From: Halobaculum saliterrae
GTDB taxonomy: Archaea; Halobacteriota; Halobacteria; Halobacteriales; Haloferacaceae
DNA length: 64,000 nt
NCBI RefSeq assembly: GCF_009831625.1
Contig: NZ_WUUS01000004.1
Span: 263,743 to 327,742, forward strand
Direction of reading: 5' to 3'
A program made the translations under genes and the position numbers. Positions 1-64,000 of this stretch are shown in pieces; position 1 is the stretch's first letter; each line of letters begins with the position of its first letter. The notes under the pieces were generated by a model. That model was not told where the DNA came from. It was given only the letters and a program-made list of their open reading frames with translations, and did not search any database.

Positions 1-40
1 TTCGCAAGCCATTTACGCCCGATCACGCCATACCACACCA

Positions 41-838
41 ATGGAACACGCCGGCCTCACAGCACGACTGGATCGCATCTCCACGGACGACCGAATCCTC
101 ATGGTGCCGATGGACCACGGCATCACCCTCGGCGCGGTGAAGGGCCTGAAGGACATCGAGGGCACCATCGACGCCGTCACGCGCGGCGGCGCAGACGCGG
201 TGCTCACCCAGAAGGGGATCGCCCCGCGTGTCCACGCGAACCTCAACGGCGCGGGCTACGTCGTCCACCTGAACGCCTCCACGTCGGTCGGTCCCGAGAA
301 CAACGACAAACGACCCACGGGAACCGTGAAGGCCGCCATCCGCGCGGGCGCCGACGCCGTCTCGATGCACATCAACGTCGGCTCCGACTACGAGCCCGGC
401 CAGATGACGTTCCTCTCGGAACTGTGTGAGGAGGCCGGCGACTACGGCGTCCCCGTCCTCGCGATGGCGTACGCCCGCGGCGCGAACCTGGAGGGCGACG
501 ACCCCGAGCACGACGCCGAGTACCTCGGGCACGCCGTCCGACTGGCGGAGGAGTGCGGCGCCGACCTGGTGAAGACCGCGTACTCGGGCGACGCCGCGAG
601 CTTCGAGCACGTCTGCGAGTCGACCCGCCTGCCGGTGATCATCGCCGGCGGGTCCCCGTCGGGCGACCGTCGGACTCTGGAGAACGTGCGCGGCGCGATG
701 GACGCCGGCGCCGCCGGCGTCTCGATGGGGCGCACCATCTTCCAGCACGACGACCCCGAGGCGATGACCGCGGCGGTGTCGGCGGTCGTCCACGACGACG
801 CCGACGCGGAGGACGCGCTGTCGGCGTCCGGGCTGTAG
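41..838 (+). CDS. 2-amino-3,7-dideoxy-D-threo-hept-6-ulosonate (ADH) synthase
   Basis: 265-residue class I aldolase of the DeoC/LacD/Fba family. ADH synthase performs the first step of the archaeal shikimate route, a transaldol reaction between an aspartate semialdehyde and a ketose phosphate fragment that replaces DAHP synthase. The MVPMDHG motif near the N-terminus and the Schiff-base lysine in LVKTAYSGD (about K178) are both present, and the length is normal for the family. The DHQ synthase II gene that uses its product lies 800 bp downstream on the same strand, which favours this assignment over a glycolytic fructose-bisphosphate aldolase. Only 40 bp of upstream sequence is visible, so the promoter and any upstream operon partner cannot be judged. 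Confidence 0.93.
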   Translation: MEHAGLTARLDRISTDDRILMVPMDHGITLGAVKGLKDIEGTIDAVTRGGADAVLTQKGIAPRVHANLNGAGYVVHLNASTSVGPENNDKRPTGTVKAAIRAGADAVSMHINVGSDYEPGQMTFLSELCEEAGDYGVPVLAMAYARGANLEGDDPEHDAEYLGHAVRLAEECGADLVKTAYSGDAASFEHVCESTRLPVIIAGGSPSGDRRTLENVRGAMDAGAAGVSMGRTIFQHDDPEAMTAAVSAVVHDDADAEDALSASGL

Positions 839-864
839 CGGGTCGGACGCCCGTCGTCGCGCGC

Positions 865-1551
865 TCAGATCAGTTCGGCGAGCTCCGCCATCGCGTCGAT
901 CGTGTGGTCCGGCGACGGTCCGCCGCCGGGGACCGGCCGACCCGACCCCCCGCGGTACCAGACCGCCTCGATCCCGAGGGCGTTCGCGCCGGCGATGTCG
1001 GCGTCGAGGCTGTCGCCGACGGCCGTCGTCTCGCCCGCCTCGACGCCCAGTCGCTCCAGCGCCGCCTCGAACGGCTCCGGGTCAGGCTTCGCGGGCCCGC
1101 CGGGCTCGGCGAAGACACACGCGTCGAACCGGTCGCGGACCCCCAGGGCCGCCAGCTTCGTCGTTTGCGTCTCGCGGCTCCCGTTCGTGACGAGCCCGAC
1201 CGGCCGGTCGGAGGCGACCGCTGCCTCCAGGGCCACCTCGGCGCCGGGGACGAACGAGACCCGCCGGTGGTCGCGCTCGGCGTCGTAGGCGGCGGCGAGC
1301 TCCGTCAGCACGGGCGAGTGGGGGTCGGGGACCGACGGGTCGTCCGCGCGGCGCTCGGCGACGATCCGGAACTGCTCGCGGTAGAACCCCGCCTCGGTGT
1401 CGGCGTCGTCGACCTTGGTCCACGTCGCGACGAACTCGTCGGCATCACAGAACGGCTCGACCCCGACCCGGTCGCACGCAGCCGACAGCATCGCGGCGGG
1501 GGACTGGTCGTCGACACAGAGCGTGCCGTCGAGGTCGAACACGACCGCCAT
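865..1551 (-). CDS. HAD-superfamily hydrolase (phosphatase-like)
   Basis: HAD fold protein of about 228 residues. Motif I is VFDLDGTL directly after the chosen start, motif II is LVTNGS, motif III is in the KPDPEPFE segment and motif IV in VGDSLDADI. The spacing with an alpha-helical cap between motifs I and II suggests a subfamily I phosphatase of phosphoglycolate/haloacid type acting on a small phosphorylated metabolite; the substrate cannot be read from sequence. An in-frame ATG at 1578 would add nine residues and sits about 27 nt from a weak GGATAC element, so that longer start is possible. It lies between two shikimate genes but on the opposite strand, so a role in that pathway is not implied. 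Confidence 0.85.
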   Translation of the reverse strand: MAVVFDLDGTLCVDDQSPAAMLSAACDRVGVEPFCDADEFVATWTKVDDADTEAGFYREQFRIVAERRADDPSVPDPHSPVLTELAAAYDAERDHRRVSFVPGAEVALEAAVASDRPVGLVTNGSRETQTTKLAALGVRDRFDACVFAEPGGPAKPDPEPFEAALERLGVEAGETTAVGDSLDADIAGANALGIEAVWYRGGSGRPVPGGGPSPDHTIDAMAELAELI

Positions 1552-1643
1552 CACGGGGCGGTGTCCCCGCTCGGACATGACTGTTGTCCCGCGGCGTCAC
1601 CGTATCCGCCAACTTCAAGCGCCGTCCGCGATAGCGACCGACA

Positions 1644-2840
1644 ATGACACGAACGCGGTCCGTCTGGATCCGCGCCGACGGCGACGTGGGCGACTGGAAC
1701 ACGCGACGCGAACGGATCACCGCGGGCCTCGAGGCCGGCGTCGACTGGGTGCTCGTCGACGAGCGGGACGTGGCGAAGGTGCGCGAGCTTGGCGACGTGA
1801 ACGTCGCGGCGTTCCTGTCGGACGCCGACGTCGACGTGATCGACGACGCCGAGTCCGGCGGCGACGACGCGGTCGCGGACGCCTACGTCGTCGGCAAGAA
1901 CGGCGAGGGCGACGGCACGGTCGACCTCCCCGCGGACCTCTCGGGCTCCGCGGACCTGTCGACGCTCCGGCGCGACGACGACCGCGCGCAGGGCGCGTTC
2001 GTCCGCATCTTCGACGAGGAGTACGAGGCGTTCGCGGAGTCCGCCGCCCGCGACGCGGAGTTCGTCGTCGTCGCCAGCGAGAACTGGGAGATCATTCCCC
2101 TCGAGAACCTCATCGCCCGCATCGGCGACGACACCACCCTCGTGGCCGGCGCGACGACCGCCGAGGAGGCGCGTACCGCCTTCGAGACGCTGGAACTCGG
2201 CGCGGAGGGCGTCCTGCTGGACACGGACGACCCAGACGAGATCCGCAAGACGGTGGAGGTCCGCGACGAGGCCGACCGCGAGACGCTCGATCTCACGACG
2301 GCGACGGTGACGGCGGTCGAGCGCACGGGGTCGGCCGACCGCGTCTGCGTCGACACCGGCACCATGATGGACCACGACGAGGGGATGCTCGTCGGGTCGA
2401 TGTCGCGCGGGCTGTTCTTCGTCCACGCCGAGACCGCGGACTCCCCGTACGTCGCCTCCCGGCCGTTCCGCGTCAACGCCGGCGCGGTCCACGCGTACGT
2501 CCGCACGCCCGACGGCGGCACGAAGTACCTCTCGGAGCTCCGCTCGGGCGACGAGGTGCAGGTGCTCGACACCGACGGGCGGACCCGCGAGGCCGTCGTC
2601 GGCCGCGTGAAGATCGAGAAGCGCCCCATGTTCCGCGTGCAGGCGGAGGTCGAGACCGACGACGGCGAGGTCGACCGCGTCGAGACGCTGATCCAGAACG
2701 CCGAGACGGTGAAGGTCGCGACGACCGGCGGGCGGAAGGCCGTCACCGACCTCGCGGAGGGCGACGAGGTGCTCGTCTACTACGAGGACGTGGCCCGCCA
2801 CTTCGGCGAGGCCGTCGAGGAGTCGATCATCGAGCAGTAA
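1644..2840 (+). CDS. 3-dehydroquinate synthase II
   Basis: 398 residues, matching the archaeal DHQ synthase II (AroB') family over its whole length. It oxidatively deaminates and cyclises ADH to 3-dehydroquinate in an NAD-dependent reaction, the step after ADH synthase. Recognisable family segments are the N-terminal WIRADG...VLVDERDV region, the central [18 protein letters not shown] block, and the C-terminal beta-rich part with [16 protein letters not shown] and [13 protein letters not shown] weak TATA-like ACTTCAAG lies about 27 nt before the ATG, suggesting leaderless expression. Together with the genes at 41 and 3459 this gives the first three archaeal steps toward shikimate within 4.2 kb. 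Confidence 0.95.
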
Positions 2841-2884
2841 GCCCCCGTGCGGGCGGACGGCCCTCACCACGCACCGCGACACCC

Positions 2885-3277
2885 CTACCGTTCGACGTAC
2901 TCGAACTCCACCGCGCAGTACCAACAGAACCGCAGCGACAGGTCGACGCCGCGGCCGCACCGCGGGCACGCGAGGACGCCCCGCCGGCCCTCCCGTCGCG
3001 CGAGGACGTACGCGTCGACCGCCGACAGCGCGATGACGACCCCCACCGGGACGGCGAACGCCGTGAGGCCGGCCGGCGCGGTCGAGAACGCTCCCGTCGA
3101 ACCGCCCGCCGACGACAGCCAGCGGCCGCTCCCGCCCTCCGACAGCCCCGCGAACACGAGCGCCGCTCCGACCAACAGCGACAGCCACGCGATCCCCCGG
3201 GTCCACTTCCGGAGGTACGCGTGCCCGAGCGCGGGCACCACCGCCAGCGCCGCCGCGACGACGGGTCGGCGTTGCAT
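2885..3277 (-). CDS. Small membrane protein with C-terminal zinc ribbon
   Basis: 130 residues. The N-terminal part has hydrophobic segments (VVAAALAVVPALGHAYL; AWLSLLVGAALVFAGL; AVPVGVVIALSAVDAYVLA), and the last 30 residues form a CPRCGRG...CWYC zinc-ribbon-like knuckle. The GHAYLRKWTRG region resembles the small TM2-like membrane proteins common in haloarchaea. The ATG at 3277 was chosen because a TTCTTATC box lies about 27 nt upstream; an earlier ATG at 3316 would add 13 residues and remove the promoter spacing. Function unknown; a membrane protein with a cytoplasmic zinc knuckle is all the sequence supports. Confidence 0.8.
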   Translation of the reverse strand: MQRRPVVAAALAVVPALGHAYLRKWTRGIAWLSLLVGAALVFAGLSEGGSGRWLSSAGGSTGAFSTAPAGLTAFAVPVGVVIALSAVDAYVLARREGRRGVLACPRCGRGVDLSLRFCWYCAVEFEYVER

Positions 3278-3458
3278 GGCCCCACACACCGAAGCGACCG
3301 ATAAGAAGGTTCTCACGCCACGTCAGACGCCCGTCCGCCCCGCGGCGGTCCCACGTCAGCGGACCGTCGATGCCGCGTCCACGGGTCCCCTTCCGGATCC
3401 GGCCGACTCGGTCCGACGGGTGTTCGCGGAGGACCGCGGTCCGACGGCGCTCACTGGG

Positions 3459-4166
3459 TCACGAGAGGTCGTCGACGAGCCGCCGCAGCGTCGCGAGGTC
3501 GTACTGGCCCGGCGCGGTCGCGTCGGCCGCGTCGACGGGGGCGTAGCCGAGCCGCGATCCGTACACCGGCGCGACCGCGCGGGTGTGGCGTCCCGCCTCG
3601 CCCATCGCCATCGTCGCCACGCGGTCGCCGCGGATCGTCGCCCGGTGAGTCGCCGTCAGCAGGTCGAGCGCCTCCCCGGTCGTCCGCGCGGTGACGGCGA
3701 GCTTCCCCACGTCGCCGGCGGCCGCCGCCGCACGGAGCAGGCCGTCGAGCGTCGCCGGCGCGGGCGTCCCGTCGAAGTCGTGCACCGACGCGACGACCGC
3801 GGCGTCGCGTTCGCGGGCTCGGTCGAGCAGTCCCTCGGCGTCGATCTCGTTCGTCCCAGCCGGTCGCCCGCGCAGCGTCGCCAACTCCACGTCGACGGCG
3901 GCGACGGCGGCGTGCTCGACCGCCGCCGCGAGGGCGTCTAGGCGACCGTACGGCGCCGTCTCTCCACCCTCCCAGTGTGGCCGATTCGTCACGAGCAGCG
4001 GGGGGTCGCCGTCGTAGTCCGCAAGCGCGTCGAGCGGGTCGTCCGCGAGGTCCATCCGGAACTCGATCAGGTCGGCGTGTTCGCGGGCCGCCGGCTCCTC
4101 GTCGAGGTCCGCGGTGCTCGCACACAGCGAGAACGAGTCGAGGTCGACGGAGAACGCGTCGCTCAT
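3459..4166 (-). CDS. aroD: 3-dehydroquinate dehydratase, type I
   Basis: 235-residue class I (Schiff-base) DHQ dehydratase, which converts 3-dehydroquinate to 3-dehydroshikimate. Family landmarks: the N-terminal LIEFRMDL strand, the VHDFDGTP motif carrying the catalytic histidine, the Schiff-base lysine in VGKLAVTAR, and the C-terminal PVYGSRLGYAP substrate loop. It is read opposite to the two preceding shikimate genes, so it is clustered with them but not co-transcribed. A GTTTTGC element about 26 nt before the ATG is consistent with a leaderless transcript. Confidence 0.94.
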   Translation of the reverse strand: MSDAFSVDLDSFSLCASTADLDEEPAAREHADLIEFRMDLADDPLDALADYDGDPPLLVTNRPHWEGGETAPYGRLDALAAAVEHAAVAAVDVELATLRGRPAGTNEIDAEGLLDRARERDAAVVASVHDFDGTPAPATLDGLLRAAAAAGDVGKLAVTARTTGEALDLLTATHRATIRGDRVATMAMGEAGRHTRAVAPVYGSRLGYAPVDAADATAPGQYDLATLRRLVDDLS

Positions 4167-4278
4167 GGACGGTGGACGTGGGCGGGACGCAAAACCGTAC
4201 GTGATCGTTCGACGGCTCCGGCCGATCCCGGCCCCGCCGTGGGTCGCCGGTTCGCCGGTCCCTCGTTCGGCGAGCCGC

Positions 4279-5277
4279 CTACGCGACGAGGCCGTCCTCG
4301 GCCTCGAGCAGCTCGTGGTACCGGTTGCGGATCGTGACCTCGGAGATGTCAGCGACCTCCGAGACGGCCGCCTGCGTCGTCTTCTCGTTCGTGAGCAGCG
4401 CGGCGGCGTAGACGGCCGCGGCCGCGAGGCCGACCGGCGACTTGCCCGAGTGGACGCCCTTCTCCTTGGCGTTCTTCAGGAGCTGCTTCGCGCGCATCTC
4501 CGACTCCTCGGAGAGCTCCAGCGAGGAGGCGAACCGGGGGACGTACTGCTCGGGGTCCGCGGGCTTCACCTCCAGCTTCAGCTCGCGGACGACGTAGCGG
4601 TACGTGCGCGCGACCTCGTCCTTGCCGACGCGGGAGACCTCCGCGATCTCGTCGAGGCTTCGCGGGACGCCGGCCATGCGGGCGGCGGCGTACACGCAGG
4701 ACGTCGAGACGCCCTCGATGGAGCGGCCGGGCAGGAGGTCCTCGTCGAGCGCTCGGCGGTAGATGACCGAGGCGGTCTCGCGGACGTTGTCCGGCAGCCC
4801 CAGCGCCGAGGCCATCCGGTCGATCTCGCCGAGCGCCTGCTTCAGGTTGCGCTCCTTCGAGTCGCGCGTGCGGAACCGCTCGTTCCACTTGCGCAGGCGG
4901 CGCATCTTCTGGCGCTGGCGGGCGCCCAGCGAGCGGCCGTAGGCGTCCTGGTCGCGCCAGTCGATGTTGGTCGACAGCCCCTTGTCGTGCATCGTGTTCG
5001 TGGTCGGGGCGCCGACGCGGGACTTCTGGTCCTTCTCGGCGGCGTCGAACGCGCGCCACTCGGGCCCGCGGTCGACGGAGTCCTCCTCGATGACGAGGCC
5101 GCACTCCTCGCAGACGGTCTCGCCGTGCTCCTCGTCCTGGATGACGTTGCCCGAGCACTCGGGGCAGACGAGCTCGTCGCCCGACTGGGCCTCCTCCTCG
5201 GACTCCTGCTGGTGTTCGTGTGCTGTTCCTCGTTCGCGCCCGGCGGGTCGCCGGCGGGTGTGGGTGTTCTCGCTCAT
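4279..5277 (-). CDS. tfb: Transcription initiation factor TFB
   Basis: 332 residues, the normal length for archaeal TFB. An acidic N-terminal tail is followed by a zinc ribbon (CPEC and CEEC pairs at about residues 38-59), the B-finger/linker region (GAPTTNTMHDKGLST...), and two cyclin-like repeats from about residue 125 onward. The helix-turn-helix of the second repeat, KTTQAAVSEVADISEVTIRN, contacts the BRE element. TFB bridges TBP-bound TATA boxes to RNA polymerase. Haloarchaea carry several TFB paralogues, so the number of this one cannot be assigned. The ATG at 5277 fits the family N-terminus. A TTTTTATAT element near 5356-5366 would give a transcript with a leader of roughly 60 nt. Confidence 0.95.
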   Translation of the reverse strand: MSENTHTRRRPAGRERGTAHEHQQESEEEAQSGDELVCPECSGNVIQDEEHGETVCEECGLVIEEDSVDRGPEWRAFDAAEKDQKSRVGAPTTNTMHDKGLSTNIDWRDQDAYGRSLGARQRQKMRRLRKWNERFRTRDSKERNLKQALGEIDRMASALGLPDNVRETASVIYRRALDEDLLPGRSIEGVSTSCVYAAARMAGVPRSLDEIAEVSRVGKDEVARTYRYVVRELKLEVKPADPEQYVPRFASSLELSEESEMRAKQLLKNAKEKGVHSGKSPVGLAAAAVYAAALLTNEKTTQAAVSEVADISEVTIRNRYHELLEAEDGLVA

Positions 5278-5426
5278 TGCGTCTGAGGGGGCGTGAGCCC
5301 GAAAGGGGATACAAAAAACCCCGGGTGACTCTGTGCCCAACAGATGTGTGATCGATATAAAAATCAAACGGTGTGGCGACGACGGTGCCACGCCGTCACG
5401 TGATCTCGAAACCGCCCGACGGGAGC

Positions 5427-5433
5427 TATTTAT
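5427..5433 (+). promoter_or_regulatory. TATA-like box upstream of the BtuF-like gene
   Basis: TATTTAT centred about 27 nt before an ATG at 5458, the usual distance for a haloarchaeal start site. That ATG opens only a seven-codon frame; the gene itself starts at 5475, so transcription probably begins just upstream of a short leader. Confidence 0.5.
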
Positions 5434-5474
5434 GCGAGCGTGTCTCACGCCCTAACGATGGTGAACGTTCCGCG

Positions 5475-6248
5475 ATGGTGACCGAGCGCGTCGTCTCGCT
5501 GGCGCCGAGCGCGACGGCGACGGTCTCGGCGCTGGGCGCGAGCGAGGCGCTCGTCGGGGTGACACACGCCGGCGATCGGTCGGACGCGGGATCGCGGGCG
5601 GCGGTCGTCGGCGGCTGGCCGAACCCGGACCTCGATGCGGTCGAGGGGCTGGAGCCGACGGTCGTGTTGACGTGCGATCCGCTGCAGCGGGAGACGGCCG
5701 ACGCGCTGCGGGACCGTGGACTCAGGGTCGTTCACGCCGAGCCCACCCGATTGGCGGACGTGTTCGAATACGTCGCGGACGTGGGAGCGGCGGTCGGGCG
5801 CAGGGACGCGGGCGAACGGGTTGCGAGCGACCTGCGCGACCGTGTCGACCGGATTCGGGCGGCGGTCCCCGACGACCCGGCGGAGCGCCCGGTGGTCTAC
5901 GCCGAGGAGTGGGGCGAGCCCCCGATGGCCGCCGGCAACTGGGTTCCCGACGCGGTCGCCGCCGCGGGCGGCCGCTGTCCGTTCGTCCCGGCGGGCGAGC
6001 GCTCGCGGGAGGTCGACGCCGCGACGGTCGAGCGCGTGGATCCGGATCACGCGGTGCTTCACTGGTGTGGCGCGGATCGCGAACCCGACCGCGACGCGGT
6101 CGCCGACCGCGACTGGGATATCGATCCCGCGGTTCACGTGATCGACGACTCGCTGTTGAACCAGCCGAGCCCGCGGCTGGTCGACGGGATCGAGGCGCTC
6201 GCCGGGCTGCTCCACGGGGTGGACGTGACGGAGCAATCGGCGCTGTGA
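5475..6248 (+). CDS. BtuF-like cobalamin/iron-siderophore binding-fold protein without signal peptide
   Basis: 257 residues with the periplasmic-binding-protein type III (helical backbone) fold of BtuF/FepB: N-terminal RVVSLAPSATATVSALG, a LVGVTHAGD segment, VVLTCDPLQ, and the VVYAEEWGEPPMAAGNWVPDAVAAAGG region typical of cobalamin-binding proteins. Unlike transporter subunits it has no signal peptide or lipobox, and no ABC permease or ATPase gene is nearby. It belongs to the haloarchaeal proteins annotated as cobalamin-binding that seem to be cytoplasmic. The start at 5475 is the first ATG matching the family N-terminus; the region before it contains a short duplicated sequence that places another ATG out of frame. 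Confidence 0.85.
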   Translation: MVTERVVSLAPSATATVSALGASEALVGVTHAGDRSDAGSRAAVVGGWPNPDLDAVEGLEPTVVLTCDPLQRETADALRDRGLRVVHAEPTRLADVFEYVADVGAAVGRRDAGERVASDLRDRVDRIRAAVPDDPAERPVVYAEEWGEPPMAAGNWVPDAVAAAGGRCPFVPAGERSREVDAATVERVDPDHAVLHWCGADREPDRDAVADRDWDIDPAVHVIDDSLLNQPSPRLVDGIEALAGLLHGVDVTEQSAL

Positions 6249-6319
6249 ACGGATAATCGACGCCGTGAACGGATGAAGGAACTCGTACGCGGACGACTGC
6301 GGGATCCGGCGGTGGCCGC

Positions 6320-6586
6320 CTACAGGTCCAGCGTGTAGAGCCGCTTGCGTGCGTCGGTGAAGGAGAACCGCGACTCGACCGCGTCCGCGTCCTCGAGGCG
6401 AGTCAGCGCGTAGCGGACGGTCCGCGGCGGGAGGAGCGTCTCCTCGGCGAGCTCGCTCTGGCTCAGCGTGTCCTCGTAGTCCAGCACCTTCGCGACCAGC
6501 TTCGCGCTCGGCGGCAGGTCGCGAACGCGTTCCCATCGATCGATAGCGGCGTCGTCGACGACCCCCTCCGCGTCGGATGCGCTCAT
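6320..6586 (-). CDS. Small winged-helix (MarR-like) transcriptional regulator
   Basis: 88 residues making a single winged helix-turn-helix: helices around LPPSAKLVAKVLDYE, the recognition region LSQSELAEETLLPPRTVRYALTRLE, and a wing ending RKRLYTLDL. Its size and motif match the small one-domain MarR/IclR-like haloarchaeal regulators. It is read divergently from the proteasomal ATPase gene, with 127 bp of unusually AT-rich sequence between the two starts, so it may autoregulate and could affect pan. The ATG at 6586 gives the compact HTH protein; the upstream in-frame extension runs through the AT-rich promoter and is not credible. Confidence 0.85.
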   Translation of the reverse strand: MSASDAEGVVDDAAIDRWERVRDLPPSAKLVAKVLDYEDTLSQSELAEETLLPPRTVRYALTRLEDADAVESRFSFTDARKRLYTLDL

Positions 6587-6616
6587 GGTGTCCCGATCCA
6601 CGTGATGCCATCTGTT

Positions 6617-6629
6617 AATAGTTTCTATT
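6617..6629. promoter_or_regulatory. Palindrome in the regulator/pan divergent promoter
   Basis: AATAG-TTT-CTATT inverted repeat inside the AT-rich stretch 6610-6660, about 35 nt from the start of the small winged-helix gene. Its position over the probable promoter suggests an operator, possibly for the adjacent regulator. Inference from symmetry and location only. Confidence 0.4.
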
Positions 6630-6713
6630 TTCAATATTACCATCAGATATTCGATTCTCACGATCCTCACCCCGACCCGAAGTCTCTTGGTACTCACCGC
6701 CCTAGCTTCGCCG

Positions 6714-7931
6714 ATGACTGACACCGTTGACGACGTCGAGCTCCCCTACAAGGAGGAGGCGGCGTCGCAGCAGGAGAAGATCGAGGCCCTCCAGGAGCGC
6801 CTCGAGGTTCTCGAGGGGCAAAACGAGGAGATGCGCGACAAGCTCCTGGACGCGAACGCGGAGAACAACAAGTACCAGCAGAAGCTCGAGCGGCTCACCC
6901 ACGAGAACAAGAAGCTCAAGCAGTCGCCGCTGTTCGTCGCGACCGTCCAGGAGCTGACCGACGACGGCGTCGTGATCAAACAGCATGGCAACAACCAGGA
7001 GGCGCTGACCGAGGTCACCGACGAGATGCGCGAGGACCTCGACCCCGACGACCGCGTCGCCGTCAACAACTCCCTGTCGGTGGTCAAGAAACTGGAGAAG
7101 GAGACGGACGTGCGCGCCCGCGTCATGCAGGTCGAGCACTCGCCGGACGTGACCTACGCGGACATCGGCGGCCTCGACGAGCAGATGAACGAGGTGCGCG
7201 AGACCGTCGAGATGCCGCTGAAGAACCCCGGCATGTTCACCGAGGTGGGCATCCAGCCGCCCAGCGGCGTCCTGCTCCACGGGCCGCCCGGCACGGGCAA
7301 GACGATGCTCGCGAAGGCCGTCGCGAACCAGACGGACGCGACGTTCATCAAGATGGCCGGCTCGGAGCTGGTCCACAAGTTCATCGGCGAGGGCGCCAAA
7401 CTCGTTCGCGACCTGTTCGAGGTCGCTCGCGAGAACGAGCCGGCGGTCATCTTCATCGACGAGATAGACGCCATCGCCTCCAAGCGGACGGACTCGAAGA
7501 CCTCCGGCGACGCCGAGGTCCAGCGCACGATGATGCAGTTGCTCTCGGAGATGGACGGCTTCGACGAGCGCGGCGAGATCCGCATCATCGCGGCGACGAA
7601 CCGCTTCGACATGCTCGATCCCGCGATCCTCCGCCCGGGCCGGTTCGACCGCCTCATCGAGGTGCCCAAGCCCGGTCCCGAGGGGCGCGAGCTCATCTTC
7701 GAGATCCACACCCGCGACATGAACGTCGCCGACGACGTCGACTTCGCGGCGCTGGCGGAGCTCACCGACGGCGCCTCCGGCGCGGACGTGAAGGCCGTCT
7801 GCACCGAGGCCGGCATGTTCGCGATCCGCGAGGACCGCACGGAGATCACGATGGCGGACTTCCGCAGCGCCTGGGAGAAGACCTCCCAGGTCGAGGAGAC
7901 CGACGCCGCCGACTCGATCGCGTTCGCGTAG
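6714..7931 (+). CDS. pan: Proteasome-activating nucleotidase (PAN)
   Basis: 405-residue AAA+ ATPase, the archaeal counterpart of the 26S regulatory ATPases, which unfolds substrates and feeds them into the 20S proteasome. It has an N-terminal coiled coil (about residues 14-72), an OB domain (about 75-135), Walker A GPPGTGKT (190-197), Walker B VIFIDE (245-250), the second region of homology around ATNRFDMLDPAILRPGR (294-310), and a C-terminal helical domain. The last three residues are Ala-Phe-Ala, so the tyrosine of the canonical HbYX docking motif is replaced by phenylalanine. Haloarchaea often encode two PANs; which paralogue this is cannot be told here. ATG 6714 matches the family start. 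Confidence 0.95.
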   Translation: MTDTVDDVELPYKEEAASQQEKIEALQERLEVLEGQNEEMRDKLLDANAENNKYQQKLERLTHENKKLKQSPLFVATVQELTDDGVVIKQHGNNQEALTEVTDEMREDLDPDDRVAVNNSLSVVKKLEKETDVRARVMQVEHSPDVTYADIGGLDEQMNEVRETVEMPLKNPGMFTEVGIQPPSGVLLHGPPGTGKTMLAKAVANQTDATFIKMAGSELVHKFIGEGAKLVRDLFEVARENEPAVIFIDEIDAIASKRTDSKTSGDAEVQRTMMQLLSEMDGFDERGEIRIIAATNRFDMLDPAILRPGRFDRLIEVPKPGPEGRELIFEIHTRDMNVADDVDFAALAELTDGASGADVKAVCTEAGMFAIREDRTEITMADFRSAWEKTSQVEETDAADSIAFA

Positions 7932-8050
7932 TCCGAGCCGTCCCCGTACGGCCTTCTCGCGTTCTCCCCGGTCTCTCAGCGTCTCGCTTCCCGTCCGATC
8001 GAGCGTCGCCCAACGGGCGGCTTTTGTTCCGGGGGACGAACCGAACGGGC

Positions 8051-8569
8051 ATGACGCTGGAGGCGGCCGTGGCCGCTCCGTTTCACGGCGCTGGCACCGA
8101 CCGGATGGGGGAGGGCGAGTTCGTCGTCGCGCTCTCGCTGGACCGCGACTGGTTCTCGCCGGATCAGGCGAAGCGCCTCGTCGACATCGCGACGGGACGG
8201 GGACTGCTCACGGAGGAGGGCGGCGACCTCGTGGCCGAGTTCGACCCCGCGGAGGTCCACGTCCCGCCGGACTTCGTCCCCGACGAGTCGATCCTCCGGG
8301 AGCAGTCGACCTTCGAGAAGGCGATCGACGCGATCGTCGCCGACGGGATGGAGAAGCGCGAGGCCGTCGCCGCCGCGAACCGTCGGCAGCGCGAGGTCGG
8401 CGTGACCCTCGAGACGGCGGCGGTGCTCGTCGCCCGCGAACGCGGCGTCGACGCGGAGGCCGTCGCCGACGCGGCGCGCGAGGAGTTGCTCGTCGGCGAC
8501 GGCGACGCCGCCGCCGCTCCCGACGGCGGAGACAACGACCGCGACGAGCCGGCGGCGGGGGGCGCGTGA
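8051..8569 (+). CDS. DUF2240-family protein
   Basis: 172 residues matching the archaeal DUF2240 family: an N-terminal helical/winged region (MTLEAAVAAPFHGAG...GEFVVALSLDRDWFS), VPPDFVPDE, and a C-terminal helical part (EKREAVAAANRRQREVGVTLETAAVLVARERGVD) followed by an acidic tail. The fold suggests nucleic-acid or protein contact, but no function is established. Its TGA overlaps the ATG of the next gene (TGATG at 8567-8571), so the two are translationally coupled. Confidence 0.85.
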   Translation: MTLEAAVAAPFHGAGTDRMGEGEFVVALSLDRDWFSPDQAKRLVDIATGRGLLTEEGGDLVAEFDPAEVHVPPDFVPDESILREQSTFEKAIDAIVADGMEKREAVAAANRRQREVGVTLETAAVLVARERGVDAEAVADAAREELLVGDGDAAAAPDGGDNDRDEPAAGGA

Positions 8570-8997
8570 TGGTCGCCGACCGGACGACGGACGGCGTCCG
8601 TCTCGCGCAGCTGCTCGCCTCCGAACTCGTCGGCGACGGCGGCGTCCTCGCTGACGTGCACGTGAGCGACGCGGACCCCGGAGTGGATCCGACGACGCAG
8701 GGAACGCTCGCGTATCGCGTCCGGGTCGGTGGCGGCGAGGGATCGGACGACAACGAGGGCCCCGAGGCCGACGACGCCGAACGACCCCTCGCGGAGGTGT
8801 ACGTCCACCCGGACCGCGCGCGGGTCGAGTTCGTCGTCGCCCCCGACGTCGCCGCCGAGGCCGCTGAAGACGCCGGACTGCGCGTCCGCCCGAAGGCCGT
8901 CGAGCCGCCGCGAACGGTCGCCTTCGTCGAGGACGGCGCGCAGGTGAAGCGGGTGCTGTCGGCGTTCCGTGCGGTCGTGAGCGGGAACTCGGCGTAA
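8569..8997 (+). CDS. Conserved haloarchaeal protein of unknown function
   Basis: 142 residues, soluble and acidic. The N-terminal half is predicted alpha/beta (DGVRLAQLLASELVGDG), there is a variable acidic insert (GSDDNEGPEADDAE), and the C-terminus (VRPKAVEPPRTVAFVEDGAQVKRVLSAFRAVVSG) resembles a strand-helix ending. It directly follows the DUF2240 gene with a one-base stop/start overlap, which implies a shared role. I do not recognise a named domain. A GTG at 8566 would add one residue; the ATG at 8569 is the natural coupled start. Confidence 0.75.
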   Translation: MVADRTTDGVRLAQLLASELVGDGGVLADVHVSDADPGVDPTTQGTLAYRVRVGGGEGSDDNEGPEADDAERPLAEVYVHPDRARVEFVVAPDVAAEAAEDAGLRVRPKAVEPPRTVAFVEDGAQVKRVLSAFRAVVSGNSA

Positions 8998-9032
8998 CCC
9001 GGTCGGACGGGCCCCCGAACCGCCCACGGTTC

Positions 9033-9698
9033 TCACAGGCTCCGAAGGATCCCCGGAAGCTCCGCGGCCAGCCGGTCGCGTGCGACCGTCGCGTCCGCCT
9101 CCGGCGCGGGGTCGTCGTCCTCGCCGAGGACGTGGACGGTCCGCAGTCCCGCGTCGGCGGCGCCCCGCATGTCCTCCTCGGGGTGGTCGCCGACGAACGC
9201 CGTCTCCGCCGGGTCGCTCCCGAGTCCGTCGAGCAGCGCCGCGAACGCGCGCCCGTCGGGCTTTCCGGCCGGGAGCTCGCCGGAGATGTGGACGGTGTCG
9301 AACGCGTCCCACCAGCCGAGGTAGTCCAGCTTCGCCGACTGCGCGCGCACCGGGCCGTTGGTGAGCAGGCCGACGCGGTACGTCCCGCGCAGGTCCGCGA
9401 CGAGGTCGCGAACGCCGGGCACCGGGACGAGCGCGGAGGTCACCGCCTCGCGGTAGGCGTCCGCGAGGTCGACGGGGTCCGCCTCGGCGTCGAGAGGGTC
9501 GAGCAGTTCCGCGAAGACGGGGATCCTGCTGTCCGCAGTCCGGTGGTTGGCGTGGGCGTCGAGGTACGCCGCCCGGTCGACGATGTCGATCAACTCCGGG
9601 GCGCCGCCGGCGTCGAGGGCGTCCGCGAGCAGCCGGGCCCGCGAGCGCTCGGGGACGGCGAGCGTGTCGTCGAGGTCGAATCCGACCGCGCGTATCAC
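9033..9698 (-). CDS. HAD-superfamily hydrolase
   Basis: 222-residue HAD phosphatase starting at a GTG (VIRAVGFDLDDTL). Motif I FDLDDTL, motif II LLTNGPV, the lysine in AGKPDGRAF and motif IV FVGDHPEEDMRGA are all present, with a helical cap between motifs I and II. The DxDDT version of motif I is common in the YjjG/phosphoglycolate phosphatase groups; the substrate is not inferable. An ATG 138 bp further upstream would add a positively charged tail that does not resemble haloarchaeal protein and overlaps the start region of the divergent nurA gene, so the GTG was chosen. Confidence 0.83.
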   Translation of the reverse strand: MIRAVGFDLDDTLAVPERSRARLLADALDAGGAPELIDIVDRAAYLDAHANHRTADSRIPVFAELLDPLDAEADPVDLADAYREAVTSALVPVPGVRDLVADLRGTYRVGLLTNGPVRAQSAKLDYLGWWDAFDTVHISGELPAGKPDGRAFAALLDGLGSDPAETAFVGDHPEEDMRGAADAGLRTVHVLGEDDDPAPEADATVARDRLAAELPGILRSL

Positions 9699-9868
9699 GA
9701 CCGGGAGGTGGGCACGGGGGGGTATGAAGACGGCGACGCCGACACGGCGGCAGACCCACGCGTGCACCCGCGACTGGCGGGCGTCCGCCGGCAGCGCCGC
9801 GGCCGATGACGCCGTCGGACGCGCCGCCGACCGCACCGCTTTTGCGCCGCCGGCGCCCGCGTTCGGGC

Positions 9869-11125
9869 GTGACGCTGGACCCCGTACACGTCGACACCAT
9901 CGCGTACCTCGCCTCGGCCATCGCGGACGGGGTCGACGACGCCGACCACGACGACCTCGCGGGCACGGCGTGGACTGAGTGGCTCGACCCGCTCCACGAC
10001 GACGGCCGGGTGGTGCTGGAGGCGTTGGGCGACCACGAACTCCGACGGACGCCCGTCGAGGACGCCGCGCTCGCGGACCGGCCGTTCGAGACGAGTCACG
10101 GCGTCGACTCCGGCACGCTGAACCCCACCTCGTTCAAGAACGGCCTCGTGGTCGACGTGGCGCAGGCGGCGATGGGCGCCGAGCCGACCGACCTCGACCT
10201 CCACCGCGCGCGCTCCATCGTCGTCACCGTCCACGCCAACGACGCGACGGTGTTCTTCCCCGACGTGCCCGACGGCTGGATGCCGTACGACGACGGCAAC
10301 TCCGAGCGGCGAGTGCTGAAGGTGCCCCGGAGCCGTCGGTTCGCAGACGAGATGGTTCACGAGCTGGCGCTGTCGCTGGCGGAGTCACACCACGCCCGCA
10401 AGCACCTCGAACGCGGCGAGGTGTCGGACCTGCTCGTGCTTGACGGCCCCCTGTACCCGAAACGCCTGTTGAACTGGGCAACCCGCGACAGCGAGCTCCG
10501 CGAGGTCGCCCACGGCGAGACGGTACGGGAGGCCGTCCGGACGTACGTCCGGCTCGTGGAGTCGTGCATCGAGCGCGGCGTGCCCGTGCTGGGGTTCGTG
10601 AAGAACCCGACCTCGGGGTACGTCACCCGGACGCTCGACCGCAAGGGCGTCGAGGCGCCGTGGCCCGACGACGCCGCGCTGTTCACCCGACTGCTGGAGC
10701 GCCGTCCCGACGGCGACCGCGCGGACGACGCGATCACGTTCACCTCGTGGCTGCGGTCGCGGGGCGGCTCCGACGCGCCGCTGGCGAGCGACGGGGACGC
10801 GCTCGGCGTCGAGCGCGCGGCGGCGCCCGAGCGGTACGAGGTGACGTACATGCACGTGTACGAGCCCCGCGAGGACGTGCTGTTCAAGGTGGAGGCGCCG
10901 GCCGCGTTCACGGGCGACCCGGAGACGCGCGAGCGGCTCACCCGACAGGTCGTCTCGGAGGTCGCCGCCGAGGCCGGGCCGCCGACGCCGGTCGCGAAGG
11001 CCGACGAGCTGGCCCGGATCGGCGTCGGCGAGACGGAGGCGCTACGGCGGAAGTTCGAGGAACGGTTCGGCGCGGAGCACCTGCGGACGTACGACGACGT
11101 CCGGTGGGGGGACGGCGAGCCGTGA
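9869..11125 (+). CDS. nurA: NurA-domain 5'-3' nuclease
   Basis: About 418 residues. It carries the NurA landmarks: an early strand with VDTIAYL, the ...GTLNPTSFKNGLVVDVAQAAMGAEP region carrying the first acidic metal ligands, the long central TVHANDATVFFPD and LVLDGPLYPKRLLNW segments, and VLGFVKNPTSGYVTR. NurA resects DNA ends in archaeal double-strand break repair together with the hexameric translocase HerA and Mre11-Rad50. A HerA-type gene lies 1.5 kb downstream on the same strand, separated by two opposite-strand genes. GTG 9869 was preferred over ATG 9806 because the extra 21 residues are arginine/proline-rich; that longer start remains possible. Confidence 0.85.
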   Translation: MTLDPVHVDTIAYLASAIADGVDDADHDDLAGTAWTEWLDPLHDDGRVVLEALGDHELRRTPVEDAALADRPFETSHGVDSGTLNPTSFKNGLVVDVAQAAMGAEPTDLDLHRARSIVVTVHANDATVFFPDVPDGWMPYDDGNSERRVLKVPRSRRFADEMVHELALSLAESHHARKHLERGEVSDLLVLDGPLYPKRLLNWATRDSELREVAHGETVREAVRTYVRLVESCIERGVPVLGFVKNPTSGYVTRTLDRKGVEAPWPDDAALFTRLLERRPDGDRADDAITFTSWLRSRGGSDAPLASDGDALGVERAAAPERYEVTYMHVYEPREDVLFKVEAPAAFTGDPETRERLTRQVVSEVAAEAGPPTPVAKADELARIGVGETEALRRKFEERFGAEHLRTYDDVRWGDGEP

Positions 11126-11142
11126 GCGAAGCGAACGGCTCG
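11116..11142 (+). terminator. Hairpin overlapping the nurA stop
   Basis: CGAGCCGT (11116-11123) and ACGGCTCG (11135-11142) form a perfect 8-bp stem with an 11-nt loop across the nurA stop codon. A second CGAGCCGTGA copy occurs near 11180. There is no T-run after the stem, so it could be a transcript 3'-end structure rather than a classical terminator. Confidence 0.35.
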
Positions 11143-11234
11143 GATCACGGCGGAGCGGTCCCCGAGCCGTCCAAAATCGGCGAGCCGTGAACGGAGCCGA
11201 CGCGGCGACCGAGTGGTAGAGCGAACGTCTCGGT

Positions 11235-11987
11235 TCAGTCCGCCAGCTCGGACACCTGCGGGGAGTCGGCCGCGTTCGTGTCGGCGAGCTGGCGGTAGGC
11301 GCTCACCAACACGGCGAGGCTGAAGAGGCTCGCGACGCCGCTGACGGCGGCGGAGACGATGTTCCCGACGGCGGGGGAGATGATGCCGAGCAGGCCGAAC
11401 GCACCCCCGACGACGCCTGCGACGACCACGACGAGCAGCCCGAGCAGGAACAGCCGGATCCGGTTGCCGGACGTCAGCGACCAGCTTCGCTTCAGCGCCT
11501 CGACCACGCCGGCGTCCTCGATGACGACCGCCAGCTGGGCGAACACGAGGCTGACGGCGAGGAACAGCCCGGGGAAGAACAGCATCGCGAACCCGACCGT
11601 GATCGCGACGGAGACGATCACCGAGAGGACGATCAACACGGCTGCCGTCCGACCGAGTCGGCGGGTGTGCCGTTCGTTGGGAACCGCATCGATGTCGGCG
11701 TACACCGCGCGCATGGCGACGATAGTGACGAGGAAGGTCCCGATCAGGGCGACCGCGGTGATCAGCGCGGACGCCGCCACCGGAACGGGGAGCGCGAGCG
11801 GGTAGGCGTTCGCGGCGGCCTCGGCCGGGAGGTTGTCCGCCAGCAGGTCCGCGAACAGGGAGTTGAGCCCGACCTGCGCGATCACCTGCAACGCCGCGAG
11901 CACGGCCGCGAGCTTCAGTCCGCCGCGAGTGGTCAGCTGGTCGACACCGTTCGAGAGGGCCGTGCCGATACGTAATTTCGGGGACAC
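11235..11987 (-). CDS. Multi-pass haloarchaeal membrane protein
   Basis: 250 residues with about five or six transmembrane helices: LKLAAVLAALQVIAQVGL, PVAASALITAVALIGTFLVTIV, AAVLIVLSVIVSVAITVGFAMLF, LFLAVSLVFAQLAVVI, FLLGLLVVVVAGVVGGAFGLL and AVSGVASLFSLAVLVSAYRQL. The VVIEDAGVVEALKRSWSLTSGNRIR loop is a signature of a large family of haloarchaeal integral membrane proteins of unknown role, similar to bacterial YciC/glycerophosphoryl diester phosphodiesterase-associated membrane domains. It stands alone between nurA and herA on the opposite strand, so I infer no repair function. Confidence 0.8.
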   Translation of the reverse strand: MSPKLRIGTALSNGVDQLTTRGGLKLAAVLAALQVIAQVGLNSLFADLLADNLPAEAAANAYPLALPVPVAASALITAVALIGTFLVTIVAMRAVYADIDAVPNERHTRRLGRTAAVLIVLSVIVSVAITVGFAMLFFPGLFLAVSLVFAQLAVVIEDAGVVEALKRSWSLTSGNRIRLFLLGLLVVVVAGVVGGAFGLLGIISPAVGNIVSAAVSGVASLFSLAVLVSAYRQLADTNAADSPQVSELAD

Positions 11988-12104
11988 GAGCCGATTTTGA
12001 ACACACGTTCAGCAAAAAACTACTGATACGCCGTCGGGCCGTCCCGGTGTTATCGCGGTAGGGGAGTACACGGACGGCGACGGCGGCGGTCGCGGGTGGA
12101 ACGG

Positions 12105-12440
12105 CTACGTGGGGTTCCGCTTCTCGATCTCGACCTCCACGTCGCGCTCGGGGACGCCGACGCGGGCGAACTGCGTGCGGACGTGCTCCTCGGCGGCGGC
12201 GACCGCCTGCTCGCGCGTGTCGAAGCCGCGGGGCGTCGGCGACTCGAAGGCGACGCGGATTGGTTCGCCGTCGACGACCAGCTCCGAGCCGCCGGACTCG
12301 ACCTCGTAGAACGCGTCGCACACCCACACGTACGGCGCGTCCTCGTCGGGCGCCCCCTTGAACGACGGCGCCTCCTCGCCGCGTTCGTAGATCGTGCCGG
12401 TGAGGGCCGTTCCGCCGCCGCTCCCGCGGACCAGTAACAT
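12105..12440 (-). CDS. Conserved haloarchaeal protein of unknown function
   Basis: 111 residues, acidic and soluble. Segments such as LLVRGSGGGTALTGTIYERG, DEDAPYVWVCDAFYEVESGGSEL and the helical TREQAVAAAEEHVRTQFARVGV look like a small alpha/beta domain followed by a strand (VEVEIEKR). No catalytic motif is evident. It lies just before and divergent from herA, with 170 bp between the starts. ATG 12440 was chosen because the 13-residue upstream extension is basic (RPLFRRGRQ) and unlike the rest. Confidence 0.7.
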   Translation of the reverse strand: MLLVRGSGGGTALTGTIYERGEEAPSFKGAPDEDAPYVWVCDAFYEVESGGSELVVDGEPIRVAFESPTPRGFDTREQAVAAAEEHVRTQFARVGVPERDVEVEIEKRNPT

Positions 12441-12610
12441 GTCCGCAGGTTGTCGCCCACGTCGGAAAAGCGGTCGCATCGGCGGACTCGATCCGCCACG
12501 TCTGACGGGGGGCGTCTGTCTCGAACGGGGCGGGCGTCCGTCTCGAACGCGGCCGCCGTTCGCGTCCGGCGACGGATACGGTTTTCACCCCGCGCGCCAC
12601 AGACCCGGGC

Positions 12611-14542
12611 ATGACCGACGCCGGAGAGCCGAACCTCGGCGACTTCGAGGACCCCGGACGATTCGACGAGTCGAACGGCGGGGACGGGGCAGTCGACGGG
12701 GTCGACGAAGCCGACTCGATCGCCGGCGACGACGCGGAGGTGACCACGGACGGCGCCGACTCGACCGCCGGCAGCGACGGCGAGGCGGGCGCCGAACCCG
12801 GCTCGGACGCGACTGGCGACCCGGAGTCCGGGTTCGCCCAGTACGCCATGGACGCCGCCGAGGCGGCCACCGCCGACGGGATCGGGACGGTCTCGGTCGC
12901 GCAGGGGCTGCGCGTGGCCGAGGACGACGACGAAACGAGCCTGAAGGCGTTCGTCACCGCCGGCAACCGCGAGGACGTCAGGATCGGGACGTACCTGCTC
13001 GTCCCGTACCCCGACGGGGAACAGCTGTTCTGTCGGATCACGGCGCTCGAATACGACCAGGAGTTCCGCACCGACGACGCGACGGAGCTGACGGCGCGCC
13101 GGCGGATGCGAACCGGTCGCGGCGACTTCACCGAGGCCGACTACAAGTACATCGCGGAGCTGTCGCCGGTGGCCGTGCTGTTCTCCGAGGGCGACGATCT
13201 CAAGCGCCGGATGGTCGATCGCGTTCCCAAGCCGGGCGCGCTCGTCCGACAGGCCGGCGACGCTGAGCAGATCAAGACCGGGCTCGCGATCCCGGAGGAG
13301 GGCGTCTTCCTGGGCCACCTCTCGGTCGGCGGCGAGACGGTCCGGACCGCCGCCGAGCCCCCGACGGTCGACTACCGGCTGAAGGACGACTACGCGGACG
13401 GCGACCCGCTGGTGTTCCGGCACACGCTCGTCGCCGGCGGCACGGGGTCGGGGAAGACCCACGGCGCGAAGAACGTCCTCCGGCAGTACCTCGGGCGCTC
13501 CTACGAGACCGACGACGGCCGCGACGCGCGCGCGGCGGTCGTGATGTTCGACCCGCAGGACGAGTACGCCCAGATGCACGACGACAACCCCGCGCTCGAC
13601 GACGAGTGGGCGCGGCGGCTGGAGCGCGAGAACGTCGCGTACGGCGGCCACGACGACACCGTCGCGCTCGTGCCGAAGGAGGCGGGCGTCACCTACCCCG
13701 GCCGGGGGCACCGTGCCGAGCAGGTCGAGTTCACGATCCCGTTCTCCGTGGTCGACGAGTACGACATGCCGTGGCTCGTCGCCGGCGCCTCGCTCAACGA
13801 GAACCAGTACCCGGCGCTGCTCACGCTGATCAACCGCTTCTTCCGGAACCACGACGACGGCACCTACCAGCAGTTCCTGAACTTCCTCGACGACCCGGCG
13901 CTGAAGGAGGAACTCGACGAGACCGGCCGGGTCCACGAGGCGACGTTCGACGCGGTGAAGCGACGCGTGCGCGGCGTTCCCTCGGGCGTGTTCGATCAGG
14001 ACGCCAAGCCGATCACGGAGCTGGACACGACGCTCGTTCGCCCCGGCGGGCTGACCGTCGTGCCCACGTATCACCTCTCGTCGGCGCGCGCCAAGGAGAC
14101 GTTCGTCCTCGCGGTTTCGGCGATGCTCGTCGACGACAAGCTCTCGAACTCGCCGCGAAGCGACCGTATCGACGAGACGCCGCTCGTGCTCGGCATGGAC
14201 GAGGCGCACAACTTCCTCTCGGACGCCGACAACGTCCAGGCGCGACAGGTGGTTTCGAAGTTCACCGAGGCGGCCAAGCAGGGGCGCAAGGAGCGGCTCG
14301 GGCTGTTCCTCATCACGCAGGACCCGCAGGACATCGCCGACCCCGTGTTCAAGCAGGTGAACACCCGGCTCGTGCTCAACCTCGGCGACGAGGAGGCGAT
14401 CCAGTCGGTCAACATTCCGCCGTCGCTCGCGAGGAAGGTGCCGTACATGGAGAAGGGCCAGCAGGTCGTCTACTCCCCGGACAACTCGGAGCCGGTAGAG
14501 GTGACCGGGCTCCCGGTGTGTGTGACCCGACACGGGGAGTGA
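12611..14542 (+). CDS. herA: HerA-like DNA translocase ATPase
   Basis: 643 residues. A disordered acidic N-terminal extension (about residues 1-80) is followed by a HAS-barrel-like beta domain (residues 90-200) and a FtsK/HerA-type RecA core with Walker A AGGTGSGKTHGAKN (about 275-288), Walker B LVLGMDEAHNF (about 525-535), an arginine-finger region around RQVVSKFTEAAKQGRKERLGLFLITQ, and the DUF87 C-terminal part. HerA forms a hexameric ring that translocates DNA ends and activates NurA, which is encoded 1.5 kb upstream. A GGTTTTCACC element about 28 nt before the ATG suggests its own promoter. Confidence 0.9.
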   Translation: MTDAGEPNLGDFEDPGRFDESNGGDGAVDGVDEADSIAGDDAEVTTDGADSTAGSDGEAGAEPGSDATGDPESGFAQYAMDAAEAATADGIGTVSVAQGLRVAEDDDETSLKAFVTAGNREDVRIGTYLLVPYPDGEQLFCRITALEYDQEFRTDDATELTARRRMRTGRGDFTEADYKYIAELSPVAVLFSEGDDLKRRMVDRVPKPGALVRQAGDAEQIKTGLAIPEEGVFLGHLSVGGETVRTAAEPPTVDYRLKDDYADGDPLVFRHTLVAGGTGSGKTHGAKNVLRQYLGRSYETDDGRDARAAVVMFDPQDEYAQMHDDNPALDDEWARRLERENVAYGGHDDTVALVPKEAGVTYPGRGHRAEQVEFTIPFSVVDEYDMPWLVAGASLNENQYPALLTLINRFFRNHDDGTYQQFLNFLDDPALKEELDETGRVHEATFDAVKRRVRGVPSGVFDQDAKPITELDTTLVRPGGLTVVPTYHLSSARAKETFVLAVSAMLVDDKLSNSPRSDRIDETPLVLGMDEAHNFLSDADNVQARQVVSKFTEAAKQGRKERLGLFLITQDPQDIADPVFKQVNTRLVLNLGDEEAIQSVNIPPSLARKVPYMEKGQQVVYSPDNSEPVEVTGLPVCVTRHGE

Positions 14543-14601
14543 CCGCCGACGGGGGACGCTCGTAACCGACCTTTTTCTCGGCGTAGGGGTATCGTTCGGT
14601 C

Positions 14602-15027
14602 ATGACAGACCGTATCCTGATCGGCGTGGACGAGTCCGAACAGGCGCTCGACGCGCTGTCGTTCGCCGCCGACGAGTGGCCCGAGTCGGATCTGGTGTTG
14701 GTGTCCGTGATCGACCCCTCAAAGGGCGGATACACGCCGGGCACGGGGATCCCCAGCGGCGCCGAGCAGTGGTACGAGCGACGTAAGTCGGAGACCGAGG
14801 AGCTGCTCGCGTCGGCCGCCGACTCGCTCGACACCGCCGGCTCCGTCGAGACGACGACGAGGGTCGGAACGCCCGCGGCCGCCATCGTGGAGTACGCGGC
14901 CGACCACGACGTCGATCACATCGTCGTCGGGAGCCACGGGCGGGGCGGGATCTCGCGGATCGTGCTCGGCAGCGTCGCGGAGGCGGTCGTCCGCAACGCA
15001 CCGGTCCCGGTGACGGTCGTCAGGTAG
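14602..15027 (+). CDS. Universal stress protein (UspA) family
   Basis: 141-residue single USP domain: beta-1 ILIGVDESEQA, the alpha/beta sandwich, and the ATP-binding signature GSHGRGGISRIVLGSVAEAVVRNAPVPVTVV, which matches G-2x-G-9x-G-S/T and indicates an ATP-binding subtype. USP proteins bind nucleotides and help survival under stress, and haloarchaea have many. It follows herA by about 60 bp with a T-rich stretch (14572-14576) between them, so it is probably transcribed separately. One of several USP loci in this window. Confidence 0.92.
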   Translation: MTDRILIGVDESEQALDALSFAADEWPESDLVLVSVIDPSKGGYTPGTGIPSGAEQWYERRKSETEELLASAADSLDTAGSVETTTRVGTPAAAIVEYAADHDVDHIVVGSHGRGGISRIVLGSVAEAVVRNAPVPVTVVR

Positions 15028-15112
15028 GACCGGACGGCTCCGTTCGGCCCGGAGTTTCAGCTTCGATAGTCGCGGGCGAGGGTTTAGGTCGCCTCCCGGA
15101 CCGGGTGCGGGT

Positions 15113-15655
15113 ATGGGAGCGCGGAGCGCGGTCGTTCGGGGAGCAGTCGTACTGGTTATCACGGCGCTGCTGGTGGGGCCGGCCGTCGGGGGAGCGGCCG
15201 GCGCGCAGGCGTCGTCGTGTCAGCCGAACGGGGACCAACAGGTGTGTCTCACCGCGGCGTCGCTCGATCGGGGGACGCTGACCGCCGGCGAGTCGACGGA
15301 GCTGTCGTTGACCGTCGAGAACACCGGCGAGGAGCGTGCGACCGCGATCGTCGCCCTCAACGTCGTGAGTCCCGACAACGAGACGAACACCTACGAACTC
15401 CGGAACCGATCGCTGGCGCCCGGGGAGACGCTCTCGGTCACGCAGTCGATCGACGCGAGCACGCCCGGGACACACGGGATACAGGCGGTCGTGTACGCCG
15501 ACGGCTACGCGCACCGCTACGACGCCTCAGAACCCATGAGCGTCACCGTCGAGCGACAGGGCCTCGGCGGGAGCATCGACACGCCGGAGTACGCGCTCGC
15601 GGCGCTCGTCGGATCGCTGGCGGTCATCGGCGCGGTGATCTACCGCCGCCGATAA
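15113..15655 (+). CDS. Exported CARDB-like protein with C-terminal membrane anchor
   Basis: 180 residues. A Sec signal peptide (VVRGAVVLVITALLVGPAVGG, ending around AGAQA) is followed by a mature part with two cysteines (SSCQPNGDQQVC), an immunoglobulin-like CARDB fold (ESTELSLTVENTGEERATAIVALNVV...), and a C-terminal helix ALAALVGSLAVIGAVIYRRR that would anchor it. The C-terminus lacks the PGF motif needed for archaeosortase. Such proteins sit on the outer face of the haloarchaeal membrane; the specific role is unknown. A GTTTAGG element about 27 nt before the ATG supports the start and a monocistronic leaderless transcript. Confidence 0.8.
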   Translation: MGARSAVVRGAVVLVITALLVGPAVGGAAGAQASSCQPNGDQQVCLTAASLDRGTLTAGESTELSLTVENTGEERATAIVALNVVSPDNETNTYELRNRSLAPGETLSVTQSIDASTPGTHGIQAVVYADGYAHRYDASEPMSVTVERQGLGGSIDTPEYALAALVGSLAVIGAVIYRRR

Positions 15656-15705
15656 CCGGAACGGAGGACGCGGCCGGCCGGGGATCCGGTCGGCCGGCGG
15701 CCTCC

Positions 15706-16119
15706 TCAGTCGTCGTCGATGACCTCGCCGACGGCGAAGTTCGACTTCACTTCGGTGATCTCGATCTTCACCCGTTCGCCGACCTCGGTGTCGGGAACGA
15801 TGATCACGTACCCGCGCTCGACGCGAGCGATACCGTCGCCCTGCTTTCCGAGGTCCTCGATCTCGACGTAGCGGATCTCGCCGCGCTCGACCGGCGGTTG
15901 GGGACCGTCGACGGTCGCGGTCGACTCCGTCGTGTCGGCGTCGGAGCCGGCGTCGCCGGCGGCGCCCCTGTCGCGCTCGATGAGCGCCACGCGGTACACG
16001 CCGCCGGGGGACACCGACCCGGCGTCGACCTCGCGTTTCGGGATCTCGATCGTGTATCGGTCGCCGTCATCGCGGACGTCCGCGCTGAACAGACAGATGA
16101 GTTCGTCGGAGATTTCCAC
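15706..16119 (-). CDS. TRAM-domain protein
   Basis: 137 residues starting at a GTG (VEISDELICLFSADV). The C-terminal 60 residues form a TRAM domain (EIRYVEIEDLGKQGDGIARVERGYVIIVPDTEVGERVKIEI), an RNA-binding OB-like module. The N-terminal part is a second beta-rich element (YTIEIPKREVDAGSVSPGGVYRVAL) joined by an acidic linker. Single TRAM proteins act as RNA chaperone-like factors in some archaea. The start is supported by a GGAGG Shine-Dalgarno sequence 9 nt upstream; any longer reading lacks that support. Confidence 0.85.
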   Translation of the reverse strand: MEISDELICLFSADVRDDGDRYTIEIPKREVDAGSVSPGGVYRVALIERDRGAAGDAGSDADTTESTATVDGPQPPVERGEIRYVEIEDLGKQGDGIARVERGYVIIVPDTEVGERVKIEITEVKSNFAVGEVIDDD

Positions 16120-16128
16120 GGAGATAAC

Positions 16129-16133
16129 CCTCC
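16129..16133 (-). promoter_or_regulatory. Shine-Dalgarno GGAGG for the TRAM gene
   Basis: On the minus strand GGAGG lies 9 nt before the GTG start at 16119. A clear SD is uncommon among the leaderless genes around it. A GTATATGG TATA-like element at about 16157-16164 is consistent with a short leader carrying this site. Confidence 0.55.
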
Positions 16134-16208
16134 ACCGGCACGTTCGACCGATGTGCCATATACCTACCGCCCAACGGGAGCGACGCGGTTCGTCCCGCGC
16201 CCACCTCC

Positions 16209-17054
16209 CTACCGGTCGCCCTCCTCGTCGACCCGGCTCCCGTCCGGGCGCTTGGCCCCCTCCGAGTCGTGGACGACGACCTCCCCCTGTCCCGGGGAGG
16301 TCGGCTCGTACGCGTCGCGGACGCCGATCGCCTCCTCCAGTTCGCGAACCGCGCGCTCCTTCAGCGCGCTCGCCAGCGACTCGGCGTCGGCACGGTCGAT
16401 GTCGCGTCCGAGCCCCTCGCACTCGTGGGCGCGGACGACTCCCCCGGCATCGTCGGTCCCGTCGTGCTCCCGTTTCCCTCCAAGCGCGACGGTGTCGACC
16501 ACCTCCCCCATCGGCTGGCTCGTCCCGCCGAGGCCGACGGAGAACGGGTACGTCTCGCAGATGAGCGGCCGGTCGGCGTGGACACGGCAGGCGCCCGCTC
16601 CGACGGCTTCGTCGTCTCCGGGGGACGCCTCCGACGCCTCGCGCTCCTCGTAGAACACGCAGTCGCCACAGGAGTCGGTCTGCAGCGCCCACTCGAACGT
16701 CTCGCCCTCCGGGCCGTCGTCGCCCTCGGTCAGTCCGTACGGCATCGGACGGGCCACGTCGCGCCAGTCGCGGGCGTCGCCGTCGTCACCGTCGATGTCG
16801 CCGTCGTCACGCGCCTCGCCGTCGGTGTCGTCGCCATCGCTGCCGGCCCCATCGTCGGACGCACCGGCGACGGCCGCCTCCTGGAGCCGCCGCACCTCGT
16901 CAGGGAACACGGTCGCGGTGTGGGGGTCGTCCGCCTCGCTCTTGCAGCACGCGCCACAGCGCGTGCACTCGAAGCCGATCGCCTCGACGGCGTCCGCCAA
17001 CTCCGCCACGTCGAGGTCCCGCGCGCGCTCCAGTTCCGTCTCCAGCGACTGCAC
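16209..17054 (-). CDS. YkgJ-family cysteine cluster protein
   Basis: About 281 residues. The N-terminal CTRCGACC cluster and C-terminal cysteines (DSCGDCVFY, GACRVHADRPLICETYPF) define the YkgJ/Fe-S zinc-ion-binding family, proposed to chelate iron or zinc; no enzymatic activity is established. A long Asp/Gly-rich linker (about residues 65-95) is inserted between the two cysteine regions, probably as a haloadapted disordered loop. GTG 17054 (VQSLETELERARDL...) was chosen because this N-terminus resembles family members and a GTTTTG element lies about 30 nt upstream; a TTG at 17081 would add nine residues. Confidence 0.82.
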   Translation of the reverse strand: MQSLETELERARDLDVAELADAVEAIGFECTRCGACCKSEADDPHTATVFPDEVRRLQEAAVAGASDDGAGSDGDDTDGEARDDGDIDGDDGDARDWRDVARPMPYGLTEGDDGPEGETFEWALQTDSCGDCVFYEEREASEASPGDDEAVGAGACRVHADRPLICETYPFSVGLGGTSQPMGEVVDTVALGGKREHDGTDDAGGVVRAHECEGLGRDIDRADAESLASALKERAVRELEEAIGVRDAYEPTSPGQGEVVVHDSEGAKRPDGSRVDEEGDR

Positions 17055-17165
17055 GTCCAATCGTGCGGCCCTCGCGGACAAAACGTCGTCGGGGCGCCGG
17101 CGGGACCCGTCCGCGCGACACCGCTCTGTAGCGCTCGGTAGGGCTCGAAACTCGTCTTAGCGAGG

Positions 17166-17173
17166 TTTAAGTA
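17166..17173 (+). promoter_or_regulatory. TATA box of the 70-residue gene
   Basis: TTTAAGTA centred about 26-27 nt before the ATG at 17196, preceded by a purine-rich GCGAGG that could serve as BRE. The spacing predicts a leaderless mRNA. Confidence 0.6.
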
Positions 17174-17195
17174 TGTTCGCCGGGTTGACACGAGT

Positions 17196-17408
17196 ATGTC
17201 GGCCGCATCCGACCGGTCACCCGAGGACGTGCGCACGCCCGACCCCCGCTTCTCGGCCCCGTCGGGGCTCCGAGCGGCGGTGGTTCGCCACGACGGCGAA
17301 CCGGACCGGTGTACGCTGTACCCCGAGGACGCCGACGACGTCGATCTCGTGACGACGTGGCTCTCGGTCGACGCCGACTGCCTCGTCGGGCTCGACGACG
17401 CCCGCTGA
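17196..17408 (+). CDS. Small haloarchaeal protein, paralogue of the gene at 62425
   Basis: 70 residues, acidic, with no membrane segment. The C-terminal half (CTLYPEDADDVDLVTTWLSVDADCLVGLDDAR) is two strands and a terminal helix that closely parallel the end of the minus-strand protein at 62425-62619 (VTVYDPETLETTWITVDTD...IEDVR). Both match a small uncharacterised haloarchaeal family (I believe DUF7511, from memory). A TATA box at the right distance supports expression. Function unknown. Confidence 0.75.
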   Translation: MSAASDRSPEDVRTPDPRFSAPSGLRAAVVRHDGEPDRCTLYPEDADDVDLVTTWLSVDADCLVGLDDAR

Positions 17409-17456
17409 GTCGACGCTCCTCCACCGACCCGACGGTCCCCGAACCCGTGACGACGC

Positions 17457-18266
17457 TCACTCGTCGCCAGCTTCGACGGTCCCCGACGACGGATCCCAGC
17501 GCACGCGACGCTCGCGTGCCAGCTTCTCGACGTGCGCCCGGACCGTGGCGCGAGCCAGGTCCCTGACACCCGTGAGGTCCTTCTCGTAGGCGCGCTCCAG
17601 CACCCCGTCGAGGTCCGTCGCTCCCCCGCGGACCGCCGCGAGCACGGCGCGCTCTCGGTCGCGCCGGTGGTCGATCAGCCGGGCGCAGGTCGCCCGCGTG
17701 TCGTCGATCCGGGGACCGTGCCCGGGGAACAGCGCTGGGGGGTCGCGGGCGTGGAGACGACGGAGCGTCGTGAGGTACGCGCGCATGTCGCCCTCGGGCG
17801 CCGCGACGACGACGCTCCCCTCCGCCACCGCCACGTCGCCGCAGACGACGCCGTTCCGGGTCTCGAAGCCGACGCCGTCGGGGGCGTGCCCCGGGAGGGC
17901 GACGACCGTCGTCGGGCCGACCGAGTCGCCGGCGAGGAACGTGCGGTCGGGCTCGACGCCGGTCGCGTCGACGAAGCGGTCCTCGTACCCCCGCCGCGCC
18001 CAGACGGTCGCACCCGTCTCGGCGGCGTACGCCGCGACCGCCCCGACGTGGTCCGGGTGGGTGTGCGTGACGGCGACGTGGTCGGCGACCTTCTCGCGGA
18101 CGACGGTGTCCAGCGTGTCGGTGCGGGCCGCCGGGTCGACGAGCAGCGTCTCGTCGGTTCCGACGACGTACGCGTTCGTCGACCCGCCGGGCGCGCGGGT
18201 GTCGACGGGGACCGAGAAGCGGTCGACGTGCGTGCCGGCCCCGCCGCCGGTCTGTGACCCGCTCAT
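17457..18266 (-). CDS. MBL-fold metallo-hydrolase
   Basis: 269 residues with the metallo-beta-lactamase core: the HTHPDHVG dinuclear zinc motif, LPGHAPDG for the third ligand, GDVAV with the bridging aspartate, and the final histidine in FPGHGPRID. The C-terminal winged-helix-like region (YEKDLTGVRDLARATVRAHVEKLARERRV) matches the LACTB2/glyoxalase-II-like group, whose members hydrolyse thioesters or act as endoribonucleases. Its ATG overlaps the stop of the radical SAM gene by one base, so it is the second cistron of that operon. Confidence 0.87.
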   Translation of the reverse strand: MSGSQTGGGAGTHVDRFSVPVDTRAPGGSTNAYVVGTDETLLVDPAARTDTLDTVVREKVADHVAVTHTHPDHVGAVAAYAAETGATVWARRGYEDRFVDATGVEPDRTFLAGDSVGPTTVVALPGHAPDGVGFETRNGVVCGDVAVAEGSVVVAAPEGDMRAYLTTLRRLHARDPPALFPGHGPRIDDTRATCARLIDHRRDRERAVLAAVRGGATDLDGVLERAYEKDLTGVRDLARATVRAHVEKLARERRVRWDPSSGTVEAGDE

Positions 18267-20047
18267 CAGTCCGCGCTCCGCGGCGCCGGCGCGCCGGGGT
18301 ACTCCGCGTCGGCGTCGACGCCGGGGACACCGGCGTCGGCGAACCGGGTCAGGTCGGCGTCGGCGCCGGCGACCTCGGCGGCCTCGGCGGCGCTCGCGTA
18401 CGGGCGGTTCACGACCAGATCGCCAGCCGTCCCGCTCGCGATCCCCGGGATCGCGGTCAGTTCGTTCATCGAGGCGCCGTTGAGATCCAGCGGGTACGGA
18501 ACGCCCGTCACCGAGCGGTAGCCCCAGTCGACGACGGCCACGTCGACGGTCCGGCCCAGTTCGTGTTCGCCGGGGACGCCGACGAGGATCGGATAGGTGC
18601 CGAGCTGGCGGCCGAAGGTGGTGCCGTCCTCGTGGTACTCCAGGTACACGTCGGGGAGGACGGTCCCGGTGGGCATCACGCGCTCCAGCATCGGGCGGTC
18701 GACCGTCTCGCGCACCTCCCGCTTGTACTGCTGGAACTCCTTCTTGTGCTCGCGGGCGAGGCGCGCGCCGGTCTCGGCCATCTCGGTGCCCTCGAACGCC
18801 ATCACCTGCCGGACGTTCACCCGGCGGAGCATGAGCCCCTCGTCCATCACGGAGTCGAGGAAGTCCCTGTTGTGCTCGAACGTCTCGCTGGTCTCGCCCT
18901 CCAGCCCGTGGACGAGGTTGATCCCGGGCAGGAGCTTGGGAAGCCGCCGCGGGGCCGAGTCGCCGAAGCTCGGCGCGTCCGCGGGCGACTCGCCGGGTCG
19001 CCACCCGGCGGCCTCGTTGACGACGCGGACTGCCTCCAGACACTCCTCGGCGCTGACGAGGAGGTTGTTCCTTTCACGGACCTCGGGGTCGGCGGATTCG
19101 AGGCCGAAGGCGGCGGTGTCGCCCGGGGTGTTGTGCCGGGCGATCACTTCGATGGCCTCCCGCGACGCCTCGGGGTAGTCGGTGATCGTCACCGGGTTCA
19201 TGTTGTCGAGGTGGAGCGTGCGCAGGTCCGGGGCCACCTCGCGGATCCCGCCGTACAGCTGTCTGAGGGCGTCCGGATTGGGCGCCTCGCCGTCGCCGCC
19301 GAACGCGAGGATGTCCGCCTGTCGGCCGAGCCGGAAGTGGCGGACGCCGTGGTCCGAGAGGGCGTCGACCTCCGAGACCACGTCCGGCGCGGTCCGGAAG
19401 TCGGGGTCCCCGTACAGCGGCTCCGTGCAGAACGAACAGCGATAGGCGCAGCCGCGGGAGGTCTCCAGCTCCGCGATGAGGTACTCGGGGTGGTTCGGGT
19501 GCTGCTCGACCACGAACGCGCCCATGCTCGACCATCGAGACACCTCGTCGTAGTCGCGGATGCGGTTGCCGAAGCCCTCCAGCCCGCTCTCGACGATGTC
19601 GAAGGCGGCCGCCTCCACGTCGCCCATGGCGACGAAGTCGTAGTCGAGGTCGTCGCGCTCCATCTCCTGTGCGCCGGCGTTCTCGTCGCCGACGCCGAAG
19701 CGCACCGGACCGCCGAGGAGGGTGACGCCGTCGGCGGTCCACGCGAGTTCGCGCACCTCGTCGGGTTCGGCGGGGGTCCCCCCGACGTACTTCCCCGGGA
19801 CGGTCATCCCGCCGACGTAGATCATGAGGTCGGCATCGGCCACGTCGGCCCGCTTGCGGCGCTCGTCGCGTAGCTCGTCGATCGTGTGGTAGGTGACGTT
19901 CGACTCGGGAACGCCGGCGTCGACGAGCGCGCCCGCGGTGAAGCGGGGGTACGTCGAGACGTAGGGCGGGACGCCGAAGTGCGCCGGCTCGTCGACGTAG
20001 CCGTCGACGATCGTGACGGAGAGGTCGCTGGGATCCGGCGCGGTCAT
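18266..20047 (-). CDS. Radical SAM protein with B12-binding-like N-terminus and C-terminal HhH
   Basis: 593 residues. Residues 1-160 are a Rossmann-like, cobalamin-binding-like domain without an obvious DxHxxG motif. The radical SAM core begins at RGCAYRCSFC (C200, C204, C207 ligate the 4Fe-4S cluster), followed by LGRQADILAF and TLHLDNMNPVTI and a C-terminal helix-hairpin-helix segment (LTAIPGIASGTAGDLVV). The layout resembles the UPF0313/YgiQ-related archaeal radical SAM proteins, some of which modify RNA or lipids; the substrate is unknown. It is co-transcribed with the downstream MBL hydrolase, suggesting both act on one substrate. Confidence 0.87.
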   Translation of the reverse strand: MTAPDPSDLSVTIVDGYVDEPAHFGVPPYVSTYPRFTAGALVDAGVPESNVTYHTIDELRDERRKRADVADADLMIYVGGMTVPGKYVGGTPAEPDEVRELAWTADGVTLLGGPVRFGVGDENAGAQEMERDDLDYDFVAMGDVEAAAFDIVESGLEGFGNRIRDYDEVSRWSSMGAFVVEQHPNHPEYLIAELETSRGCAYRCSFCTEPLYGDPDFRTAPDVVSEVDALSDHGVRHFRLGRQADILAFGGDGEAPNPDALRQLYGGIREVAPDLRTLHLDNMNPVTITDYPEASREAIEVIARHNTPGDTAAFGLESADPEVRERNNLLVSAEECLEAVRVVNEAAGWRPGESPADAPSFGDSAPRRLPKLLPGINLVHGLEGETSETFEHNRDFLDSVMDEGLMLRRVNVRQVMAFEGTEMAETGARLAREHKKEFQQYKREVRETVDRPMLERVMPTGTVLPDVYLEYHEDGTTFGRQLGTYPILVGVPGEHELGRTVDVAVVDWGYRSVTGVPYPLDLNGASMNELTAIPGIASGTAGDLVVNRPYASAAEAAEVAGADADLTRFADAGVPGVDADAEYPGAPAPRSAD

Positions 20048-20145
20048 AGCCGACGATGGCGGGCCGAGCGGCTAAAGCCGTGCGGTCCGGGGTCGCTCCC
20101 CGGCGACCCGGGATCGCTCACTCACGCGGACGTGACACGCCCGGA

Positions 20146-20388
20146 TCACCAGCCGCCGCGCGTCCGGGCGTCGCCGTCGGTCTCGAACCCGCCGACCTCC
20201 TCCTCGATCCCGCCGACGAGCGCCGCCTCCTCGTAGGTTATCCCGTCGCCCTCTTCAAGGATGTCGAGCAGGTCGCCGACCGTCCCCGGCGGGTCGGCCA
20301 CCGTCGCGTCGACGTCCCGTCGTTCCTCCCGGTCGGCCGCCTCCCGGGCACGACGCTCCCGCTCTCGTTCCCGCCGTCTCGTGCGCAT
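20146..20388 (-). CDS. Small hypothetical charged protein
   Basis: 80 residues. The N-terminus is a highly basic/acidic predicted helix (MRTRRRERERERRAREAADREERRD), followed by a helical stretch (VGDLLDILEEGDGITYEEAALVGGIEEEV). No domain recognised. Codon usage is haloarchaeal and the predicted secondary structure is plausible, but the evidence for a real gene is moderate. A GTG three codons upstream (20397) sits about 27 nt from a weak CAATAG element and could be the actual leaderless start. Confidence 0.5.
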   Translation of the reverse strand: MRTRRRERERERRAREAADREERRDVDATVADPPGTVGDLLDILEEGDGITYEEAALVGGIEEEVGGFETDGDARTRGGW

Positions 20389-20467
20389 TGGTGTCACCCC
20401 ACACGAACTCGAACGGCGGAGCTATTGAGTGTTGTGTCGGACTCCGTTCCGTATCGCTCACGCCTCC

Positions 20468-21358
20468 TCAGCCGTAGATCCGTCCCTCCAGTCGTTCGGT
20501 CCGATCCGAACCGTCGTCCGGATCGAGCGCCGTCTGGTAGTTCCGCTCGGCGGCGGACGCCGCCGCGACCGCATCGAGCGCGTCGTCGGTCGCGACCGCG
20601 CAGTCGCGGGCGGCGTCGTCGGCGAAGCGAACGCCGTCGTCGACGAGCGCCGCGACGTTCCGACGGCGCGCCTCGACGTGCCGGCGTTGGGCCTTCTTGT
20701 ATCCGGTTCGCTCGGCGCCGTCGAGTCGGTCGAACACCGACGCGGGGTACGTCTCCAGTACGGCGAGGCGGGGGAGTTGATCGCCGTCGGCGCCGGCGGT
20801 ACCGCCGAGCGCGGACGCGGGCAATGCCGGCGGGACGCACACCCCCTCGCGTTCGATCAGTCGGCGGAGGAGCACGGAGATGCCGTAGTACGTCTGCGTC
20901 TTGATCCGGAAGCCGGCGGGGTCCTGTCCGCCGTGCGCGTCGTCGGTCGCGCGCCGGATCGGCCGTCCTGCGTCGGCGTCGGCCGCCTCACGCACCGCGT
21001 CGTACAGGTCGCGCGGGTCGTCGACGGCGTCGAGCACGCCCCACTCCCCGGGCGTCGCCGCCACGAACTCGCGCCACGTGCGGTCGCCGAGCACCCACGC
21101 CGGGAGGCTGAACGGCACGTCGACTCCCGCGACTGCGGGGCCGTCGACGCCGCCGAGGTGCGCGGAAAGCGCCGGCAACACGTCGTCGCGGGCGGTCGAA
21201 CCGAGACCGAGGAACTCGGCGGCCGACGCCAACTCGTCCACGACGAGCGTGCCGTCGTCGACGAAACAGCGCGCGACCCAGGTGTCGGCGCCCGCGCTCG
21301 CGGCGGCGGCGCTGAGGTCGACGCCGTACACGGCGGTCGGATCGGGGATCCGGGGCAC
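20468..21358 (-). CDS. DUF429-family protein
   Basis: About 296 residues, starting at a GTG (VPRIPDPTAVYGVDLSA). DUF429 proteins have an RNase H-like fold; here the first strand YGVDLSAA, VAGVDVPFSLP, the RIKTQTYYGISVLLRRL region and VLETYPASVFDRL match the family. The final segment (DALDAVAAASAAERNYQTAL) carries the conserved D-D-A-L-D-A helix. The family is thought to be nuclease-like, but no activity is shown. The longer in-frame extension to 21598 runs into the start of the small zinc-ribbon gene on the opposite strand and is rejected. Confidence 0.82.
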   Translation of the reverse strand: MPRIPDPTAVYGVDLSAAAASAGADTWVARCFVDDGTLVVDELASAAEFLGLGSTARDDVLPALSAHLGGVDGPAVAGVDVPFSLPAWVLGDRTWREFVAATPGEWGVLDAVDDPRDLYDAVREAADADAGRPIRRATDDAHGGQDPAGFRIKTQTYYGISVLLRRLIEREGVCVPPALPASALGGTAGADGDQLPRLAVLETYPASVFDRLDGAERTGYKKAQRRHVEARRRNVAALVDDGVRFADDAARDCAVATDDALDAVAAASAAERNYQTALDPDDGSDRTERLEGRIYG

Positions 21359-21476
21359 GGGTGTTCGAAGGGATGCGACAGTCAAAAGCGGCGGCGACTC
21401 GGAGGGACAGACCGAGCCGCGGCGACCCTCGGGGGAGCGGATCGAGATACCGGAACGGCCCGCCCTCCCCACGTCG

Positions 21477-21483
21477 TTTATGG
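21477..21483 (+). promoter_or_regulatory. TATA-like box of the small zinc-ribbon gene
   Basis: TTTATGG about 26 nt before the ATG at 21506, the expected spacing for a leaderless haloarchaeal gene. Confidence 0.5.
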
Positions 21484-21505
21484 CGCGTGCGGCCCAAGTC
21501 GGGGT

Positions 21506-21664
21506 ATGCCCGCCACGAAGGAAGTCAAGTGCACCAGCGAGAACTGCGAGCTCGACATGTTCGAGAACCACTACACCTACGACATCGCGGACGACCACAC
21601 TGTTGCCGACCTGTCGTGCCCGCTGTGCGGGGGGACCGACTGTCTGGAGGAGATCGAGCTGTAA
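21506..21664 (+). CDS. 52-residue zinc-ribbon protein
   Basis: Four cysteines in two pairs (CTSENC at residues 9-14 and CPLCGGTDC at 38-46) give a treble-clef/zinc-ribbon mini-protein ending CLEEIEL. Such CPxCG mini-proteins are abundant in haloarchaea and mostly uncharacterised; some affect motility and biofilm formation in Haloferax. The stop is followed after two bases by the ATG of the HSP20 gene, so the two are an operon, which hints at a protein-quality or stress context. Confidence 0.82.
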   Translation: MPATKEVKCTSENCELDMFENHYTYDIADDHTVADLSCPLCGGTDCLEEIEL

Positions 21665-21666
21665 CC

Positions 21667-22251
21667 ATGCCGGAGCGAGACCAGTTCGCCGAGGGTGCCG
21701 ACCGACTGAAGGACGTCGGCGAGTCGGCGATGAACACGGTGCTCGACCGCGTCGGGCGCGGCGTCGCGACGGTGCAGGAGAAGTCGCCGCTCGCGTACGA
21801 CGTGTTGGAGTCGGCGGACGCGTTCCTCGTCGTCTTCGATGCCCCGGGCGCCGAGCGCAGCGACGTGCAGGTCCGGTTCAACGAGGGCGCCGTCGAGGTG
21901 CGGATCGACCGCTTCCGCGACTTCCGCGAGGGGTTCGAGATGCGGTTCCCCGGCCGCGGGCTCGCGCTCGACGGCCGCGCGGAGCTTCCCCCGGGCGCCG
22001 CCGTCGAGCCCGAGGATGCCTCGTCGACGCTCACCGACCACGGCACGCTCCGCGTTCGCGTTCCCAAGGCCCCGGGCGGCTCAGTCGCCGTCGAGGAGAG
22101 CGACGCGGACGCGAACGCCGACGACGAGCCGGTGCAGTTGGACATGGAGGAGGACGCGGACGCCGGAGACGACGACGCCGATGACGCCGATGCCGGCGCG
22201 GACGACCCGGCCGACGGTGACGGCGACGACGCGGACGCCGACGAGGAGTAG
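21667..22251 (+). CDS. HSP20/alpha-crystallin family protein
   Basis: 194 residues. The central domain (SADAFLVVFDAPGAERSDVQVRFNEGAVEVRI ... LPPGAAVEPEDASSTLTDHGTLRVRVPKA) is a small heat-shock alpha-crystallin fold. The N-terminal helix (ADRLKDVGESAMNTVLDRVGRGVATVQE) would drive oligomer assembly, and a 55-residue Asp-rich tail from about residue 138 replaces the usual short I-x-I tail. sHsps hold unfolding proteins in solution without ATP. It is preceded at two bases by the zinc-ribbon mini-gene. Confidence 0.87.
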   Translation: MPERDQFAEGADRLKDVGESAMNTVLDRVGRGVATVQEKSPLAYDVLESADAFLVVFDAPGAERSDVQVRFNEGAVEVRIDRFRDFREGFEMRFPGRGLALDGRAELPPGAAVEPEDASSTLTDHGTLRVRVPKAPGGSVAVEESDADANADDEPVQLDMEEDADAGDDDADDADAGADDPADGDGDDADADEE

Positions 22252-22268
22252 TCGCTCCCGACCGACGG

Positions 22269-23462
22269 TCAGCAGCCCTTCTCCGGTCCGTCGTCCGTGT
22301 CGACGGCCATCCCCTCGCTGATCTCGAACGCCTCATCGCCGTCGAAGCGTCCGGGAGCGAACTGCGGAACCCCCTCCCGCTCGCCGAGCACCTGCCGTGC
22401 GATCGCCTCGCCCGTCGCCGGCGCGCGCATGAACCCGTGTCCCTGCCAGCCGGCGGCGACGAGGACGCCGTCGGCGACCTCGCCGAGCAGCGGGTCGCCG
22501 TCGGGCGTCGCCGTGCACAGCCCGGCCCACGCGCGCTCCACGTCCGGATCGTGGCCCGCGCGGTCGCGGAGCGTCCCGCCCACGTCCGCGAGGAACCAGT
22601 CGTCCGCGTCCCGATCCCACTCGTCCGGGTCGGCCTCGACCGGGACGGTGCCGTCGCCCGCGAGCAGGCCCGCTGGGTGCGGGCGCGCGTACGCCCCCGC
22701 CGAGGCGTCGTACCACATCGGCCCGTCGAACGCGCGCCCGGAGACGAGCGCCTGCACGCGGTAGGGCTTCAGCGGGACCGCGATCCCGGCGTCCGCGAGC
22801 AGCCGCTTCGTGTGTGCGCCGGCGGCGACGACGACGGCGTCGAAGCGCCGCGTCACGGGCGCCTCGTCGGCGACGGCCACGCCCGGAGGCGCCGTCGACA
22901 CCGCGACTTCGCTGTCGGTCCGGATCTCCGCGCCCGCGGACGCGGCGAGGTCGGCGACCGTGGCCACGTAGCTCCCGGGGTCGGTCCACCCGGCGTTGCG
23001 CGCGACGGCCGCGACGGCCACGTCGTCGACCTGAAGGCTCGGGAACCGTTCGCCCAGCTCGTCGCCGCCGAGGGTCTCGACGTCGCGGTCGTGGACGCGC
23101 ATCCGCCCGGCCGCGCCGCGGATCGCCTCCGCGAGGTCGTCGTCGCCCTCGCGCGCGAGCATCACGTACGGGCACTCCGTGAACGTGAACTCGCCGGTTC
23201 CCGAGAGCCGCCGGAAGCGCTCCAGCGCGCGGGCCCCCATCTCGGCGTCGATGTCCTCCGCATAGGCGTCGTAGAGGACGCCGGCGGCGCGGCCCGACGC
23301 GCCCGAGCCGATGTCCCCCTTCTCGAACAGCGTCACGTCGGCGCCGGCGACCGCCAGGTCGTACGCCGCGGTGACGCCGAAGGCGCCGCCGCCGACGACC
23401 GCGACGCGCATGCCGTCGCCGGCCCCCGATGCGGGTCCGGCGTCCGGATCGCGCCCGGCCAT
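22269..23462 (-). CDS. FAD-dependent oxidoreductase (DAO family)
   Basis: About 397 residues if started at the ATG whose ATGA overlaps the creatininase stop. The dinucleotide-binding motif VAVVGGGAFGVTAAYDLA lies near residue 20, then ADVTLFEKGDIGSGASGRAAG, and the C-terminal FAD contact (GVLVAAGWQGHGFMRAPATGEAIARQVL) is typical of glycine/sarcosine/D-amino acid oxidases and glycerol-3-phosphate dehydrogenases. The amine substrate is not determinable. An ATG at 23411 (MRVAVVGGG) would give the more usual short N-terminus; the overlap favours 23462. It is transcribed with the creatininase gene. Confidence 0.82.
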   Translation of the reverse strand: MAGRDPDAGPASGAGDGMRVAVVGGGAFGVTAAYDLAVAGADVTLFEKGDIGSGASGRAAGVLYDAYAEDIDAEMGARALERFRRLSGTGEFTFTECPYVMLAREGDDDLAEAIRGAAGRMRVHDRDVETLGGDELGERFPSLQVDDVAVAAVARNAGWTDPGSYVATVADLAASAGAEIRTDSEVAVSTAPPGVAVADEAPVTRRFDAVVVAAGAHTKRLLADAGIAVPLKPYRVQALVSGRAFDGPMWYDASAGAYARPHPAGLLAGDGTVPVEADPDEWDRDADDWFLADVGGTLRDRAGHDPDVERAWAGLCTATPDGDPLLGEVADGVLVAAGWQGHGFMRAPATGEAIARQVLGEREGVPQFAPGRFDGDEAFEISEGMAVDTDDGPEKGC

Positions 23463-24229
23463 CAGCGGTGCGGCTCCGGCATGAGCGCGTCGAACGGCTG
23501 ATCGGCCAGCCAGCCGACGAGCGCGTCGAGCTCGCCGGTCGCCTGCTCGAACAGCTTCCGGCCCTTCTCCGCGGTTCCCTCGGTCGGCGTTCCGACCGCG
23601 CCCGACTCCGAGAAGTCCGCGGTGTCGAAGCCGACGGCGGCGCCGTGGACCTCCATCCCCCACGAGTCGGCGGCGCCGTCCTCGGCCTCCTCCAGCAGCC
23701 CCTCGCGCACCAGGTCGCCCGCGAGGTGGGCGACCATGCTCGTCTCCATCGCGTCGGCGTGGCCGATGCCGGACTGGTCGAACAGCTCCTCGTCGAGGCC
23801 GTCGAGGCTCGACCACCAGTTCCACGGCGCGGCGTACGCGATCTGGTCGCCGCGGAGCCGTCGGGCCGCCCGACGAAGGGCGTCGCTGTTCCCCCCGTGC
23901 CCGTTGCAGAACACGAGCTTCCGGACGCCGTGGCTGGCGACGGACGCCGCGACCTCTCCGACGTAGTCCTCGAACGTCTCCGGCTCGGCCCACAGGGTCC
24001 CGTCGAACTGGCGGTGGTGCGCGGAGACGCCCACCGGGACGGTCGGCAGCACCACGGCGTCGTCGCGGTCGATCCCTCGCGCGACGGCCTCCGCCGCGAG
24101 GAAGTCCGTCCCCAGCGGGAGCGCCGGGCCGTGCTGCTCGACCGAGCCGGTCGGCAGGATCGCCACCTCGACGCCGTCGTCGAACGCCTCGCCCGCGCTC
24201 GTCGTCGTCTCCTCGTGGAGCAGTCGCAT
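23462..24229 (-). CDS. Creatininase-family amidohydrolase
   Basis: 255 residues with the metal-binding motifs of the family: the N-terminal GSVEQHGPALPLGTD block with the first Glu/His/Asp ligands, CNGHGGN, and GHADAMETS near the C-terminal third. Family members include creatinine amidohydrolase, the archaeal formamide hydrolase ArfB of riboflavin/F420 synthesis, and MftE-type peptidases. In a haloarchaeon ArfB is the most attractive role, but the pairing with a DAO-type amine oxidase points to degradation of an amide/amine. Upstream gene of a two-gene operon with the oxidoreductase. Confidence 0.87.
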   Translation of the reverse strand: MRLLHEETTTSAGEAFDDGVEVAILPTGSVEQHGPALPLGTDFLAAEAVARGIDRDDAVVLPTVPVGVSAHHRQFDGTLWAEPETFEDYVGEVAASVASHGVRKLVFCNGHGGNSDALRRAARRLRGDQIAYAAPWNWWSSLDGLDEELFDQSGIGHADAMETSMVAHLAGDLVREGLLEEAEDGAADSWGMEVHGAAVGFDTADFSESGAVGTPTEGTAEKGRKLFEQATGELDALVGWLADQPFDALMPEPHR

Positions 24230-24322
24230 ATCGGTCGGTCCGTTCGGGGGGACGTAGGCGTTCGGGTGACGGCCGTCGGCGTTGCTCCGGGCGCACCGAA
24301 CCGGCGGAAGGGGACGGCCGAC

Positions 24323-25351
24323 CTACCGCGGAACCCGAACCAGCCGCCGGTCCAGTTCGTCCTCGGCCCAGGCGACGAGTTCGTCCTCGTTCTCGTCGAG
24401 GAGAGTCGATTGCTTGTCGACGAACCCCGAGAACCCGAGGAACCCCACGGCCTCGTAGACGGGGCGACGCTCGGCGAGCCCTGTCGGGAGCGCGCCGGCG
24501 CGACCGCGATAGCCCTCGTGGAGCGCGGCGCGCAGCCGCGGGGCGGTCTCCGTGCGGGGACCGCCGAGCAGTTGTCGCTCGGCGCGCACCACCTCGCGGG
24601 CCGGGTCGCCGACGTGGGACAGCTCCCAGTCGAGCAGGCCGACCCGCCGCTCCCGCGGCGAGACTGCGTCCCCGGGATGTTCGGCGACGACGGCGTTCGG
24701 CTTCGCCGGGTCGCCGTGGACCAGCGTCGCCGGCGCGTCGTCGAGCCCGACCGTCGTCTCTCGGACCGCGTCGGCGACGCGGTCGAAGTGGTCGTCAAGC
24801 CGGTCGCTGGAGGCGATCGCGCGCATCCGCTCGATCCGCCCCACCAGCACCTCGGTCCACGGCTGTTCGTCCACTGACAGCCCCTTCGCCCCGCCGGCGG
24901 TGGGTTGATCGCGGGCCTCACCACGGATCTCGCCGTGAGCGTCGAAGCGGACGGTGTGCACGGAAGCGAGCGCGGCACCCATCGCGCGGGTCAGGGTCTC
25001 CGTTCCGTCCCTCCCGGCGTCACTCCATGCCGAGAGAACCGAGTCGCCGGCCATCGGCGCCGTCGCGAGAACGGGCGGGTCCGCGTCCGGGTCGGCCGCG
25101 AGCACGTCCGGCACCCGGAGGGCGATGTCGGCCGCGTCGACGGTCCCGATGCAGGCGCTCTCGCGCCGGATCCGGGAGCCGTCGCCGTCGAGGGCGACCT
25201 TCAGGAACGCCGCAGCCGGCCGCCGGTCGTCCGCGAACGCGACCCGGACGGTCTCGTTGTCGTCGTTCCACGACGGCCCGGTCGACCGGACGCCGGCGAC
25301 GGGTCGTCCCGGGAACGCGGCGGCGAATCCCCGGCGGATGGCGTGGTCCAT
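24323..25351 (-). CDS. Aminoglycoside-phosphotransferase-fold kinase
   Basis: 342 residues of the APH/ChoK family. Catalytic loop LVHGDPAKPNAVV (HGDxxxxN) and metal-binding GLLDWELSHVGDP are intact, with an N-lobe containing the AAFLKVALDGD lysine strand and a C-terminal helical extension ending DELVAWAEDELDRR. The acceptor is unknown; the family covers small-molecule kinases (choline, thiamine, homoserine, antibiotics) and resistance is unlikely in this context. Single gene by spacing, about 50 bp before the next minus-strand gene. Confidence 0.85.
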   Translation of the reverse strand: MDHAIRRGFAAAFPGRPVAGVRSTGPSWNDDNETVRVAFADDRRPAAAFLKVALDGDGSRIRRESACIGTVDAADIALRVPDVLAADPDADPPVLATAPMAGDSVLSAWSDAGRDGTETLTRAMGAALASVHTVRFDAHGEIRGEARDQPTAGGAKGLSVDEQPWTEVLVGRIERMRAIASSDRLDDHFDRVADAVRETTVGLDDAPATLVHGDPAKPNAVVAEHPGDAVSPRERRVGLLDWELSHVGDPAREVVRAERQLLGGPRTETAPRLRAALHEGYRGRAGALPTGLAERRPVYEAVGFLGFSGFVDKQSTLLDENEDELVAWAEDELDRRLVRVPR

Positions 25352-25403
25352 GGCGCCGGCTGTCCGCGCGAGGGCAAAATGCGTTCGGGGCGCGTGTGAC
25401 GGG

Positions 25404-26210
25404 TTATCGCAGCGAGTCGACGCCGGTCGCGGGGTAGCCGACGACGTGGTCGACGCCGACGGCCTTCAGGTCGCGCACGCGTTCGCCGACCGTCTCGGGG
25501 TCGCCGACGAGCGCGAAGTCGCGCACCGCCGCCGAGAGCACCTCGCGGGCGCGCCCCGTCGCCGCGGCGTCGGTCTCGGCGCCCTCGGGGAGCGCCTCGC
25601 GGACTGGCCTGCGACGCGCCGCGTACGCGCCCACGGCGTCGAGGACGGCGTCCTCGTCGTCCGTCGGGACCACGGGCGCGTAGAGGGCGAGTTCGCCGTC
25701 GAAGCCCGCCGCACGCAGTCCGCGCACGTCGCGCTCGGTCGAGCGAGAGAGCAGGTCGTACTGGACGCCGCCGGCCGCGAGCGCGAGGCGCTCGACGCCC
25801 TCGGTGCCGACCCACGGCGTGCCGCCGGCCTCGCGAACGGCGGCCGCCGCGTCGCCGAGGCGGGGCGCGACCGCGCGCTCCCGCTCGGCATCCGAGAGGT
25901 ACGCGCCGTGACCCGCGACGAGCACGCGCTTCGCGGCGTCGGGCAGCGTCGCAACCAACGAGTCGTCGCCGCGGGGGTCGAAGCCGTCGGCGCGGACCGG
26001 CGTCGTCACCCGGAGGTCGACCGATCCCGCGAGATCGGCGAGCGTTTCGGGGTCGGGCAGCGCCTCGCGTCCCTCGTAGTCGAGGCACACGAGGTCGACC
26101 GGGAGGTCGGCGGCGACGGACACGTCGCACTCGGTCGGCTTGAGCGCGACTCCGTCGAGTCCTGTTCGGGAGACGACGCTGTCGGCGGGTTCGGATGCGG
26201 TGAGTGTCAT
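25404..26210 (-). CDS. Luciferase-like (F420-type) TIM-barrel family protein
   Basis: 268 residues. The C-terminal RDFALVGDPETVGERVRDLKAVGVDHVVGYPATG is the signature ending of the bacterial-luciferase/F420-dependent superfamily, and the WVGTEGVERLALAAGGVQYDLLSRSTERDVRGLRAAGFDGELALYAPVV region contains barrel strands. The N-terminal half diverges from true F420 oxidoreductases and matches a haloarchaeal group of luciferase-like proteins (DUF7388, from memory). Whether it binds F420 cannot be read here. About 300 bp with no recognisable gene follow upstream. Confidence 0.72.
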   Translation of the reverse strand: MTLTASEPADSVVSRTGLDGVALKPTECDVSVAADLPVDLVCLDYEGREALPDPETLADLAGSVDLRVTTPVRADGFDPRGDDSLVATLPDAAKRVLVAGHGAYLSDAERERAVAPRLGDAAAAVREAGGTPWVGTEGVERLALAAGGVQYDLLSRSTERDVRGLRAAGFDGELALYAPVVPTDDEDAVLDAVGAYAARRRPVREALPEGAETDAAATGRAREVLSAAVRDFALVGDPETVGERVRDLKAVGVDHVVGYPATGVDSLR

Positions 26211-26509
26211 TGGTTGGAGCGGTGAGGCAGGTCGGCGAAGTCGGTGGGTTCGGGGAAGTCGACGGAGTCGGTCGAGTCTCTCGACACGTCGAGATCGGTC
26301 GGAGCGATCGAACGAGGTCGCTGCCGTCGCGTCGACGGAGCGAGTTGCGGCGGCAGTGTCGAGGGAGAACTAGGACCGTCGCGGAACGCGATCCATCGCC
26401 TGTGCAGCCATACTCAACATGAACACGTTCGCGGGAATAAGCGTGGTGTTCCCGTCAGAATCGACGCGCCGGGCCTGGGGTTCTTCACCGTGGGGGAACA
26501 GCGGCGGGT
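26211..26509. other. Intergenic region without recognisable gene
   Basis: About 300 bp between the luciferase-like gene (leftward) and the first of two tiny membrane genes (rightward). It is rich in GTCG/TCGA repeats at low complexity and has no frame with plausible protein on either strand. It holds one inverted repeat (GAACAC 26421-26426 and GTGTTC 26446-26451) about 60 bp before the first tiny gene. No good TATA box is obvious near either start. Confidence 0.6.
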
Positions 26510-26674
26510 ATGTCCGACGCTGGCGGCGCCGATCGCGGTCCGATCGTCACGAGCGGAGAGCGGTCGATCACGGACCGCTACGGGAGCGTCGACGGCTGGG
26601 TGAAGGCGTCGATCGCGCTGGCGGGCGTCCTCCTGTTGTTCTTCCTCGCGCTGGTCGTCGTGAGCTACGTCTGA
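26510..26674 (+). CDS. 54-residue single-pass membrane protein, copy 1
   Basis: A 30-residue polar N-terminus (MSDAGGADRGPIVTSGERS...) is followed by one hydrophobic helix ending in FFLALVVVSYV at the very C-terminus. The next gene, 75 bp downstream, ends in nearly the same FFLALVVLSYV, so they form a tandem paralogous pair. Tail-anchored topology with the polar part in the cytoplasm is most likely. No homologue recognised. Confidence 0.65.
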   Translation: MSDAGGADRGPIVTSGERSITDRYGSVDGWVKASIALAGVLLLFFLALVVVSYV

Positions 26675-26749
26675 GCGGTCACCGACGCCGGTCGACGCCG
26701 TCCGCCCCGGCGCCGCCGACTACTTGTGGACCCGCAGCCTATCGGTGCC

Positions 26750-26890
26750 GTGGACATCAGTAACCTCATCGTGGACTCGGACGACGGCGGCCGGAGCGTC
26801 GTCCAGTCGAGCCGCGTCGCCTCCATCCTCGTACTGGCGGGCGCGTTGGGTCTGTTCTTCCTCGCGCTCGTCGTTCTCAGCTACGTCTGA
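26750..26890 (+). CDS. 46-residue single-pass membrane protein, copy 2
   Basis: Starts at GTG (VDISNLIVDSDDGG) and ends with the helix ASILVLAGALGLFFLALVVLSYV. Its last 11 residues match those of the preceding 54-residue protein except at one position, while the polar N-termini differ. An upstream in-frame GTG (26726) would add eight residues. Divergent N-termini with a conserved membrane tail suggest that the transmembrane segment carries the function, for example a complex subunit or membrane anchor. Confidence 0.6.
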   Translation: MDISNLIVDSDDGGRSVVQSSRVASILVLAGALGLFFLALVVLSYV

Positions 26891-26910
26891 GGGCCGGTCG
26901 GTCGACCGCG

Positions 26911-27510
26911 TCACACCGGGAGGTCGGCGTCCGGGTCGACGACGCGGTCGACCTCCCGTGGCATCTCCCAGTCGGCGAGCAGTTCGAGCAGTTGCACGAG
27001 CATGCGGCCGGTCGCCCCCCAGACGGTGTAGCCGTCGACGTGGAAGAAGTGGAGGCGGATCTCCCCGTAGTGCGGGTGGTCGCGGCGTTCGGACTCGTAG
27101 TTCTCCCGGTCGGTCAGTTCCGAGACGGGGAGGATCGCGATCTCGGCGACCTCGTCGTCGCTGGGGACGTACTCGCGGTCGGGGGCGGTGCCGACGAACG
27201 GCGTGACCGCGTACTCGGAGACCGTCCGGATGTCGTCGATGCGGCCGACGACCTCGACCTCCTCGGGCCGCAGGCCGATCTCCTCGTTCGCCTCCCGCAG
27301 CGCCGTCGCGGTGAGGTCGGCGTCCTGGGACTCGACGCCGCCGCCGGGGAAGCTCATCTGCCCGGGATGGCTCCCGAGATGGTCGGCCCGCTTCGTGAAG
27401 AGGACGTGCGGCGCGCCGTCGCGGTCGACGACCGGCGCCAGCACCGCGGCGCGCCGCTCGGCGTCCGTCACCTCGACGGGCGCGTGCCGGCGAACGCGCT
27501 CGAAGTTCAT
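26911..27510 (-). CDS. CoA pyrophosphatase (NUDIX)
   Basis: 199 residues. The Nudix box begins with GGGVESQDADLTATALREAN and continues EEIGL, and it is preceded by the UPF0035 signature (LFTKRADHLGSHPGQMSFPGG) that marks CoA pyrophosphatases of the NudL/YeaB/PCD1 type, which cleave CoA to ADP and phosphopantetheine. The C-terminal region (IRLHFFHVDGYTVWGATGRMLVQLLELL) is typical. It is convergent with the two tiny membrane genes. ATG 27510 matches the family; an upstream ATG at 27594 would add a poorly conserved tail. Confidence 0.88.
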   Translation of the reverse strand: MNFERVRRHAPVEVTDAERRAAVLAPVVDRDGAPHVLFTKRADHLGSHPGQMSFPGGGVESQDADLTATALREANEEIGLRPEEVEVVGRIDDIRTVSEYAVTPFVGTAPDREYVPSDDEVAEIAILPVSELTDRENYESERRDHPHYGEIRLHFFHVDGYTVWGATGRMLVQLLELLADWEMPREVDRVVDPDADLPV

Positions 27511-27605
27511 ACCCTCACTGTTCGCCCGTCCGGCTTCAAGCGTGCGGTCGTGTCGAACGTCGCGGTCGGTCGCCGTCGCCCCGAACACGTTCACTCACCG
27601 CTTCG

Positions 27606-28721
27606 TCACTCGTCGGCGACCTCGCCGTTCGCGGCGTCCCGTGCGTCCGCCCGCGCGGCGGCGGCGACGTCGGCGGGCGACAGGTCGGTCGACTCCCACG
27701 GCGGCAGCCGCGTGTCCTGTCCGGGGGGTGCGATCGACTCGGCGTACGTGCGCACCTGATCGCGCTCGCCGCCCCGGTCGTAGGCGAGCCCGTTGAACGC
27801 GGCGTCGGCGGCGTACCGGTCGACGTACGACGCGGCGGCGGAACGGTAAGCGTCCGGCAACGCGTCGTAGTCCGGGTCGACGCCGTGTTCCTCGGCCGCG
27901 CGCAGCAGCGCCGCGCCGACCGACCGGCTCATGTCCGAGAGCCCGGTCGGCCCGGACACCGCCCGGTGGTCGTGCTCGTAGCTGCCCAGGTCGACCTGCG
28001 CGGCGCCGTCGACGCCGACCGCGTCGTAGGCGGCCGCGAGGGTGCCGACCTCGAGCCCCCACGTGCGCTGGACGGGCATCGCGGCGACCACGTCGCCGGT
28101 CGCGGCGAACTCCCCGGCGAGCGCGTAGCGGAACGCCGCCATGTACTCGAGGAACTCGGAGTCGGGCGCGGAGTCGCGGAGCGCGCGCACCAGCGGGGTG
28201 TAGAACAGCCGGAACAGGCGTCCGTACAGCTGCTCGTTCTCCACGCGGGCGTAGTACCCCTTCGAGAACTCGAAACCGTTCGCCAGCGGGAACAGCAGCC
28301 GACGGACGTACTCCCGCGAGTAGGACTTCGTGTCGGCGTCGTGGAGGACGACGTACTCCGAGTCGAGCGCCCGCCCCAGTGCCAGCCACACGTCCCGTCC
28401 CTTCCCGCGCTCGCCGTCGAGGCCGGCGTCGTCGAGCAGATCCGCGACGCGCGGGCCGTCGCACCACAGCGTCTCCAGCGGGAGGTCGAAGCCGGCGAGC
28501 CACTCGCGGAAGGCGCCGACGCGGTCGGCGGGCGCGCGCAGCGGGACGATCACTCGTTCGGGGTCGAGCGCCTCGAGTTCCGAGAGCACGCGCTCGGCGG
28601 CGAGCCCCGCGTACTCGCGTTCGGTCATCGGCACGACGACGGCCGCCCGGTCCGTCGGCGCGTCGGGCGCCCCCTCGCCGAACGCGTGGAGCGTGGCGAC
28701 GCGCTCCTGCACGTATTCCAT
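27606..28721 (-). CDS. GT2-type glycosyltransferase, GpgS-like
   Basis: 371 residues. An N-terminal Rossmann fold (RAAVVVPMTEREY) leads to GKGRDVW (about residues 106-112) and the metal-binding DAD motif (128-130), spaced as in glucosyl-3-phosphoglycerate synthases of family GT81. The C-terminal half has FEFSKGYYARVENEQLYGRLFRLF and GLEVGTLAAAYD. Products of this group are glucosyl- or mannosylglycerate-type osmolytes or related glycoconjugates. No phosphatase gene of the GpgP type is adjacent, so the assignment rests on fold alone. Confidence 0.75.
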   Translation of the reverse strand: MEYVQERVATLHAFGEGAPDAPTDRAAVVVPMTEREYAGLAAERVLSELEALDPERVIVPLRAPADRVGAFREWLAGFDLPLETLWCDGPRVADLLDDAGLDGERGKGRDVWLALGRALDSEYVVLHDADTKSYSREYVRRLLFPLANGFEFSKGYYARVENEQLYGRLFRLFYTPLVRALRDSAPDSEFLEYMAAFRYALAGEFAATGDVVAAMPVQRTWGLEVGTLAAAYDAVGVDGAAQVDLGSYEHDHRAVSGPTGLSDMSRSVGAALLRAAEEHGVDPDYDALPDAYRSAAASYVDRYAADAAFNGLAYDRGGERDQVRTYAESIAPPGQDTRLPPWESTDLSPADVAAAARADARDAANGEVADE

Positions 28722-28863
28722 CGACGGATCACAGGGCCGCGCGGCGAATAAACCCGGGGATAGCGGGTCCGTCGGTGAGGGACGCGACCCGTCGATCCGG
28801 ATCGCTCGCCCCGGTCCGAACTCCCCGCGGAACGAAGCGAGACTATATCGCCGACGGAGTCAT

Positions 28864-28882
28864 CGAAGAGATTTCCTCTTCG
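28864..28882. promoter_or_regulatory. Inverted repeat upstream of the symporter operon
   Basis: CGAAGAG (28864-28870), 5-nt spacer, CTCTTCG (28876-28882). The 223-bp gap between the divergent glycosyltransferase and DUF3311 genes holds this perfect 7-bp palindrome about 65 nt before the DUF3311 start. Possible operator; no regulator can be named. Confidence 0.35.
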
Positions 28883-28944
28883 AACTCGCAAACGAATGGA
28901 CGATCTGGCAACATTCATGGTGTACGAACGGCTACCACCGCGCG

Positions 28945-29172
28945 ATGACGCGAACACGAAGTGACGCGCTGTGGGTCGGGGCGTTCGCCCTGCTCGTCGC
29001 GTTCGCGGTCCCCTGGTTCCTCTGGGGCGACGCGACGGTCGTCGCGGGGCTGCCGCTGTGGCTGTGGTGGCACGTCGGCTGGATGGCGCTGGCGAGCGTG
29101 GCGTTCGCCGCGTTCGCGCGCGGCGACGCGTGGGACCGCGGCGTCGACGCGGAGGTGATCCGGCGTGGCTGA
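28945..29172 (+). CDS. DUF3311 membrane protein, symporter accessory
   Basis: 75 residues with two transmembrane helices (LWVGAFALLVAFAVPWFLWG and LWLWWHVGWMALASVAFAAFA). The PWFLWG...GLPLWLWWHV motif is diagnostic of DUF3311, a small protein usually encoded directly before sodium:solute symporters. Its stop overlaps the symporter start by 8 bp, so the two are made as a pair; it probably assists assembly of, or transport by, the symporter. Confidence 0.85.
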   Translation: MTRTRSDALWVGAFALLVAFAVPWFLWGDATVVAGLPLWLWWHVGWMALASVAFAAFARGDAWDRGVDAEVIRRG

Positions 29173-30643
29173 CCTCGCCGTCTCGCTCGGCGTCGTCGTC
29201 GGCTACCTGTTGATCGCGCTCGCGATCGGTGTGCTGGCGTACCGGCTCACCGACCGCACGGCGGAGGACTACTACCTCGCCTCCCGGTCGGTCGGGACCG
29301 TCGTCCTCCTGTTCACGACGTTCGCGACCCTGCTGTCGGCGTTCACCTTCTTCGGGGGACCGAACCTCGCGTTCTCCGCCGGGCCGGAGTGGATCCTCGT
29401 GATGGGGCTGATGGACGGCATCCTGTTCGCGCTGCTGTGGTACGCGATCGGCTACAAGCAGTGGCTCGTCGGGAAGGCCCACGGCTACGTGACCCTCGGG
29501 GAGATGCTCGGCGATCGGTTCGACTCCACCGCGCTCCGGGGACTCGTCGCCGGCGTGAGCCTGCTGTGGCTGTTCCCGTACGTGATGCTCCAGCAGATCG
29601 GCGCCGGGCAGGCGCTCGTGGGGCTGACCGACGGCGCGGTCCCCTACTGGGCCGGCGCGGCGCTGATCACGGTGTTCATGATCGCGTACGTCGGCCTGTC
29701 GGGGCTGCGCGGGGTCGCGTGGACGGACACGCTGCAGGGCGTGTTCATGCTCGGCGTGATCTGGCTCGCGGTCGCGTGGATCGCCTCCTCGGCGGGCGGC
29801 GTCTCGGCGCTGACGGCGGGGATGACCGACGCGGCGCCCGAGTTCGCGGCGCTGGGCGGCGGGCTGTACTCGCCGCAGTGGATGATCGCGCAGGCGGTCG
29901 TCATCGCCTTCGGCGTCGCCGCGTTCCCGCAGGTGAACCAGCGGTTCTTCATGGCAGACCGCGTCGAGACGCTCAAGCGCTCGTTCGCACTGTGGCCCGT
30001 GCTCGTCCTCCTGCTGTTCGTGCCTGCGTTCCTGCTCGGGTCGTGGGCGGTCGGGCTGGGGATCGAGGTGCCCGACGGGAGCAACGTCCTCCCGTTGCTG
30101 CTCAACGAGTACACGCCCGCGTGGTTCGCGGCGCTGGTGATCGCCGGCGCCCTGGCGGCGATGATGTCCTCCTCGGACTCGATGCTGCTGTCGGGGTCGT
30201 CGTACCTCACCCGCGACATCTACCGCCCGTTCGTCGCGCCCGACGCGAGCGACGAGCGCGAGGGCTGGATCGGCCGCGTCGGCGTCGCCGTCTTCGCCTC
30301 CTCGACGTTCCTTGCGTCGCTGCTCGTCGGCGGCGGCGGCGGGCTGGACGTGCTCGTCACGCTGGGCGACACGGCCTTCGGCGGGTACGCCCAGCTCACG
30401 ATCCCGCTGTTGCTAGCGCTCTACTGGAGCGGAACGACCGAGTGGGGAATGCTCGCGGGAATCGCGACCGCGGAGGTCGCGTACCTCGCGCACGTGTTCC
30501 TCCCGCTGCCGGCGACGTATCTCACGTGGGACTTCGCGCTGTGGTGCATGCTGCTGTCGCTGGTCGCGACGGTCGCGGTGTCGACGATGACCGCGAGCGC
30601 GCCCGCGGAGAACGCGGCGAAGTTCGGGGTCGGCGCCGACTGA
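29165..30643 (+). CDS. Sodium:solute symporter family transporter
   Basis: 492 residues, GTG start, about 13 transmembrane helices of the LeuT-fold SSS family (pantothenate/proline/acetate-like). Conserved segments: TLLSAFTFFGGPNLAFSAG, YKQWLVGKAHGYVTLGEMLGDRF, AFPQVNQRFFMAD, and ALAAMMSSSDSMLLSGSSYLTRDIYRP with the sodium site serines. The substrate cannot be assigned; DUF3311 association is typical of the monocarboxylate/pantothenate-like branch. Its start lies inside the DUF3311 gene. Confidence 0.9.
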   Translation: MADLAVSLGVVVGYLLIALAIGVLAYRLTDRTAEDYYLASRSVGTVVLLFTTFATLLSAFTFFGGPNLAFSAGPEWILVMGLMDGILFALLWYAIGYKQWLVGKAHGYVTLGEMLGDRFDSTALRGLVAGVSLLWLFPYVMLQQIGAGQALVGLTDGAVPYWAGAALITVFMIAYVGLSGLRGVAWTDTLQGVFMLGVIWLAVAWIASSAGGVSALTAGMTDAAPEFAALGGGLYSPQWMIAQAVVIAFGVAAFPQVNQRFFMADRVETLKRSFALWPVLVLLLFVPAFLLGSWAVGLGIEVPDGSNVLPLLLNEYTPAWFAALVIAGALAAMMSSSDSMLLSGSSYLTRDIYRPFVAPDASDEREGWIGRVGVAVFASSTFLASLLVGGGGGLDVLVTLGDTAFGGYAQLTIPLLLALYWSGTTEWGMLAGIATAEVAYLAHVFLPLPATYLTWDFALWCMLLSLVATVAVSTMTASAPAENAAKFGVGAD

Positions 30644-30689
30644 CGCGCGCCACGGCACGCTTTTCCCGTCACCCGACCACCGCCCGAGC

Positions 30690-31667
30690 ATGCAGACGCA
30701 CGTCGTCCCGGTCGGGTTCGACTACGACCGACTCATCGCGCCGCTCGTCCGCGACCAGATCGACGTGGACCGGGTCGTGCTGCTCGAGGGGGCCGTCGGG
30801 AGCGAGGCCAACGTCGAGTACTCCCGGAACCTCTCGGGGAAGCTAGAGACGGACTTCCGGAACCTGCTCGGGGCGGAAACCGAGCGCGTCGAGATCGCCG
30901 ACGTGTACGACTACGACGCCGCCTTCGAGCAGGCGTACGACCTCATCAACGAGGAACTGGACGCGGGCCGGGAGGTGTGGGTGAACGTCTCCTCGATGCC
31001 CCGGCCCGTCTCGTTCGCGTTCGCCACGGCCGCCCACTCGGTGACGCTGGAGCGACAGGCCGACCGCGACCGGATCCACACCTACTACACGGCGCCCGAG
31101 AAGTACCTCGAGACCGAGTTGGCCGAGGAGCTCCGGGCCGACCGCGACCTCCTGCGGGACCTCCTCGACGGCGTCGGCGACGACGCGGTCGAGGTCGGTG
31201 ACGGCGCCGCGGAAGCGGCCGACGACGCCGGATCGGTCGCCGGGGTCGACGTCGGTCGCATCCGTGAACGCCTCTCGACGGCGACGGACCTGCTCGCCGA
31301 GTTCGACGAGCGCGGCACGACCATCGGCGCCAAGGAGGTCGACGGCAAACACATCATCGAGCTTCCGGTCGCCTCCTTCTCGAACGTGAAGCCCTTCGAG
31401 GAGGTGATCCTGTTCAAGCTCGGGGAACACGGCGAGTTCGAGTCGGTGAGCGAACTGGCGAAGGCGCTGGCGTCCGAACTGAACGAGGAGTACACCGACT
31501 CGTTCCGCTCGAAGGTCATCTACAACGTCGACCGCCTCGGTCCGGGCGGGAAGGGGTACATCGAGCAGGAGTCTCACGGGAAGTCCTACCGGACGCGCCT
31601 CTCGCGCATCGGCGAGCTGTGGGTGCGCGCACACGCTGCCGAGGACTCGTCCGACTACGATCGGTAG
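30690..31667 (+). CDS. HFX_2341-family (DUF6293) CARF-like transcriptional regulator
   Basis: 325 residues. The N-terminal 130 residues are a Rossmann-like domain (HVVPVGFDYDRLIAPL, VVLLEGAVGSEANVEYSRNL, EVWVNVSSMPRPVSFAFATAAHSVTLE) related to the CARF domain that senses cyclic oligoadenylates in CRISPR effectors. After a linker, the C-terminal part (VILFKLGEHGEFESVSELAKALASELNEEYTDSFRSKVIYNVDRL) is a winged helix. The family is known in haloarchaea as HFX_2341-type regulators. No CRISPR or cas gene is in the window. An orphan gene downstream of the symporter by about 45 bp. Confidence 0.83.
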   Translation: MQTHVVPVGFDYDRLIAPLVRDQIDVDRVVLLEGAVGSEANVEYSRNLSGKLETDFRNLLGAETERVEIADVYDYDAAFEQAYDLINEELDAGREVWVNVSSMPRPVSFAFATAAHSVTLERQADRDRIHTYYTAPEKYLETELAEELRADRDLLRDLLDGVGDDAVEVGDGAAEAADDAGSVAGVDVGRIRERLSTATDLLAEFDERGTTIGAKEVDGKHIIELPVASFSNVKPFEEVILFKLGEHGEFESVSELAKALASELNEEYTDSFRSKVIYNVDRLGPGGKGYIEQESHGKSYRTRLSRIGELWVRAHAAEDSSDYDR

Positions 31668-31746
31668 GCCCCCGACCGGACCCGACGGTCCACCCGACCG
31701 CGATCGGTCGGTCTCTCTCGGTCGAGAACGGGTCCGCCCTCCCGCC

Positions 31747-32886
31747 TCAGAACTCGAACCCGCGCGGCGCGGCCGACGGGGCCAGCGGCGTCGCCGGCAG
31801 TCGCTCGGGAACAGCGGGGTCGTTGAACGCGCCGGGCGCGACGTCGTTCGGGCCGTCGGGGTGGAACACCGACGCCAACGCGTGGAGCTGGTCGCGCCCG
31901 ACGCCCAGCTCGAACTGCCCGCCCCCGTACAGCGTCACGTCGCGCTCGCGGGCCCACTCGAGCGTGTCCGACAGCGACTCCAGCGTCCCGAACCGCGAGG
32001 GCTTGACGTTGAGCCACTCCGGCTCCCACGGCAGGTCCTCGACGCTCGCGACGCCGGTGATCGGGTAGTCCCACGAGACGCGGTGCTCCTCGCCCTCGAA
32101 CGCGTGCCGGGTCTCGTCGGTGACCGCGGGGTCCTCGATCACCGCGTTCGGGAACGACTCCAGCACCCACTCGTAGAACTCGGCGTCGGGCTCCTGGTCG
32201 ACCTCGGTCCCCTCGTACAGCCCCTTCAGGTCGAGGACGCGCACCCGTTCGGTCGGGAGGTCCGCGACCACCTCGTCGGTCCAGTCGTCGGTGGGGTCGA
32301 GCTTGAATCCGATCCCGGGGACGCGTTCGGCGATGGCCGTCACGCGGTCCGCTGACGGGCCTTGCGGGTCCCCCGCTCGGCTGTTCGAGTCGGTCCCCGA
32401 CTCGCTCGGCTCCCCCAGCCGCGTCGACGCGGCGAAGGCGACCGGGTCGCGCTCGCGGTCGAGGATGCTCGCGAGGTCCGTGTCCGCCTGGCGGAGCGCC
32501 AGATCGGTCGCGGCCGACTCGACCGCCCACCGTCGGTAGGCGTGCCCGGTGTCCCGCTCCGGCTCCCCCTTCGGGAACAGGTCCACGTCGTCGAGGCGGT
32601 TCGAGAACTCCCGGAACGTCCACTCGCCGACGAGTGCCGCCTCGAAGCCGAGGCCGTCGGCCGGCGTGCGCGGGTCGCGCTCGGGGTTCGCGAACAGCGC
32701 GTCGTGGTCCGGGGCGTCGTAGGTCACGTCCTCGCCGCGGCCGAGTTCGCCGTCGCCGCGCAGACGGAACGTCGTGCTCACGCGCTCGAACCCGGAGGAG
32801 GTGTCGCGTGCGCGTCGCCTGAGCCCCACCGACTCGATCGTCAGCGGGAGGTCGGCGATCGCGCGGTAGAGGGTGGGTGTGCTCAC
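31747..32886 (-). CDS. Enolase-superfamily protein, MLE/MR-like
   Basis: 379 residues with an N-terminal capping domain and a (beta/alpha)7-beta barrel. Metal ligand strands are visible as RVLDLKG (Asp), AVIEDPAV (Glu) and VSWDYPIT (Asp); the beta-6 lysine is in LNVKPSRFG. The usual K-x-K acid/base motif of beta-2 reads FKLDP, so the second lysine is aspartate. It is often labelled as an o-succinylbenzoate-synthase-like protein, but no menaquinone genes are nearby and the altered motif argues for another substrate. Transcribed alone between opposite-strand genes. Confidence 0.8.
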   Translation of the reverse strand: MSTPTLYRAIADLPLTIESVGLRRRARDTSSGFERVSTTFRLRGDGELGRGEDVTYDAPDHDALFANPERDPRTPADGLGFEAALVGEWTFREFSNRLDDVDLFPKGEPERDTGHAYRRWAVESAATDLALRQADTDLASILDRERDPVAFAASTRLGEPSESGTDSNSRAGDPQGPSADRVTAIAERVPGIGFKLDPTDDWTDEVVADLPTERVRVLDLKGLYEGTEVDQEPDAEFYEWVLESFPNAVIEDPAVTDETRHAFEGEEHRVSWDYPITGVASVEDLPWEPEWLNVKPSRFGTLESLSDTLEWARERDVTLYGGGQFELGVGRDQLHALASVFHPDGPNDVAPGAFNDPAVPERLPATPLAPSAAPRGFEF

Positions 32887-32944
32887 GGTCGGAGTCTCTC
32901 CCCCGCGGGGGATAGCCCTTACCCGTCCGCGGGGGAGCCGACGG

Positions 32945-33703
32945 TCAGGATCGACGGTCGGTCGCCTCGAGCAGCTTCACCCGCGTCGCCAGCGCGAGGA
33001 ACGTCGCCGTGAGCGTGAGAACGACCGCGCCGGCGGCGGCGATCTCGTGGGTCGGCGACAGGTGGGTGAACCCCTCCCCGGGTCCGATCAACTGCTGGCC
33101 GGGCAACAGCGTGTGGTGTGGGGTGCCGGCGACCGGGAGGAAGTAGTCGACGACGTCGTTGAGTCCGTACCACGCGACGGCGACGGCGACCGCGCGCACC
33201 GGGAACTCGGAGATCCGATAGAGGAGGAACCCCTCGACGGTCATCGCGAGGTGCGAGAACAGGAGGAACAGATACATCGGGAGCGGGTTGGCGGCGGTGA
33301 ACCCGTCGGCGAACGCGAGGAGGACGAGCGGGGTCCACAGCCCCAGCTTCCAGCAGCCGAAGAAGGCCAGCACGTTCACGTACTCGTTCGACCGCCCGAG
33401 CGTCCACAGGCCGAGCGCGAGCGCGATGAACAGCGTCGCGACCGGCGAGTCGGGGACGAAGGCCCACATGCTCGGCGGCGTCCCGGCGAGCTGCCAGGTG
33501 ATCAGCGGGTCCGACAGCGGGAGCGGGTGGAACCCGTAGTACCAGAAGCCGAAGGCGGTGCCGACGAGGTTGATCGCGACGACGAGCGCCGCGAGCCGGA
33601 GGCCGAGGTTCTCGACGGCGCGCGGGAGCGGCGCGACGTACCACGGGAGGTCGGGGCGTTCGGGGAGACCGTCGGCGGCGGTCAGGTCGGCGAGGAGACT
33701 CAT
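32945..33703 (-). CDS. DUF1405 membrane protein, copy A
   Basis: 252 residues, about six transmembrane helices. The GFWYYGFHPLPLSDPLITWQ and YGLNDVVDYFLPVAGTPHHTLLP segments are characteristic of DUF1405, a family of unknown membrane proteins in archaea and Bacillales. It is head-to-head with a second DUF1405 protein at 33872, which shares YY...DP topology, a two-residue FG/YG motif and a comparable VVDY-like helix. Start ATG 33703. Confidence 0.85.
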   Translation of the reverse strand: MSLLADLTAADGLPERPDLPWYVAPLPRAVENLGLRLAALVVAINLVGTAFGFWYYGFHPLPLSDPLITWQLAGTPPSMWAFVPDSPVATLFIALALGLWTLGRSNEYVNVLAFFGCWKLGLWTPLVLLAFADGFTAANPLPMYLFLLFSHLAMTVEGFLLYRISEFPVRAVAVAVAWYGLNDVVDYFLPVAGTPHHTLLPGQQLIGPGEGFTHLSPTHEIAAAGAVVLTLTATFLALATRVKLLEATDRRS

Positions 33704-33871
33704 TCGGGTGTGGCGAGTGGTGGCGCGTCGGCGGCTTAGCCGTGGCGGTGCGCGGCGGCGCCGACGCGACGGCGGCGCGGAACGACGCGAACCCGTTCCC
33801 GGGAACCCACGCGTCGCCGGCGCGGGACCACGACCGATTAAGCCGGCGGCGGCCGAAGTCGCGTCAAGACC

Positions 33872-34591
33872 GTGGCCGACGACACCGAGACGCGACGGAC
33901 GCGCAACCCCGTCCCGGAGGCGCTCGCCGAGTTCTACCTCACGACGCCGTTCACGCTCGGGCTGCTCCTCGTGGCTAACGCGCTCGCGTTCCTCGTCGGC
34001 GTGCGCTACTACGTGGAGACGATGCCCGCGGTGGCGACGTACCTGTGGCCGCTGTACGGCGACTCGCCCACCGCGATCGCGCTCGCCACGCTCGTGCTCG
34101 CGGCGCTCGTCCCGTTCGCCGGCTACCGACTGTCGTCGGTGCCGCGGTCGACGCTGTTGTCGGTGCTGTCGACGCTGGCGGTCGTCTGGCTGGTCAAGAC
34201 GGGGCTGTGGACGTTCGTCGCGCTCAACGTCCCGTTCGTCCGGCCCGACCTCCCGACGGACCTGTACGTCGGCTTCGACCCCGACTCGCTGTGGGCCTAC
34301 TGGGGCATCCTCGCCACACACGCCGCCTTCCTCGGGGAGGCGCTGTTGATCGCCCGGGTCGGGCGGACCTCGCGGCCGATCCTGGGCGGCGCCGCGCTGC
34401 TCGCGCTCGCCAACGACCTGTTCGATTACGGCTACCTCCTCGGGCTCCCCCTGGCGAACCACCCGCCGGTTCGGTACGACCCCGGCTGGACGCTCGCGTT
34501 CGGGAGCCTCGCCGCGACGTTCGTCGCGATCGCTGTCGCGGCCGCCGTCCTGCCGTCGGGCGATAGCGACGACCGGCGACGCGGCGTTTAA
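33872..34591 (+). CDS. DUF1405 membrane protein, copy B
   Basis: 239 residues starting at a GTG, six predicted transmembrane helices (TLGLLLVANALAFLVGVRYYV, AIALATLVLAALVPFAG, LSTLAVVWLVKTGLWTFVAL and others). YYVETMPAVATYLWPLYGDSPTA and FDYGYLLGLPLANHPPVRYDPGW correspond to the YYGFHPLPL and VDYFLPVAG segments of copy A. The stop codon at 34589-34591 lies inside the TATA box of the next gene. Paralogous divergent pairs of DUF1405 suggest heteromeric or duplicated function; no role known. Confidence 0.82.
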   Translation: MADDTETRRTRNPVPEALAEFYLTTPFTLGLLLVANALAFLVGVRYYVETMPAVATYLWPLYGDSPTAIALATLVLAALVPFAGYRLSSVPRSTLLSVLSTLAVVWLVKTGLWTFVALNVPFVRPDLPTDLYVGFDPDSLWAYWGILATHAAFLGEALLIARVGRTSRPILGGAALLALANDLFDYGYLLGLPLANHPPVRYDPGWTLAFGSLAATFVAIAVAAAVLPSGDSDDRRRGV

Positions 34592-34594
34592 ATA
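34587..34594 (+). promoter_or_regulatory. TATA box of the ArsR-like regulator gene
   Basis: TTTAAATA centred 27 nt before the ATG at 34618 and overlapping the stop codon of the upstream gene. It is the best TATA box in the window and predicts a leaderless transcript. Confidence 0.8.
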
Positions 34595-34617
34595 CTGCCG
34601 GCGATTACCTCACGTGT

Positions 34618-35361
34618 ATGGACTCCGCGGTACTGCTCGATCTCCTCGGGAACGAGAACCGCCGGCGCATCCTCCGGCTGCTCTCGCACAAGTCGTGTTA
34701 CGTCACCGAGATCAGCGAGTACCTCGGCGTGTCGCCGAAGGCGGTCATCGACCACCTGCGGAAACTGGAGGAGGCGGGCCTCATCGAGAGCCACACGGAC
34801 GACCGGCGGCGCAAGTACTTCCACATCGCCCGTGACGTTCGGCTGGAGGTGAACGTCTCCCGGCACGGCTTCGGTACGAAGTCCGCGTACCCCGCGAGCC
34901 CGAACCTCGACATCCAGGGCCGATGCCCGCACATGCACATCGACCTGGAGCTTCGGTCCGGCGCCGGCGACCCCGACCGCGACGACGTCGACGGCGCCGG
35001 CGCGGCCGAGAACGGCGACGGGCTCGCCGACGGCGTCGGCGACGACGGGGAGGACCTGGCCGAACTCGCCGCCGAGTTCGACGAGCTACAGGACCTGGAG
35101 AACGAGCTCTCGCTCGCACAGCGGTGGGTTCACGGGCGAATGAGCGACCTCCTCGACCGGGTGAACGACCGGCTCGGCGTCGACGCGGACTCCCGGTTCT
35201 ACGCGAAGCTGCTCGCGGCCGTCACCTCCACGGACGGCTCCCACGGCGCCGTCGTCGAGGAGGTGAACGCCGACCCGCAGGCCGTCGAGGACGGGCTGCG
35301 GCGGCTCGCCGACGCCGACCTGCTCGCACGCGAGTCCGATCGCTGGCGGCTCGTCGGGTGA
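34618..35361 (+). CDS. ArsR/PH1061-like winged-helix transcriptional regulator
   Basis: 247 residues. The N-terminal HTH (DLLGNENRRRILRLLSHKSCYVTEISEYLGVSPKAVIDHLRKLEEAGLIE) and wing (RRRKYFHIARDVRLEVNVSRHGFG) match the archaeal ArsR-type regulators exemplified by PH1061/PH1932. An acidic spacer rich in Asp/Gly leads to a second helical domain (DLENELSLAQRWVHGRMSDLLDRVNDRLG...) for dimerisation. No ligand site or partner gene is apparent. Promoter directly upstream. Confidence 0.87.
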   Translation: MDSAVLLDLLGNENRRRILRLLSHKSCYVTEISEYLGVSPKAVIDHLRKLEEAGLIESHTDDRRRKYFHIARDVRLEVNVSRHGFGTKSAYPASPNLDIQGRCPHMHIDLELRSGAGDPDRDDVDGAGAAENGDGLADGVGDDGEDLAELAAEFDELQDLENELSLAQRWVHGRMSDLLDRVNDRLGVDADSRFYAKLLAAVTSTDGSHGAVVEEVNADPQAVEDGLRRLADADLLARESDRWRLVG

Positions 35362-35482
35362 GTCGCCGGCGGCTCGTCACGAGGTCGCCGACCCCCCGCG
35401 GTCCGGAGTCGGTCACGCCACTCGACGATCTCCGTTCGTGTCGCTCCAGGAAGGGCGTGAGCAGTCCGAACGGCGACGGCGC

Positions 35483-36010
35483 TCAGACCTCCCGTGTCAA
35501 CCCGTCGCGGAGGTCGCGCCCGAAGTACAGCCCCGCGACCGACAGGAGTACGCCGACGGTGACGCCGACGCCCGCGACCGGGAGCCCGTAGTCGGCGAGC
35601 AGGCTCGTCCCGACGAGGAGCGTTCCCGTCGTCAGCGTCCCGAGGAGGAACGCGCCGCCGGCCGCGAGCGCGCCCGCCACGGCGGTCTCGAGGTACGCCC
35701 GCCGCGAGCGACCCAGCCCGAGGGCGAACGCGGCGGCGAACAGTCCGAGGTACCGCGCCAGCCCGCCGACCAGCGGCACCGCCGAGCCCGCGATCAGTCC
35801 GGCGAGGAGCACGACGAACGTGAGGAGGAACCCCTTCGCCGAGAACGGAGTCCGTCCCAGCAGCGCGCGCGAGTCGCCGTCGGCGCTCCCGCGGTCGGCC
35901 TCCTCGACCCCGCTGTCCCCGTCGGGAGCGTTCGCCGCCGAGTCCGCGGACGAGTCGCCGGCGCCGTCGCGCTCGGCGAGTTCCTGTAGTTCCTCCAGAC
36001 TCTTCGACAT
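35483..36010 (-). CDS. Small multi-pass membrane protein
   Basis: 175 residues. The acidic N-terminal half is disordered (about residues 1-50); four hydrophobic segments follow (GFLLTFVVLLAGLIAGSAVPLV, GLARYLGLFAAAFALG, AVAGALAAGGAFLLGTLTTGTLLV, LPVAGVGVTVGVLLSVAGLYFG). Only haloarchaeal relatives are expected; the final FGRDLRDGLTREV resembles a membrane-proximal charged end. No function inferred. Confidence 0.75.
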   Translation of the reverse strand: MSKSLEELQELAERDGAGDSSADSAANAPDGDSGVEEADRGSADGDSRALLGRTPFSAKGFLLTFVVLLAGLIAGSAVPLVGGLARYLGLFAAAFALGLGRSRRAYLETAVAGALAAGGAFLLGTLTTGTLLVGTSLLADYGLPVAGVGVTVGVLLSVAGLYFGRDLRDGLTREV

Positions 36011-36192
36011 ACCTCCACGTGGGCGGCCCTGGATGATGGCTCTTGTGCCATCGACGGGGACGCGACCGCTCGCATACGGACGGTGATCGCGTCAGTGCGA
36101 CACACGGCGCGTCCCCGGGACCCGCCACGGGAGCCCGCCGTCGGAACCACGGACGGGCAGGTTCAAGTTCGCCCCGGCCGCTATCCTCCGGT

Positions 36193-37461
36193 ATGACCCC
36201 GAGCCCCGGAGACCGCGTCCGCGTCGACCGCGCGGGCGTCACCGACGAGGGCGTGTTGATGCCGTCGAGCGACGAGGACCACCTCGTGCTCAAACTGGAG
36301 GGCGGGTACAACGTCGGCGTCGACCGCGACGCCGCCGCCGTCGAGGTGCTGGAGCGCGGCGCCCGCACGGTCGACGGCGACGGCGACGAGGCCGACGCCT
36401 CAGCCGTCGAGTTCGACGACGACCTCCCGACGGTCGCACTCATCTCCACCGGCGGCACCATCGCCTCCACCGTCGACTACCGCACCGGCGCCGTCACCGC
36501 TCGTTTCGACGCCGAGGACGTCCTCCGCGCCGTCCCGGATCTTGCGGGCCGAGCGAACTACCGCGGCCGCGTCGTCGCCAACATCCTCTCGGAGAACATG
36601 AACCCCGAGATCTGGACCGACCTCGCCGAGGCGGTCCACGAGGAGATCGAGGCGGGCGCCGACGGCGTCGTCGTCATGCACGGCACCGACACGATGCAGT
36701 ACTCCGCGTCGGCCCTGTCGTTCATGCTCGACACGCCGGTTCCGGTCGTGTTCACCGGCAGCCAGCGGTCGGCCGACCGTCCCTCGTCGGACAACGTGAT
36801 GAACGCCGTCTGCGCCGTCGAGGCCGCCAAGTCCGACTGCGCGGAGGTGCTGGTCTGCATGCACGCGACGCCCTCCGACGACCACTGTGCGCTCCACCGC
36901 GGCACGCGCGTCCGCAAGAACCACACCTCCCGTCGGGACGCCTTCGAGACCGTCGGCGCCGAGCCGCTGGGTCGCGTCGAGTACGACCCCCACGAGGACC
37001 GCGTCGACGTGTCCTACCGTGACGGGCGGGCGTACGCCCGCCGCGGCGACACCGACCTCGCGCTCGCGTCCGATCTGGCCGAGGACGTGGAACTGGTGAA
37101 GTTCACCCCCGGCATGGACCCCGCGGCGCTCGAGTACCTCGACGGGAAGTCCGGCGTCGTGATCGAGGGGACCGGCCTCGGGCACGTCCACACCGACCTG
37201 ATCCCCAGGTTCGAGGAGCTCGTCGACGACGGCACGACCGTCGCCATGACGAGCCAGTGTCTGGAGGGTCGTGTCTGTGATCGCGTGTACGACACCGGCC
37301 GCGACCTGCTCGACGCGGGCGTCGTCGAGTCCGGCGACACCCTCCCGGGCACGGCGAAGGTGAAGCTGATGTGGGCGCTCGCGAACGTCGCCGACCCCGA
37401 GGACGCGATGGGCCGCGATCTGGCGGGCGAGCTGACCGAGGAGTCGAAGCCGTGGGTATGA
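36193..37461 (+). CDS. gatD: Glutamyl-tRNA(Gln) amidotransferase subunit D
   Basis: 422 residues. GatD is the L-asparaginase-like subunit of the archaeal GatDE amidotransferase that converts Glu-tRNA(Gln) to Gln-tRNA(Gln) using ammonia released by this subunit. An N-terminal beta barrel ([20 protein letters not shown]...) is followed by asparaginase motifs: ALISTGGTIAST (catalytic Thr), VVMHGTDTMQYSA (second Thr/Asp), and VIEGTGLGHVHTD. GatE is not in this window. ATG 36193 matches the family start; the ATG at 36043 would add about 50 proline/arginine-rich residues. Its stop overlaps the next ATG by one base. Confidence 0.93.
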   Translation: MTPSPGDRVRVDRAGVTDEGVLMPSSDEDHLVLKLEGGYNVGVDRDAAAVEVLERGARTVDGDGDEADASAVEFDDDLPTVALISTGGTIASTVDYRTGAVTARFDAEDVLRAVPDLAGRANYRGRVVANILSENMNPEIWTDLAEAVHEEIEAGADGVVVMHGTDTMQYSASALSFMLDTPVPVVFTGSQRSADRPSSDNVMNAVCAVEAAKSDCAEVLVCMHATPSDDHCALHRGTRVRKNHTSRRDAFETVGAEPLGRVEYDPHEDRVDVSYRDGRAYARRGDTDLALASDLAEDVELVKFTPGMDPAALEYLDGKSGVVIEGTGLGHVHTDLIPRFEELVDDGTTVAMTSQCLEGRVCDRVYDTGRDLLDAGVVESGDTLPGTAKVKLMWALANVADPEDAMGRDLAGELTEESKPWV

Positions 37462-38411
37462 CGGGGGGCGAACTCGTCCGGGACGACCCGGACCACGAGT
37501 TCACGATCCGACAGGCCCGCGAGTCTGACGTCGAGGACGTCGTCAGCTTCACGCAGGACACGTGGGGGGACAGACACGGCGATTACCTCCCCGAAGTGTT
37601 CGACGAGATGGTCGCCACCGACGGGCCGACCCAGCACACGCTCGTCGTCGACGTGGACGACGGCGCCGACGTGGCGGGCGTCCTCCAGTGCGTCATGCTC
37701 TCGGACACCGAGGCGTGGGCGCAGGCGATGCGGGTAAATCCCGACTACCGCGGCCGGGACCTCTCGCCGGAGCTGTCGCGTGCGGCGTTCCGCTGGGCGC
37801 GCGACCGGGGCGCGGTCGTCTGCCGGAACATGGTGTTCTCGTGGAACGTCGCCGGGCTGGGCCAGTCGCGCTCGGTCGGCTTCGACCCGGCGACGGAGTT
37901 CCGCTGGCTCCAGCCCGACCCGGACGCCGACGCCGATCCCGGACTCGACGTCGTCGCCGACGCCGACGCGGCGTGGGCGTACTGGAGCCGCAGCGACGCG
38001 CGCGAGCACCTCCGCGGGCTCGCGATGGACGACGAGGAGTCGTGGGCCTGCTCGGAGCTGACGCGCGCGGACCTCCGGAACGCCGCCGACGGCGATGGCC
38101 TGTTCGTCGTCGTCGACGGCGGCACGCGGGCCATGTCGGCGCTGGCGTACACCTACGACCGCGAGAACGAGGACGGCGTCGAGGAGACGTGGGGCGTCTA
38201 TCACGCCGCCGCGTGGGACGACACCGAGGCGCTGGACGCGCTGACGGACGCGATCGCCCGCGACGCCGCCGACCGCGGCATCGACGCGACCCGGATCCTG
38301 ATCCCGGAGGGCGTCCGCTGGGTGTCCGACGCCGCCGCGACGCGAACGGCGGTCTCCGACGAGCCGGATTTCGTGCTCGCGGCGGACCTCACCGACGAGT
38401 CGCTGTTCTGA
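37458..38411 (+). CDS. GNAT-family N-acetyltransferase
   Basis: 317 residues in two acetyltransferase-like halves. The N-terminal half (FTIRQARESDVEDVVSFTQDTW ... AMRVNPDYRGRDLSPELSRAAFRWARDRGAVVCRN) has a complete acetyl-CoA pocket with R-G-R-D; the C-terminal half (GTRAMSALAYTYD, YHAAAWDDTEALDALTDAIARDA) is a degenerate second GNAT fold. The substrate is unknown. Starts within the gatD stop (ATGA), so it is translated as the second cistron of that operon. Confidence 0.83.
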   Translation: MTGGELVRDDPDHEFTIRQARESDVEDVVSFTQDTWGDRHGDYLPEVFDEMVATDGPTQHTLVVDVDDGADVAGVLQCVMLSDTEAWAQAMRVNPDYRGRDLSPELSRAAFRWARDRGAVVCRNMVFSWNVAGLGQSRSVGFDPATEFRWLQPDPDADADPGLDVVADADAAWAYWSRSDAREHLRGLAMDDEESWACSELTRADLRNAADGDGLFVVVDGGTRAMSALAYTYDRENEDGVEETWGVYHAAAWDDTEALDALTDAIARDAADRGIDATRILIPEGVRWVSDAAATRTAVSDEPDFVLAADLTDESLF

Positions 38412-38433
38412 CGACTCACCACGACCGAACCAC

Positions 38434-38438
38434 TTTTT
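38434..38438 (+). terminator. T-run after the gatD-acetyltransferase operon
   Basis: TTTTT 23 bases after the acetyltransferase stop. Short poly-T tracts are the usual archaeal termination signal; no hairpin precedes it. It could equally be part of the promoter of the next small gene, whose ATG is about 20 nt downstream. Confidence 0.35.
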
Positions 38439-38456
38439 CTGCCGGATTCGATCCCC

Positions 38457-38777
38457 ATGAGCGTGCTCCCCGTGGACCCCCTCCAGCAGTCCGTCGCGTC
38501 GATCCCGCCGCTGTTCGGGTCGCTTCCGGGCGGCGCCGACCTCGCGTGGACACTCCTCGTTCGGCTCGTGCCGACCGCCTGTGTCGCCGGCCTCCTCGGC
38601 TGGGACGCCGGACTCCGCAGCGACAACCCCCGCGCGTGGCCGACCGCCGCGGTCCTCGTCGGTGTCGTCAGCACGACCGCGCTGGTCGTCCTCGCCGCGC
38701 TGTACCTCGTCGGCGGCCGTGATCACCCGGTTCCGGACGCCCACGAACGGTACGGCGACGGCGGACGCGACGAGTGA
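38457..38777 (+). CDS. Small membrane protein, first of a tandem triplet
   Basis: 106 residues, two to three hydrophobic helices (ADLAWTLLVRLVPTACVAGLLGW and WPTAAVLVGVVSTTALVVLAALYLVGG). The block GLLGWDAGLRSDNPRAWPTAAVLVGV aligns with the GYFTYQDAKSRRTDSPKLW and AYWVYQDAKGRRGTDETLW blocks of the next two genes, followed by a final transmembrane helix ending with a charged tail. I treat the three as diverged paralogues. Confidence 0.65.
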   Translation: MSVLPVDPLQQSVASIPPLFGSLPGGADLAWTLLVRLVPTACVAGLLGWDAGLRSDNPRAWPTAAVLVGVVSTTALVVLAALYLVGGRDHPVPDAHERYGDGGRDE

Positions 38778-38841
38778 GTGCGGCAGGGGACGCGAGGGAC
38801 GGTGCCGCAGGAGTTATCCCTCGGCGAGCGCCTCCGGTGAC

Positions 38842-39090
38842 ATGGACGTCACAGTCGCGACCGCGGCGCTCCCGCTCCAGTTCGGCCTGATCGATCCCGG
38901 GTTCCTCGGTCTCCTGAACGTGATCGTCGCCGTCGTCGTCGGCTACTTCACCTATCAGGACGCCAAGAGCCGGCGAACCGACTCCCCGAAGCTGTGGGCC
39001 GGCGCGATGGCGCTCGCCTCGCTGCTGTTGAACCTCGTGGGGTTCCTCGTCGCGTTCGCGGTGTACTACTTCGTCGTCATTCGCGACTGA
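38842..39090 (+). CDS. Small membrane protein, second of a tandem triplet
   Basis: 82 residues, two helices (GFLGLLNVIVAVVVGYFTY and LASLLLNLVGFLVAFAVYYFVV) separated by the charged turn QDAKSRRTDSPKLW. The same YQDAK turn occurs in the following gene. The ATG at 38842 follows the previous gene by 65 bp; a GTTATCC sequence about 28 nt upstream could serve as TATA. Function unknown. Confidence 0.75.
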   Translation: MDVTVATAALPLQFGLIDPGFLGLLNVIVAVVVGYFTYQDAKSRRTDSPKLWAGAMALASLLLNLVGFLVAFAVYYFVVIRD

Positions 39091-39145
39091 GCCGCCACAC
39101 GGCGGCACCGACGCGACTTTGTCGGATGCGTCGCAACGCCGGGAC

Positions 39146-39397
39146 ATGGTCCCCCTTCCGCTGTTCGGAGCCGTCCCCGGCGGTGTCGAGTTGCTGATCG
39201 TGTTCTTCGTCCTCCTGTTGATCTTCTCGCTGTTGCTCCCCGTCGGGATGGCCTACTGGGTGTATCAGGACGCCAAGGGTCGTCGCGGAACCGACGAGAC
39301 GCTGTGGGCGCTGGCGACGGTGCTGGCGGGGCTGTTCGTCTCCGTCTTCGGCGCCGGCGCGGTGCTGCTGCTGTACCTCCTCATCGAGCGCGAATAG
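39146..39397 (+). CDS. Small membrane protein, third of a tandem triplet
   Basis: 83 residues: helix VELLIVFFVLLLIFSLLLPVGMAYWV, turn YQDAKGRRGTDETLW, helix ALATVLAGLFVSVFGAGAVLLLYLL. It shares the YQDAK[SG]RR-x-T/D...LWA pattern with the gene before it. ATG 39146 gives two clean helices; an upstream ATG at 39119 would add nine polar residues. The tandem array suggests gene duplication of a small membrane module. Confidence 0.75.
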   Translation: MVPLPLFGAVPGGVELLIVFFVLLLIFSLLLPVGMAYWVYQDAKGRRGTDETLWALATVLAGLFVSVFGAGAVLLLYLLIERE

Positions 39398-39411
39398 GCT
39401 GCGCCCTCGCC

Positions 39412-39873
39412 CTAGACCTGCACGACCCACGCCCGGTAGTCCTCGGGCTGATCGTACACCTCCGCGAACGCGCGGTCGAGGAACCCCGAGAGGCGGTTCG
39501 CGTCCGACCGAGCGGAGATACGGACGTTCGTCCCCTCGGCCTCCTCGGGCGTCTCCCGTTCCTCGATCCGGAACTCGGGGTAGTCGTCGAGCAGGGCGTG
39601 CAGTCGCTCCAGCTCCTCGTCGGTGCAGTCGAGGTTGAACGTCTTCTCGGCGAACTGGATCCACGGCGGCGCCGCCTCGCCCTCGGGCGACCCCTCGTCG
39701 TCGCCCGGGTCCTCGGAGTCGTCCTCATCGCCGGACTCCCCGAACTGGATCTCCTCGCGCGGGGGCTCGACCTCGATCGTGAGGAAGGCGCTGCCGCGCT
39801 CGCGGTGGGCGGTGACGGCGTCGGCGAACAGCTTCCGCCGGTCGGCCGACGTGTCGGCGTCGAATCGGGTCAT
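39412..39873 (-). CDS. Haloarchaeal hypothetical protein
   Basis: 153 residues, acidic, soluble. N-terminal helix ([23 protein letters not shown]) and strand ([19 protein letters not shown]), an Asp/Glu/Gly-rich linker, then a compact C-terminal domain ([34 protein letters not shown] ... [17 protein letters not shown]). It looks like a two-part haloarchaeal protein with no named domain. It lies between the triplet and adk, on the opposite strand. Confidence 0.75.
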
Positions 39874-40034
39874 ACCCGTTCGTACGACGAACCGGCGTAA
39901 AAACCGGGCGCTCCCGTTTGGCCGTCGGTCGTCGGGGGCGATCGACCGACCGCGGGCGGCGGGCGACCCGGCGCGACCCCGCGAACCGCGCCGGATTCAG
40001 CACGCCTTTCACCGTGGCCCCGGAGCGTGCAGAC

Positions 40035-40661
40035 ATGGCCGACCACCGAATCCTGCTGCTCGGTCCCCCCGGGGCCGGGAAGGGAACCCAGGCGAAGCGA
40101 CTCTCCGACGAGTACGACCTCGACCACATCACGACGGGGGACGCGCTCCGGCAGAACAAGGACATGGAGACGGAGTACGGCACGCCCGGCGAGTTCATGG
40201 ACGCCGGCGAGCTCGTCCCCGACCCCGTGGTCAACGAGATCGTCGTCGCCGCTCTGGAGGAGGCCGACGGGTTCGTCCTCGACGGCTACCCGCGCAACCT
40301 GGATCAGGCGGAGTTCCTGAGCGAGGAGACCGAACTCGACCACGTCGTCTTCCTCGACGTCCCCGAGGACGAACTGGTCGACCGACTCACCGGCCGCCGC
40401 GTGTGCGACGACTGCGGCGCCAACTACCACGTCGAGTTCGACCGGCCCGAGGAGGCGGGCGTGTGCGACGAGTGCGGCGGCGAGCTGGTCCAGCGGGAGG
40501 ACGACACCGAGGACACCGTCCGCGAGCGCCTGCGCGTCTACCGGGAGAACACCGAGCCGGTCGTCGAGCACTACCGCGAGGAGGGCGTGCTCGTCGAGGT
40601 GTCCGGGGAGGGGACGCCCGACGAGGTGTTCGAGAGTCTCAGCGACGTCGTCGAGAACTGA
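40035..40661 (+). CDS. adk: Adenylate kinase
   Basis: 208 residues, ATP:AMP phosphotransferase. P-loop [18 protein letters not shown], the AMP-binding ITTGDALRQ and [11 protein letters not shown] motifs, and a LID with four cysteines in two pairs (CDDCGANYH and CDECGGEL) that bind zinc, which distinguishes it from the nucleoside-triphosphate-type archaeal kinases. Length and motifs match the canonical bacterial-type Adk used by haloarchaea. ATG 40035. The DUF106 gene, its usual neighbour, lies 100 bp downstream. Confidence 0.95.
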
Positions 40662-40760
40662 ACGACGGAAACCCTGCGGCGACGGCGCCGACCGCGACGC
40701 CTCGCCGGCGGCGCGACGAGAGTACAACCTTCTTACGTTGCTGTCGCCTAGCCGGGTGCA

Positions 40761-41678
40761 ATGGCACGAATCGAGAAGCGCACTCGGGAGCTCGCCTCCG
40801 AGTCCGAGATGCGCGAGGCGATCGAACTCGTCCTCGAGCGCGCGGAGGACGGCGAGATCCAGTGGGTCGACGTACGCGAGGACCTCACCAGCGGGCAGTG
40901 GGGCCGACTCATCGAGCGCGGGCTCCTCGAGGACGGCGAGACGGGCTTCGCGCTCGCCGACCGCGACGCGATCGAGGCCGGACTCGAGGCGCCGGGCGCC
41001 GACGACAGCGCGGGCGGCGGAAGCGACGTGGAGCTCCCCGACTCCGAGGGGGCGTCCTGGAGCATCTACGACAAGGGCGCGGCCGTCGTGACGCTGTTGT
41101 TCTTCGTCGGCTACTCGTACGGACCGGTCCGCAGCATCGTCGGCGAGGCGATGGACGTGGTGCTCGGGCCGCTGCAGGACCTGTTGCCGCTGTACGCGGT
41201 CATCATGATCATCGCGACGCTCACCGGGCTGTACTCCACGCTCCTGCGCGCGAACCTGATGGACATGGACCGGATGGCCGCCTACCAACAGCGGATGAAG
41301 GACATCCAGGAGCGCCGCAAGGAGGCGAAGGAGCGCGGCGACGACGACGCCATGGAGGCCATTCAGGAGGAGCAGATGGAGGCCATGGGCGACCAGCTCG
41401 GCATGTTCAAGGAGCAGTTCCGCCCCATGGTGTGGATCATGGTCCTGACCATCCCGGCGTTCCTGTGGATGTACTGGAAGATCGGCTTCCGGGGCGCCGA
41501 GGGGCAGCCCGGCCTCGACCTCCAGCCCATCGTCCTCCCCATAGCCGGCCAGGTCACGTGGACGGACACGCTGTTCGTCATGCCCACCTGGATCATCTGG
41601 TACTTCCTGTGCTCGATGGCGTTCACCCAGATCATCCAGAAGGGACTCAACATCTCGATGTCGCCGTCGACGTCGTAA
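40761..41678 (+). CDS. DUF106/EMC3-type membrane protein insertase
   Basis: 305 residues. After a soluble helical N-terminus, helices GAAVVTLLFFVGYSYG, LPLYAVIMIIATLTGLYSTLL, WIMVLTIPAFLWMYWKIGF and VMPTWIIWYFLCSMAF surround a cytoplasmic coiled segment (MAAYQQRMKDIQERRKEAKERGDDD...). This is the archaeal DUF106 (Ylp1) family of the Oxa1/YidC/EMC3/TMCO1 superfamily, thought to insert membrane proteins. In many archaea it sits between adk and cmk; here the next gene is an opposite-strand SDR. Confidence 0.9.
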   Translation: MARIEKRTRELASESEMREAIELVLERAEDGEIQWVDVREDLTSGQWGRLIERGLLEDGETGFALADRDAIEAGLEAPGADDSAGGGSDVELPDSEGASWSIYDKGAAVVTLLFFVGYSYGPVRSIVGEAMDVVLGPLQDLLPLYAVIMIIATLTGLYSTLLRANLMDMDRMAAYQQRMKDIQERRKEAKERGDDDAMEAIQEEQMEAMGDQLGMFKEQFRPMVWIMVLTIPAFLWMYWKIGFRGAEGQPGLDLQPIVLPIAGQVTWTDTLFVMPTWIIWYFLCSMAFTQIIQKGLNISMSPSTS

Positions 41679-41733
41679 CCCACACGTACCCGAGGGCGTC
41701 CGTTCTCACGTTCCCTCCTTCTTCAGTCGCTCC

Positions 41734-42432
41734 CTATCTCGTCGCCGTCTTCCACTCCCTGAGGCCGACGACCGCGCCGCCGTGCTCGGCGGGGTCGGCG
41801 TCGGTCGCCGCCCACACGAACATCGGCGCCACGTCCTCGGGGTCTCTGCCGCCCTGGTTCCCGGTGAGCGCGGTGTCGACCAACCCCAGATCGAGCGTCA
41901 TCGCCGTCGCGTCGAGGTCGGCGTGCGCCTGCCGGACGACCGCCTCGGAGCCGGCCTTCGAGACGGCGTACGCGCCCATCCCCGGCTTCGGATCGCGGGC
42001 GACCGACCCCGAGGGCACGAGGACCCGTGCGTCCTCGTTCAGGTACGGAGCGGCCTCACGAACTGTGGCGAACACGCCCCGGACGTTCGTGCGAACGGTG
42101 TCGTCGAAGCGGCTGTACGGCTCGTCGTCGAGGGGCATCTCGCCGGGGGCGCCGTGGTTGACGGCGGCGTTGGCGACGACCACGTCGACCCCGGCGCGCT
42201 CGCCCGCGCGGTCGGCGTGTTCCATGAGCCGTTCGAGGTCGAACTCGTCACGCACGTCCGCCCGGAGGCCCGAGGCGGAGCCCGGGCGCGAGAGCGCGTC
42301 GACCGTCCCCTCGACTGCGTCGCCGTCGCGCGAGCAGACGACGACGTGAGCGCCCGCGTCGGCGAACGCCGAGGCAACGGCCCGTCCGACGCCGCGCGTT
42401 CCGCCGGTGACGACCGCGGTGGTTCCGTCCAT
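41734..42432 (-). CDS. Short-chain dehydrogenase/reductase
   Basis: 232-residue classical SDR: TGGTRGVG cofactor motif at the N-terminus, VVVANAAVN (the NNAG position), catalytic Ser in VPSGSV, and YAVSK (Tyr/Lys). The N-terminal CSRD after beta-2 favours NADP(H). Substrate unknown. It lies next to the carotenoid operon but on the opposite strand; relation to carotenoids is not supported by sequence. Confidence 0.87.
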   Translation of the reverse strand: MDGTTAVVTGGTRGVGRAVASAFADAGAHVVVCSRDGDAVEGTVDALSRPGSASGLRADVRDEFDLERLMEHADRAGERAGVDVVVANAAVNHGAPGEMPLDDEPYSRFDDTVRTNVRGVFATVREAAPYLNEDARVLVPSGSVARDPKPGMGAYAVSKAGSEAVVRQAHADLDATAMTLDLGLVDTALTGNQGGRDPEDVAPMFVWAATDADPAEHGGAVVGLREWKTATR

Positions 42433-42540
42433 GGGATCGCCAGGGGCCGGCGGGAGGTAGTGGTTGCGGACCGCGGCGACGTGCGCGACGGGCGATCGCC
42501 CTCCGTGGAGGGACCGATGGCGGCGATGCTCGTGCGACCA

Positions 42541-42548
42541 TATTTATA
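42541..42548 (+). promoter_or_regulatory. TATA box of the carotenoid operon
   Basis: TATTTATA centred about 28 nt before the ATG at 42573, leaderless arrangement. It is the only strong TATA in this region and should drive the desaturase-lyeJ-cruF operon. Confidence 0.7.
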
Positions 42549-42572
42549 CATCGCCCCGCCGTAACACGGTTA

Positions 42573-44156
42573 ATGCGCGAACCTCGTGACCGCTCCTCGC
42601 TCTCGGGGGAGGACGTGGTCGTGATCGGCGGCGGCTTCGGCGGGCTGTCGACGGCCTGCTATCTGGCCGACGCCGGCGCCGACGTGACCCTGCTGGAGAA
42701 GAACGAACAGCTCGGCGGCCGCGCCTCCGTGCTGGAGACGGACGGCTTCCGGTTCGACATGGGCCCGTCGTGGTACCTGATGCCCGACGTGTTCGAGACG
42801 TTCTTCGGCCACTTCGACCGGAAGCCGTCGGAGTACTACAGCCTCTCGCGGCTCGACCCGCACTACCGGATCTTCTTCAAGGACGGCGATCAGGTCGACA
42901 TGGTCCCGGACCTCGAGGCGAACCGCGAGACGTTCGAGTCCTACGAGGCCGGCGCGGGCGACGCCTTCGACGACTACCTCCGCAAGTCCGAGCGGAACTA
43001 CGAGATCGGGATGGAGCACTTCGTGTACGAACACCGCGACGACCTCGCGGACTTCGTCGATCCCGACGTGCTGCGTTACTCGTGGGGGCTGTCGCTGCTC
43101 GGGACGATGCAGGACCACGTCGAGAGCTACTTCGACGAGCCGAAGCTCCAGCAGATCATGCAGTACACGCTGGTGTTCCTCGGCGGATCGCCGCACAACA
43201 CGCCGGCGCTGTACAACCTCATGAGCCACGTCGACTTCAACCTCGGCGTCTACTACCCCGACGGCGGGCTCGGCGCCGTCGTGGACGGTATCGTCGAGCT
43301 GGGGTCGGAGTTGGGCGTCGAGTACGTGACGAACGCGCCCGTCACCGCGATCAAGGGACAACGCGGCGGCTTCAAGGTGGAGACGACGACCGCGGACCCC
43401 GGCGACGGGTTCGCGGAGGGCGCCGCCGTGGCGGACGGTGGTGCCTCCGCGGACGCCACGATCACCACCGGGTCCGGCGAGAGCTACTTCCCGGACCTCG
43501 TCGTCAGCGACGCCGACTACGCCCACACCGAGCAGGAGCTGCTCGCGCCGCGCAAGCGCCAGTACGACGCCGACTACTGGGAGTCGCGGACGTACGCGCC
43601 CTCCGCGTACCTCCTGTACATGGGCGTCGAGGGCGACGTGGAGGAGCTCGCCCACCACACGCTCGTGCTTCCGACAGACTGGGACGAGCACTTCGAGCAG
43701 ATCTTCGAGGAGCCCGCGTGGCCCGACGACCCCGCCTACTACCTCTGTGTTCCCTCGAAGACCGACGACACCGTCGCTCCCGAGGGGCACTCGAACCTGT
43801 TCGTCCTCGTTCCGATCGCGGCGGGGCTGGAGGACACGCCGGAACTGCGGAGCCGGTACCGGCAGCAGGTCCTCGACGATATCGCCGAGAACACGGGCGT
43901 CGACCTCCGCGACCGGATCGTCCTCGAGGAGGAGTTCTGCGTCGACGACTTCGCGGGGCGCTACAACTCGATGAAGGGATCGGCGCTGGGTCTCGCGCAC
44001 ACGCTGCGCCAGACGGCGCCGTTCCGCCCCGGCCACGAGTCCTCGAAGGTGGACGGCCTGTACTTCACCGGGTCGACGACGACCCCCGGGATCGGCGTCC
44101 CGATGTGTCTCATCTCGGGACTGCTCACGGCCGAGACGATGGGCGAGTCCGCCTGA
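42573..44156 (+). CDS. CrtI/CrtD-type carotenoid desaturase (probable 3,4-desaturase)
   Basis: 527 residues. FAD-binding VVVIGGGFGGLSTACYLADAG and LLEKNEQLGGRAS at the N-terminus, and the C-terminal GLYFTGSTTTPGIGVPMCLISGLL, are hallmarks of the phytoene desaturase family. Synteny with lyeJ and cruF matches the Haloarcula japonica bacterioruberin cluster, in which the desaturase is the carotenoid 3,4-desaturase CrtD rather than the early phytoene desaturase; I favour that role but cannot exclude CrtI. First gene of the operon, with a good TATA box. Confidence 0.88.
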   Translation: MREPRDRSSLSGEDVVVIGGGFGGLSTACYLADAGADVTLLEKNEQLGGRASVLETDGFRFDMGPSWYLMPDVFETFFGHFDRKPSEYYSLSRLDPHYRIFFKDGDQVDMVPDLEANRETFESYEAGAGDAFDDYLRKSERNYEIGMEHFVYEHRDDLADFVDPDVLRYSWGLSLLGTMQDHVESYFDEPKLQQIMQYTLVFLGGSPHNTPALYNLMSHVDFNLGVYYPDGGLGAVVDGIVELGSELGVEYVTNAPVTAIKGQRGGFKVETTTADPGDGFAEGAAVADGGASADATITTGSGESYFPDLVVSDADYAHTEQELLAPRKRQYDADYWESRTYAPSAYLLYMGVEGDVEELAHHTLVLPTDWDEHFEQIFEEPAWPDDPAYYLCVPSKTDDTVAPEGHSNLFVLVPIAAGLEDTPELRSRYRQQVLDDIAENTGVDLRDRIVLEEEFCVDDFAGRYNSMKGSALGLAHTLRQTAPFRPGHESSKVDGLYFTGSTTTPGIGVPMCLISGLLTAETMGESA

Positions 44157-44164
44157 CCGCGCCC

Positions 44165-45121
44165 ATGACGACCGCAGTCGACCCCGGCGATCCGGGGGAC
44201 GCGACCGATCCGGCGGACACCGACGCGACGGATTCGGCCGACGCCGACGCGACCGATCGGCCCGCCGGCGCCGTCGCGAGCGCGCGCTACCTCCTGAAGC
44301 TCTCGCGCCCGCGCTTCTGGCTGTACCTCGCGGGGCCGATCGTCGTCGGGGTCGCCTTCGGCGCGACGACCGTGCCGGGGCTGTTCCGCCCCGAGAACTT
44401 CCTCCTGTTCGGCTACTTCCTCCTCCCGGCGAACCTGTTCCTCTACGGCGTGAACGACGTGTTCGACCGCGACGTCGACGAGGATAACCCGAAGAAGGAG
44501 GGTCGGGAGGTCCGCTACGGGGGCGACCCGGTCGTCCCCGCGGTCGTCGTCGCGTCGCTGGCGCTGGGAGCGGGAACGTTCGCGATCACGCCGCGGGTCG
44601 CGTGGCCGTTCCTCGCCGGGTTCTTCCTCCTCGGCGCGCAGTACTCGGCGCCGCCGCTCCGGTTCAAGACGACGCCGTTGCTGGATTCGGTCTCGAACGG
44701 TCTGTACGTCCTCCCGGGCGCCGCCGCGTACGCGCTGGTCGCGGGAGCCGCCCCGCCGACCGCGGCGCTCGCGGGCGCGTGGCTGTGGGCGATGGGGATG
44801 CACACGTTCTCGGCGATCCCCGACATCGAGCCGGACCGCGCGGCGGGCATCCGGACGACCGCGACCGCGCTCGGCGAGCCGCGGACACTCGCGTACTGCG
44901 CGGCCTGTTGGCTCGCCGCGGCGGGCGCGTTCGCGGCGGTCGACCCGCGGATCGGCGCGGTGCTGCTCGCGTACCCGGCGCTCGTGGCGGTCGTCCGGTT
45001 CGCGGGCGTCGCGATCGACCGCGCGTACTGGTGGTTCCCGGCGATCAACACCGTCGTCGGCGCCGTGCTCACGATGGGCGCGCTCACGCGGATCGTTCCC
45101 CCGGAGGCGGTGCTGTCGTGA
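44165..45121 (+). CDS. lyeJ: Lycopene elongase/hydratase (UbiA family)
   Basis: 318 residues. After an acidic 40-residue tail come eight or nine transmembrane helices and the two Asp-rich prenyl-diphosphate motifs NDVFDRDVDEDNP and DIEPDRAAGIRTT. LyeJ adds two C5 units and hydrates the ends of lycopene, giving the C50 backbone of bacterioruberin. The neighbours CrtD-like and CruF make this assignment firm. ATG 44165 follows the desaturase stop by 8 bp; its own stop overlaps the CruF GTG. Confidence 0.92.
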   Translation: MTTAVDPGDPGDATDPADTDATDSADADATDRPAGAVASARYLLKLSRPRFWLYLAGPIVVGVAFGATTVPGLFRPENFLLFGYFLLPANLFLYGVNDVFDRDVDEDNPKKEGREVRYGGDPVVPAVVVASLALGAGTFAITPRVAWPFLAGFFLLGAQYSAPPLRFKTTPLLDSVSNGLYVLPGAAAYALVAGAAPPTAALAGAWLWAMGMHTFSAIPDIEPDRAAGIRTTATALGEPRTLAYCAACWLAAAGAFAAVDPRIGAVLLAYPALVAVVRFAGVAIDRAYWWFPAINTVVGAVLTMGALTRIVPPEAVLS

Positions 45122-46035
45122 GCCCCGGGACCGGGATCGGACGGGTCGCTGCCCTCCGCGAGGCGATGCCCGCCGACCGCCGCGAGGCGGAGGCGCGCCT
45201 CGACGCGCTCGTGCGCGAGAACCGCTTCACCATCTCGGTCGTGTTCCCGGTCGTGGGGGCGATACTCCTCGTCGCCAGCGCGGAGGGCGCGTTCGCGGGC
45301 ACCCCGCTGGAACCGCTGGCGTTCAACGGGGGCATGATCCTGCTCGGCACGCTCGTGATGCGCTCCCCGCTGGTCGTCGGGCTCGCGCCGCTGGTCGGCC
45401 GTCGAGAGCTCGCGGGGATCGGGCTGCTGTCGGCGTACGCGTACGCCATCGAGTACGTCGGCGTGACCACGGGCTGGCCCTACGGCGAGTTCGAGTACCT
45501 CGTCGCGCTCGGTCCGGAGCTGGCCGGCGTCCCCCTCGGACTGCCGGTGTTCTTCCTCCCGCTCGTAGCCAACGCCTATCTCCTGAGTCTGCTCCTGCTC
45601 GGCGACCGCGCGGAGCGCACGGCGGTCCGGCTGTTGGCGGTCATCTCGCTCGTGTTCGTCATGGACGTGGTGCTGGACCCGGGCGCCGTCGCGCTCGGCT
45701 TCTGGGCGTACGAGGGCGTCGCCGACGCGGGCGCGCTCGGCGTGTTCTCGGGGGCGGGCTTCTACGGCGTCCCGCTCTCGAACTACGCCGGCTGGGTCGT
45801 CTCCGCGACCGTCGCCGTCGTCGTGCTCGACGCCGCCTTCGACCGCGGCGCGCTACGGGAGCGACTCGCCGAGTGCGATTTCATGCTCGACGACATGGTG
45901 AGCTTCGTGCTGCTGTGGGGCGGGGTGAACGTGTGGTTCCTCAACCCCGTCGCCGCCGCGGTCGCGGCCGGCATCGGCGTCGGGCTGGTCCGGGCGGACC
46001 GGTTCGACGCGTCGCTGTTGCGGCAGGCGTTCTGA
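45118..46035 (+). CDS. cruF: Bisanhydrobacterioruberin hydratase
   Basis: 305-residue membrane protein, GTG start inside the lyeJ stop (GTGA). About seven transmembrane helices; family segments include YAYAIEYVGVTTGWPYGEFEYL, FVMDVVLDPGAVALGFWAY and FYGVPLSNYAGW. CruF completes bacterioruberin by adding two hydroxyl groups. Its close packing with LyeJ supports coordinated expression. It ends 50 bp from the convergent phytoene synthase gene. Confidence 0.92.
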   Translation: MSPGTGIGRVAALREAMPADRREAEARLDALVRENRFTISVVFPVVGAILLVASAEGAFAGTPLEPLAFNGGMILLGTLVMRSPLVVGLAPLVGRRELAGIGLLSAYAYAIEYVGVTTGWPYGEFEYLVALGPELAGVPLGLPVFFLPLVANAYLLSLLLLGDRAERTAVRLLAVISLVFVMDVVLDPGAVALGFWAYEGVADAGALGVFSGAGFYGVPLSNYAGWVVSATVAVVVLDAAFDRGALRERLAECDFMLDDMVSFVLLWGGVNVWFLNPVAAAVAAGIGVGLVRADRFDASLLRQAF

Positions 46036-46084
46036 GGAAGCGATCGCGGCGGCGACCGGACCGACCGCGGAACGCCTTCGCCGG

Positions 46085-47044
46085 TCAGCGCGCCGGGACG
46101 CGGTCGGCGTGGCCGGCGCCCGAGCGGTTCGACTCGCTGTCGCCGTACGGGACACAGGAGACGCGCCGGAACACCGTCTCGGGGTCCTTGCACCGGAACC
46201 ACGCCCAGCGCGTCCTGACGAACAGCTTGAGCTTGCGGTACGTGCTCAGCTCCGGCGTCGCCGAGAGGGTATCGAAGCCCCGTTCGCGGATGAGCGCGTG
46301 GTGCTCCGCGTACAGCACCGACGCGAGCAGCACGGCGAACTGGCAGTCCTCTGGGAGGTACTTGATGCCCGCGACGCCCTGCTTGTACAGCGACTCCGCG
46401 CGGCGTACCTCGTGGCGCATCACGGCCTCGACGCGCTCGTCGAACTCGAAGCGCTTGATCTGCGCCTCCGTGACGTCGTACTCGCGCAGGGTCTCCTGCG
46501 GGAGGTACACCCGGTCCAGCTCCACCACGTCCTCGCGCACGTCGCGCAGGAAGTTCGAGAGCTGGAACGCGTCGCCGAGCGCCGTCGCGTGCGGGAGGGC
46601 GGCCTCGGGCTCGTCGGGGTCCATCACCGCGGTCATCATCCGGCCCACCGCGGAGGCGGAGCCGTCCATGTACGCCTCCAAGTCCTCGTACGTCTCGTAG
46701 CGGTCGGTGTCGATGTCCGAGCGCATCGCCTCGATGAACGTCTCGACGTCCTCCTCGGCGATGTCGTGCTCGTCGCACAGCTCCGCGAACGCCGAGAGGA
46801 CGGCGTCGTCCGTCTCCTCGCGGCCGAGCGCGGCGTCCCGGAGGCGATCCAGCTCCCGGCGCTGTTCGTCCGGCGGTCCCGTCTCCGCGCCGTCGACGAT
46901 CTCGTCGGCGACTCGGAAGAACGCGTACAGCACGTACGTCGGCTCTCGAACCCGTTCCGGCAGCACCCGGGTCGCGAAGTGGAACGTCTTCCCCGTGCGC
47001 TGTTGAATGCGCTTGCTTCGGGCGATCTGGTCGTCGTCTACCAT
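46085..47044 (-). CDS. crtB: Phytoene synthase
   Basis: 319 residues of the trans-isoprenyl diphosphate synthase/squalene-phytoene synthase family. Asp-rich motif I in RVADEIVD and motif II in LSNFLRDVREDVVELDRVYLP bind magnesium and two geranylgeranyl diphosphates. First committed step to C40 phytoene, which feeds the convergent bacterioruberin operon. A palindrome of possible regulatory function lies about 50-65 nt before the ATG. Confidence 0.93.
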   Translation of the reverse strand: MVDDDQIARSKRIQQRTGKTFHFATRVLPERVREPTYVLYAFFRVADEIVDGAETGPPDEQRRELDRLRDAALGREETDDAVLSAFAELCDEHDIAEEDVETFIEAMRSDIDTDRYETYEDLEAYMDGSASAVGRMMTAVMDPDEPEAALPHATALGDAFQLSNFLRDVREDVVELDRVYLPQETLREYDVTEAQIKRFEFDERVEAVMRHEVRRAESLYKQGVAGIKYLPEDCQFAVLLASVLYAEHHALIRERGFDTLSATPELSTYRKLKLFVRTRWAWFRCKDPETVFRRVSCVPYGDSESNRSGAGHADRVPAR

Positions 47045-47095
47045 CGTCCCTCCGGCGCGGCCCCCGCGCTGGTAGCGCTATCCCGTCCTCGCATC

Positions 47096-47110
47096 TGAGT
47101 GAAACTCACT
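47096..47110. promoter_or_regulatory. Overlapping palindromes upstream of crtB
   Basis: TGAGT-GAA-ACTCA (47096-47108) and, shifted by two, AGTGA-AAC-TCACT (47098-47110) overlap to form a composite symmetric element about 52-66 nt before crtB. Candidate operator for light- or oxygen-linked control of carotenoid synthesis; this is inference. Confidence 0.4.
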
Positions 47111-47239
47111 AGGGCCGCCGACACCATAACAGTTGGTGCCGGTCGTGGCCTGCGGTTTTCGCCCCCGTGAGCGCCATCATCGAACGTGGAACGGTCACCT
47201 AGGACCCGCCCCACGGTCGACCCTCGAGGCGATCACCGT

Positions 47240-47377
47240 CTATCCGTAGAACGGGTCGGAACAGTCGAAGACGACGCCGTGTCGCGGGCAGACGTACTCG
47301 CAGTGGCGGTGAACCATCGACGCCCCACAGTACGGACAGGGCCGCGTCCGCTTCGTCGCCCCCTCGTCGTCGCTCAT
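47240..47377 (-). CDS. 45-residue CPxCG zinc-finger protein (HVO_2523-like)
   Basis: Short gene read toward crtB, starting at ATG 47377. Cysteines CPYC (about residues 14-17) and HCEYVC (25-30), plus C39 and histidines, make a treble-clef-like zinc knuckle; ends FDCSDPFYG. In Haloferax volcanii a family member (HVO_2523, from memory) likewise neighbours crtB. Such mini-proteins are widespread and largely unassigned. Too short to be found by size alone, but the cysteine pattern is persuasive. Confidence 0.75.
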   Translation of the reverse strand: MSDDEGATKRTRPCPYCGASMVHRHCEYVCPRHGVVFDCSDPFYG

Positions 47378-47492
47378 CGGTTCCAACTCGTCCTCCCACG
47401 ACAAAGCGGTTCGGAAGCGCGGTCGGACCGGTCCGACGGCGGGTCCCCCGCAGCCGCACCCGTTTTATCCGTGGGAACCGTTGGGTAGCTGA

Positions 47493-49043
47493 ATGGACCT
47501 CCGCCCCGCTCGCTCCTCTCGTCGGACCGCGATCGCCGCCGAGGTCGCCGTCGCCGTCGCCTCCGGAGTCGCCGTCGCGGCGGGCACGTTCCTCGTCGTC
47601 GGGTTCTCCCCCCGCTGGGTCGTCGTCGCGATCGCCCAGACGGTGCTGCTCGCGCTGCCCGACGCGGCGCTCGCGGCCGGCATTCAGGGGCTCGGGAGCA
47701 CGGCCCAGCCGCTGCTCGTCGCCGGGGCGGCCGGGCTCGCGGTGGCGCTGTTCGGGACGCTCGCGTGGGTCGCCCGACGGGTCGGCCGGACTGCCGACAG
47801 GGAGCGGGCGGAGGTCGTCTTCCTCGTCGGCACGCTTCAGGCGCTCGCGGCGTTCCTGCTGTCGATATCGCCGGTCGCGGCCGTCGTCGGGGGCGCGTTC
47901 GGCGCGGCGGTCGTGGGGCTGGCGGGGGAGATCACGACCGGAACGGACGACGTGTCTCCGGCCCGCCGCGGACTGTTGCGATCGGCGGGCGTCGCGGCGA
48001 CGGCGGTGGGACTCGCCGGGGCCGGGCCGCTCGCGCGGGCGGTCGGCGGGGGAACCGGCGACGGGTCGGAAGCGGTCGATCCCGATCCGCTCGTCGAGCG
48101 ACTGCTCGGGACGGCCGCCGACCGCTCGTTCGACCTCGCGGGCGCGGAGCCGCTCGTCTCGGAGTCGTTCTACGTGGTGGACAAGAACGCCGCCGACCCC
48201 AGGGTCGACCCCGAGACGTGGTCGCTCCGGGTCACCGGCGCCGTCGACGAGGAGGTCGAGGTCGACCTCGGCGCGGTCGAGTCGCGGCCCGCCGAACATC
48301 GCTTCGTCACCCTCCGGTGCGTCGGCGACGAGGTCAACGGGCGGAAGGCGGACACCGCGGCGTGGACGGGCGTTCCAATCGCTGACCTCCTCGAGGAGGC
48401 GGGCGTTCGTCCCGACAGCTGCTGTGTCATGTTGCGCGCCGCGGACGACTACTACGAGGAGTTCCCGCTGTCGGCGCTCAGGGAGGGCCTGCTCGCGTAC
48501 CGGATGAACGGGCGGCCGCTCCCGCGACAGCACGGCGCGCCGGTCCGGGCGCTGATCCCGGGCCACTGGGGAGAGATCAACGTGAAGTGGCTCACCGAGA
48601 TCGAGATCCTCGAGGAGGAGGCGACGGGCTACTGGGAGGAGCGCGGCTGGCACGGCACGGGCCCCGTCTCGACGGTGGCGAAGCTCCATCACGTCGAGAC
48701 CGATGACGGCGCGGTCTCCGTCGGCGGCCACGCCTACGCCGGAACCCGCGGCGTCTCCGCCGTCGAGGTGTCGACCGACGGCGGCGACACGTGGTCGGAG
48801 GCCGACCTCACCGACCGGCTCCCGGGGCCGACTCCCGCCGACGCCGACCCCGACGACTCGGACGCCGTCGGCGGCGAGGCCGCGGACGCATGGCGCGGCT
48901 GGCGCTACGAGTACGAGGCCGACCGGGAACACGAGGTCGTCGTCCGCGCCGTCGAGGAGGACGGCACCGTCCAGCCCGCCGCGGAGCGCGACCCGTACCC
49001 CCGCGGCGCCTCCGGGCGGGTGAGCCGGACGATCCGCCCCTGA
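47493..49043 (+). CDS. Membrane-anchored sulfite-oxidase-fold molybdopterin oxidoreductase
   Basis: 516 residues. About four or five hydrophobic helices occupy residues 12-147, then PARRGLLRSAG (about 157-166) with a following apolar stretch resembles a Tat-type signal, and the catalytic domain starts around residue 190. The molybdenum-ligating cysteine is in FVTLRCVGDEVNG (about C276), and GHWGEINVKWLTEIE and AYAGTRGVSAVEVSTDGGDTW mark the MoCo and dimerisation domains of the sulfite oxidase family. The active site is probably outside the cell. The substrate is unknown; no haem or redox partner gene is adjacent. Confidence 0.85.
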   Translation: MDLRPARSSRRTAIAAEVAVAVASGVAVAAGTFLVVGFSPRWVVVAIAQTVLLALPDAALAAGIQGLGSTAQPLLVAGAAGLAVALFGTLAWVARRVGRTADRERAEVVFLVGTLQALAAFLLSISPVAAVVGGAFGAAVVGLAGEITTGTDDVSPARRGLLRSAGVAATAVGLAGAGPLARAVGGGTGDGSEAVDPDPLVERLLGTAADRSFDLAGAEPLVSESFYVVDKNAADPRVDPETWSLRVTGAVDEEVEVDLGAVESRPAEHRFVTLRCVGDEVNGRKADTAAWTGVPIADLLEEAGVRPDSCCVMLRAADDYYEEFPLSALREGLLAYRMNGRPLPRQHGAPVRALIPGHWGEINVKWLTEIEILEEEATGYWEERGWHGTGPVSTVAKLHHVETDDGAVSVGGHAYAGTRGVSAVEVSTDGGDTWSEADLTDRLPGPTPADADPDDSDAVGGEAADAWRGWRYEYEADREHEVVVRAVEEDGTVQPAAERDPYPRGASGRVSRTIRP

Positions 49044-49098
49044 GTGGGTCGGACCGACCGCCGACTCCGACCGGCGAATCGCTCCGCCGATCGGAGCC

Positions 49099-49128
49099 GT
49101 TATTAACGGCAATCGGTGCGTTAGTAAC
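49099..49128. promoter_or_regulatory. Paired 9-bp palindromes in front of the ZIP gene
   Basis: GTTATTAAC (49099-49107) and GTTAGTAAC (49120-49128) are each palindromic (GTTA-N-TAAC) and 21 nt apart, two helical turns, with the second touching the ATG at 49129. This is the layout of a dimeric repressor operator, and the downstream gene encodes a metal transporter, so metalloregulation is plausible. Confidence 0.6.
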
Positions 49129-49989
49129 ATGGCCGACGTGACTGCCGACGGGACCGAGCGTCGCCGGACGACTCGGACCCGGCTGATCGGCGCCGCGAGC
49201 ACGGCGGCGCTCGTGGCCGCGACCGCGTACGCGCTCGCGACTGGGCGGACGAAGCTGTTCGGGATCGCGTGGATCGCGTTCGGGGCGATGGCGGTCGCCG
49301 GGTGGGTCGCCGGGCGGACCGACGACACGCACGCCGGGACGCTCGTGTGGGGCTACGGGCTCGCCGCGGGCGCAATGATCACCAGCGCGGCCGTCTTCCT
49401 CCTCCCGCAGGCGATCGGCCAGCACCCGGCCTACGGCGGGTTCGGCGTCGCGCTCGGGCTGCTCGTGGGGTACGGCGCACACACGCTCGGGCACCGTCTC
49501 TCGCACATGGACCTCCCGCTGGACCGATCGCTGGCGGAACTGACCGCCCACGCCGTGAGCGCCGGCGCGATCATCGGGATCATCTACGGCAACTTGCCGG
49601 ACCTCGGGCTGCTGCTTGGGCTGTCGATCATCTCGCACAAGGGGCCGGCCGGCTACGCGGCCGTCCGTCGGTTCTCCGGCGACGGTGGCGACTGGACGGC
49701 GATCCTGTTGCCGGCGGCGGGCGTCGGCGTCGCCGCGATCGCCTCGTCGCTGTTCGCGCTGCCCGCCTCGGCCGCGATACGTGGCGTCGTCTTCGGGTTC
49801 GCCACCGGCGTGTTTCTCCACGTCGCGATGGACTTCCTCCCGGAGTGTGAGATCGGCAGCGAGGTCCACGACTCGCTGAGCCACGACGGCGACGCTCACG
49901 CCCTGTTGGACCGCCTCCGCGTCCACGCCGTCGCCAGCACCGCGCTCGGCGGACTGGCGGTGTTCGTCGGCTGGCTGGTCGTCGCCTGA
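49129..49989 (+). CDS. ZIP-family metal transporter
   Basis: 286 residues, about eight transmembrane helices. Family marks: the helix with HAVSAGAIIGIIYGNLPDLG, SIISHKGPAGYAAVRRF, and GFATGVFLHVAMDFLPECE, giving the His/Glu metal sites of ZIP transporters. It should import zinc, manganese or iron. The short histidine-rich loop between helices is modest. The tandem palindromes before the start suggest metal-dependent control. Confidence 0.85.
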   Translation: MADVTADGTERRRTTRTRLIGAASTAALVAATAYALATGRTKLFGIAWIAFGAMAVAGWVAGRTDDTHAGTLVWGYGLAAGAMITSAAVFLLPQAIGQHPAYGGFGVALGLLVGYGAHTLGHRLSHMDLPLDRSLAELTAHAVSAGAIIGIIYGNLPDLGLLLGLSIISHKGPAGYAAVRRFSGDGGDWTAILLPAAGVGVAAIASSLFALPASAAIRGVVFGFATGVFLHVAMDFLPECEIGSEVHDSLSHDGDAHALLDRLRVHAVASTALGGLAVFVGWLVVA

Positions 49990-50050
49990 AGACCTGAGAC
50001 TACGCCGCGTTCGAGTTCGACACCTTCGGCGGATCGTGGTCGGGGCAGTC

Positions 50051-50434
50051 CTACGAGGTGACCCGACGGACCTGCCAGGAGATGCCCGCGGCCGCGACCA
50101 GCAACACGGCGAGGTTGAACGCGCCGTGGAACAGCGAGCGATACTCCGCGGTGACCCACTGGTTGATCGTCCGGGAGACGGCACCGTAGAACTGGATCCC
50201 CGCGATGAGCGCGAGCACGACGAGCGCGACGAGCACGAGGTAGTTCACGTACCTGACCATGTCCCGCGAGCGACCGCCGGCGCCCTCACTGATTGAGGCG
50301 TCGTCCGCCCGGGCGTCCGAGGCGGTGGCGGGTGCGACATCCGCAGTCGCCGGGGCGTCGTGGGTCGACGCCGTCGGCTCGCTTCCGCTCGATTCGTTCG
50401 GCGTGTCGTCGGGTTCGTCCGTTTCCTGGGTCAT
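50051..50434 (-). CDS. Small membrane protein, downstream partner of the PGF-CTERM protein
   Basis: 127 residues. The first half is a Ser/Asp/Ala-rich disordered tail; then a helix (YVNYLVLVALVVLALIAGIQFYGAV), WVTAEYRSLFHGAF, and a second helix (LAVLLVAAAGISW). Matches a small haloarchaeal membrane family without assigned role (DUF8060 from memory). Starts within the stop of the PGF-CTERM gene (ATGA), so the two form an operon; it may help assemble or sort the surface protein. Confidence 0.77.
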   Translation of the reverse strand: MTQETDEPDDTPNESSGSEPTASTHDAPATADVAPATASDARADDASISEGAGGRSRDMVRYVNYLVLVALVVLALIAGIQFYGAVSRTINQWVTAEYRSLFHGAFNLAVLLVAAAGISWQVRRVTS

Positions 50435-51441
50435 CGTCGGGTTCGCCTCCGTGCGAGCAGCGCGGCGCCGGCGAGCGCCACGACCGCGAGCGCCGGGCCG
50501 AACCCGGGCGTCGCCGTCGAGGTCTCCGTGCCCTCCGCAGCCTCGGTCATTCGGTCGCCCGCTCCGTCGTCGCCGCCGGCGAAGTCGCCGACCTCGAACT
50601 CCACCTCGCGGGTGGTCTCGTTGGCCGAGATCGTCTCGGTCGGGTCGAGGTTCGCCACCGAGCGGGCGGTGTCGACGAGCACGCCGTCGCGGTACACCGC
50701 GGCGTCGACGTAGTAGTTGTAGTCGCTCGGGACGCTCACCTCGGTCGTCGCGTCGGCGGTGCGGCCGGGGCCGATGTCGGCCACGGTCGTCGACTGGCGT
50801 GCGGCGACGAGGTTCGACTCGGCCTGTCGGAGGATCACCTCAACGCGCAGGTCCTCGCTCGACACCGCGCCGCCGTTCGTCAGCGACGCCGCGACCGCCA
50901 GCGTGGTTCGGTTCGCCCCCTCGTCGACGGAGGCGACCGACACCGACAGCGGGGGGACCGCCTCGCTCTCGGTGAAGCGGACCTCCGTGCCGAGCGCCTC
51001 CAGCCCCGAGACCTGCGTCCGGTCGCGGTCGACGACCTCTCCCTCGCGGAAGACGACCGTCTCGATCACGTAGCCGCCCTCGCGGGGCACCTCGATCGTC
51101 GCGTTCACCGCGACGCTTCGATCGCCGGTCAGCTCGTCCAGATCGACCGTCCGCTCGGTCGTCAGGAGGCCGGACTCGGCGTCGTACGCGCGAAACCGTA
51201 CGGAGACGTTGTCCGTGGGGTTCCCGCGGTGGCCGATGCGGGTGTGCAGCGTCAGCGTCGCCGTCGCGCCGTCGACCTCTCCGGGTGCGATCGCCGGCGA
51301 CTCGGCGATGGCGACCGGGCCGGGACGGACCGGACCGTCCGCGGCCGGGTCTGCGAGGACGCCGGGACCCGCGGCGACCCCGAGGAGGGCGACGAGCAGG
51401 ACGGCGACCGCGCCCGCGGTCAACCGTCGTTCTCGTGACAT
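50431..51441 (-). CDS. Exported PGF-CTERM surface protein
   Basis: 336 residues. N-terminal signal peptide (LTAGAVAVLLVALLGVAAGPGVLA) and a C-terminal PGF-CTERM tail: TPGFGPALAVVALAGAALLARRRTRR, which marks a substrate of archaeosortase ArtA and lipid anchoring. The body has two repeats of a beta-sandwich (TLTLHTRIGHRGNPTDNVSVRFRAYD and TTLAVAASLTNGGAVSSEDLRVEVIL), probably CARDB-like domains of a DUF7490 type. Cell-surface role unknown. GTTTACC about 30 nt upstream is a fair TATA box. Confidence 0.85.
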   Translation of the reverse strand: MSRERRLTAGAVAVLLVALLGVAAGPGVLADPAADGPVRPGPVAIAESPAIAPGEVDGATATLTLHTRIGHRGNPTDNVSVRFRAYDAESGLLTTERTVDLDELTGDRSVAVNATIEVPREGGYVIETVVFREGEVVDRDRTQVSGLEALGTEVRFTESEAVPPLSVSVASVDEGANRTTLAVAASLTNGGAVSSEDLRVEVILRQAESNLVAARQSTTVADIGPGRTADATTEVSVPSDYNYYVDAAVYRDGVLVDTARSVANLDPTETISANETTREVEFEVGDFAGGDDGAGDRMTEAAEGTETSTATPGFGPALAVVALAGAALLARRRTRR

Positions 51442-51554
51442 GCGGGCGACACTGCACAGGCGCGTGGTAAACCCTTTGTGTACGACGGGACGGCAGTGTG
51501 TGAGCCTCGGTAACGGGGGACACAGTTATTTCCGGTCGGTGTGTGGGCCGAACC

Positions 51555-51956
51555 ATGGAGTACGTCCTTGCGACGAACTCGGTGGCACGGAGCGAGGCGT
51601 TGTGTGAGTACCTGCGGACGCGGATCGACGGGACGGACGTCGTCCACGCCGTCAACTCCCAACGCGGCGGCGACCGGACGACACAGGGGGAACTCGACCG
51701 GGGCGAGGAGGCGCTCGACGTGGTCGACGCGCGGCTCTCGGACGTCGCCGAGGTCCACTGCCACCAGGTCGTCCGGGGGAACGACCCCACGGAGGACCTG
51801 CTCGAGTTCGTCCACCGGCACGACGCCGACGAGATAGTGATGGGGATCCGCAAGCGATCGGCGACCTCGAAGCTGGTCTTCGGGAGCGTCGCGCAGGACA
51901 TCCTCATGACCGCGAACGTGCCCATGCGCGTCGTTCCGGTCCCAGAGCGCCGATAG
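51555..51956 (+). CDS. Universal stress protein (UspA) family
   Basis: 133-residue USP domain: EYVLATNSVARSEALCEYL at the N-terminus, DADEIVMGIRKRSATSKLVFGSVAQDILMTANVPMRVVP at the C-terminus. The nucleotide-binding signature is modified (GIRKRSATSKLVFGS in place of G-x2-G-x9-G). A TTATT box at 51526 lies 27 nt before ATG 51555, predicting a leaderless single-gene transcript. Confidence 0.87.
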   Translation: MEYVLATNSVARSEALCEYLRTRIDGTDVVHAVNSQRGGDRTTQGELDRGEEALDVVDARLSDVAEVHCHQVVRGNDPTEDLLEFVHRHDADEIVMGIRKRSATSKLVFGSVAQDILMTANVPMRVVPVPERR

Positions 51957-52058
51957 CCCGCGCCGGCGACGACGGTCGAACGCCGTGTCACGTGAGCACA
52001 CGTCACTGACCCACACTCCGCCGACCAATTGAAGCGGCGCGGGGTCGAGCGACCCGGT

Positions 52059-52592
52059 ATGCCCGGTCCCGTGTTCCGTCGCGGCGAGGCTGTCGAGTTG
52101 CGGACGGTCGAGGAGGAGGACGCAGGGTTCCTGGCCGAGCTGGTCAACGACCCGCGGGTCCGCTCGGGAACCGCGATGGCGACTCCGGTCAGCGAGGCGG
52201 ACGAGCGCGAGTGGATCGACTCCGTCGGCGACGACGGCGGGGTGCACCTCCTCGTGTGCGTCGACGGCGGCCCCGTCGGGATCGCCGGCGTGAACGCCCC
52301 GAACGAGACGTGGGGTGCGGCGGAGCTCGGGTACCAGTTCGTGCCCGACGCCTGGGGGAACGGCTACGCCACCGATGCCGCCCGCGAACTGTGCGCCCAC
52401 GCGTTCACGGAGCGACGGCTCCACAAGGTGTACGCGAAGGTGTACGAGACGAACCCCGCCTCCGCGCGGGTGCTCGAGAAGGTCGGCTTCACCGAGGAGG
52501 GACGCCACCGCGACGAGGCGTTCGTCGACGGCGAGCACGTCGACGTCAGGCGGTTCGGTCTGCTCGCCGACGAGTGGGTCGAGGATCGATAG
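52059..52592 (+). CDS. RimJ/RimL-type GNAT acetyltransferase
   Basis: 177 residues. The core signature YQFVPDAWGNGYATDAARELCAHAF with W-G-N-G-Y-A-T acetyl-CoA loop and the C-terminal NPASARVLEKVGFTEEGRHRDEAFVDGEHVDV are typical of N-terminal alanine acetyltransferases of ribosomal proteins and of spermidine acetyltransferase-like enzymes. Target unknown. It ends directly next to the convergent TIGR00300 gene. Confidence 0.87.
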   Translation: MPGPVFRRGEAVELRTVEEEDAGFLAELVNDPRVRSGTAMATPVSEADEREWIDSVGDDGGVHLLVCVDGGPVGIAGVNAPNETWGAAELGYQFVPDAWGNGYATDAARELCAHAFTERRLHKVYAKVYETNPASARVLEKVGFTEEGRHRDEAFVDGEHVDVRRFGLLADEWVEDR

Positions 52593-53849
52593 CTACTCCA
52601 CCAGTTCCTCGGCGAGTATCGGGACGAACGTCCCCACGTCGGTGACCATCCCGACGGCCTGCGCGGAGCCGCGATCGAGCAGCTGTGTGACCGTGGCGGG
52701 GTTGATGTCGACACAGACCGTCCGCGTCGTCGACGGGAGGCAGTTCCCGACGGCGACGGAGTGCAACAGCGACGACAGCATGAGCACGAGGTCGGCATCG
52801 CGCGCCTGTTCGCGGATCGCGTTCTGTGCCTCGACGGCGTCGGTGATCGTGTCCGGCAGCGGGCCGTCGTCGCGGATCGAGCCCGCGAGCACGAAGTCGC
52901 GGTCGTTGACGACACACTCGTACATGACGCCCTCGGTGATCAGTCCCTCCTCGACGGCGGCCTCGATGCCGCCCGCGCGGACCACCTCGCTGATCGTGTA
53001 GATGTGGTGCTTGTGCCCCTTTCGCGGGTGCTCCATCGTCTCCACGTCCATCCCGAGGCTGGTCCCGTAGCGCGACCGCTCCATGTCGTGGACGGCGAAG
53101 CCGTTGCCCGCGGAGATCGCGTCGACGTACCCCTCGCGCACGAGTCGCGCGAGCGCGGGGCCGCCGCCCGCGTGGATGACCGCGGGGCCGGCGACGCACA
53201 GCACGCGCCCGCCCTGTGCCTTCGTCTCGGCGATCGCCTCGGCGATGTCGCGGATGAGCGACTCGGAGGGTCGCTCCGCGGAGACGCCGCCCTGCATGAA
53301 GCCGAACGGCCCCGACGAGTCGCGGGGCCGCTCGGGCGGTTTCACCCGGATGCCGGCGTCGCCCGTGACGACGAGGTCCCCCGCCTCGATGCCGTTGAGA
53401 ACCTTCGTCTCGGCGGTGACCTCGCCGTCCTCGGCGACGACGTTTCCGTCCTCGTTCTCGACGCCCTCGACGACGACGGCGCAGTCCATCTCGATGTTCT
53501 CGACGCCCACCCACTCGCCGTCGATCCGGACGTCGGTGGGGTGGTTCGTCGTCGAGTAGAAGCCGTGCGGGACGACGTTGTCCGCGGGTGCGGGGGTCAG
53601 CGTCGCGTCCGTCGGCGCCGCGAGCGTCGCGCCCGACTGGTGCAGTTCGTGGAGGATCGGATGCAACGTCTCCTCGTCGTCGGCGATCACCCGCATTCGG
53701 CAGTACGACTCCTCGTCCTTGCGCGTCCCCACGTGGAACTCCTCGATGTCGAACTCGCCGCCGAGGTCCATCACGACGGTGAACGCGCGCTCCATGAGGC
53801 CGGAGTCGATGATGTGGCCCTCCAGCTCGACCACGTCGCTGACAGTCAT
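52593..53849 (-). CDS. TIGR00300/archaeal ornithine cyclodeaminase family
   Basis: 418 residues matching the archaeal LOR/SDH-like family: an N-terminal ACT-like/LOR domain (VELEGHIIDSGLMERAFTVVMDLGG), the VKPPERPR segment, and a C-terminal Rossmann domain (GRVLCVAGPAVIHAGGGPALARLV, ISAGNGFAVHDMERSRYGTSLG, CVDINPATVTQLLDRGSAQAVGMVTDVGTF). A methanogen member has been shown to be an ornithine cyclodeaminase (ornithine to proline, NAD-dependent), and relatives act as arginine dihydrolase-linked enzymes; I transfer that as the likely role. Lacks similarity to the bacterial mu-crystallin-type Ocd. Confidence 0.85.
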   Translation of the reverse strand: MTVSDVVELEGHIIDSGLMERAFTVVMDLGGEFDIEEFHVGTRKDEESYCRMRVIADDEETLHPILHELHQSGATLAAPTDATLTPAPADNVVPHGFYSTTNHPTDVRIDGEWVGVENIEMDCAVVVEGVENEDGNVVAEDGEVTAETKVLNGIEAGDLVVTGDAGIRVKPPERPRDSSGPFGFMQGGVSAERPSESLIRDIAEAIAETKAQGGRVLCVAGPAVIHAGGGPALARLVREGYVDAISAGNGFAVHDMERSRYGTSLGMDVETMEHPRKGHKHHIYTISEVVRAGGIEAAVEEGLITEGVMYECVVNDRDFVLAGSIRDDGPLPDTITDAVEAQNAIREQARDADLVLMLSSLLHSVAVGNCLPSTTRTVCVDINPATVTQLLDRGSAQAVGMVTDVGTFVPILAEELVE

Positions 53850-53949
53850 ACCGTCCGTGTGCCCCGCGACGCTGAAAAGGTGCTCGTACCCGCGGTATCG
53901 GCCGTGATCGACGGTCAGCCCACCCGACCGTTCGGGGGGTCCGACTCGC

Positions 53950-54444
53950 CTACAGCAGGAGCCCCTTGAGCGCGTTCAGGACGCCCCAGGTGACCTGTGC
54001 GACGACGTTCCCCTGCTCGCCCTTGATGACGATGTCGTCGGATCTGACCGCGTCGGCGAAGCGGTTCGCCGCCTGATCGCCGCTGTTGGCGTCGGCGATG
54101 GTAGATATCGTTTCGCGGTCGGTCTCCATTCGGAGCGTCGCGTCCTCGTGTACCGACTCGCGGAGGTCGACGACGGTCCCGTCGCCGGTCATCCGGAACG
54201 AGTAGACGGCAGTTTCCGCGCCGTCGCTCACGTAGAGGTTCACGCGCTTGTTCTCGATCTGGCCCGCCAGCGGACCGAGGTCGAGCCCGCCGCTCGCGTC
54301 GTTGTACAGGTCGAAGCCCGTCTCGAGCTGTGTGAACACCTCGCCGGACCACGACGGACGGTCCGACTGTGCGGTGACGGGCGCGACCGCGACCGACACG
54401 ACGAGGAGCGATGCGACTGCGAGGGCGAGCGATCTGTTGAACAC
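53950..54444 (-). CDS. Exported hypothetical protein
   Basis: 164 residues from a GTG, with a clear signal peptide (SLALAVASLLVVSVAVAPVTAQS). The mature part has GFDLYNDASGGLDLGPLAGQIENKRVNLYV, VYSFRMTGDGTVVDLRESVHEDATLRMETD and VIKGEQGNVVAQVTWGVLNALKGLLL, resembling an SCP2-like or haloarchaeal secreted family of unknown function. ATAAATA (54469-54475) lies 28 nt before the start and supports the GTG as leaderless start. Confidence 0.78.
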   Translation of the reverse strand: MFNRSLALAVASLLVVSVAVAPVTAQSDRPSWSGEVFTQLETGFDLYNDASGGLDLGPLAGQIENKRVNLYVSDGAETAVYSFRMTGDGTVVDLRESVHEDATLRMETDRETISTIADANSGDQAANRFADAVRSDDIVIKGEQGNVVAQVTWGVLNALKGLLL

Positions 54445-54468
54445 GCCCAGTAGAGGTCGGCCGTGGAG

Positions 54469-54475
54469 ATAAATA
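54469..54475 (-). promoter_or_regulatory. TATA box of the exported protein gene
   Basis: TATTTAT on the minus strand, centre about 28 nt before the GTG at 54444; typical leaderless haloarchaeal arrangement. Confidence 0.6.
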
Positions 54476-54544
54476 CGTACTACGGGTCGGGTGCTGTCCG
54501 GATGCGGTCGGCCCTCAGCGTTCCGCTCGTGGTGGACGGTCCGC

Positions 54545-55492
54545 CTACGGTCGCTCGAGGACGGCGTCGAGGAACGCCACCTCGTGAGCGAGCACCTCGG
54601 TGAAGCGGTCGTCCCACGCGTCGAAGTGTCCCATCGGGAGCGCCACGAGCGAGGAGTCGGGGAGCTCGTCGGCCAGTCGGTCGGTGTACTTGTAGGGGAC
54701 GACCTGATCCTCGGTGCCGGCGACGACGAGGGAGGGACACGTCACCGCCGACGCGTCGGCGACCGGCCGATACCGCGGGAGCGCCAGCAGCGTCCGCGCA
54801 CGGGTTTCGTTCTGCCACGTGGAGTCCCGCGGTATCAACGCCGCGTAGCCGTCGAGCGCGCCGGACTCGTTCAGCGCCGCGAACTCCTCGGGGCGGCCGT
54901 ACACCTTCACCTCGTGCTCCCGCCCGACGAGTCCGGCGAGGCGATCGCGAACGCCGGCACCGATCGCACGCGCTAGGTATCGCGGCGACTTGCTCCGCAG
55001 CAGCGACCGGCCGTCGGCGAACGGCGTCCGCGCGACGACCGCGTCCACGTCGTACCGCTCGGCGGCGACGCCCACGACGTGGCCGCCGCCCAGCGAGACG
55101 CCCCACAGCGCGATCCCGTCGCCGAGGGCGTCGACCCCGCGGACGCGGTCGACGGCCGCCTGCCAGTCGGCGATCTGCCGGCTCGGGAGCACCAACGGCT
55201 CGCCCTCGGAGGCGCCGAATCCGCGGTAGTCGAAGGTGAACGCCGCGTACCCCACGTCCGCGAGGTGTTCGGCGACCCGGTCGAGCCCGAAGACGGCCTC
55301 GGCGGCGAGGCCGTGCCCGAGCACGACCGTGGCCGGTTCGGCCACGTCGCGCGGGCGGTACAGCGTCCCGACGCAGTCGTCGCCGTCGACTGTGAACGTG
55401 AGCCGACGCGTGGCGAACCGCTCGCGCGACGGGGGGTCCCCGCGCACGCGCCGTGCGGGCGGTCGGTCGGGGGTCGCACGCGGGGCGCTCAC
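54545..55492 (-). CDS. Alpha/beta hydrolase
   Basis: 315 residues, GTG start overlapping the upstream stop (GTGA). Catalytic elements: oxyanion HGL in VVLGHGLAAEA, nucleophile in LWGVSLGGGH (GxSxG), acid in AGTEDQVVP, His in MGHFDAW. Residues 1-40 are a non-conserved basic tail followed by TFTVDGDDCVGTLYRP, so the real domain starts around residue 35. Family includes esterases and lipase-like enzymes related to dienelactone hydrolases. Substrate unknown. Confidence 0.83.
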   Translation of the reverse strand: MSAPRATPDRPPARRVRGDPPSRERFATRRLTFTVDGDDCVGTLYRPRDVAEPATVVLGHGLAAEAVFGLDRVAEHLADVGYAAFTFDYRGFGASEGEPLVLPSRQIADWQAAVDRVRGVDALGDGIALWGVSLGGGHVVGVAAERYDVDAVVARTPFADGRSLLRSKSPRYLARAIGAGVRDRLAGLVGREHEVKVYGRPEEFAALNESGALDGYAALIPRDSTWQNETRARTLLALPRYRPVADASAVTCPSLVVAGTEDQVVPYKYTDRLADELPDSSLVALPMGHFDAWDDRFTEVLAHEVAFLDAVLERP

Positions 55493-55923
55493 CGGCGCCC
55501 TCCGTCGCCGGGCGCCGGATCGGGCTCGTCGTCCGCGGCGGCGGTCGCGTGTGGCGCGTCGGCGTCGACGGGGACGTCCGGGTCCGTCTCGACGGTTCCG
55601 AGCACGCGCTCGGAGAACTCCTCCTCGGAGATCCGGTAGCCGGTCAGCTCCTCCAGCCACTCGGCCTCGGCGTGCCACGTCGCCTGCACGTCGTCCTCGA
55701 AGCGCAGCGAGGTGGCGTCCACGCGCAGGGGGTCGAGCTCGCCGGCCTCGACGAGGTCGATCACCGTGTTACAGACGCGACCCATCTCCCCGTGTGCCGG
55801 ACGCTCCGCGGGAAGCGTCGTCGTGTATGCGACGGCGACGCGGTCCGGCGAGAGGCGGACGTCCGCGACGTCGATGCCGTCGGCTCGGAGTTCCTGAGCG
55901 AGCGCCGACTCGTCGATGGTCAT
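55489..55923 (-). CDS. Conserved haloarchaeal protein, partner of the hydrolase
   Basis: 144 residues, acidic. SALAQELRADGIDVADVRLSPDRVAVAYTTTLPAERPAHGEMGRVCNTVIDLVEAG looks like an alpha/beta domain with a helix bearing a conserved cysteine; an Asp/Ala-rich tail ends the protein. It precedes the hydrolase in an operon and is probably translationally coupled. No named domain certain (DUF8159-like from memory). Confidence 0.72.
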   Translation of the reverse strand: MTIDESALAQELRADGIDVADVRLSPDRVAVAYTTTLPAERPAHGEMGRVCNTVIDLVEAGELDPLRVDATSLRFEDDVQATWHAEAEWLEELTGYRISEEEFSERVLGTVETDPDVPVDADAPHATAAADDEPDPAPGDGGRR

Positions 55924-56094
55924 ACCCGCGAATACACTCGGGGGCGACTTACTGGTTCCGGGGACTCGGAGGCCGTCAGAAGCGACGCGGACAACGGGAC
56001 GGCTGGAACGGAGGGGTGGGAGTCCATGTCAGAGGCACTGTGTCCCTCCGTCCCAACGCGAGTTATCGATGATCGTACACCGACTTAACCGCTT

Positions 56095-56112
56095 GGTGAA
56101 CCACCGTTCACC
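56095..56112. promoter_or_regulatory. Perfect palindrome upstream of the HTH/zinc-ribbon regulator
   Basis: GGTGAAC-CACC-GTTCACC, 7-bp arms, about 100 bp before the regulator start at 56213. Symmetry and location in a 289-bp non-coding interval suggest an operator, possibly for autoregulation. Confidence 0.5.
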
Positions 56113-56212
56113 ACGTGTATGGGGCCGGACAGGAGGTGAATCGCAGTACACTCATTCGATCTGATACGTCGAACGGAACACGTATACACATCCGTCCGGC
56201 AGTACGGGTCGG

Positions 56213-57100
56213 ATGGACGACGACGAGGAGGCGTCGAGACGGACGTTCGAGTTGTTGGCGAACGAGACGCGGCTCGGGATCATCTCGACGCTCGGGGAGG
56301 CCAGCGGGGAGGGCGGGTACGCGACGCTGGCGTTCTCGGACCTGCAGGCGGCGACGGGGGTGGAGGACAACGGTCACTTCAACTACCACCTGACGAAGCT
56401 CGTTGGCGAGTTCATCGAGGAGCGCGAGGGCGGATACGCGCTGACGCTCGCGGGGATCCGGGCGTATCAGGCGATCGTTGCATATCGTGTCACTCCCGAG
56501 GTCGAAATAGAGCCGTTCGAGTTCCCTCATAAGGAATCCTGTGTACAATGCGGGGGAACCATCGTCGCACGCTACACGGACGGGCGGTTCATCACGGAGT
56601 GTGAAGAGTGTGGAACCGAGGAACTGAACTACCCGGTTTCCGTCGCCGACTTCGATCCGAACGACCCCGAATCGCTGCTCGACGCCGCGACCCGACGCAT
56701 GATCCGCGATGAGTCGTCGATGTACAACGGGGTCTGTCCGTACTGTGCCGGGCGGGTAGTCTGGACCGTCGAACTTCCGGAGGGCCACTGGGAAGAATCG
56801 AACCTGAGGGGAGACGCGATGGCACACGGCGCCTGCACACGATGTGCATGGTTCCTATACGGGAACGTCGTCGGGAAGATCCGTCACCACCCGGCGATAT
56901 CAGACTTTCTCAGCCGTCATGGGTATGACCCTTGGACCGATCCGCCGTGGGAGGAACAGTACGACTTCGACCACCAGGTTTTGGACGATGATCCGGTGCG
57001 GGTGGAAGTGAGTTACCTCGCCGACGGGGAGTGCCTTGAGGTCACTGTCGACAGTGACCTCGTCGTGCTCAACTACGATATCCGTCTCATAGAGGAGTGA
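56213..57100 (+). CDS. Winged-helix regulator with zinc ribbons
   Basis: 295 residues. N-terminal HTH (ELLANETRLGIISTLGEASGEGG ... FSDLQAATGVEDNGHFNYHLTKLVGEFIE) of the ArsR-like haloarchaeal type (DUF7351 group, from memory). Two cysteine pairs follow in CVQCGG and CEECGT, then CPYCAG and CTRCAW, so two zinc sites are expected; a C-terminal beta domain (VEVSYLADGECLEVTVDSDLVVLNY) closes. GTATACAC about 28 nt before the ATG suits a leaderless transcript. GC content of the coding region is visibly lower than in neighbours. Confidence 0.82.
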   Translation: MDDDEEASRRTFELLANETRLGIISTLGEASGEGGYATLAFSDLQAATGVEDNGHFNYHLTKLVGEFIEEREGGYALTLAGIRAYQAIVAYRVTPEVEIEPFEFPHKESCVQCGGTIVARYTDGRFITECEECGTEELNYPVSVADFDPNDPESLLDAATRRMIRDESSMYNGVCPYCAGRVVWTVELPEGHWEESNLRGDAMAHGACTRCAWFLYGNVVGKIRHHPAISDFLSRHGYDPWTDPPWEEQYDFDHQVLDDDPVRVEVSYLADGECLEVTVDSDLVVLNYDIRLIEE

Positions 57101-57113
57101 CGAGGCGACGGCG

Positions 57114-59345
57114 TCAGTTCGCCTCCCCTTCCACGCCCATCCCCAACCGCTCGAACACGAACCCCCACCGCTCGCTGTTCTCGCGCACCTGCATCGACGT
57201 GGGCTTGCCGACGCCGTGACCGGCGTCGTCCTCGACGCGGAGGATCACCGGCTCGTCGCCCGTGTTCCGCTCCTGGACGAGTGCGGTCATCTTGCGTGCG
57301 TGGCTCGGGTGGACGCGGGTGTCGCCGAGCGCGGTCGTGAACATCGTCGCGGGGTAGTCGGTCTCGGGAGCGTTGTGGTACGGCGAGTACTCGCGGATGT
57401 ACGTGAACGCCTCCGGGTCCTCCTCGGGCTGGCCGTACTCCGTCGTCCACGAGGCGCCGAGCAGGAACCGGTGGAACCGAAGCATGTCGAGCAGCGGCAC
57501 GTGACACAGCGCGACCGCCCAGCGGTTGGGACGCTGAGTGATCAGTGCGCCGACGAGCAGGCCGCCGTTGGAGCCGCCGACGACGCCGATTCGGTCGGGG
57601 TCCGCCCAGCCGGTCTCGGCGATACCGTCCGCGACCGCGAGCGCGTCGTCGAACACGCGCTGTTTGTTCTCCCGGCGGCCGGCCTCGTGCCACGGCTCGC
57701 CGTACTCGGTGCCCCCGCGCAGCGTCGCGAGCACGAACACGCCGCCGGCGGCGAGGAAGGGCAGGCGGAAGCGGTCGAACGTCGGCGTGCGGTTCACCCG
57801 GAAGCCGCCGTAGCCGGAGAGCAGCGCGGGGTTGTCGCCGTCGGGGTCCACGTCGCTCCGGCGGACGACGAACGCCGGCACGTCGGTGCCGTCCGCCGAC
57901 TCGAACCACTCCTGACTCACCTCGATGTCGAACCCGACCTCGGTCGACTGGCGACACAGCGTCTCGGTCGTCCCGTCGTCGAGGTCGACGCGGCGGACGG
58001 CGGGCGGCTCGGCGAACGACTGGACGGTCAGGTACGCTTCGGGCTCGTCGCTGGCCCCGTGGACGCCCGCGACCGTCGGGAACGCCGGGAGCTCGACCGT
58101 CCGCTCGCGCTCCCCGTCGGCGTCGAGGATCGCGAGCTCGGAGCTGGCGTCCCGGTGGTAGTGCGCGAGGATCCGGTCGCCGGCGAGTTCCACACCGCGG
58201 AGGACGGCGTCCGTCTCGGGGACGAGTTCGTCGAACGCCTCCGGGTCGTTCGTCTCGCCCGCGAGCGCAGCGTCGAGCGGCGCGGCGAGGACACGCGATA
58301 AGTCGGCGCCGTGGTCGGTCGCGAGCAGCAGACGATCCCGATCGCCGTCGATCGTCGGCGTGAACACGGCGTCGACGCCGGTAAGCACCGGGCGCAGGTC
58401 CGCCTCCGTGGGGTCGCCGCGGTAGCCGTACACGTCGGAGCGCTCCCACCCCTCGACGTAGCCCGCGATCAGCGCGTCGCCGTCGGTCACGAGCGTCGGC
58501 CACGTGGTCTCCCCGACCTCGTCCGCGACGACGTGGTCGTCCGCGGGGGCCGCGTGGGAGCCGAACTCGTGATAGCGGATCGCCTTGTCGAGTTGGCCAT
58601 CCGAGGGCGCGTCGCCCTCGTCGGCGTCGTCGGAGTCGTTTCCGTCGCCGTCGTCGCCCGCGGCCCCGGTCGTGACGTAGTAGAAGCCCCGGGGCGGCGC
58701 CGCGGACGCGTCGTCGTCGTCGGTATCGGCCGCGTCGTCGGCATCGGTCGCCCCGTCGGCGTCCGCCGACCCGCCGGACTCCACCCACGCGAACCCGTTT
58801 CCTTGGGTTCGCCCGGCGTCCTCCACCGTCTCGACGACCTCGGCGGTCGCCACGTCGACGATCCGGACGTCGTACTGCTCGTCGCCGCCCTCGGCGACGC
58901 CGTACGCGAGGTACGCGCCCTCCGGACCGGGGACGAACCAGTCCATCGAGACGGTGCCGTCGCCGGCCCACCCGTTCGGGTCGACCAGCACGGTCCCCTC
59001 GTCGGTGCCGACGGCGTCCGGACCGTCGTACGCGTACAGCACGGGCTGTTCGTCGTCCGGCCGCTTCACCTCCTGAAACAGGCGGTCGCCGGCGGGGGTG
59101 ACGGGGCCGTACTGGCCGACGCGCCCGAGCGACCCGAACCGGTCGGCCAGCGCCTCGCGGTGCGGGGTATCGAGGACGCCCTCGGCGTACTCGTTCTGTG
59201 CGTCGGTCCACTCGCGGACCTCGTCGTCGTCGCCCTCCAGCCAGCGGTACGGGTCCGTGATCGACTCGCCGTGAAGTTCGTCGGTGACGGTTCGTCGCGG
59301 CGTCTCGGGAGGGCCGTCCGGGCCCGAGGCGTCCGTGTCGGTCAT
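57114..59345 (-). CDS. Prolyl oligopeptidase family (S9A) serine peptidase
   Basis: 743 residues: beta-propeller N-terminal domain beginning DPYRWLEGDDDEVREWTDAQN and alpha/beta hydrolase domain at the C-terminus. Catalytic triad Ser592 (GGSNGG), Asp675 (GDTRVHP) and His710 (DAGHG) are all present. Two Asp/Ser/Ala-rich inserts (about residues 191-218 and 229-250) extend propeller loops. It cleaves post-proline bonds in small peptides and probably acts in the cytoplasm, as it has no signal peptide. Convergent with the regulator gene at 57100. Confidence 0.9.
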   Translation of the reverse strand: MTDTDASGPDGPPETPRRTVTDELHGESITDPYRWLEGDDDEVREWTDAQNEYAEGVLDTPHREALADRFGSLGRVGQYGPVTPAGDRLFQEVKRPDDEQPVLYAYDGPDAVGTDEGTVLVDPNGWAGDGTVSMDWFVPGPEGAYLAYGVAEGGDEQYDVRIVDVATAEVVETVEDAGRTQGNGFAWVESGGSADADGATDADDAADTDDDDASAAPPRGFYYVTTGAAGDDGDGNDSDDADEGDAPSDGQLDKAIRYHEFGSHAAPADDHVVADEVGETTWPTLVTDGDALIAGYVEGWERSDVYGYRGDPTEADLRPVLTGVDAVFTPTIDGDRDRLLLATDHGADLSRVLAAPLDAALAGETNDPEAFDELVPETDAVLRGVELAGDRILAHYHRDASSELAILDADGERERTVELPAFPTVAGVHGASDEPEAYLTVQSFAEPPAVRRVDLDDGTTETLCRQSTEVGFDIEVSQEWFESADGTDVPAFVVRRSDVDPDGDNPALLSGYGGFRVNRTPTFDRFRLPFLAAGGVFVLATLRGGTEYGEPWHEAGRRENKQRVFDDALAVADGIAETGWADPDRIGVVGGSNGGLLVGALITQRPNRWAVALCHVPLLDMLRFHRFLLGASWTTEYGQPEEDPEAFTYIREYSPYHNAPETDYPATMFTTALGDTRVHPSHARKMTALVQERNTGDEPVILRVEDDAGHGVGKPTSMQVRENSERWGFVFERLGMGVEGEAN

Positions 59346-59481
59346 CGATCCTAACATCGGGCCTCGCCGGAAGTAGCTGCCCCTCGGCGGAGCGATTGCC
59401 GGGACCGAGATCCGACCCGGACCGGTGCCGACCCGGTCCGAGGTCGCAGTCGTCTTCGGTGGAGACGGTGATCGCCGACGG

Positions 59482-61719
59482 CTACCGGCCGAACAGCCGG
59501 TCGAGGATACCGCGTTCGCTGGGTCGCTCGGCCAGGAGCACCGACGCGTCGACCTCGTCCACCACGTCGAGCGCGAGCGCACCCGAGACCAGGCGCGAGA
59601 GCATCCCGCGCTCGGTGGCGCCGATGACGACCAGCGAACAGTCCTCGCTCTGGCGTCGGATCGACTCCTCGACGTCGCCGGACTCGACGACCCGCTCGGC
59701 GTCGCCGAGGCCGTGTTCGTCGGCCCAGGTCTCGAGGAACGCCTCGCCCTCGTCGACGTCGTCGTTGACGTGGAGCAGCCGGATCTCCGAGCCGTACGCG
59801 TCCCGCATGTAGCCCGCGACCTCCGCGGACAGGTCCGAGTCCGGGCCGCCCGCGGTCGGGACGAGCACGCGCTCGGGGTCGAAGTCGCGGTCCTTGAGGA
59901 CGAGGAAGTCACACGGGAGGTTCCGCGTGAGCTCGTCGACGCGTCCTTCGACGCGGCCGGGGGAGCCGTGGCCCTCCGGTCCCCAGCCCATCACGACGAG
60001 GTCGGCGTCGTGGGTGCGGGCGGCGTCGAACACCTCCTCGAACGAGCGGTGGGAGACGATGGTGCTCGTCTCGACCGGGACGCCGAGCTCCTCGGCGTCG
60101 AGGCGCGCACGTTCGAGGAGTTCGTCGCTCCCCTCGTCGAACTTCCGGACGTTGTCCGCTGCGTACTCAAGCGAGGTCTGGTCGGGGACCGAGACGATGT
60201 GGACAGCGTCGACGGTTCCGCCGCGCTGGCGGGCGATCCGCGCGGCGAGTTCGATGAGCGTTCCCTCGGTAGCGGGGTTCGCCAGCGGCACCATCACGCG
60301 GAACTCCCCGCCGTCGGGGGCGACCGCGTCCGCCGCGTCGACGGCGGCGTCCGGCATGGTCTCGGGCTTCGAGCGGATGTAGTCCGCGAGCGCGCCCTCG
60401 CTGGTCGTTCGCGAGCGGGCGTACCCGAAGTACCACACCAGCGCGAACGCGACGAACGCGCCGCCGATGAGCACCACCGTCGGCTCGATGAAGACGATGA
60501 GGGCGAGCGAGACGATCGCGCCAAGGATCGGCACGGCCGGGTAGAGGGGCACGGTGTAGCTCGGATCGTACCCCTCGACGTTCGCCTCGCGGAACACGAT
60601 CAGCGCGACGTTGAGCAGCGCGTAGATGACGAGGTGGAGCACCGATCCGAGCGTCGCGAGCGTGTTCACGTCCGCGAGGACGATGAACAGGAGGATGAGC
60701 GCGCCCGTGACGGCGATCGAGCGGTACGGCGTCCCGAACCGCGGGTGGATCTCGTTGAGCTCCGGGGAGACGAGGCGATCCCGGCCCATCGCGAAGTTGA
60801 TCCGCGAGGACGCGAGGATCGAGGCGTTCGCGCTGGAGGCGGTCGCCAGCAGCCCGCCGATCAGCATCGCGATCGCCCCCGCGGGCCCGAGGACGATCCG
60901 CGCCACCTCGACGACCGCGATCTGTCCGTCCGGGATGGCCGCGATGAACCCCTGCTCCACGGCCGCGCTCATCACGATGAGGACGAGCGCGTAGATGACG
61001 GTCACGATGACGACCGAGCCGATGACGGCCCGCGGGAGGTTCCTCCCCGGGTCTTTGATCTCCTCCGCGACGGAGGTGATCTGGACGAACCCGAGGTAGG
61101 AGACGAAGATGAGCCCGGTCGTCGTGAGCATCGGCCCGAAGCCGGTCCCCTCCGCGATGTTCGCCGGGTCCGCGCGGAGCGTGCCCGCGATCGTGAACAC
61201 CGTGAGGATGAGGACCAGAAGCACGACGATCACGTTCTGGAGGCGCCCGGTCTCCTTGGCGCCGGCGTAGTTGATGAGGACGAACAGCGCCGCTCCCGCG
61301 AGCGCGACCGCCTTCACGCCGACGGGGATCGCGATCCCGACGAACGGGACGGCGATCGACCCGCCGGAGATGTTGACGACGTACTCGCCGAACCCGACCA
61401 TGTAGAACGCCGAGGCGAACGCGAGCCCCATCCAGTTGGCCCAGCCGGCGACGGAGCCGAACATCGGGCCGAGCGCCTGGTTCACGTAGTAGTAGGCGCC
61501 CCCCGACACCGGCATCGCCGTCCCGAGCTCCGAGGCCGAGAAGGCCGTCAGGATCGCGATGGCGCCGCCGAGCACGAACGAGATCACGGCGAACGAGCCA
61601 GCCTCGCTGATCGCCACGCCCGGGAGGACGAAGATCCCCGCGCCGATCATGGTCCCGACGCCGATGGTCAGCGCCGCGAGCGGGCCCAGGTCCTTCGCGA
61701 GCTCCTCGTCGCCGCTCAT
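59482..61719 (-). CDS. APC-family amino acid permease fused to two USP domains
   Basis: 745 residues. Residues 1-435 hold about 12 transmembrane helices of the APC superfamily (LAALTIGVGTMIGAGIFVLPGVAI, SGGAYYYVNQALGPMFGSVAGW, SAVAEEIKDPGR-like TSVAEEIKDPGRNLPRAVIGS). Two universal stress domains follow: EFRVMVPLANPATEGTLIELAARIA... (about 445-590) and RVLVPTAGGPDSDLS...SLVVIGATERGMLSRLVSGALALDVVDEVDASVLL (about 595-740). The USP halves may sense nucleotides and control transport. ATGA overlap with the upstream UspA gene couples translation. Confidence 0.9.
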   Translation of the reverse strand: MSGDEELAKDLGPLAALTIGVGTMIGAGIFVLPGVAISEAGSFAVISFVLGGAIAILTAFSASELGTAMPVSGGAYYYVNQALGPMFGSVAGWANWMGLAFASAFYMVGFGEYVVNISGGSIAVPFVGIAIPVGVKAVALAGAALFVLINYAGAKETGRLQNVIVVLLVLILTVFTIAGTLRADPANIAEGTGFGPMLTTTGLIFVSYLGFVQITSVAEEIKDPGRNLPRAVIGSVVIVTVIYALVLIVMSAAVEQGFIAAIPDGQIAVVEVARIVLGPAGAIAMLIGGLLATASSANASILASSRINFAMGRDRLVSPELNEIHPRFGTPYRSIAVTGALILLFIVLADVNTLATLGSVLHLVIYALLNVALIVFREANVEGYDPSYTVPLYPAVPILGAIVSLALIVFIEPTVVLIGGAFVAFALVWYFGYARSRTTSEGALADYIRSKPETMPDAAVDAADAVAPDGGEFRVMVPLANPATEGTLIELAARIARQRGGTVDAVHIVSVPDQTSLEYAADNVRKFDEGSDELLERARLDAEELGVPVETSTIVSHRSFEEVFDAARTHDADLVVMGWGPEGHGSPGRVEGRVDELTRNLPCDFLVLKDRDFDPERVLVPTAGGPDSDLSAEVAGYMRDAYGSEIRLLHVNDDVDEGEAFLETWADEHGLGDAERVVESGDVEESIRRQSEDCSLVVIGATERGMLSRLVSGALALDVVDEVDASVLLAERPSERGILDRLFGR

Positions 61720-62162
61720 TCGTCCACCGGCGACCCGTCGTCGTCGGTCGGTCGCGGCAGGCTCACCACGGGACGGTCGGCGTCCGTCACCAGTCGCAGC
61801 GAGACGTCGCCGGTGAGCATCCGGACGAAGCGGCCGCCGTCGCGCGGCGTGAACGCGATCGCCGTCGCGTCCACGTCGCCGGCCACCGACAGGATGCCGT
61901 CGAGGATGTCGGTGGCGTAGACGATCTCGCGGTCGACGGTCACGTCCGGCAGCGCGGCGTCGAAGGTGTCGAACGCCTCGCGGGCGGCCTCCTCGCGCTG
62001 GTCGACGCCCGCCTTGTCCGGGGCGCCGCCGGCCTTCTCGACGACGTACACGAGCGTCGCCTCGCCCATCTCGGCGCCGTGGGCGGCGATGGCGGCGGCC
62101 GTCGCGGCCGCGTCGTCCTCCGAGGCGACGGGGACGACGACCCGCGAGAGCAGGTCGCTCAC
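61716..62162 (-). CDS. Universal stress protein (UspA) family
   Basis: 148 residues, GTG start (VSDLLSRVVVPVASEDDAAATAAAIAAHG). USP fold with IVYATDILDGILSVAGDVDATAIAFTPRDGGRFVRMLTGDVSLRLVTDADRPVVSLP; the ATP signature is altered (FTPRDGGRF... lacks the G-x2-G loop), so it may not bind ATP. It precedes the APC-USP fusion in an operon and is itself preceded by a 35-residue ORF, with both junctions overlapping by a few bases (GTGA and ATGA). Confidence 0.87.
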   Translation of the reverse strand: MSDLLSRVVVPVASEDDAAATAAAIAAHGAEMGEATLVYVVEKAGGAPDKAGVDQREEAAREAFDTFDAALPDVTVDREIVYATDILDGILSVAGDVDATAIAFTPRDGGRFVRMLTGDVSLRLVTDADRPVVSLPRPTDDDGSPVDE

Positions 62163-62266
62163 CGGCCGGTCCCTCCGTGCGTTGCGTCGAGTCCAACGAG
62201 GACGCGGTCGCCTCCGCCGATCCGTCGAGGCGGGCCGTTCGCGCCGCTGGTGCGTGTGTCTCTCAT
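62159..62266 (-). CDS. Possible 35-residue leader ORF with a USP-like strand
   Basis: ATG at 62266, 35 residues, stop overlapping the UspA GTG (GTGA at 62159-62162). The second half, GGGDRVLVGLDATHGGTGR, resembles the first strand and loop of USP domains. A GTAAAC element (62292-62297) lies about 27 nt before the ATG, as expected for a leaderless start, so the ORF would be the 5' cistron of the UspA/APC operon. It is small and lacks independent support, hence modest confidence; a remnant of a truncated USP gene is an alternative. Confidence 0.42.
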   Translation of the reverse strand: MRDTRTSGANGPPRRIGGGDRVLVGLDATHGGTGR

Positions 62267-62291
62267 GTCCCCTCGATCGACCCCGATCGGC

Positions 62292-62297
62292 GTAAAC
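62292..62297 (-). promoter_or_regulatory. TATA-like element of the UspA/APC operon
   Basis: GTTTAC on the minus strand, centred about 27 nt before the 62266 ATG. It is the only promoter-like element in the upstream interval. Confidence 0.45.
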
Positions 62298-62424
62298 GCT
62301 TCCATGGGGGTTGTGGGAACAGCTTTATCGCGCGGCAGGAACGGAGCGAGCGATCCGGGGCGGTGGAGGGCGGTTCCGACTCTCGGGTCGGTCGCTCCGT
62401 GGATCGCCTCGTGACCGACTCGCG

Positions 62425-62619
62425 CTATCTGACGTCCTCGATCGACACGGCCGTGTCGGTGTCGACCGTGATCCACGTCGTCTCCAGGGTCTCCGGGTCG
62501 TAGACGGTCACGGAGCTCGGATCCGAGCCGTCGTCGAGGAGGTACCGAAGCCCGAACTCGGGGAGGTCGTCGAGGGTGTCCGACTCCCGGAGCTGCGGCA
62601 GGTCGTCGCTCGCGTGCAT
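62425..62619 (-). CDS. Small haloarchaeal protein, paralogue of the gene at 17196
   Basis: 64 residues (or 66 if the ATG at 62625 is used). The C-terminal half (VTVYDPETLETTWITVDTDTAVSIEDVR) parallels the 70-residue protein at 17196-17408. A TATATGAC sequence at 62642-62649 is centred about 25 nt before ATG 62619, favouring that start. Small acidic soluble protein of unknown function. Confidence 0.72.
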   Translation of the reverse strand: MHASDDLPQLRESDTLDDLPEFGLRYLLDDGSDPSSVTVYDPETLETTWITVDTDTAVSIEDVR

Positions 62620-62641
62620 ACACATGTCTCCCACGCTCAGG

Positions 62642-62646
62642 TATAT
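62642..62646 (-). promoter_or_regulatory. TATA box of the small protein gene at 62425
   Basis: TATAT about 25 nt before the ATG at 62619; decides between the two candidate starts. Confidence 0.5.
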
Positions 62647-62785
62647 GACAGTACGCTTCGAATTATCGCGTGTGAGACCGCGGGGTGTCGGAGGGATCGA
62701 CTCCCGACGCCGCGAGCGCCGCCGGGCGACGAAGGAGGACGATCCGTGCGGTGGACGCTTGTGGCCCCCGTTCCAACGGTGAGGC

Positions 62786-63832
62786 ATGCATCCCGCACGG
62801 GAACTCGCGGAGCTCCTCGGCGGCGCCGAGGAGCTCACGATCGTCTGCCACAACAACCCCGATCCGGACTGCCTCGCGAGCGCGTTCGCGCTGGGCCGGA
62901 TCGCGATGGCCGCCGGCATCGACGAACACCACATCCTGTACAGCGGCGAAATCTCCCACCAACAGAACCGAGCGTTCGTCAACCTCCTCGACATCGACCT
63001 CACCCCCTTCGAGCCCGCGGCCGTCAGGGACCGCCCCGAGGGGTCGCTGCTCGCGTTCGTCGACCACGCGGTTCCGGGGGCGAACAACCGTGTTCCGGAG
63101 GGAACGCCCGTCGACGTCGTGATCGATCACCATCCGAACGAGGCCATCGAGGCGGGGTTCGTCGACCACCGCGAGCACGTCGGCGCGACGGCGACGATCC
63201 TGACGGAGTACGTGCGGGAGCTGGACACCGAAATGGACGCCGACCTCGGGACGGCGCTCATGTTCGCGCTTCGTCGCGAGACGCTCGGGTTCCTTCGGGG
63301 GGCGACGCCGGCCGAGTACGACGCCGCGGGATGGCTCCACGGCCACGCGGACGGCGCACTGCTCCGGACGCTGTCGACGCCGTCGGTCACCGGGGCGACC
63401 GTCGACGCGATCGCGGAGGCGATCACGAACCGGACCGTGCGCGGCTCGGTGCTGATCTCCGGGATCGGACGGACGAGCGAGCGCGACGCGTTGCCGCAGG
63501 CGGCCGACTACCTCGCAACGCTGGAGGGCGTCGAGACCGCGATCGTGTTCGGCGTCGTCGACGACGGGATCCAGCTCTCCGCCCGGTCGACGGACTCGCG
63601 GATCCACATCGGCGACGTGCTCGACGGGGCGTTCGGGGACGTCGGGAGCGCCGGGGGACACCGCGAGATGGCCGGCGGGGAGGTGCCCCTCGGCGTCTTC
63701 GCCGACTTCACGACCGACGACGCGCAGCTGTTCGCGATCGTCGACCAGGTGATGAGCGCGCGGCTCGTCGCCGAGCTCAACCTCTCGACGGAGGCGGACA
63801 CGCGGGAACCTGTGAAGGACGAACCGAACTGA
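62786..63832 (+). CDS. DHH-family phosphoesterase
   Basis: 348 residues. DHH motifs: HNNPDPDCLASAFALG (motif I), LAFVDHAVPG (motif II), VVIDHHPN (DHH, motif III), and the DHHA1-type GSAGGHREMAGG near the C-terminus. This is the NrnA/GdpP-like branch, whose members hydrolyse short oligonucleotides, pAp or cyclic dinucleotides. No membrane, CBS or other sensor domain is attached. Single gene; the sequence runs out shortly downstream. Confidence 0.88.
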   Translation: MHPARELAELLGGAEELTIVCHNNPDPDCLASAFALGRIAMAAGIDEHHILYSGEISHQQNRAFVNLLDIDLTPFEPAAVRDRPEGSLLAFVDHAVPGANNRVPEGTPVDVVIDHHPNEAIEAGFVDHREHVGATATILTEYVRELDTEMDADLGTALMFALRRETLGFLRGATPAEYDAAGWLHGHADGALLRTLSTPSVTGATVDAIAEAITNRTVRGSVLISGIGRTSERDALPQAADYLATLEGVETAIVFGVVDDGIQLSARSTDSRIHIGDVLDGAFGDVGSAGGHREMAGGEVPLGVFADFTTDDAQLFAIVDQVMSARLVAELNLSTEADTREPVKDEPN

Positions 63833-64000
63833 GGGGGCAGTGCCGCCCGTGCCCGACAGGCTTGCTCCGGTCCGTGCATGTCCGGATGGACGGGGCGGCG
63901 GCGTCGACCGGGGGCGCCCCGTTCGCACGGTCGGCCGTCGGACGACCACCGCCGATATGTGCAAGGGGGGCCAAGCTGTCCCATGGCGCCATCACACGTG
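63833..64000. other. Terminal intergenic region, possible start of a next gene
   Basis: 168 bp with no complete gene. An ATG at 63983 (MAPSHV...) opens a frame to the right that runs off the window end; there is too little to identify it. Confidence 0.3.

Follow-up and report, generated by a model that had tools for sequence, protein, structure and literature searches.

Two palindromes before a haloarchaeal ZIP-family gene as a candidate metal-uptake operator, most likely for zinc, with a NikR-family protein as putative binder

The window, that is the whole 64-kb stretch of Halobaculum saliterrae DNA analysed here, carries two palindromes, GTTATTAAC and GTTAGTAAC, each composed of 4-bp arms and one centre base, with their starts 21 bp apart, 12 bp between them and the ATG of an 861-nt open reading frame directly 3′. 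The features at the locus are:

49088..49093, + strand: CGATCG, which we take to be a BRE-like stretch adjoining the TATA box; cgA-C-g recurs among the listed orthologs in the 12 nt 5′ of the left half
49099..49107, + strand: left half-site GTTATTAAC, which probably serves as TATA box (TTATTAA) of the ZIP promoter as well and has its centre 26 nt 5′ of the ATG
49120..49128, + strand: right half-site GTTAGTAAC, its last base being the one before the ATG
49099..49128, + strand: the complete 30-bp putative paired operator, 21 bp or two helical turns from centre to centre
49129..49989, + strand: gene for a divergent ZIP-family metal transporter of 286 aa, identified by the Pfam Zip matches of orthologs and a fold search, with a probably leaderless transcript as judged from the position of the TATA box

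The designation of the open reading frame as a ZIP gene in the initial annotation holds by way of orthologs and fold. The protein itself (P0001) scores 8.6 bits against Pfam Zip, far below the cut-off of 35.1, and Pfam and NCBIfam return no family for it at a cut-off of 0.001 or 1; Pfam Zip is matched by 11 of 18 orthologs at E<=0.1 (best 3.9e-7), a profile of the 18 orthologs finds no ZIP match among PDB sequences, and a fold search with the predicted structure (mean pLDDT 77.7) has bacterial ZIP transporters in all ten top places among PDB entries. On the strength of the modelled fold, the product is thus taken to be a divergent ZIP transporter, whose closest named orthologs are those of Halobaculum gomorrense (83% identity) and H. 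litoreum (80%). Fodinibius and Aliifodinibius (L080, L082), both bacteria, have orthologs of 46-48% identity that lack a good pair upstream, a distribution which suggests gene transfer between the domains. Among 80 ortholog loci no NikR gene lies beside the ZIP gene, and visual inspection of the commonest neighbours turned up no recognisable regulator.

That two 9-bp palindromes stand 21 nt apart and end at the start codon, as first noted for this locus, is confirmed: the coordinates match, the pair is unique genome-wide and it is conserved at ZIP orthologs. The window has two matches to the pattern GTTANTAAC, and 100 dinucleotide shuffles give none; throughout the genome (3.78 Mb) lone GTTANTAAC sites are no commoner than chance, with 8 places versus 10 for a reversed-pattern control, while a GTTANTAAC pair with 8-16 bp separation is found once, at 49099-49128, versus none in the control. 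The layout of TATA box plus GTTNNNAAC, at zero mismatches, likewise has just one occurrence genome-wide. Two of the six other GTTANTAAC sites, L007 1501-1509 (G000:C4:350675) and L008 1501-1509 (G000:C12:90035), lie 27 and 85 nt upstream of the predicted starts of genes with CASC/CPSC motifs, presumably heavy-metal P-type ATPase-like genes, and a strict form of the pair in L294 likewise precedes a gene of this kind; the operator may also serve exporters.

Conservation was assessed in 81 ZIP upstream regions, consisting of the best 80 of 85 relatives and the window, with 810 control regions from the same loci. At a spacing of exactly 21 bp, 52 of the 81 ZIP regions versus none of the 810 controls carry the pair with <=3/16 mismatches, and 68 versus none with <=4/16; when the spacing was left free between 10 and 35 bp, 21 was best in 56.8 of the 81 regions (ties shared), the control being flat. 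The absence of the pair from orthologous upstream regions, which the initial annotation had named as grounds for refutation, is thereby not what is found, and chance as the origin of the pair is ruled out by these counts together with its uniqueness in the genome. The left half is conserved among ZIP orthologs as [GC]TTATTAA[CT] and the right half has the consensus GTTNNNAAC, and the two halves keep a constant distance from each other, whereas the position of the ATG ranges from +30 to about +34. Two consecutive pairs, offset by 39 bp, are present in the ZIP promoter of Halobonum tyrrellensis (L021 2947-3015), suggesting a duplicated operator.

The element extends beyond ZIP genes. The form TTAWTAA-N13-GTTNNNAAC has 36 places in 148 genomes of the family versus 9 for the reversed control (hand count), and among the 29 places examined (L096-L124) 23 precede a ZIP gene, the other six including ZnuA-like genes (L112, L119) and a His-rich lipoprotein gene (L113). 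The genome-wide search for further pairs proposed earlier finds the exact pair nowhere else in this genome and a 3-mismatch site (G000:C6:234476-234505) before its own znuABC. A scoring matrix built from 42 ZIP sites only, and hence blind to znu, reaches the cut-off of >=18 before 24 of 30 unique ZnuA loci selected by protein, the own znuABC included, and has 9 matches in 420,512 outside positions; column-permuted matrices give a mean of 0.8 and a maximum of 6 on 38 ZnuA regions. Those 38 became 30 by dropping five repeats (L216=L157, L217=L158, L219=L160, L221=L162, L222=L163) and L126-L128, which had been found through their site; L142, scored at 18.8 in the comparison of His content, was left out of the 30-locus count. 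The spacing of 21 bp holds in both the ZIP and the ZnuA set.

Sorting the ZnuA genes by His content separates two groups. With His-rich defined as 5 His in 70 residues, a threshold of our own choosing, 36 of 37 His-rich (zinc-type) ZnuA genes are positive for the pair, the sole miss (L238) being the same gene as in L127, whose site scored 28.7, and the pair is found at 3 of 10 His-poor paralogs. Five of these ten, including the second ZnuA of this genome (L224), are preceded by TTAGA-N4-TCTAA or a close variant, a palindrome of the TTAG...CTAA kind which we take to be DtxR-like (MntR-type). Since the pair goes with His-rich ZnuA and a different palindrome with the His-poor paralogs, the element is most likely a metal-uptake operator for zinc, the metal being deduced from the target genes.

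The strict palindromic form TTATTA-N16-TAATAA was found in 79 of 243 genomes of the order, with 95 forward versus 27 reversed-control places among the matches listed (hand counts). From at least about 95 places, 70 distinct strict sites were classified: 36 are at ZnuA, 6 at ZIP and 1 at a NikR paralog, and 27 lie elsewhere, some of which surely arise by chance. The latter include seven NMT1-like substrate-binding proteins, an assignment made on one scanned representative, one COG0523 GTPase and one CbiM; COG0523 genes lie before or beside strict sites in L311 and L321. By sequence match, then, the same element with its 21-bp period precedes ZIP and znuABC and, in other haloarchaea, also COG0523 GTPase, His-rich lipoprotein and NikR-family genes, a recurrence which lends support to the metal-responsive repressor site suggested at the outset. 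The NMT1-like genes have the strict pair directly 5′ (L268, L269, L270, L271, L272, L282, L298) with a permease downstream where seen, and possibly add to the regulon another importer of metals or metallophores. Asp/His-rich lipoproteins with good pairs upstream are encoded in L128, L225, L267, L300, L317, L318 and L319, several of them adjoining znu operons; a Pfam scan of one of them (P0012, L317) gives no match. A second, weaker pair is situated about 31 bp away in several znu promoters (L136, L137, L138, L143, L162).

At the ZIP gene the left copy overlaps the TATA box, a point absent from the initial annotation, and comparison of the promoters distinguishes two layouts. In the first, seen in ZIP promoters and some dozen znu promoters, the ATG is at about +30-36 and the left half serves as TATA box, with the right half covering the probable start of the leaderless message; in the remaining znu promoters the pair resides wholly upstream of a separate CTTTTA/CTTATA box and the ATG is at about +60. 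As the pair is the constant part of both layouts, it behaves as an independent protein-binding unit, apparently compatible with a position either over the TATA box or 5′ of it. The znuA1 transcript of Haloferax volcanii has been mapped to a start 4 nt 5′ of the start codon (PMC8155600).

As for the protein that might bind the pair, a NikR-family protein is most likely the best candidate, considering the layout of its own promoter, its adjacency to znu and the geometry published for NikR. NikR1 of this genome (P0003, 139 aa) has RHH_1 and NikR_C domains, both above cut-off, and its closest PDB match is the nickel-responsive regulator 2bj1 (E=3.6e-20); against curated models it scores 84.6 with NF002815 (cut-off 83 bits), 88.6 with NF003381 (105) and 71 with TIGR02793 (175.45). 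The second NikR-like gene of the genome, P0004, is divergent from a nickel/cobalt transporter gene presumably of the NicO/RcnA-like type (L133 5405-5812, 5905-6858), an arrangement as expected of a true nickel sensor.

Of the 30 NikR1 loci listed, 22 have TTAWTAY immediately at the gene start, versus 4 of 862 other genes, and half-sites 21-22 bp apart are present in 20.3 of the 30 NikR1 promoters listed (ties shared), with few NikR1 promoters reaching 18 with the 21-bp ZIP matrix. A matrix scan of the NikR rows, in which the same gene was repeated and the control was mixed with ZIP/znu-divergent genes and site-fetched loci, contributes none of its totals. No GTTNNNAAC was found near either NikR gene of this genome, the NikR1 promoter having the related TTAATAC form in its place. 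NikR1 adjoins znuABC in L127, L199 and L212, the latter two belonging to one genus. When every NikR-family gene is counted, one lies within 13 kb of a ZnuA gene, a limit set after the data were seen, in 8 of 40 genomes versus about 1.2 expected; two of the eight (G168, G196) concern a distant NikR, 25-26% identical, and may be nickel-related, one neighbour in G196 being a gene we take to be urease-like, and in L220, a distant-NikR case near znu, the matrix score upstream of the NikR gene is 11.4.

Bacterial NikR signals, predicted or known, are given in PMC545781 as GTATGAT-N13/14-ATCATAC and GTGTTAC-N13/14-GTAACAC, from which we compute a centre spacing of 20-21 bp. The pair has this geometry, with two half-sites whose centres are about two helical turns apart before a metal importer, and the strict haloarchaeal sites form an inverted repeat of 28-30 bp as bacterial NikR operators do. 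Differences are that the half-sites are AT-rich (GTTATTAAC/GTTAGTAAC) and each nearly palindromic alone, that the targets are ZIP and ZnuABC, and that the site lies over an archaeal TATA box and start. At the pair, no GTATGA- or GTGTTAC-like half-site is present, the half-site being GTTATTAAC-like, and given this sequence the site is not classed as a NikR box; NikR half-sites vary between bacterial groups according to PMC545781, so that the mismatch alone does not exclude NikR.

On balance, we consider it somewhat probable that the pair is one 30-bp haloarchaeal metal-uptake operator, most likely for zinc, bound by a candidate NikR-family repressor; binding, metal and direction of regulation are what we infer from comparing sequences. 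In the proposed mechanism a metal-loaded NikR-family tetramer, in this genome NikR1 (G000:C4:22003-22419), would bind the 30-bp pair, its two ribbon-helix-helix dimers occupying one half-site apiece on the same face of the DNA at a distance of two turns. Bound at the ZIP gene, the repressor would sit over both TATA box and transcription start and so exclude TBP/TFB and RNA polymerase, and upon metal shortage it would release and the importers would be made.

The same operator might instead be bound by another haloarchaeal regulator, the links to NikR being coincidental, which we judge unlikely though worth weighing. NikR1 is present in 55 of 59 genomes of the order, and in 44 of 44 good ones, and being near-universal it cannot be singled out by co-occurrence; its own promoter has mostly a spacing of 22 bp versus 21, and it is next door in only 3 of 24 clustered znu neighbourhoods. 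Against this, NikR is by eye the sole regulator that recurs among these neighbourhoods, a NikR paralog divergent from a COG0523 gene (L321) is the one recognised case of a regulator gene with a strict site at its start, and the geometry of the pair fits published NikR sites.

Somewhat less plausible still is a NikR-type operator responding to nickel or cobalt, the importers being broad-range or nickel importers. The four positions which we take to be the NikR nickel ligands are all present in NikR1, so that it may still read nickel, as membership in the NikR family would also favour; CbiM-type and NMT1-like importers have strict sites as well, and the strict site of L321 is in a cluster with a gene presumably NicO/RcnA-like. 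The core targets, His-rich ZnuA (36/37) and ZIP, argue against nickel or cobalt, and COG0523 genes, which are classic Zur targets, point away from these metals too. In Haloferax volcanii, moreover, loss of the sRNA s479 raised znuC1 and impaired growth substantially only when zinc was high (PMC8155600).

Transcript data from Halobacterium salinarum R1 bear on the direction of regulation if its genes are taken as orthologs of those discussed here: as reported in PMC6305349, qRT-PCR found znuC 18.3-fold and the ZIP gene 3.6-fold up under toxic zinc, the opposite direction to zinc repression, 38-fold and 7.3-fold up under nickel, and changed by -4.2 and -19.2 under Cu. That znuC and the ZIP gene move together in three treatments fits co-regulation; the rise under zinc does not fit simple zinc repression, on which toxic doses may not report.

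A DtxR/SirR-type regulator, the example put forward in the initial annotation, would fit a metal transporter as target, and in Halobacterium such an ABC operon is, according to a review (PMC3600143), repressed by SirR in a Mn-dependent manner, which likewise makes for a repressor site at a metal ABC importer. We hold this reading to be very improbable: the haloarchaeal DtxR-like element is a single TTAGA-N4-TCTAA palindrome, a different motif at His-poor ZnuA paralogs without the pair, and the 64-kb window contains no copy of it with up to one mismatch. That the two copies are simply a core promoter, TATA box plus start-site element without a regulator, would account for the left copy at the expected TATA position and the right copy at the start, but is scarcely credible given that the zero-mismatch layout occurs only once in the genome and given the second promoter layout, in which many znu promoters have the same pair wholly upstream of a separate TATA box.

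Bacterial Zur regulons contain znuABC, ZIP and COG0523 genes, and the target set found here resembles them. The operator differs in having two half-sites 21 bp apart, as opposed to the one compact palindrome of bacterial Zur boxes given in PMC545781, and the candidate regulator is of the NikR and not of the Fur family. In the open literature, as covered by titles and the beginnings of abstracts, no haloarchaeal zinc-uptake operator or regulator and no zinc role for NikR was found.

More generally, we see an even chance that the haloarchaeal NikR family is a general zinc-uptake regulator, near-universal and autoregulated, which in place of Zur would shut ZIP, ZnuABC, COG0523 and His-rich lipoprotein genes through an operator of two half-sites 21 bp apart, at many promoters over the TATA box and start. 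The element and its candidate regulator together constitute a predicted regulon in a group that is genetically tractable (Haloferax volcanii), and, if true, this would be a metal-sensor family that has switched its metal and, in archaea, an operator serving at the same time as TATA box.
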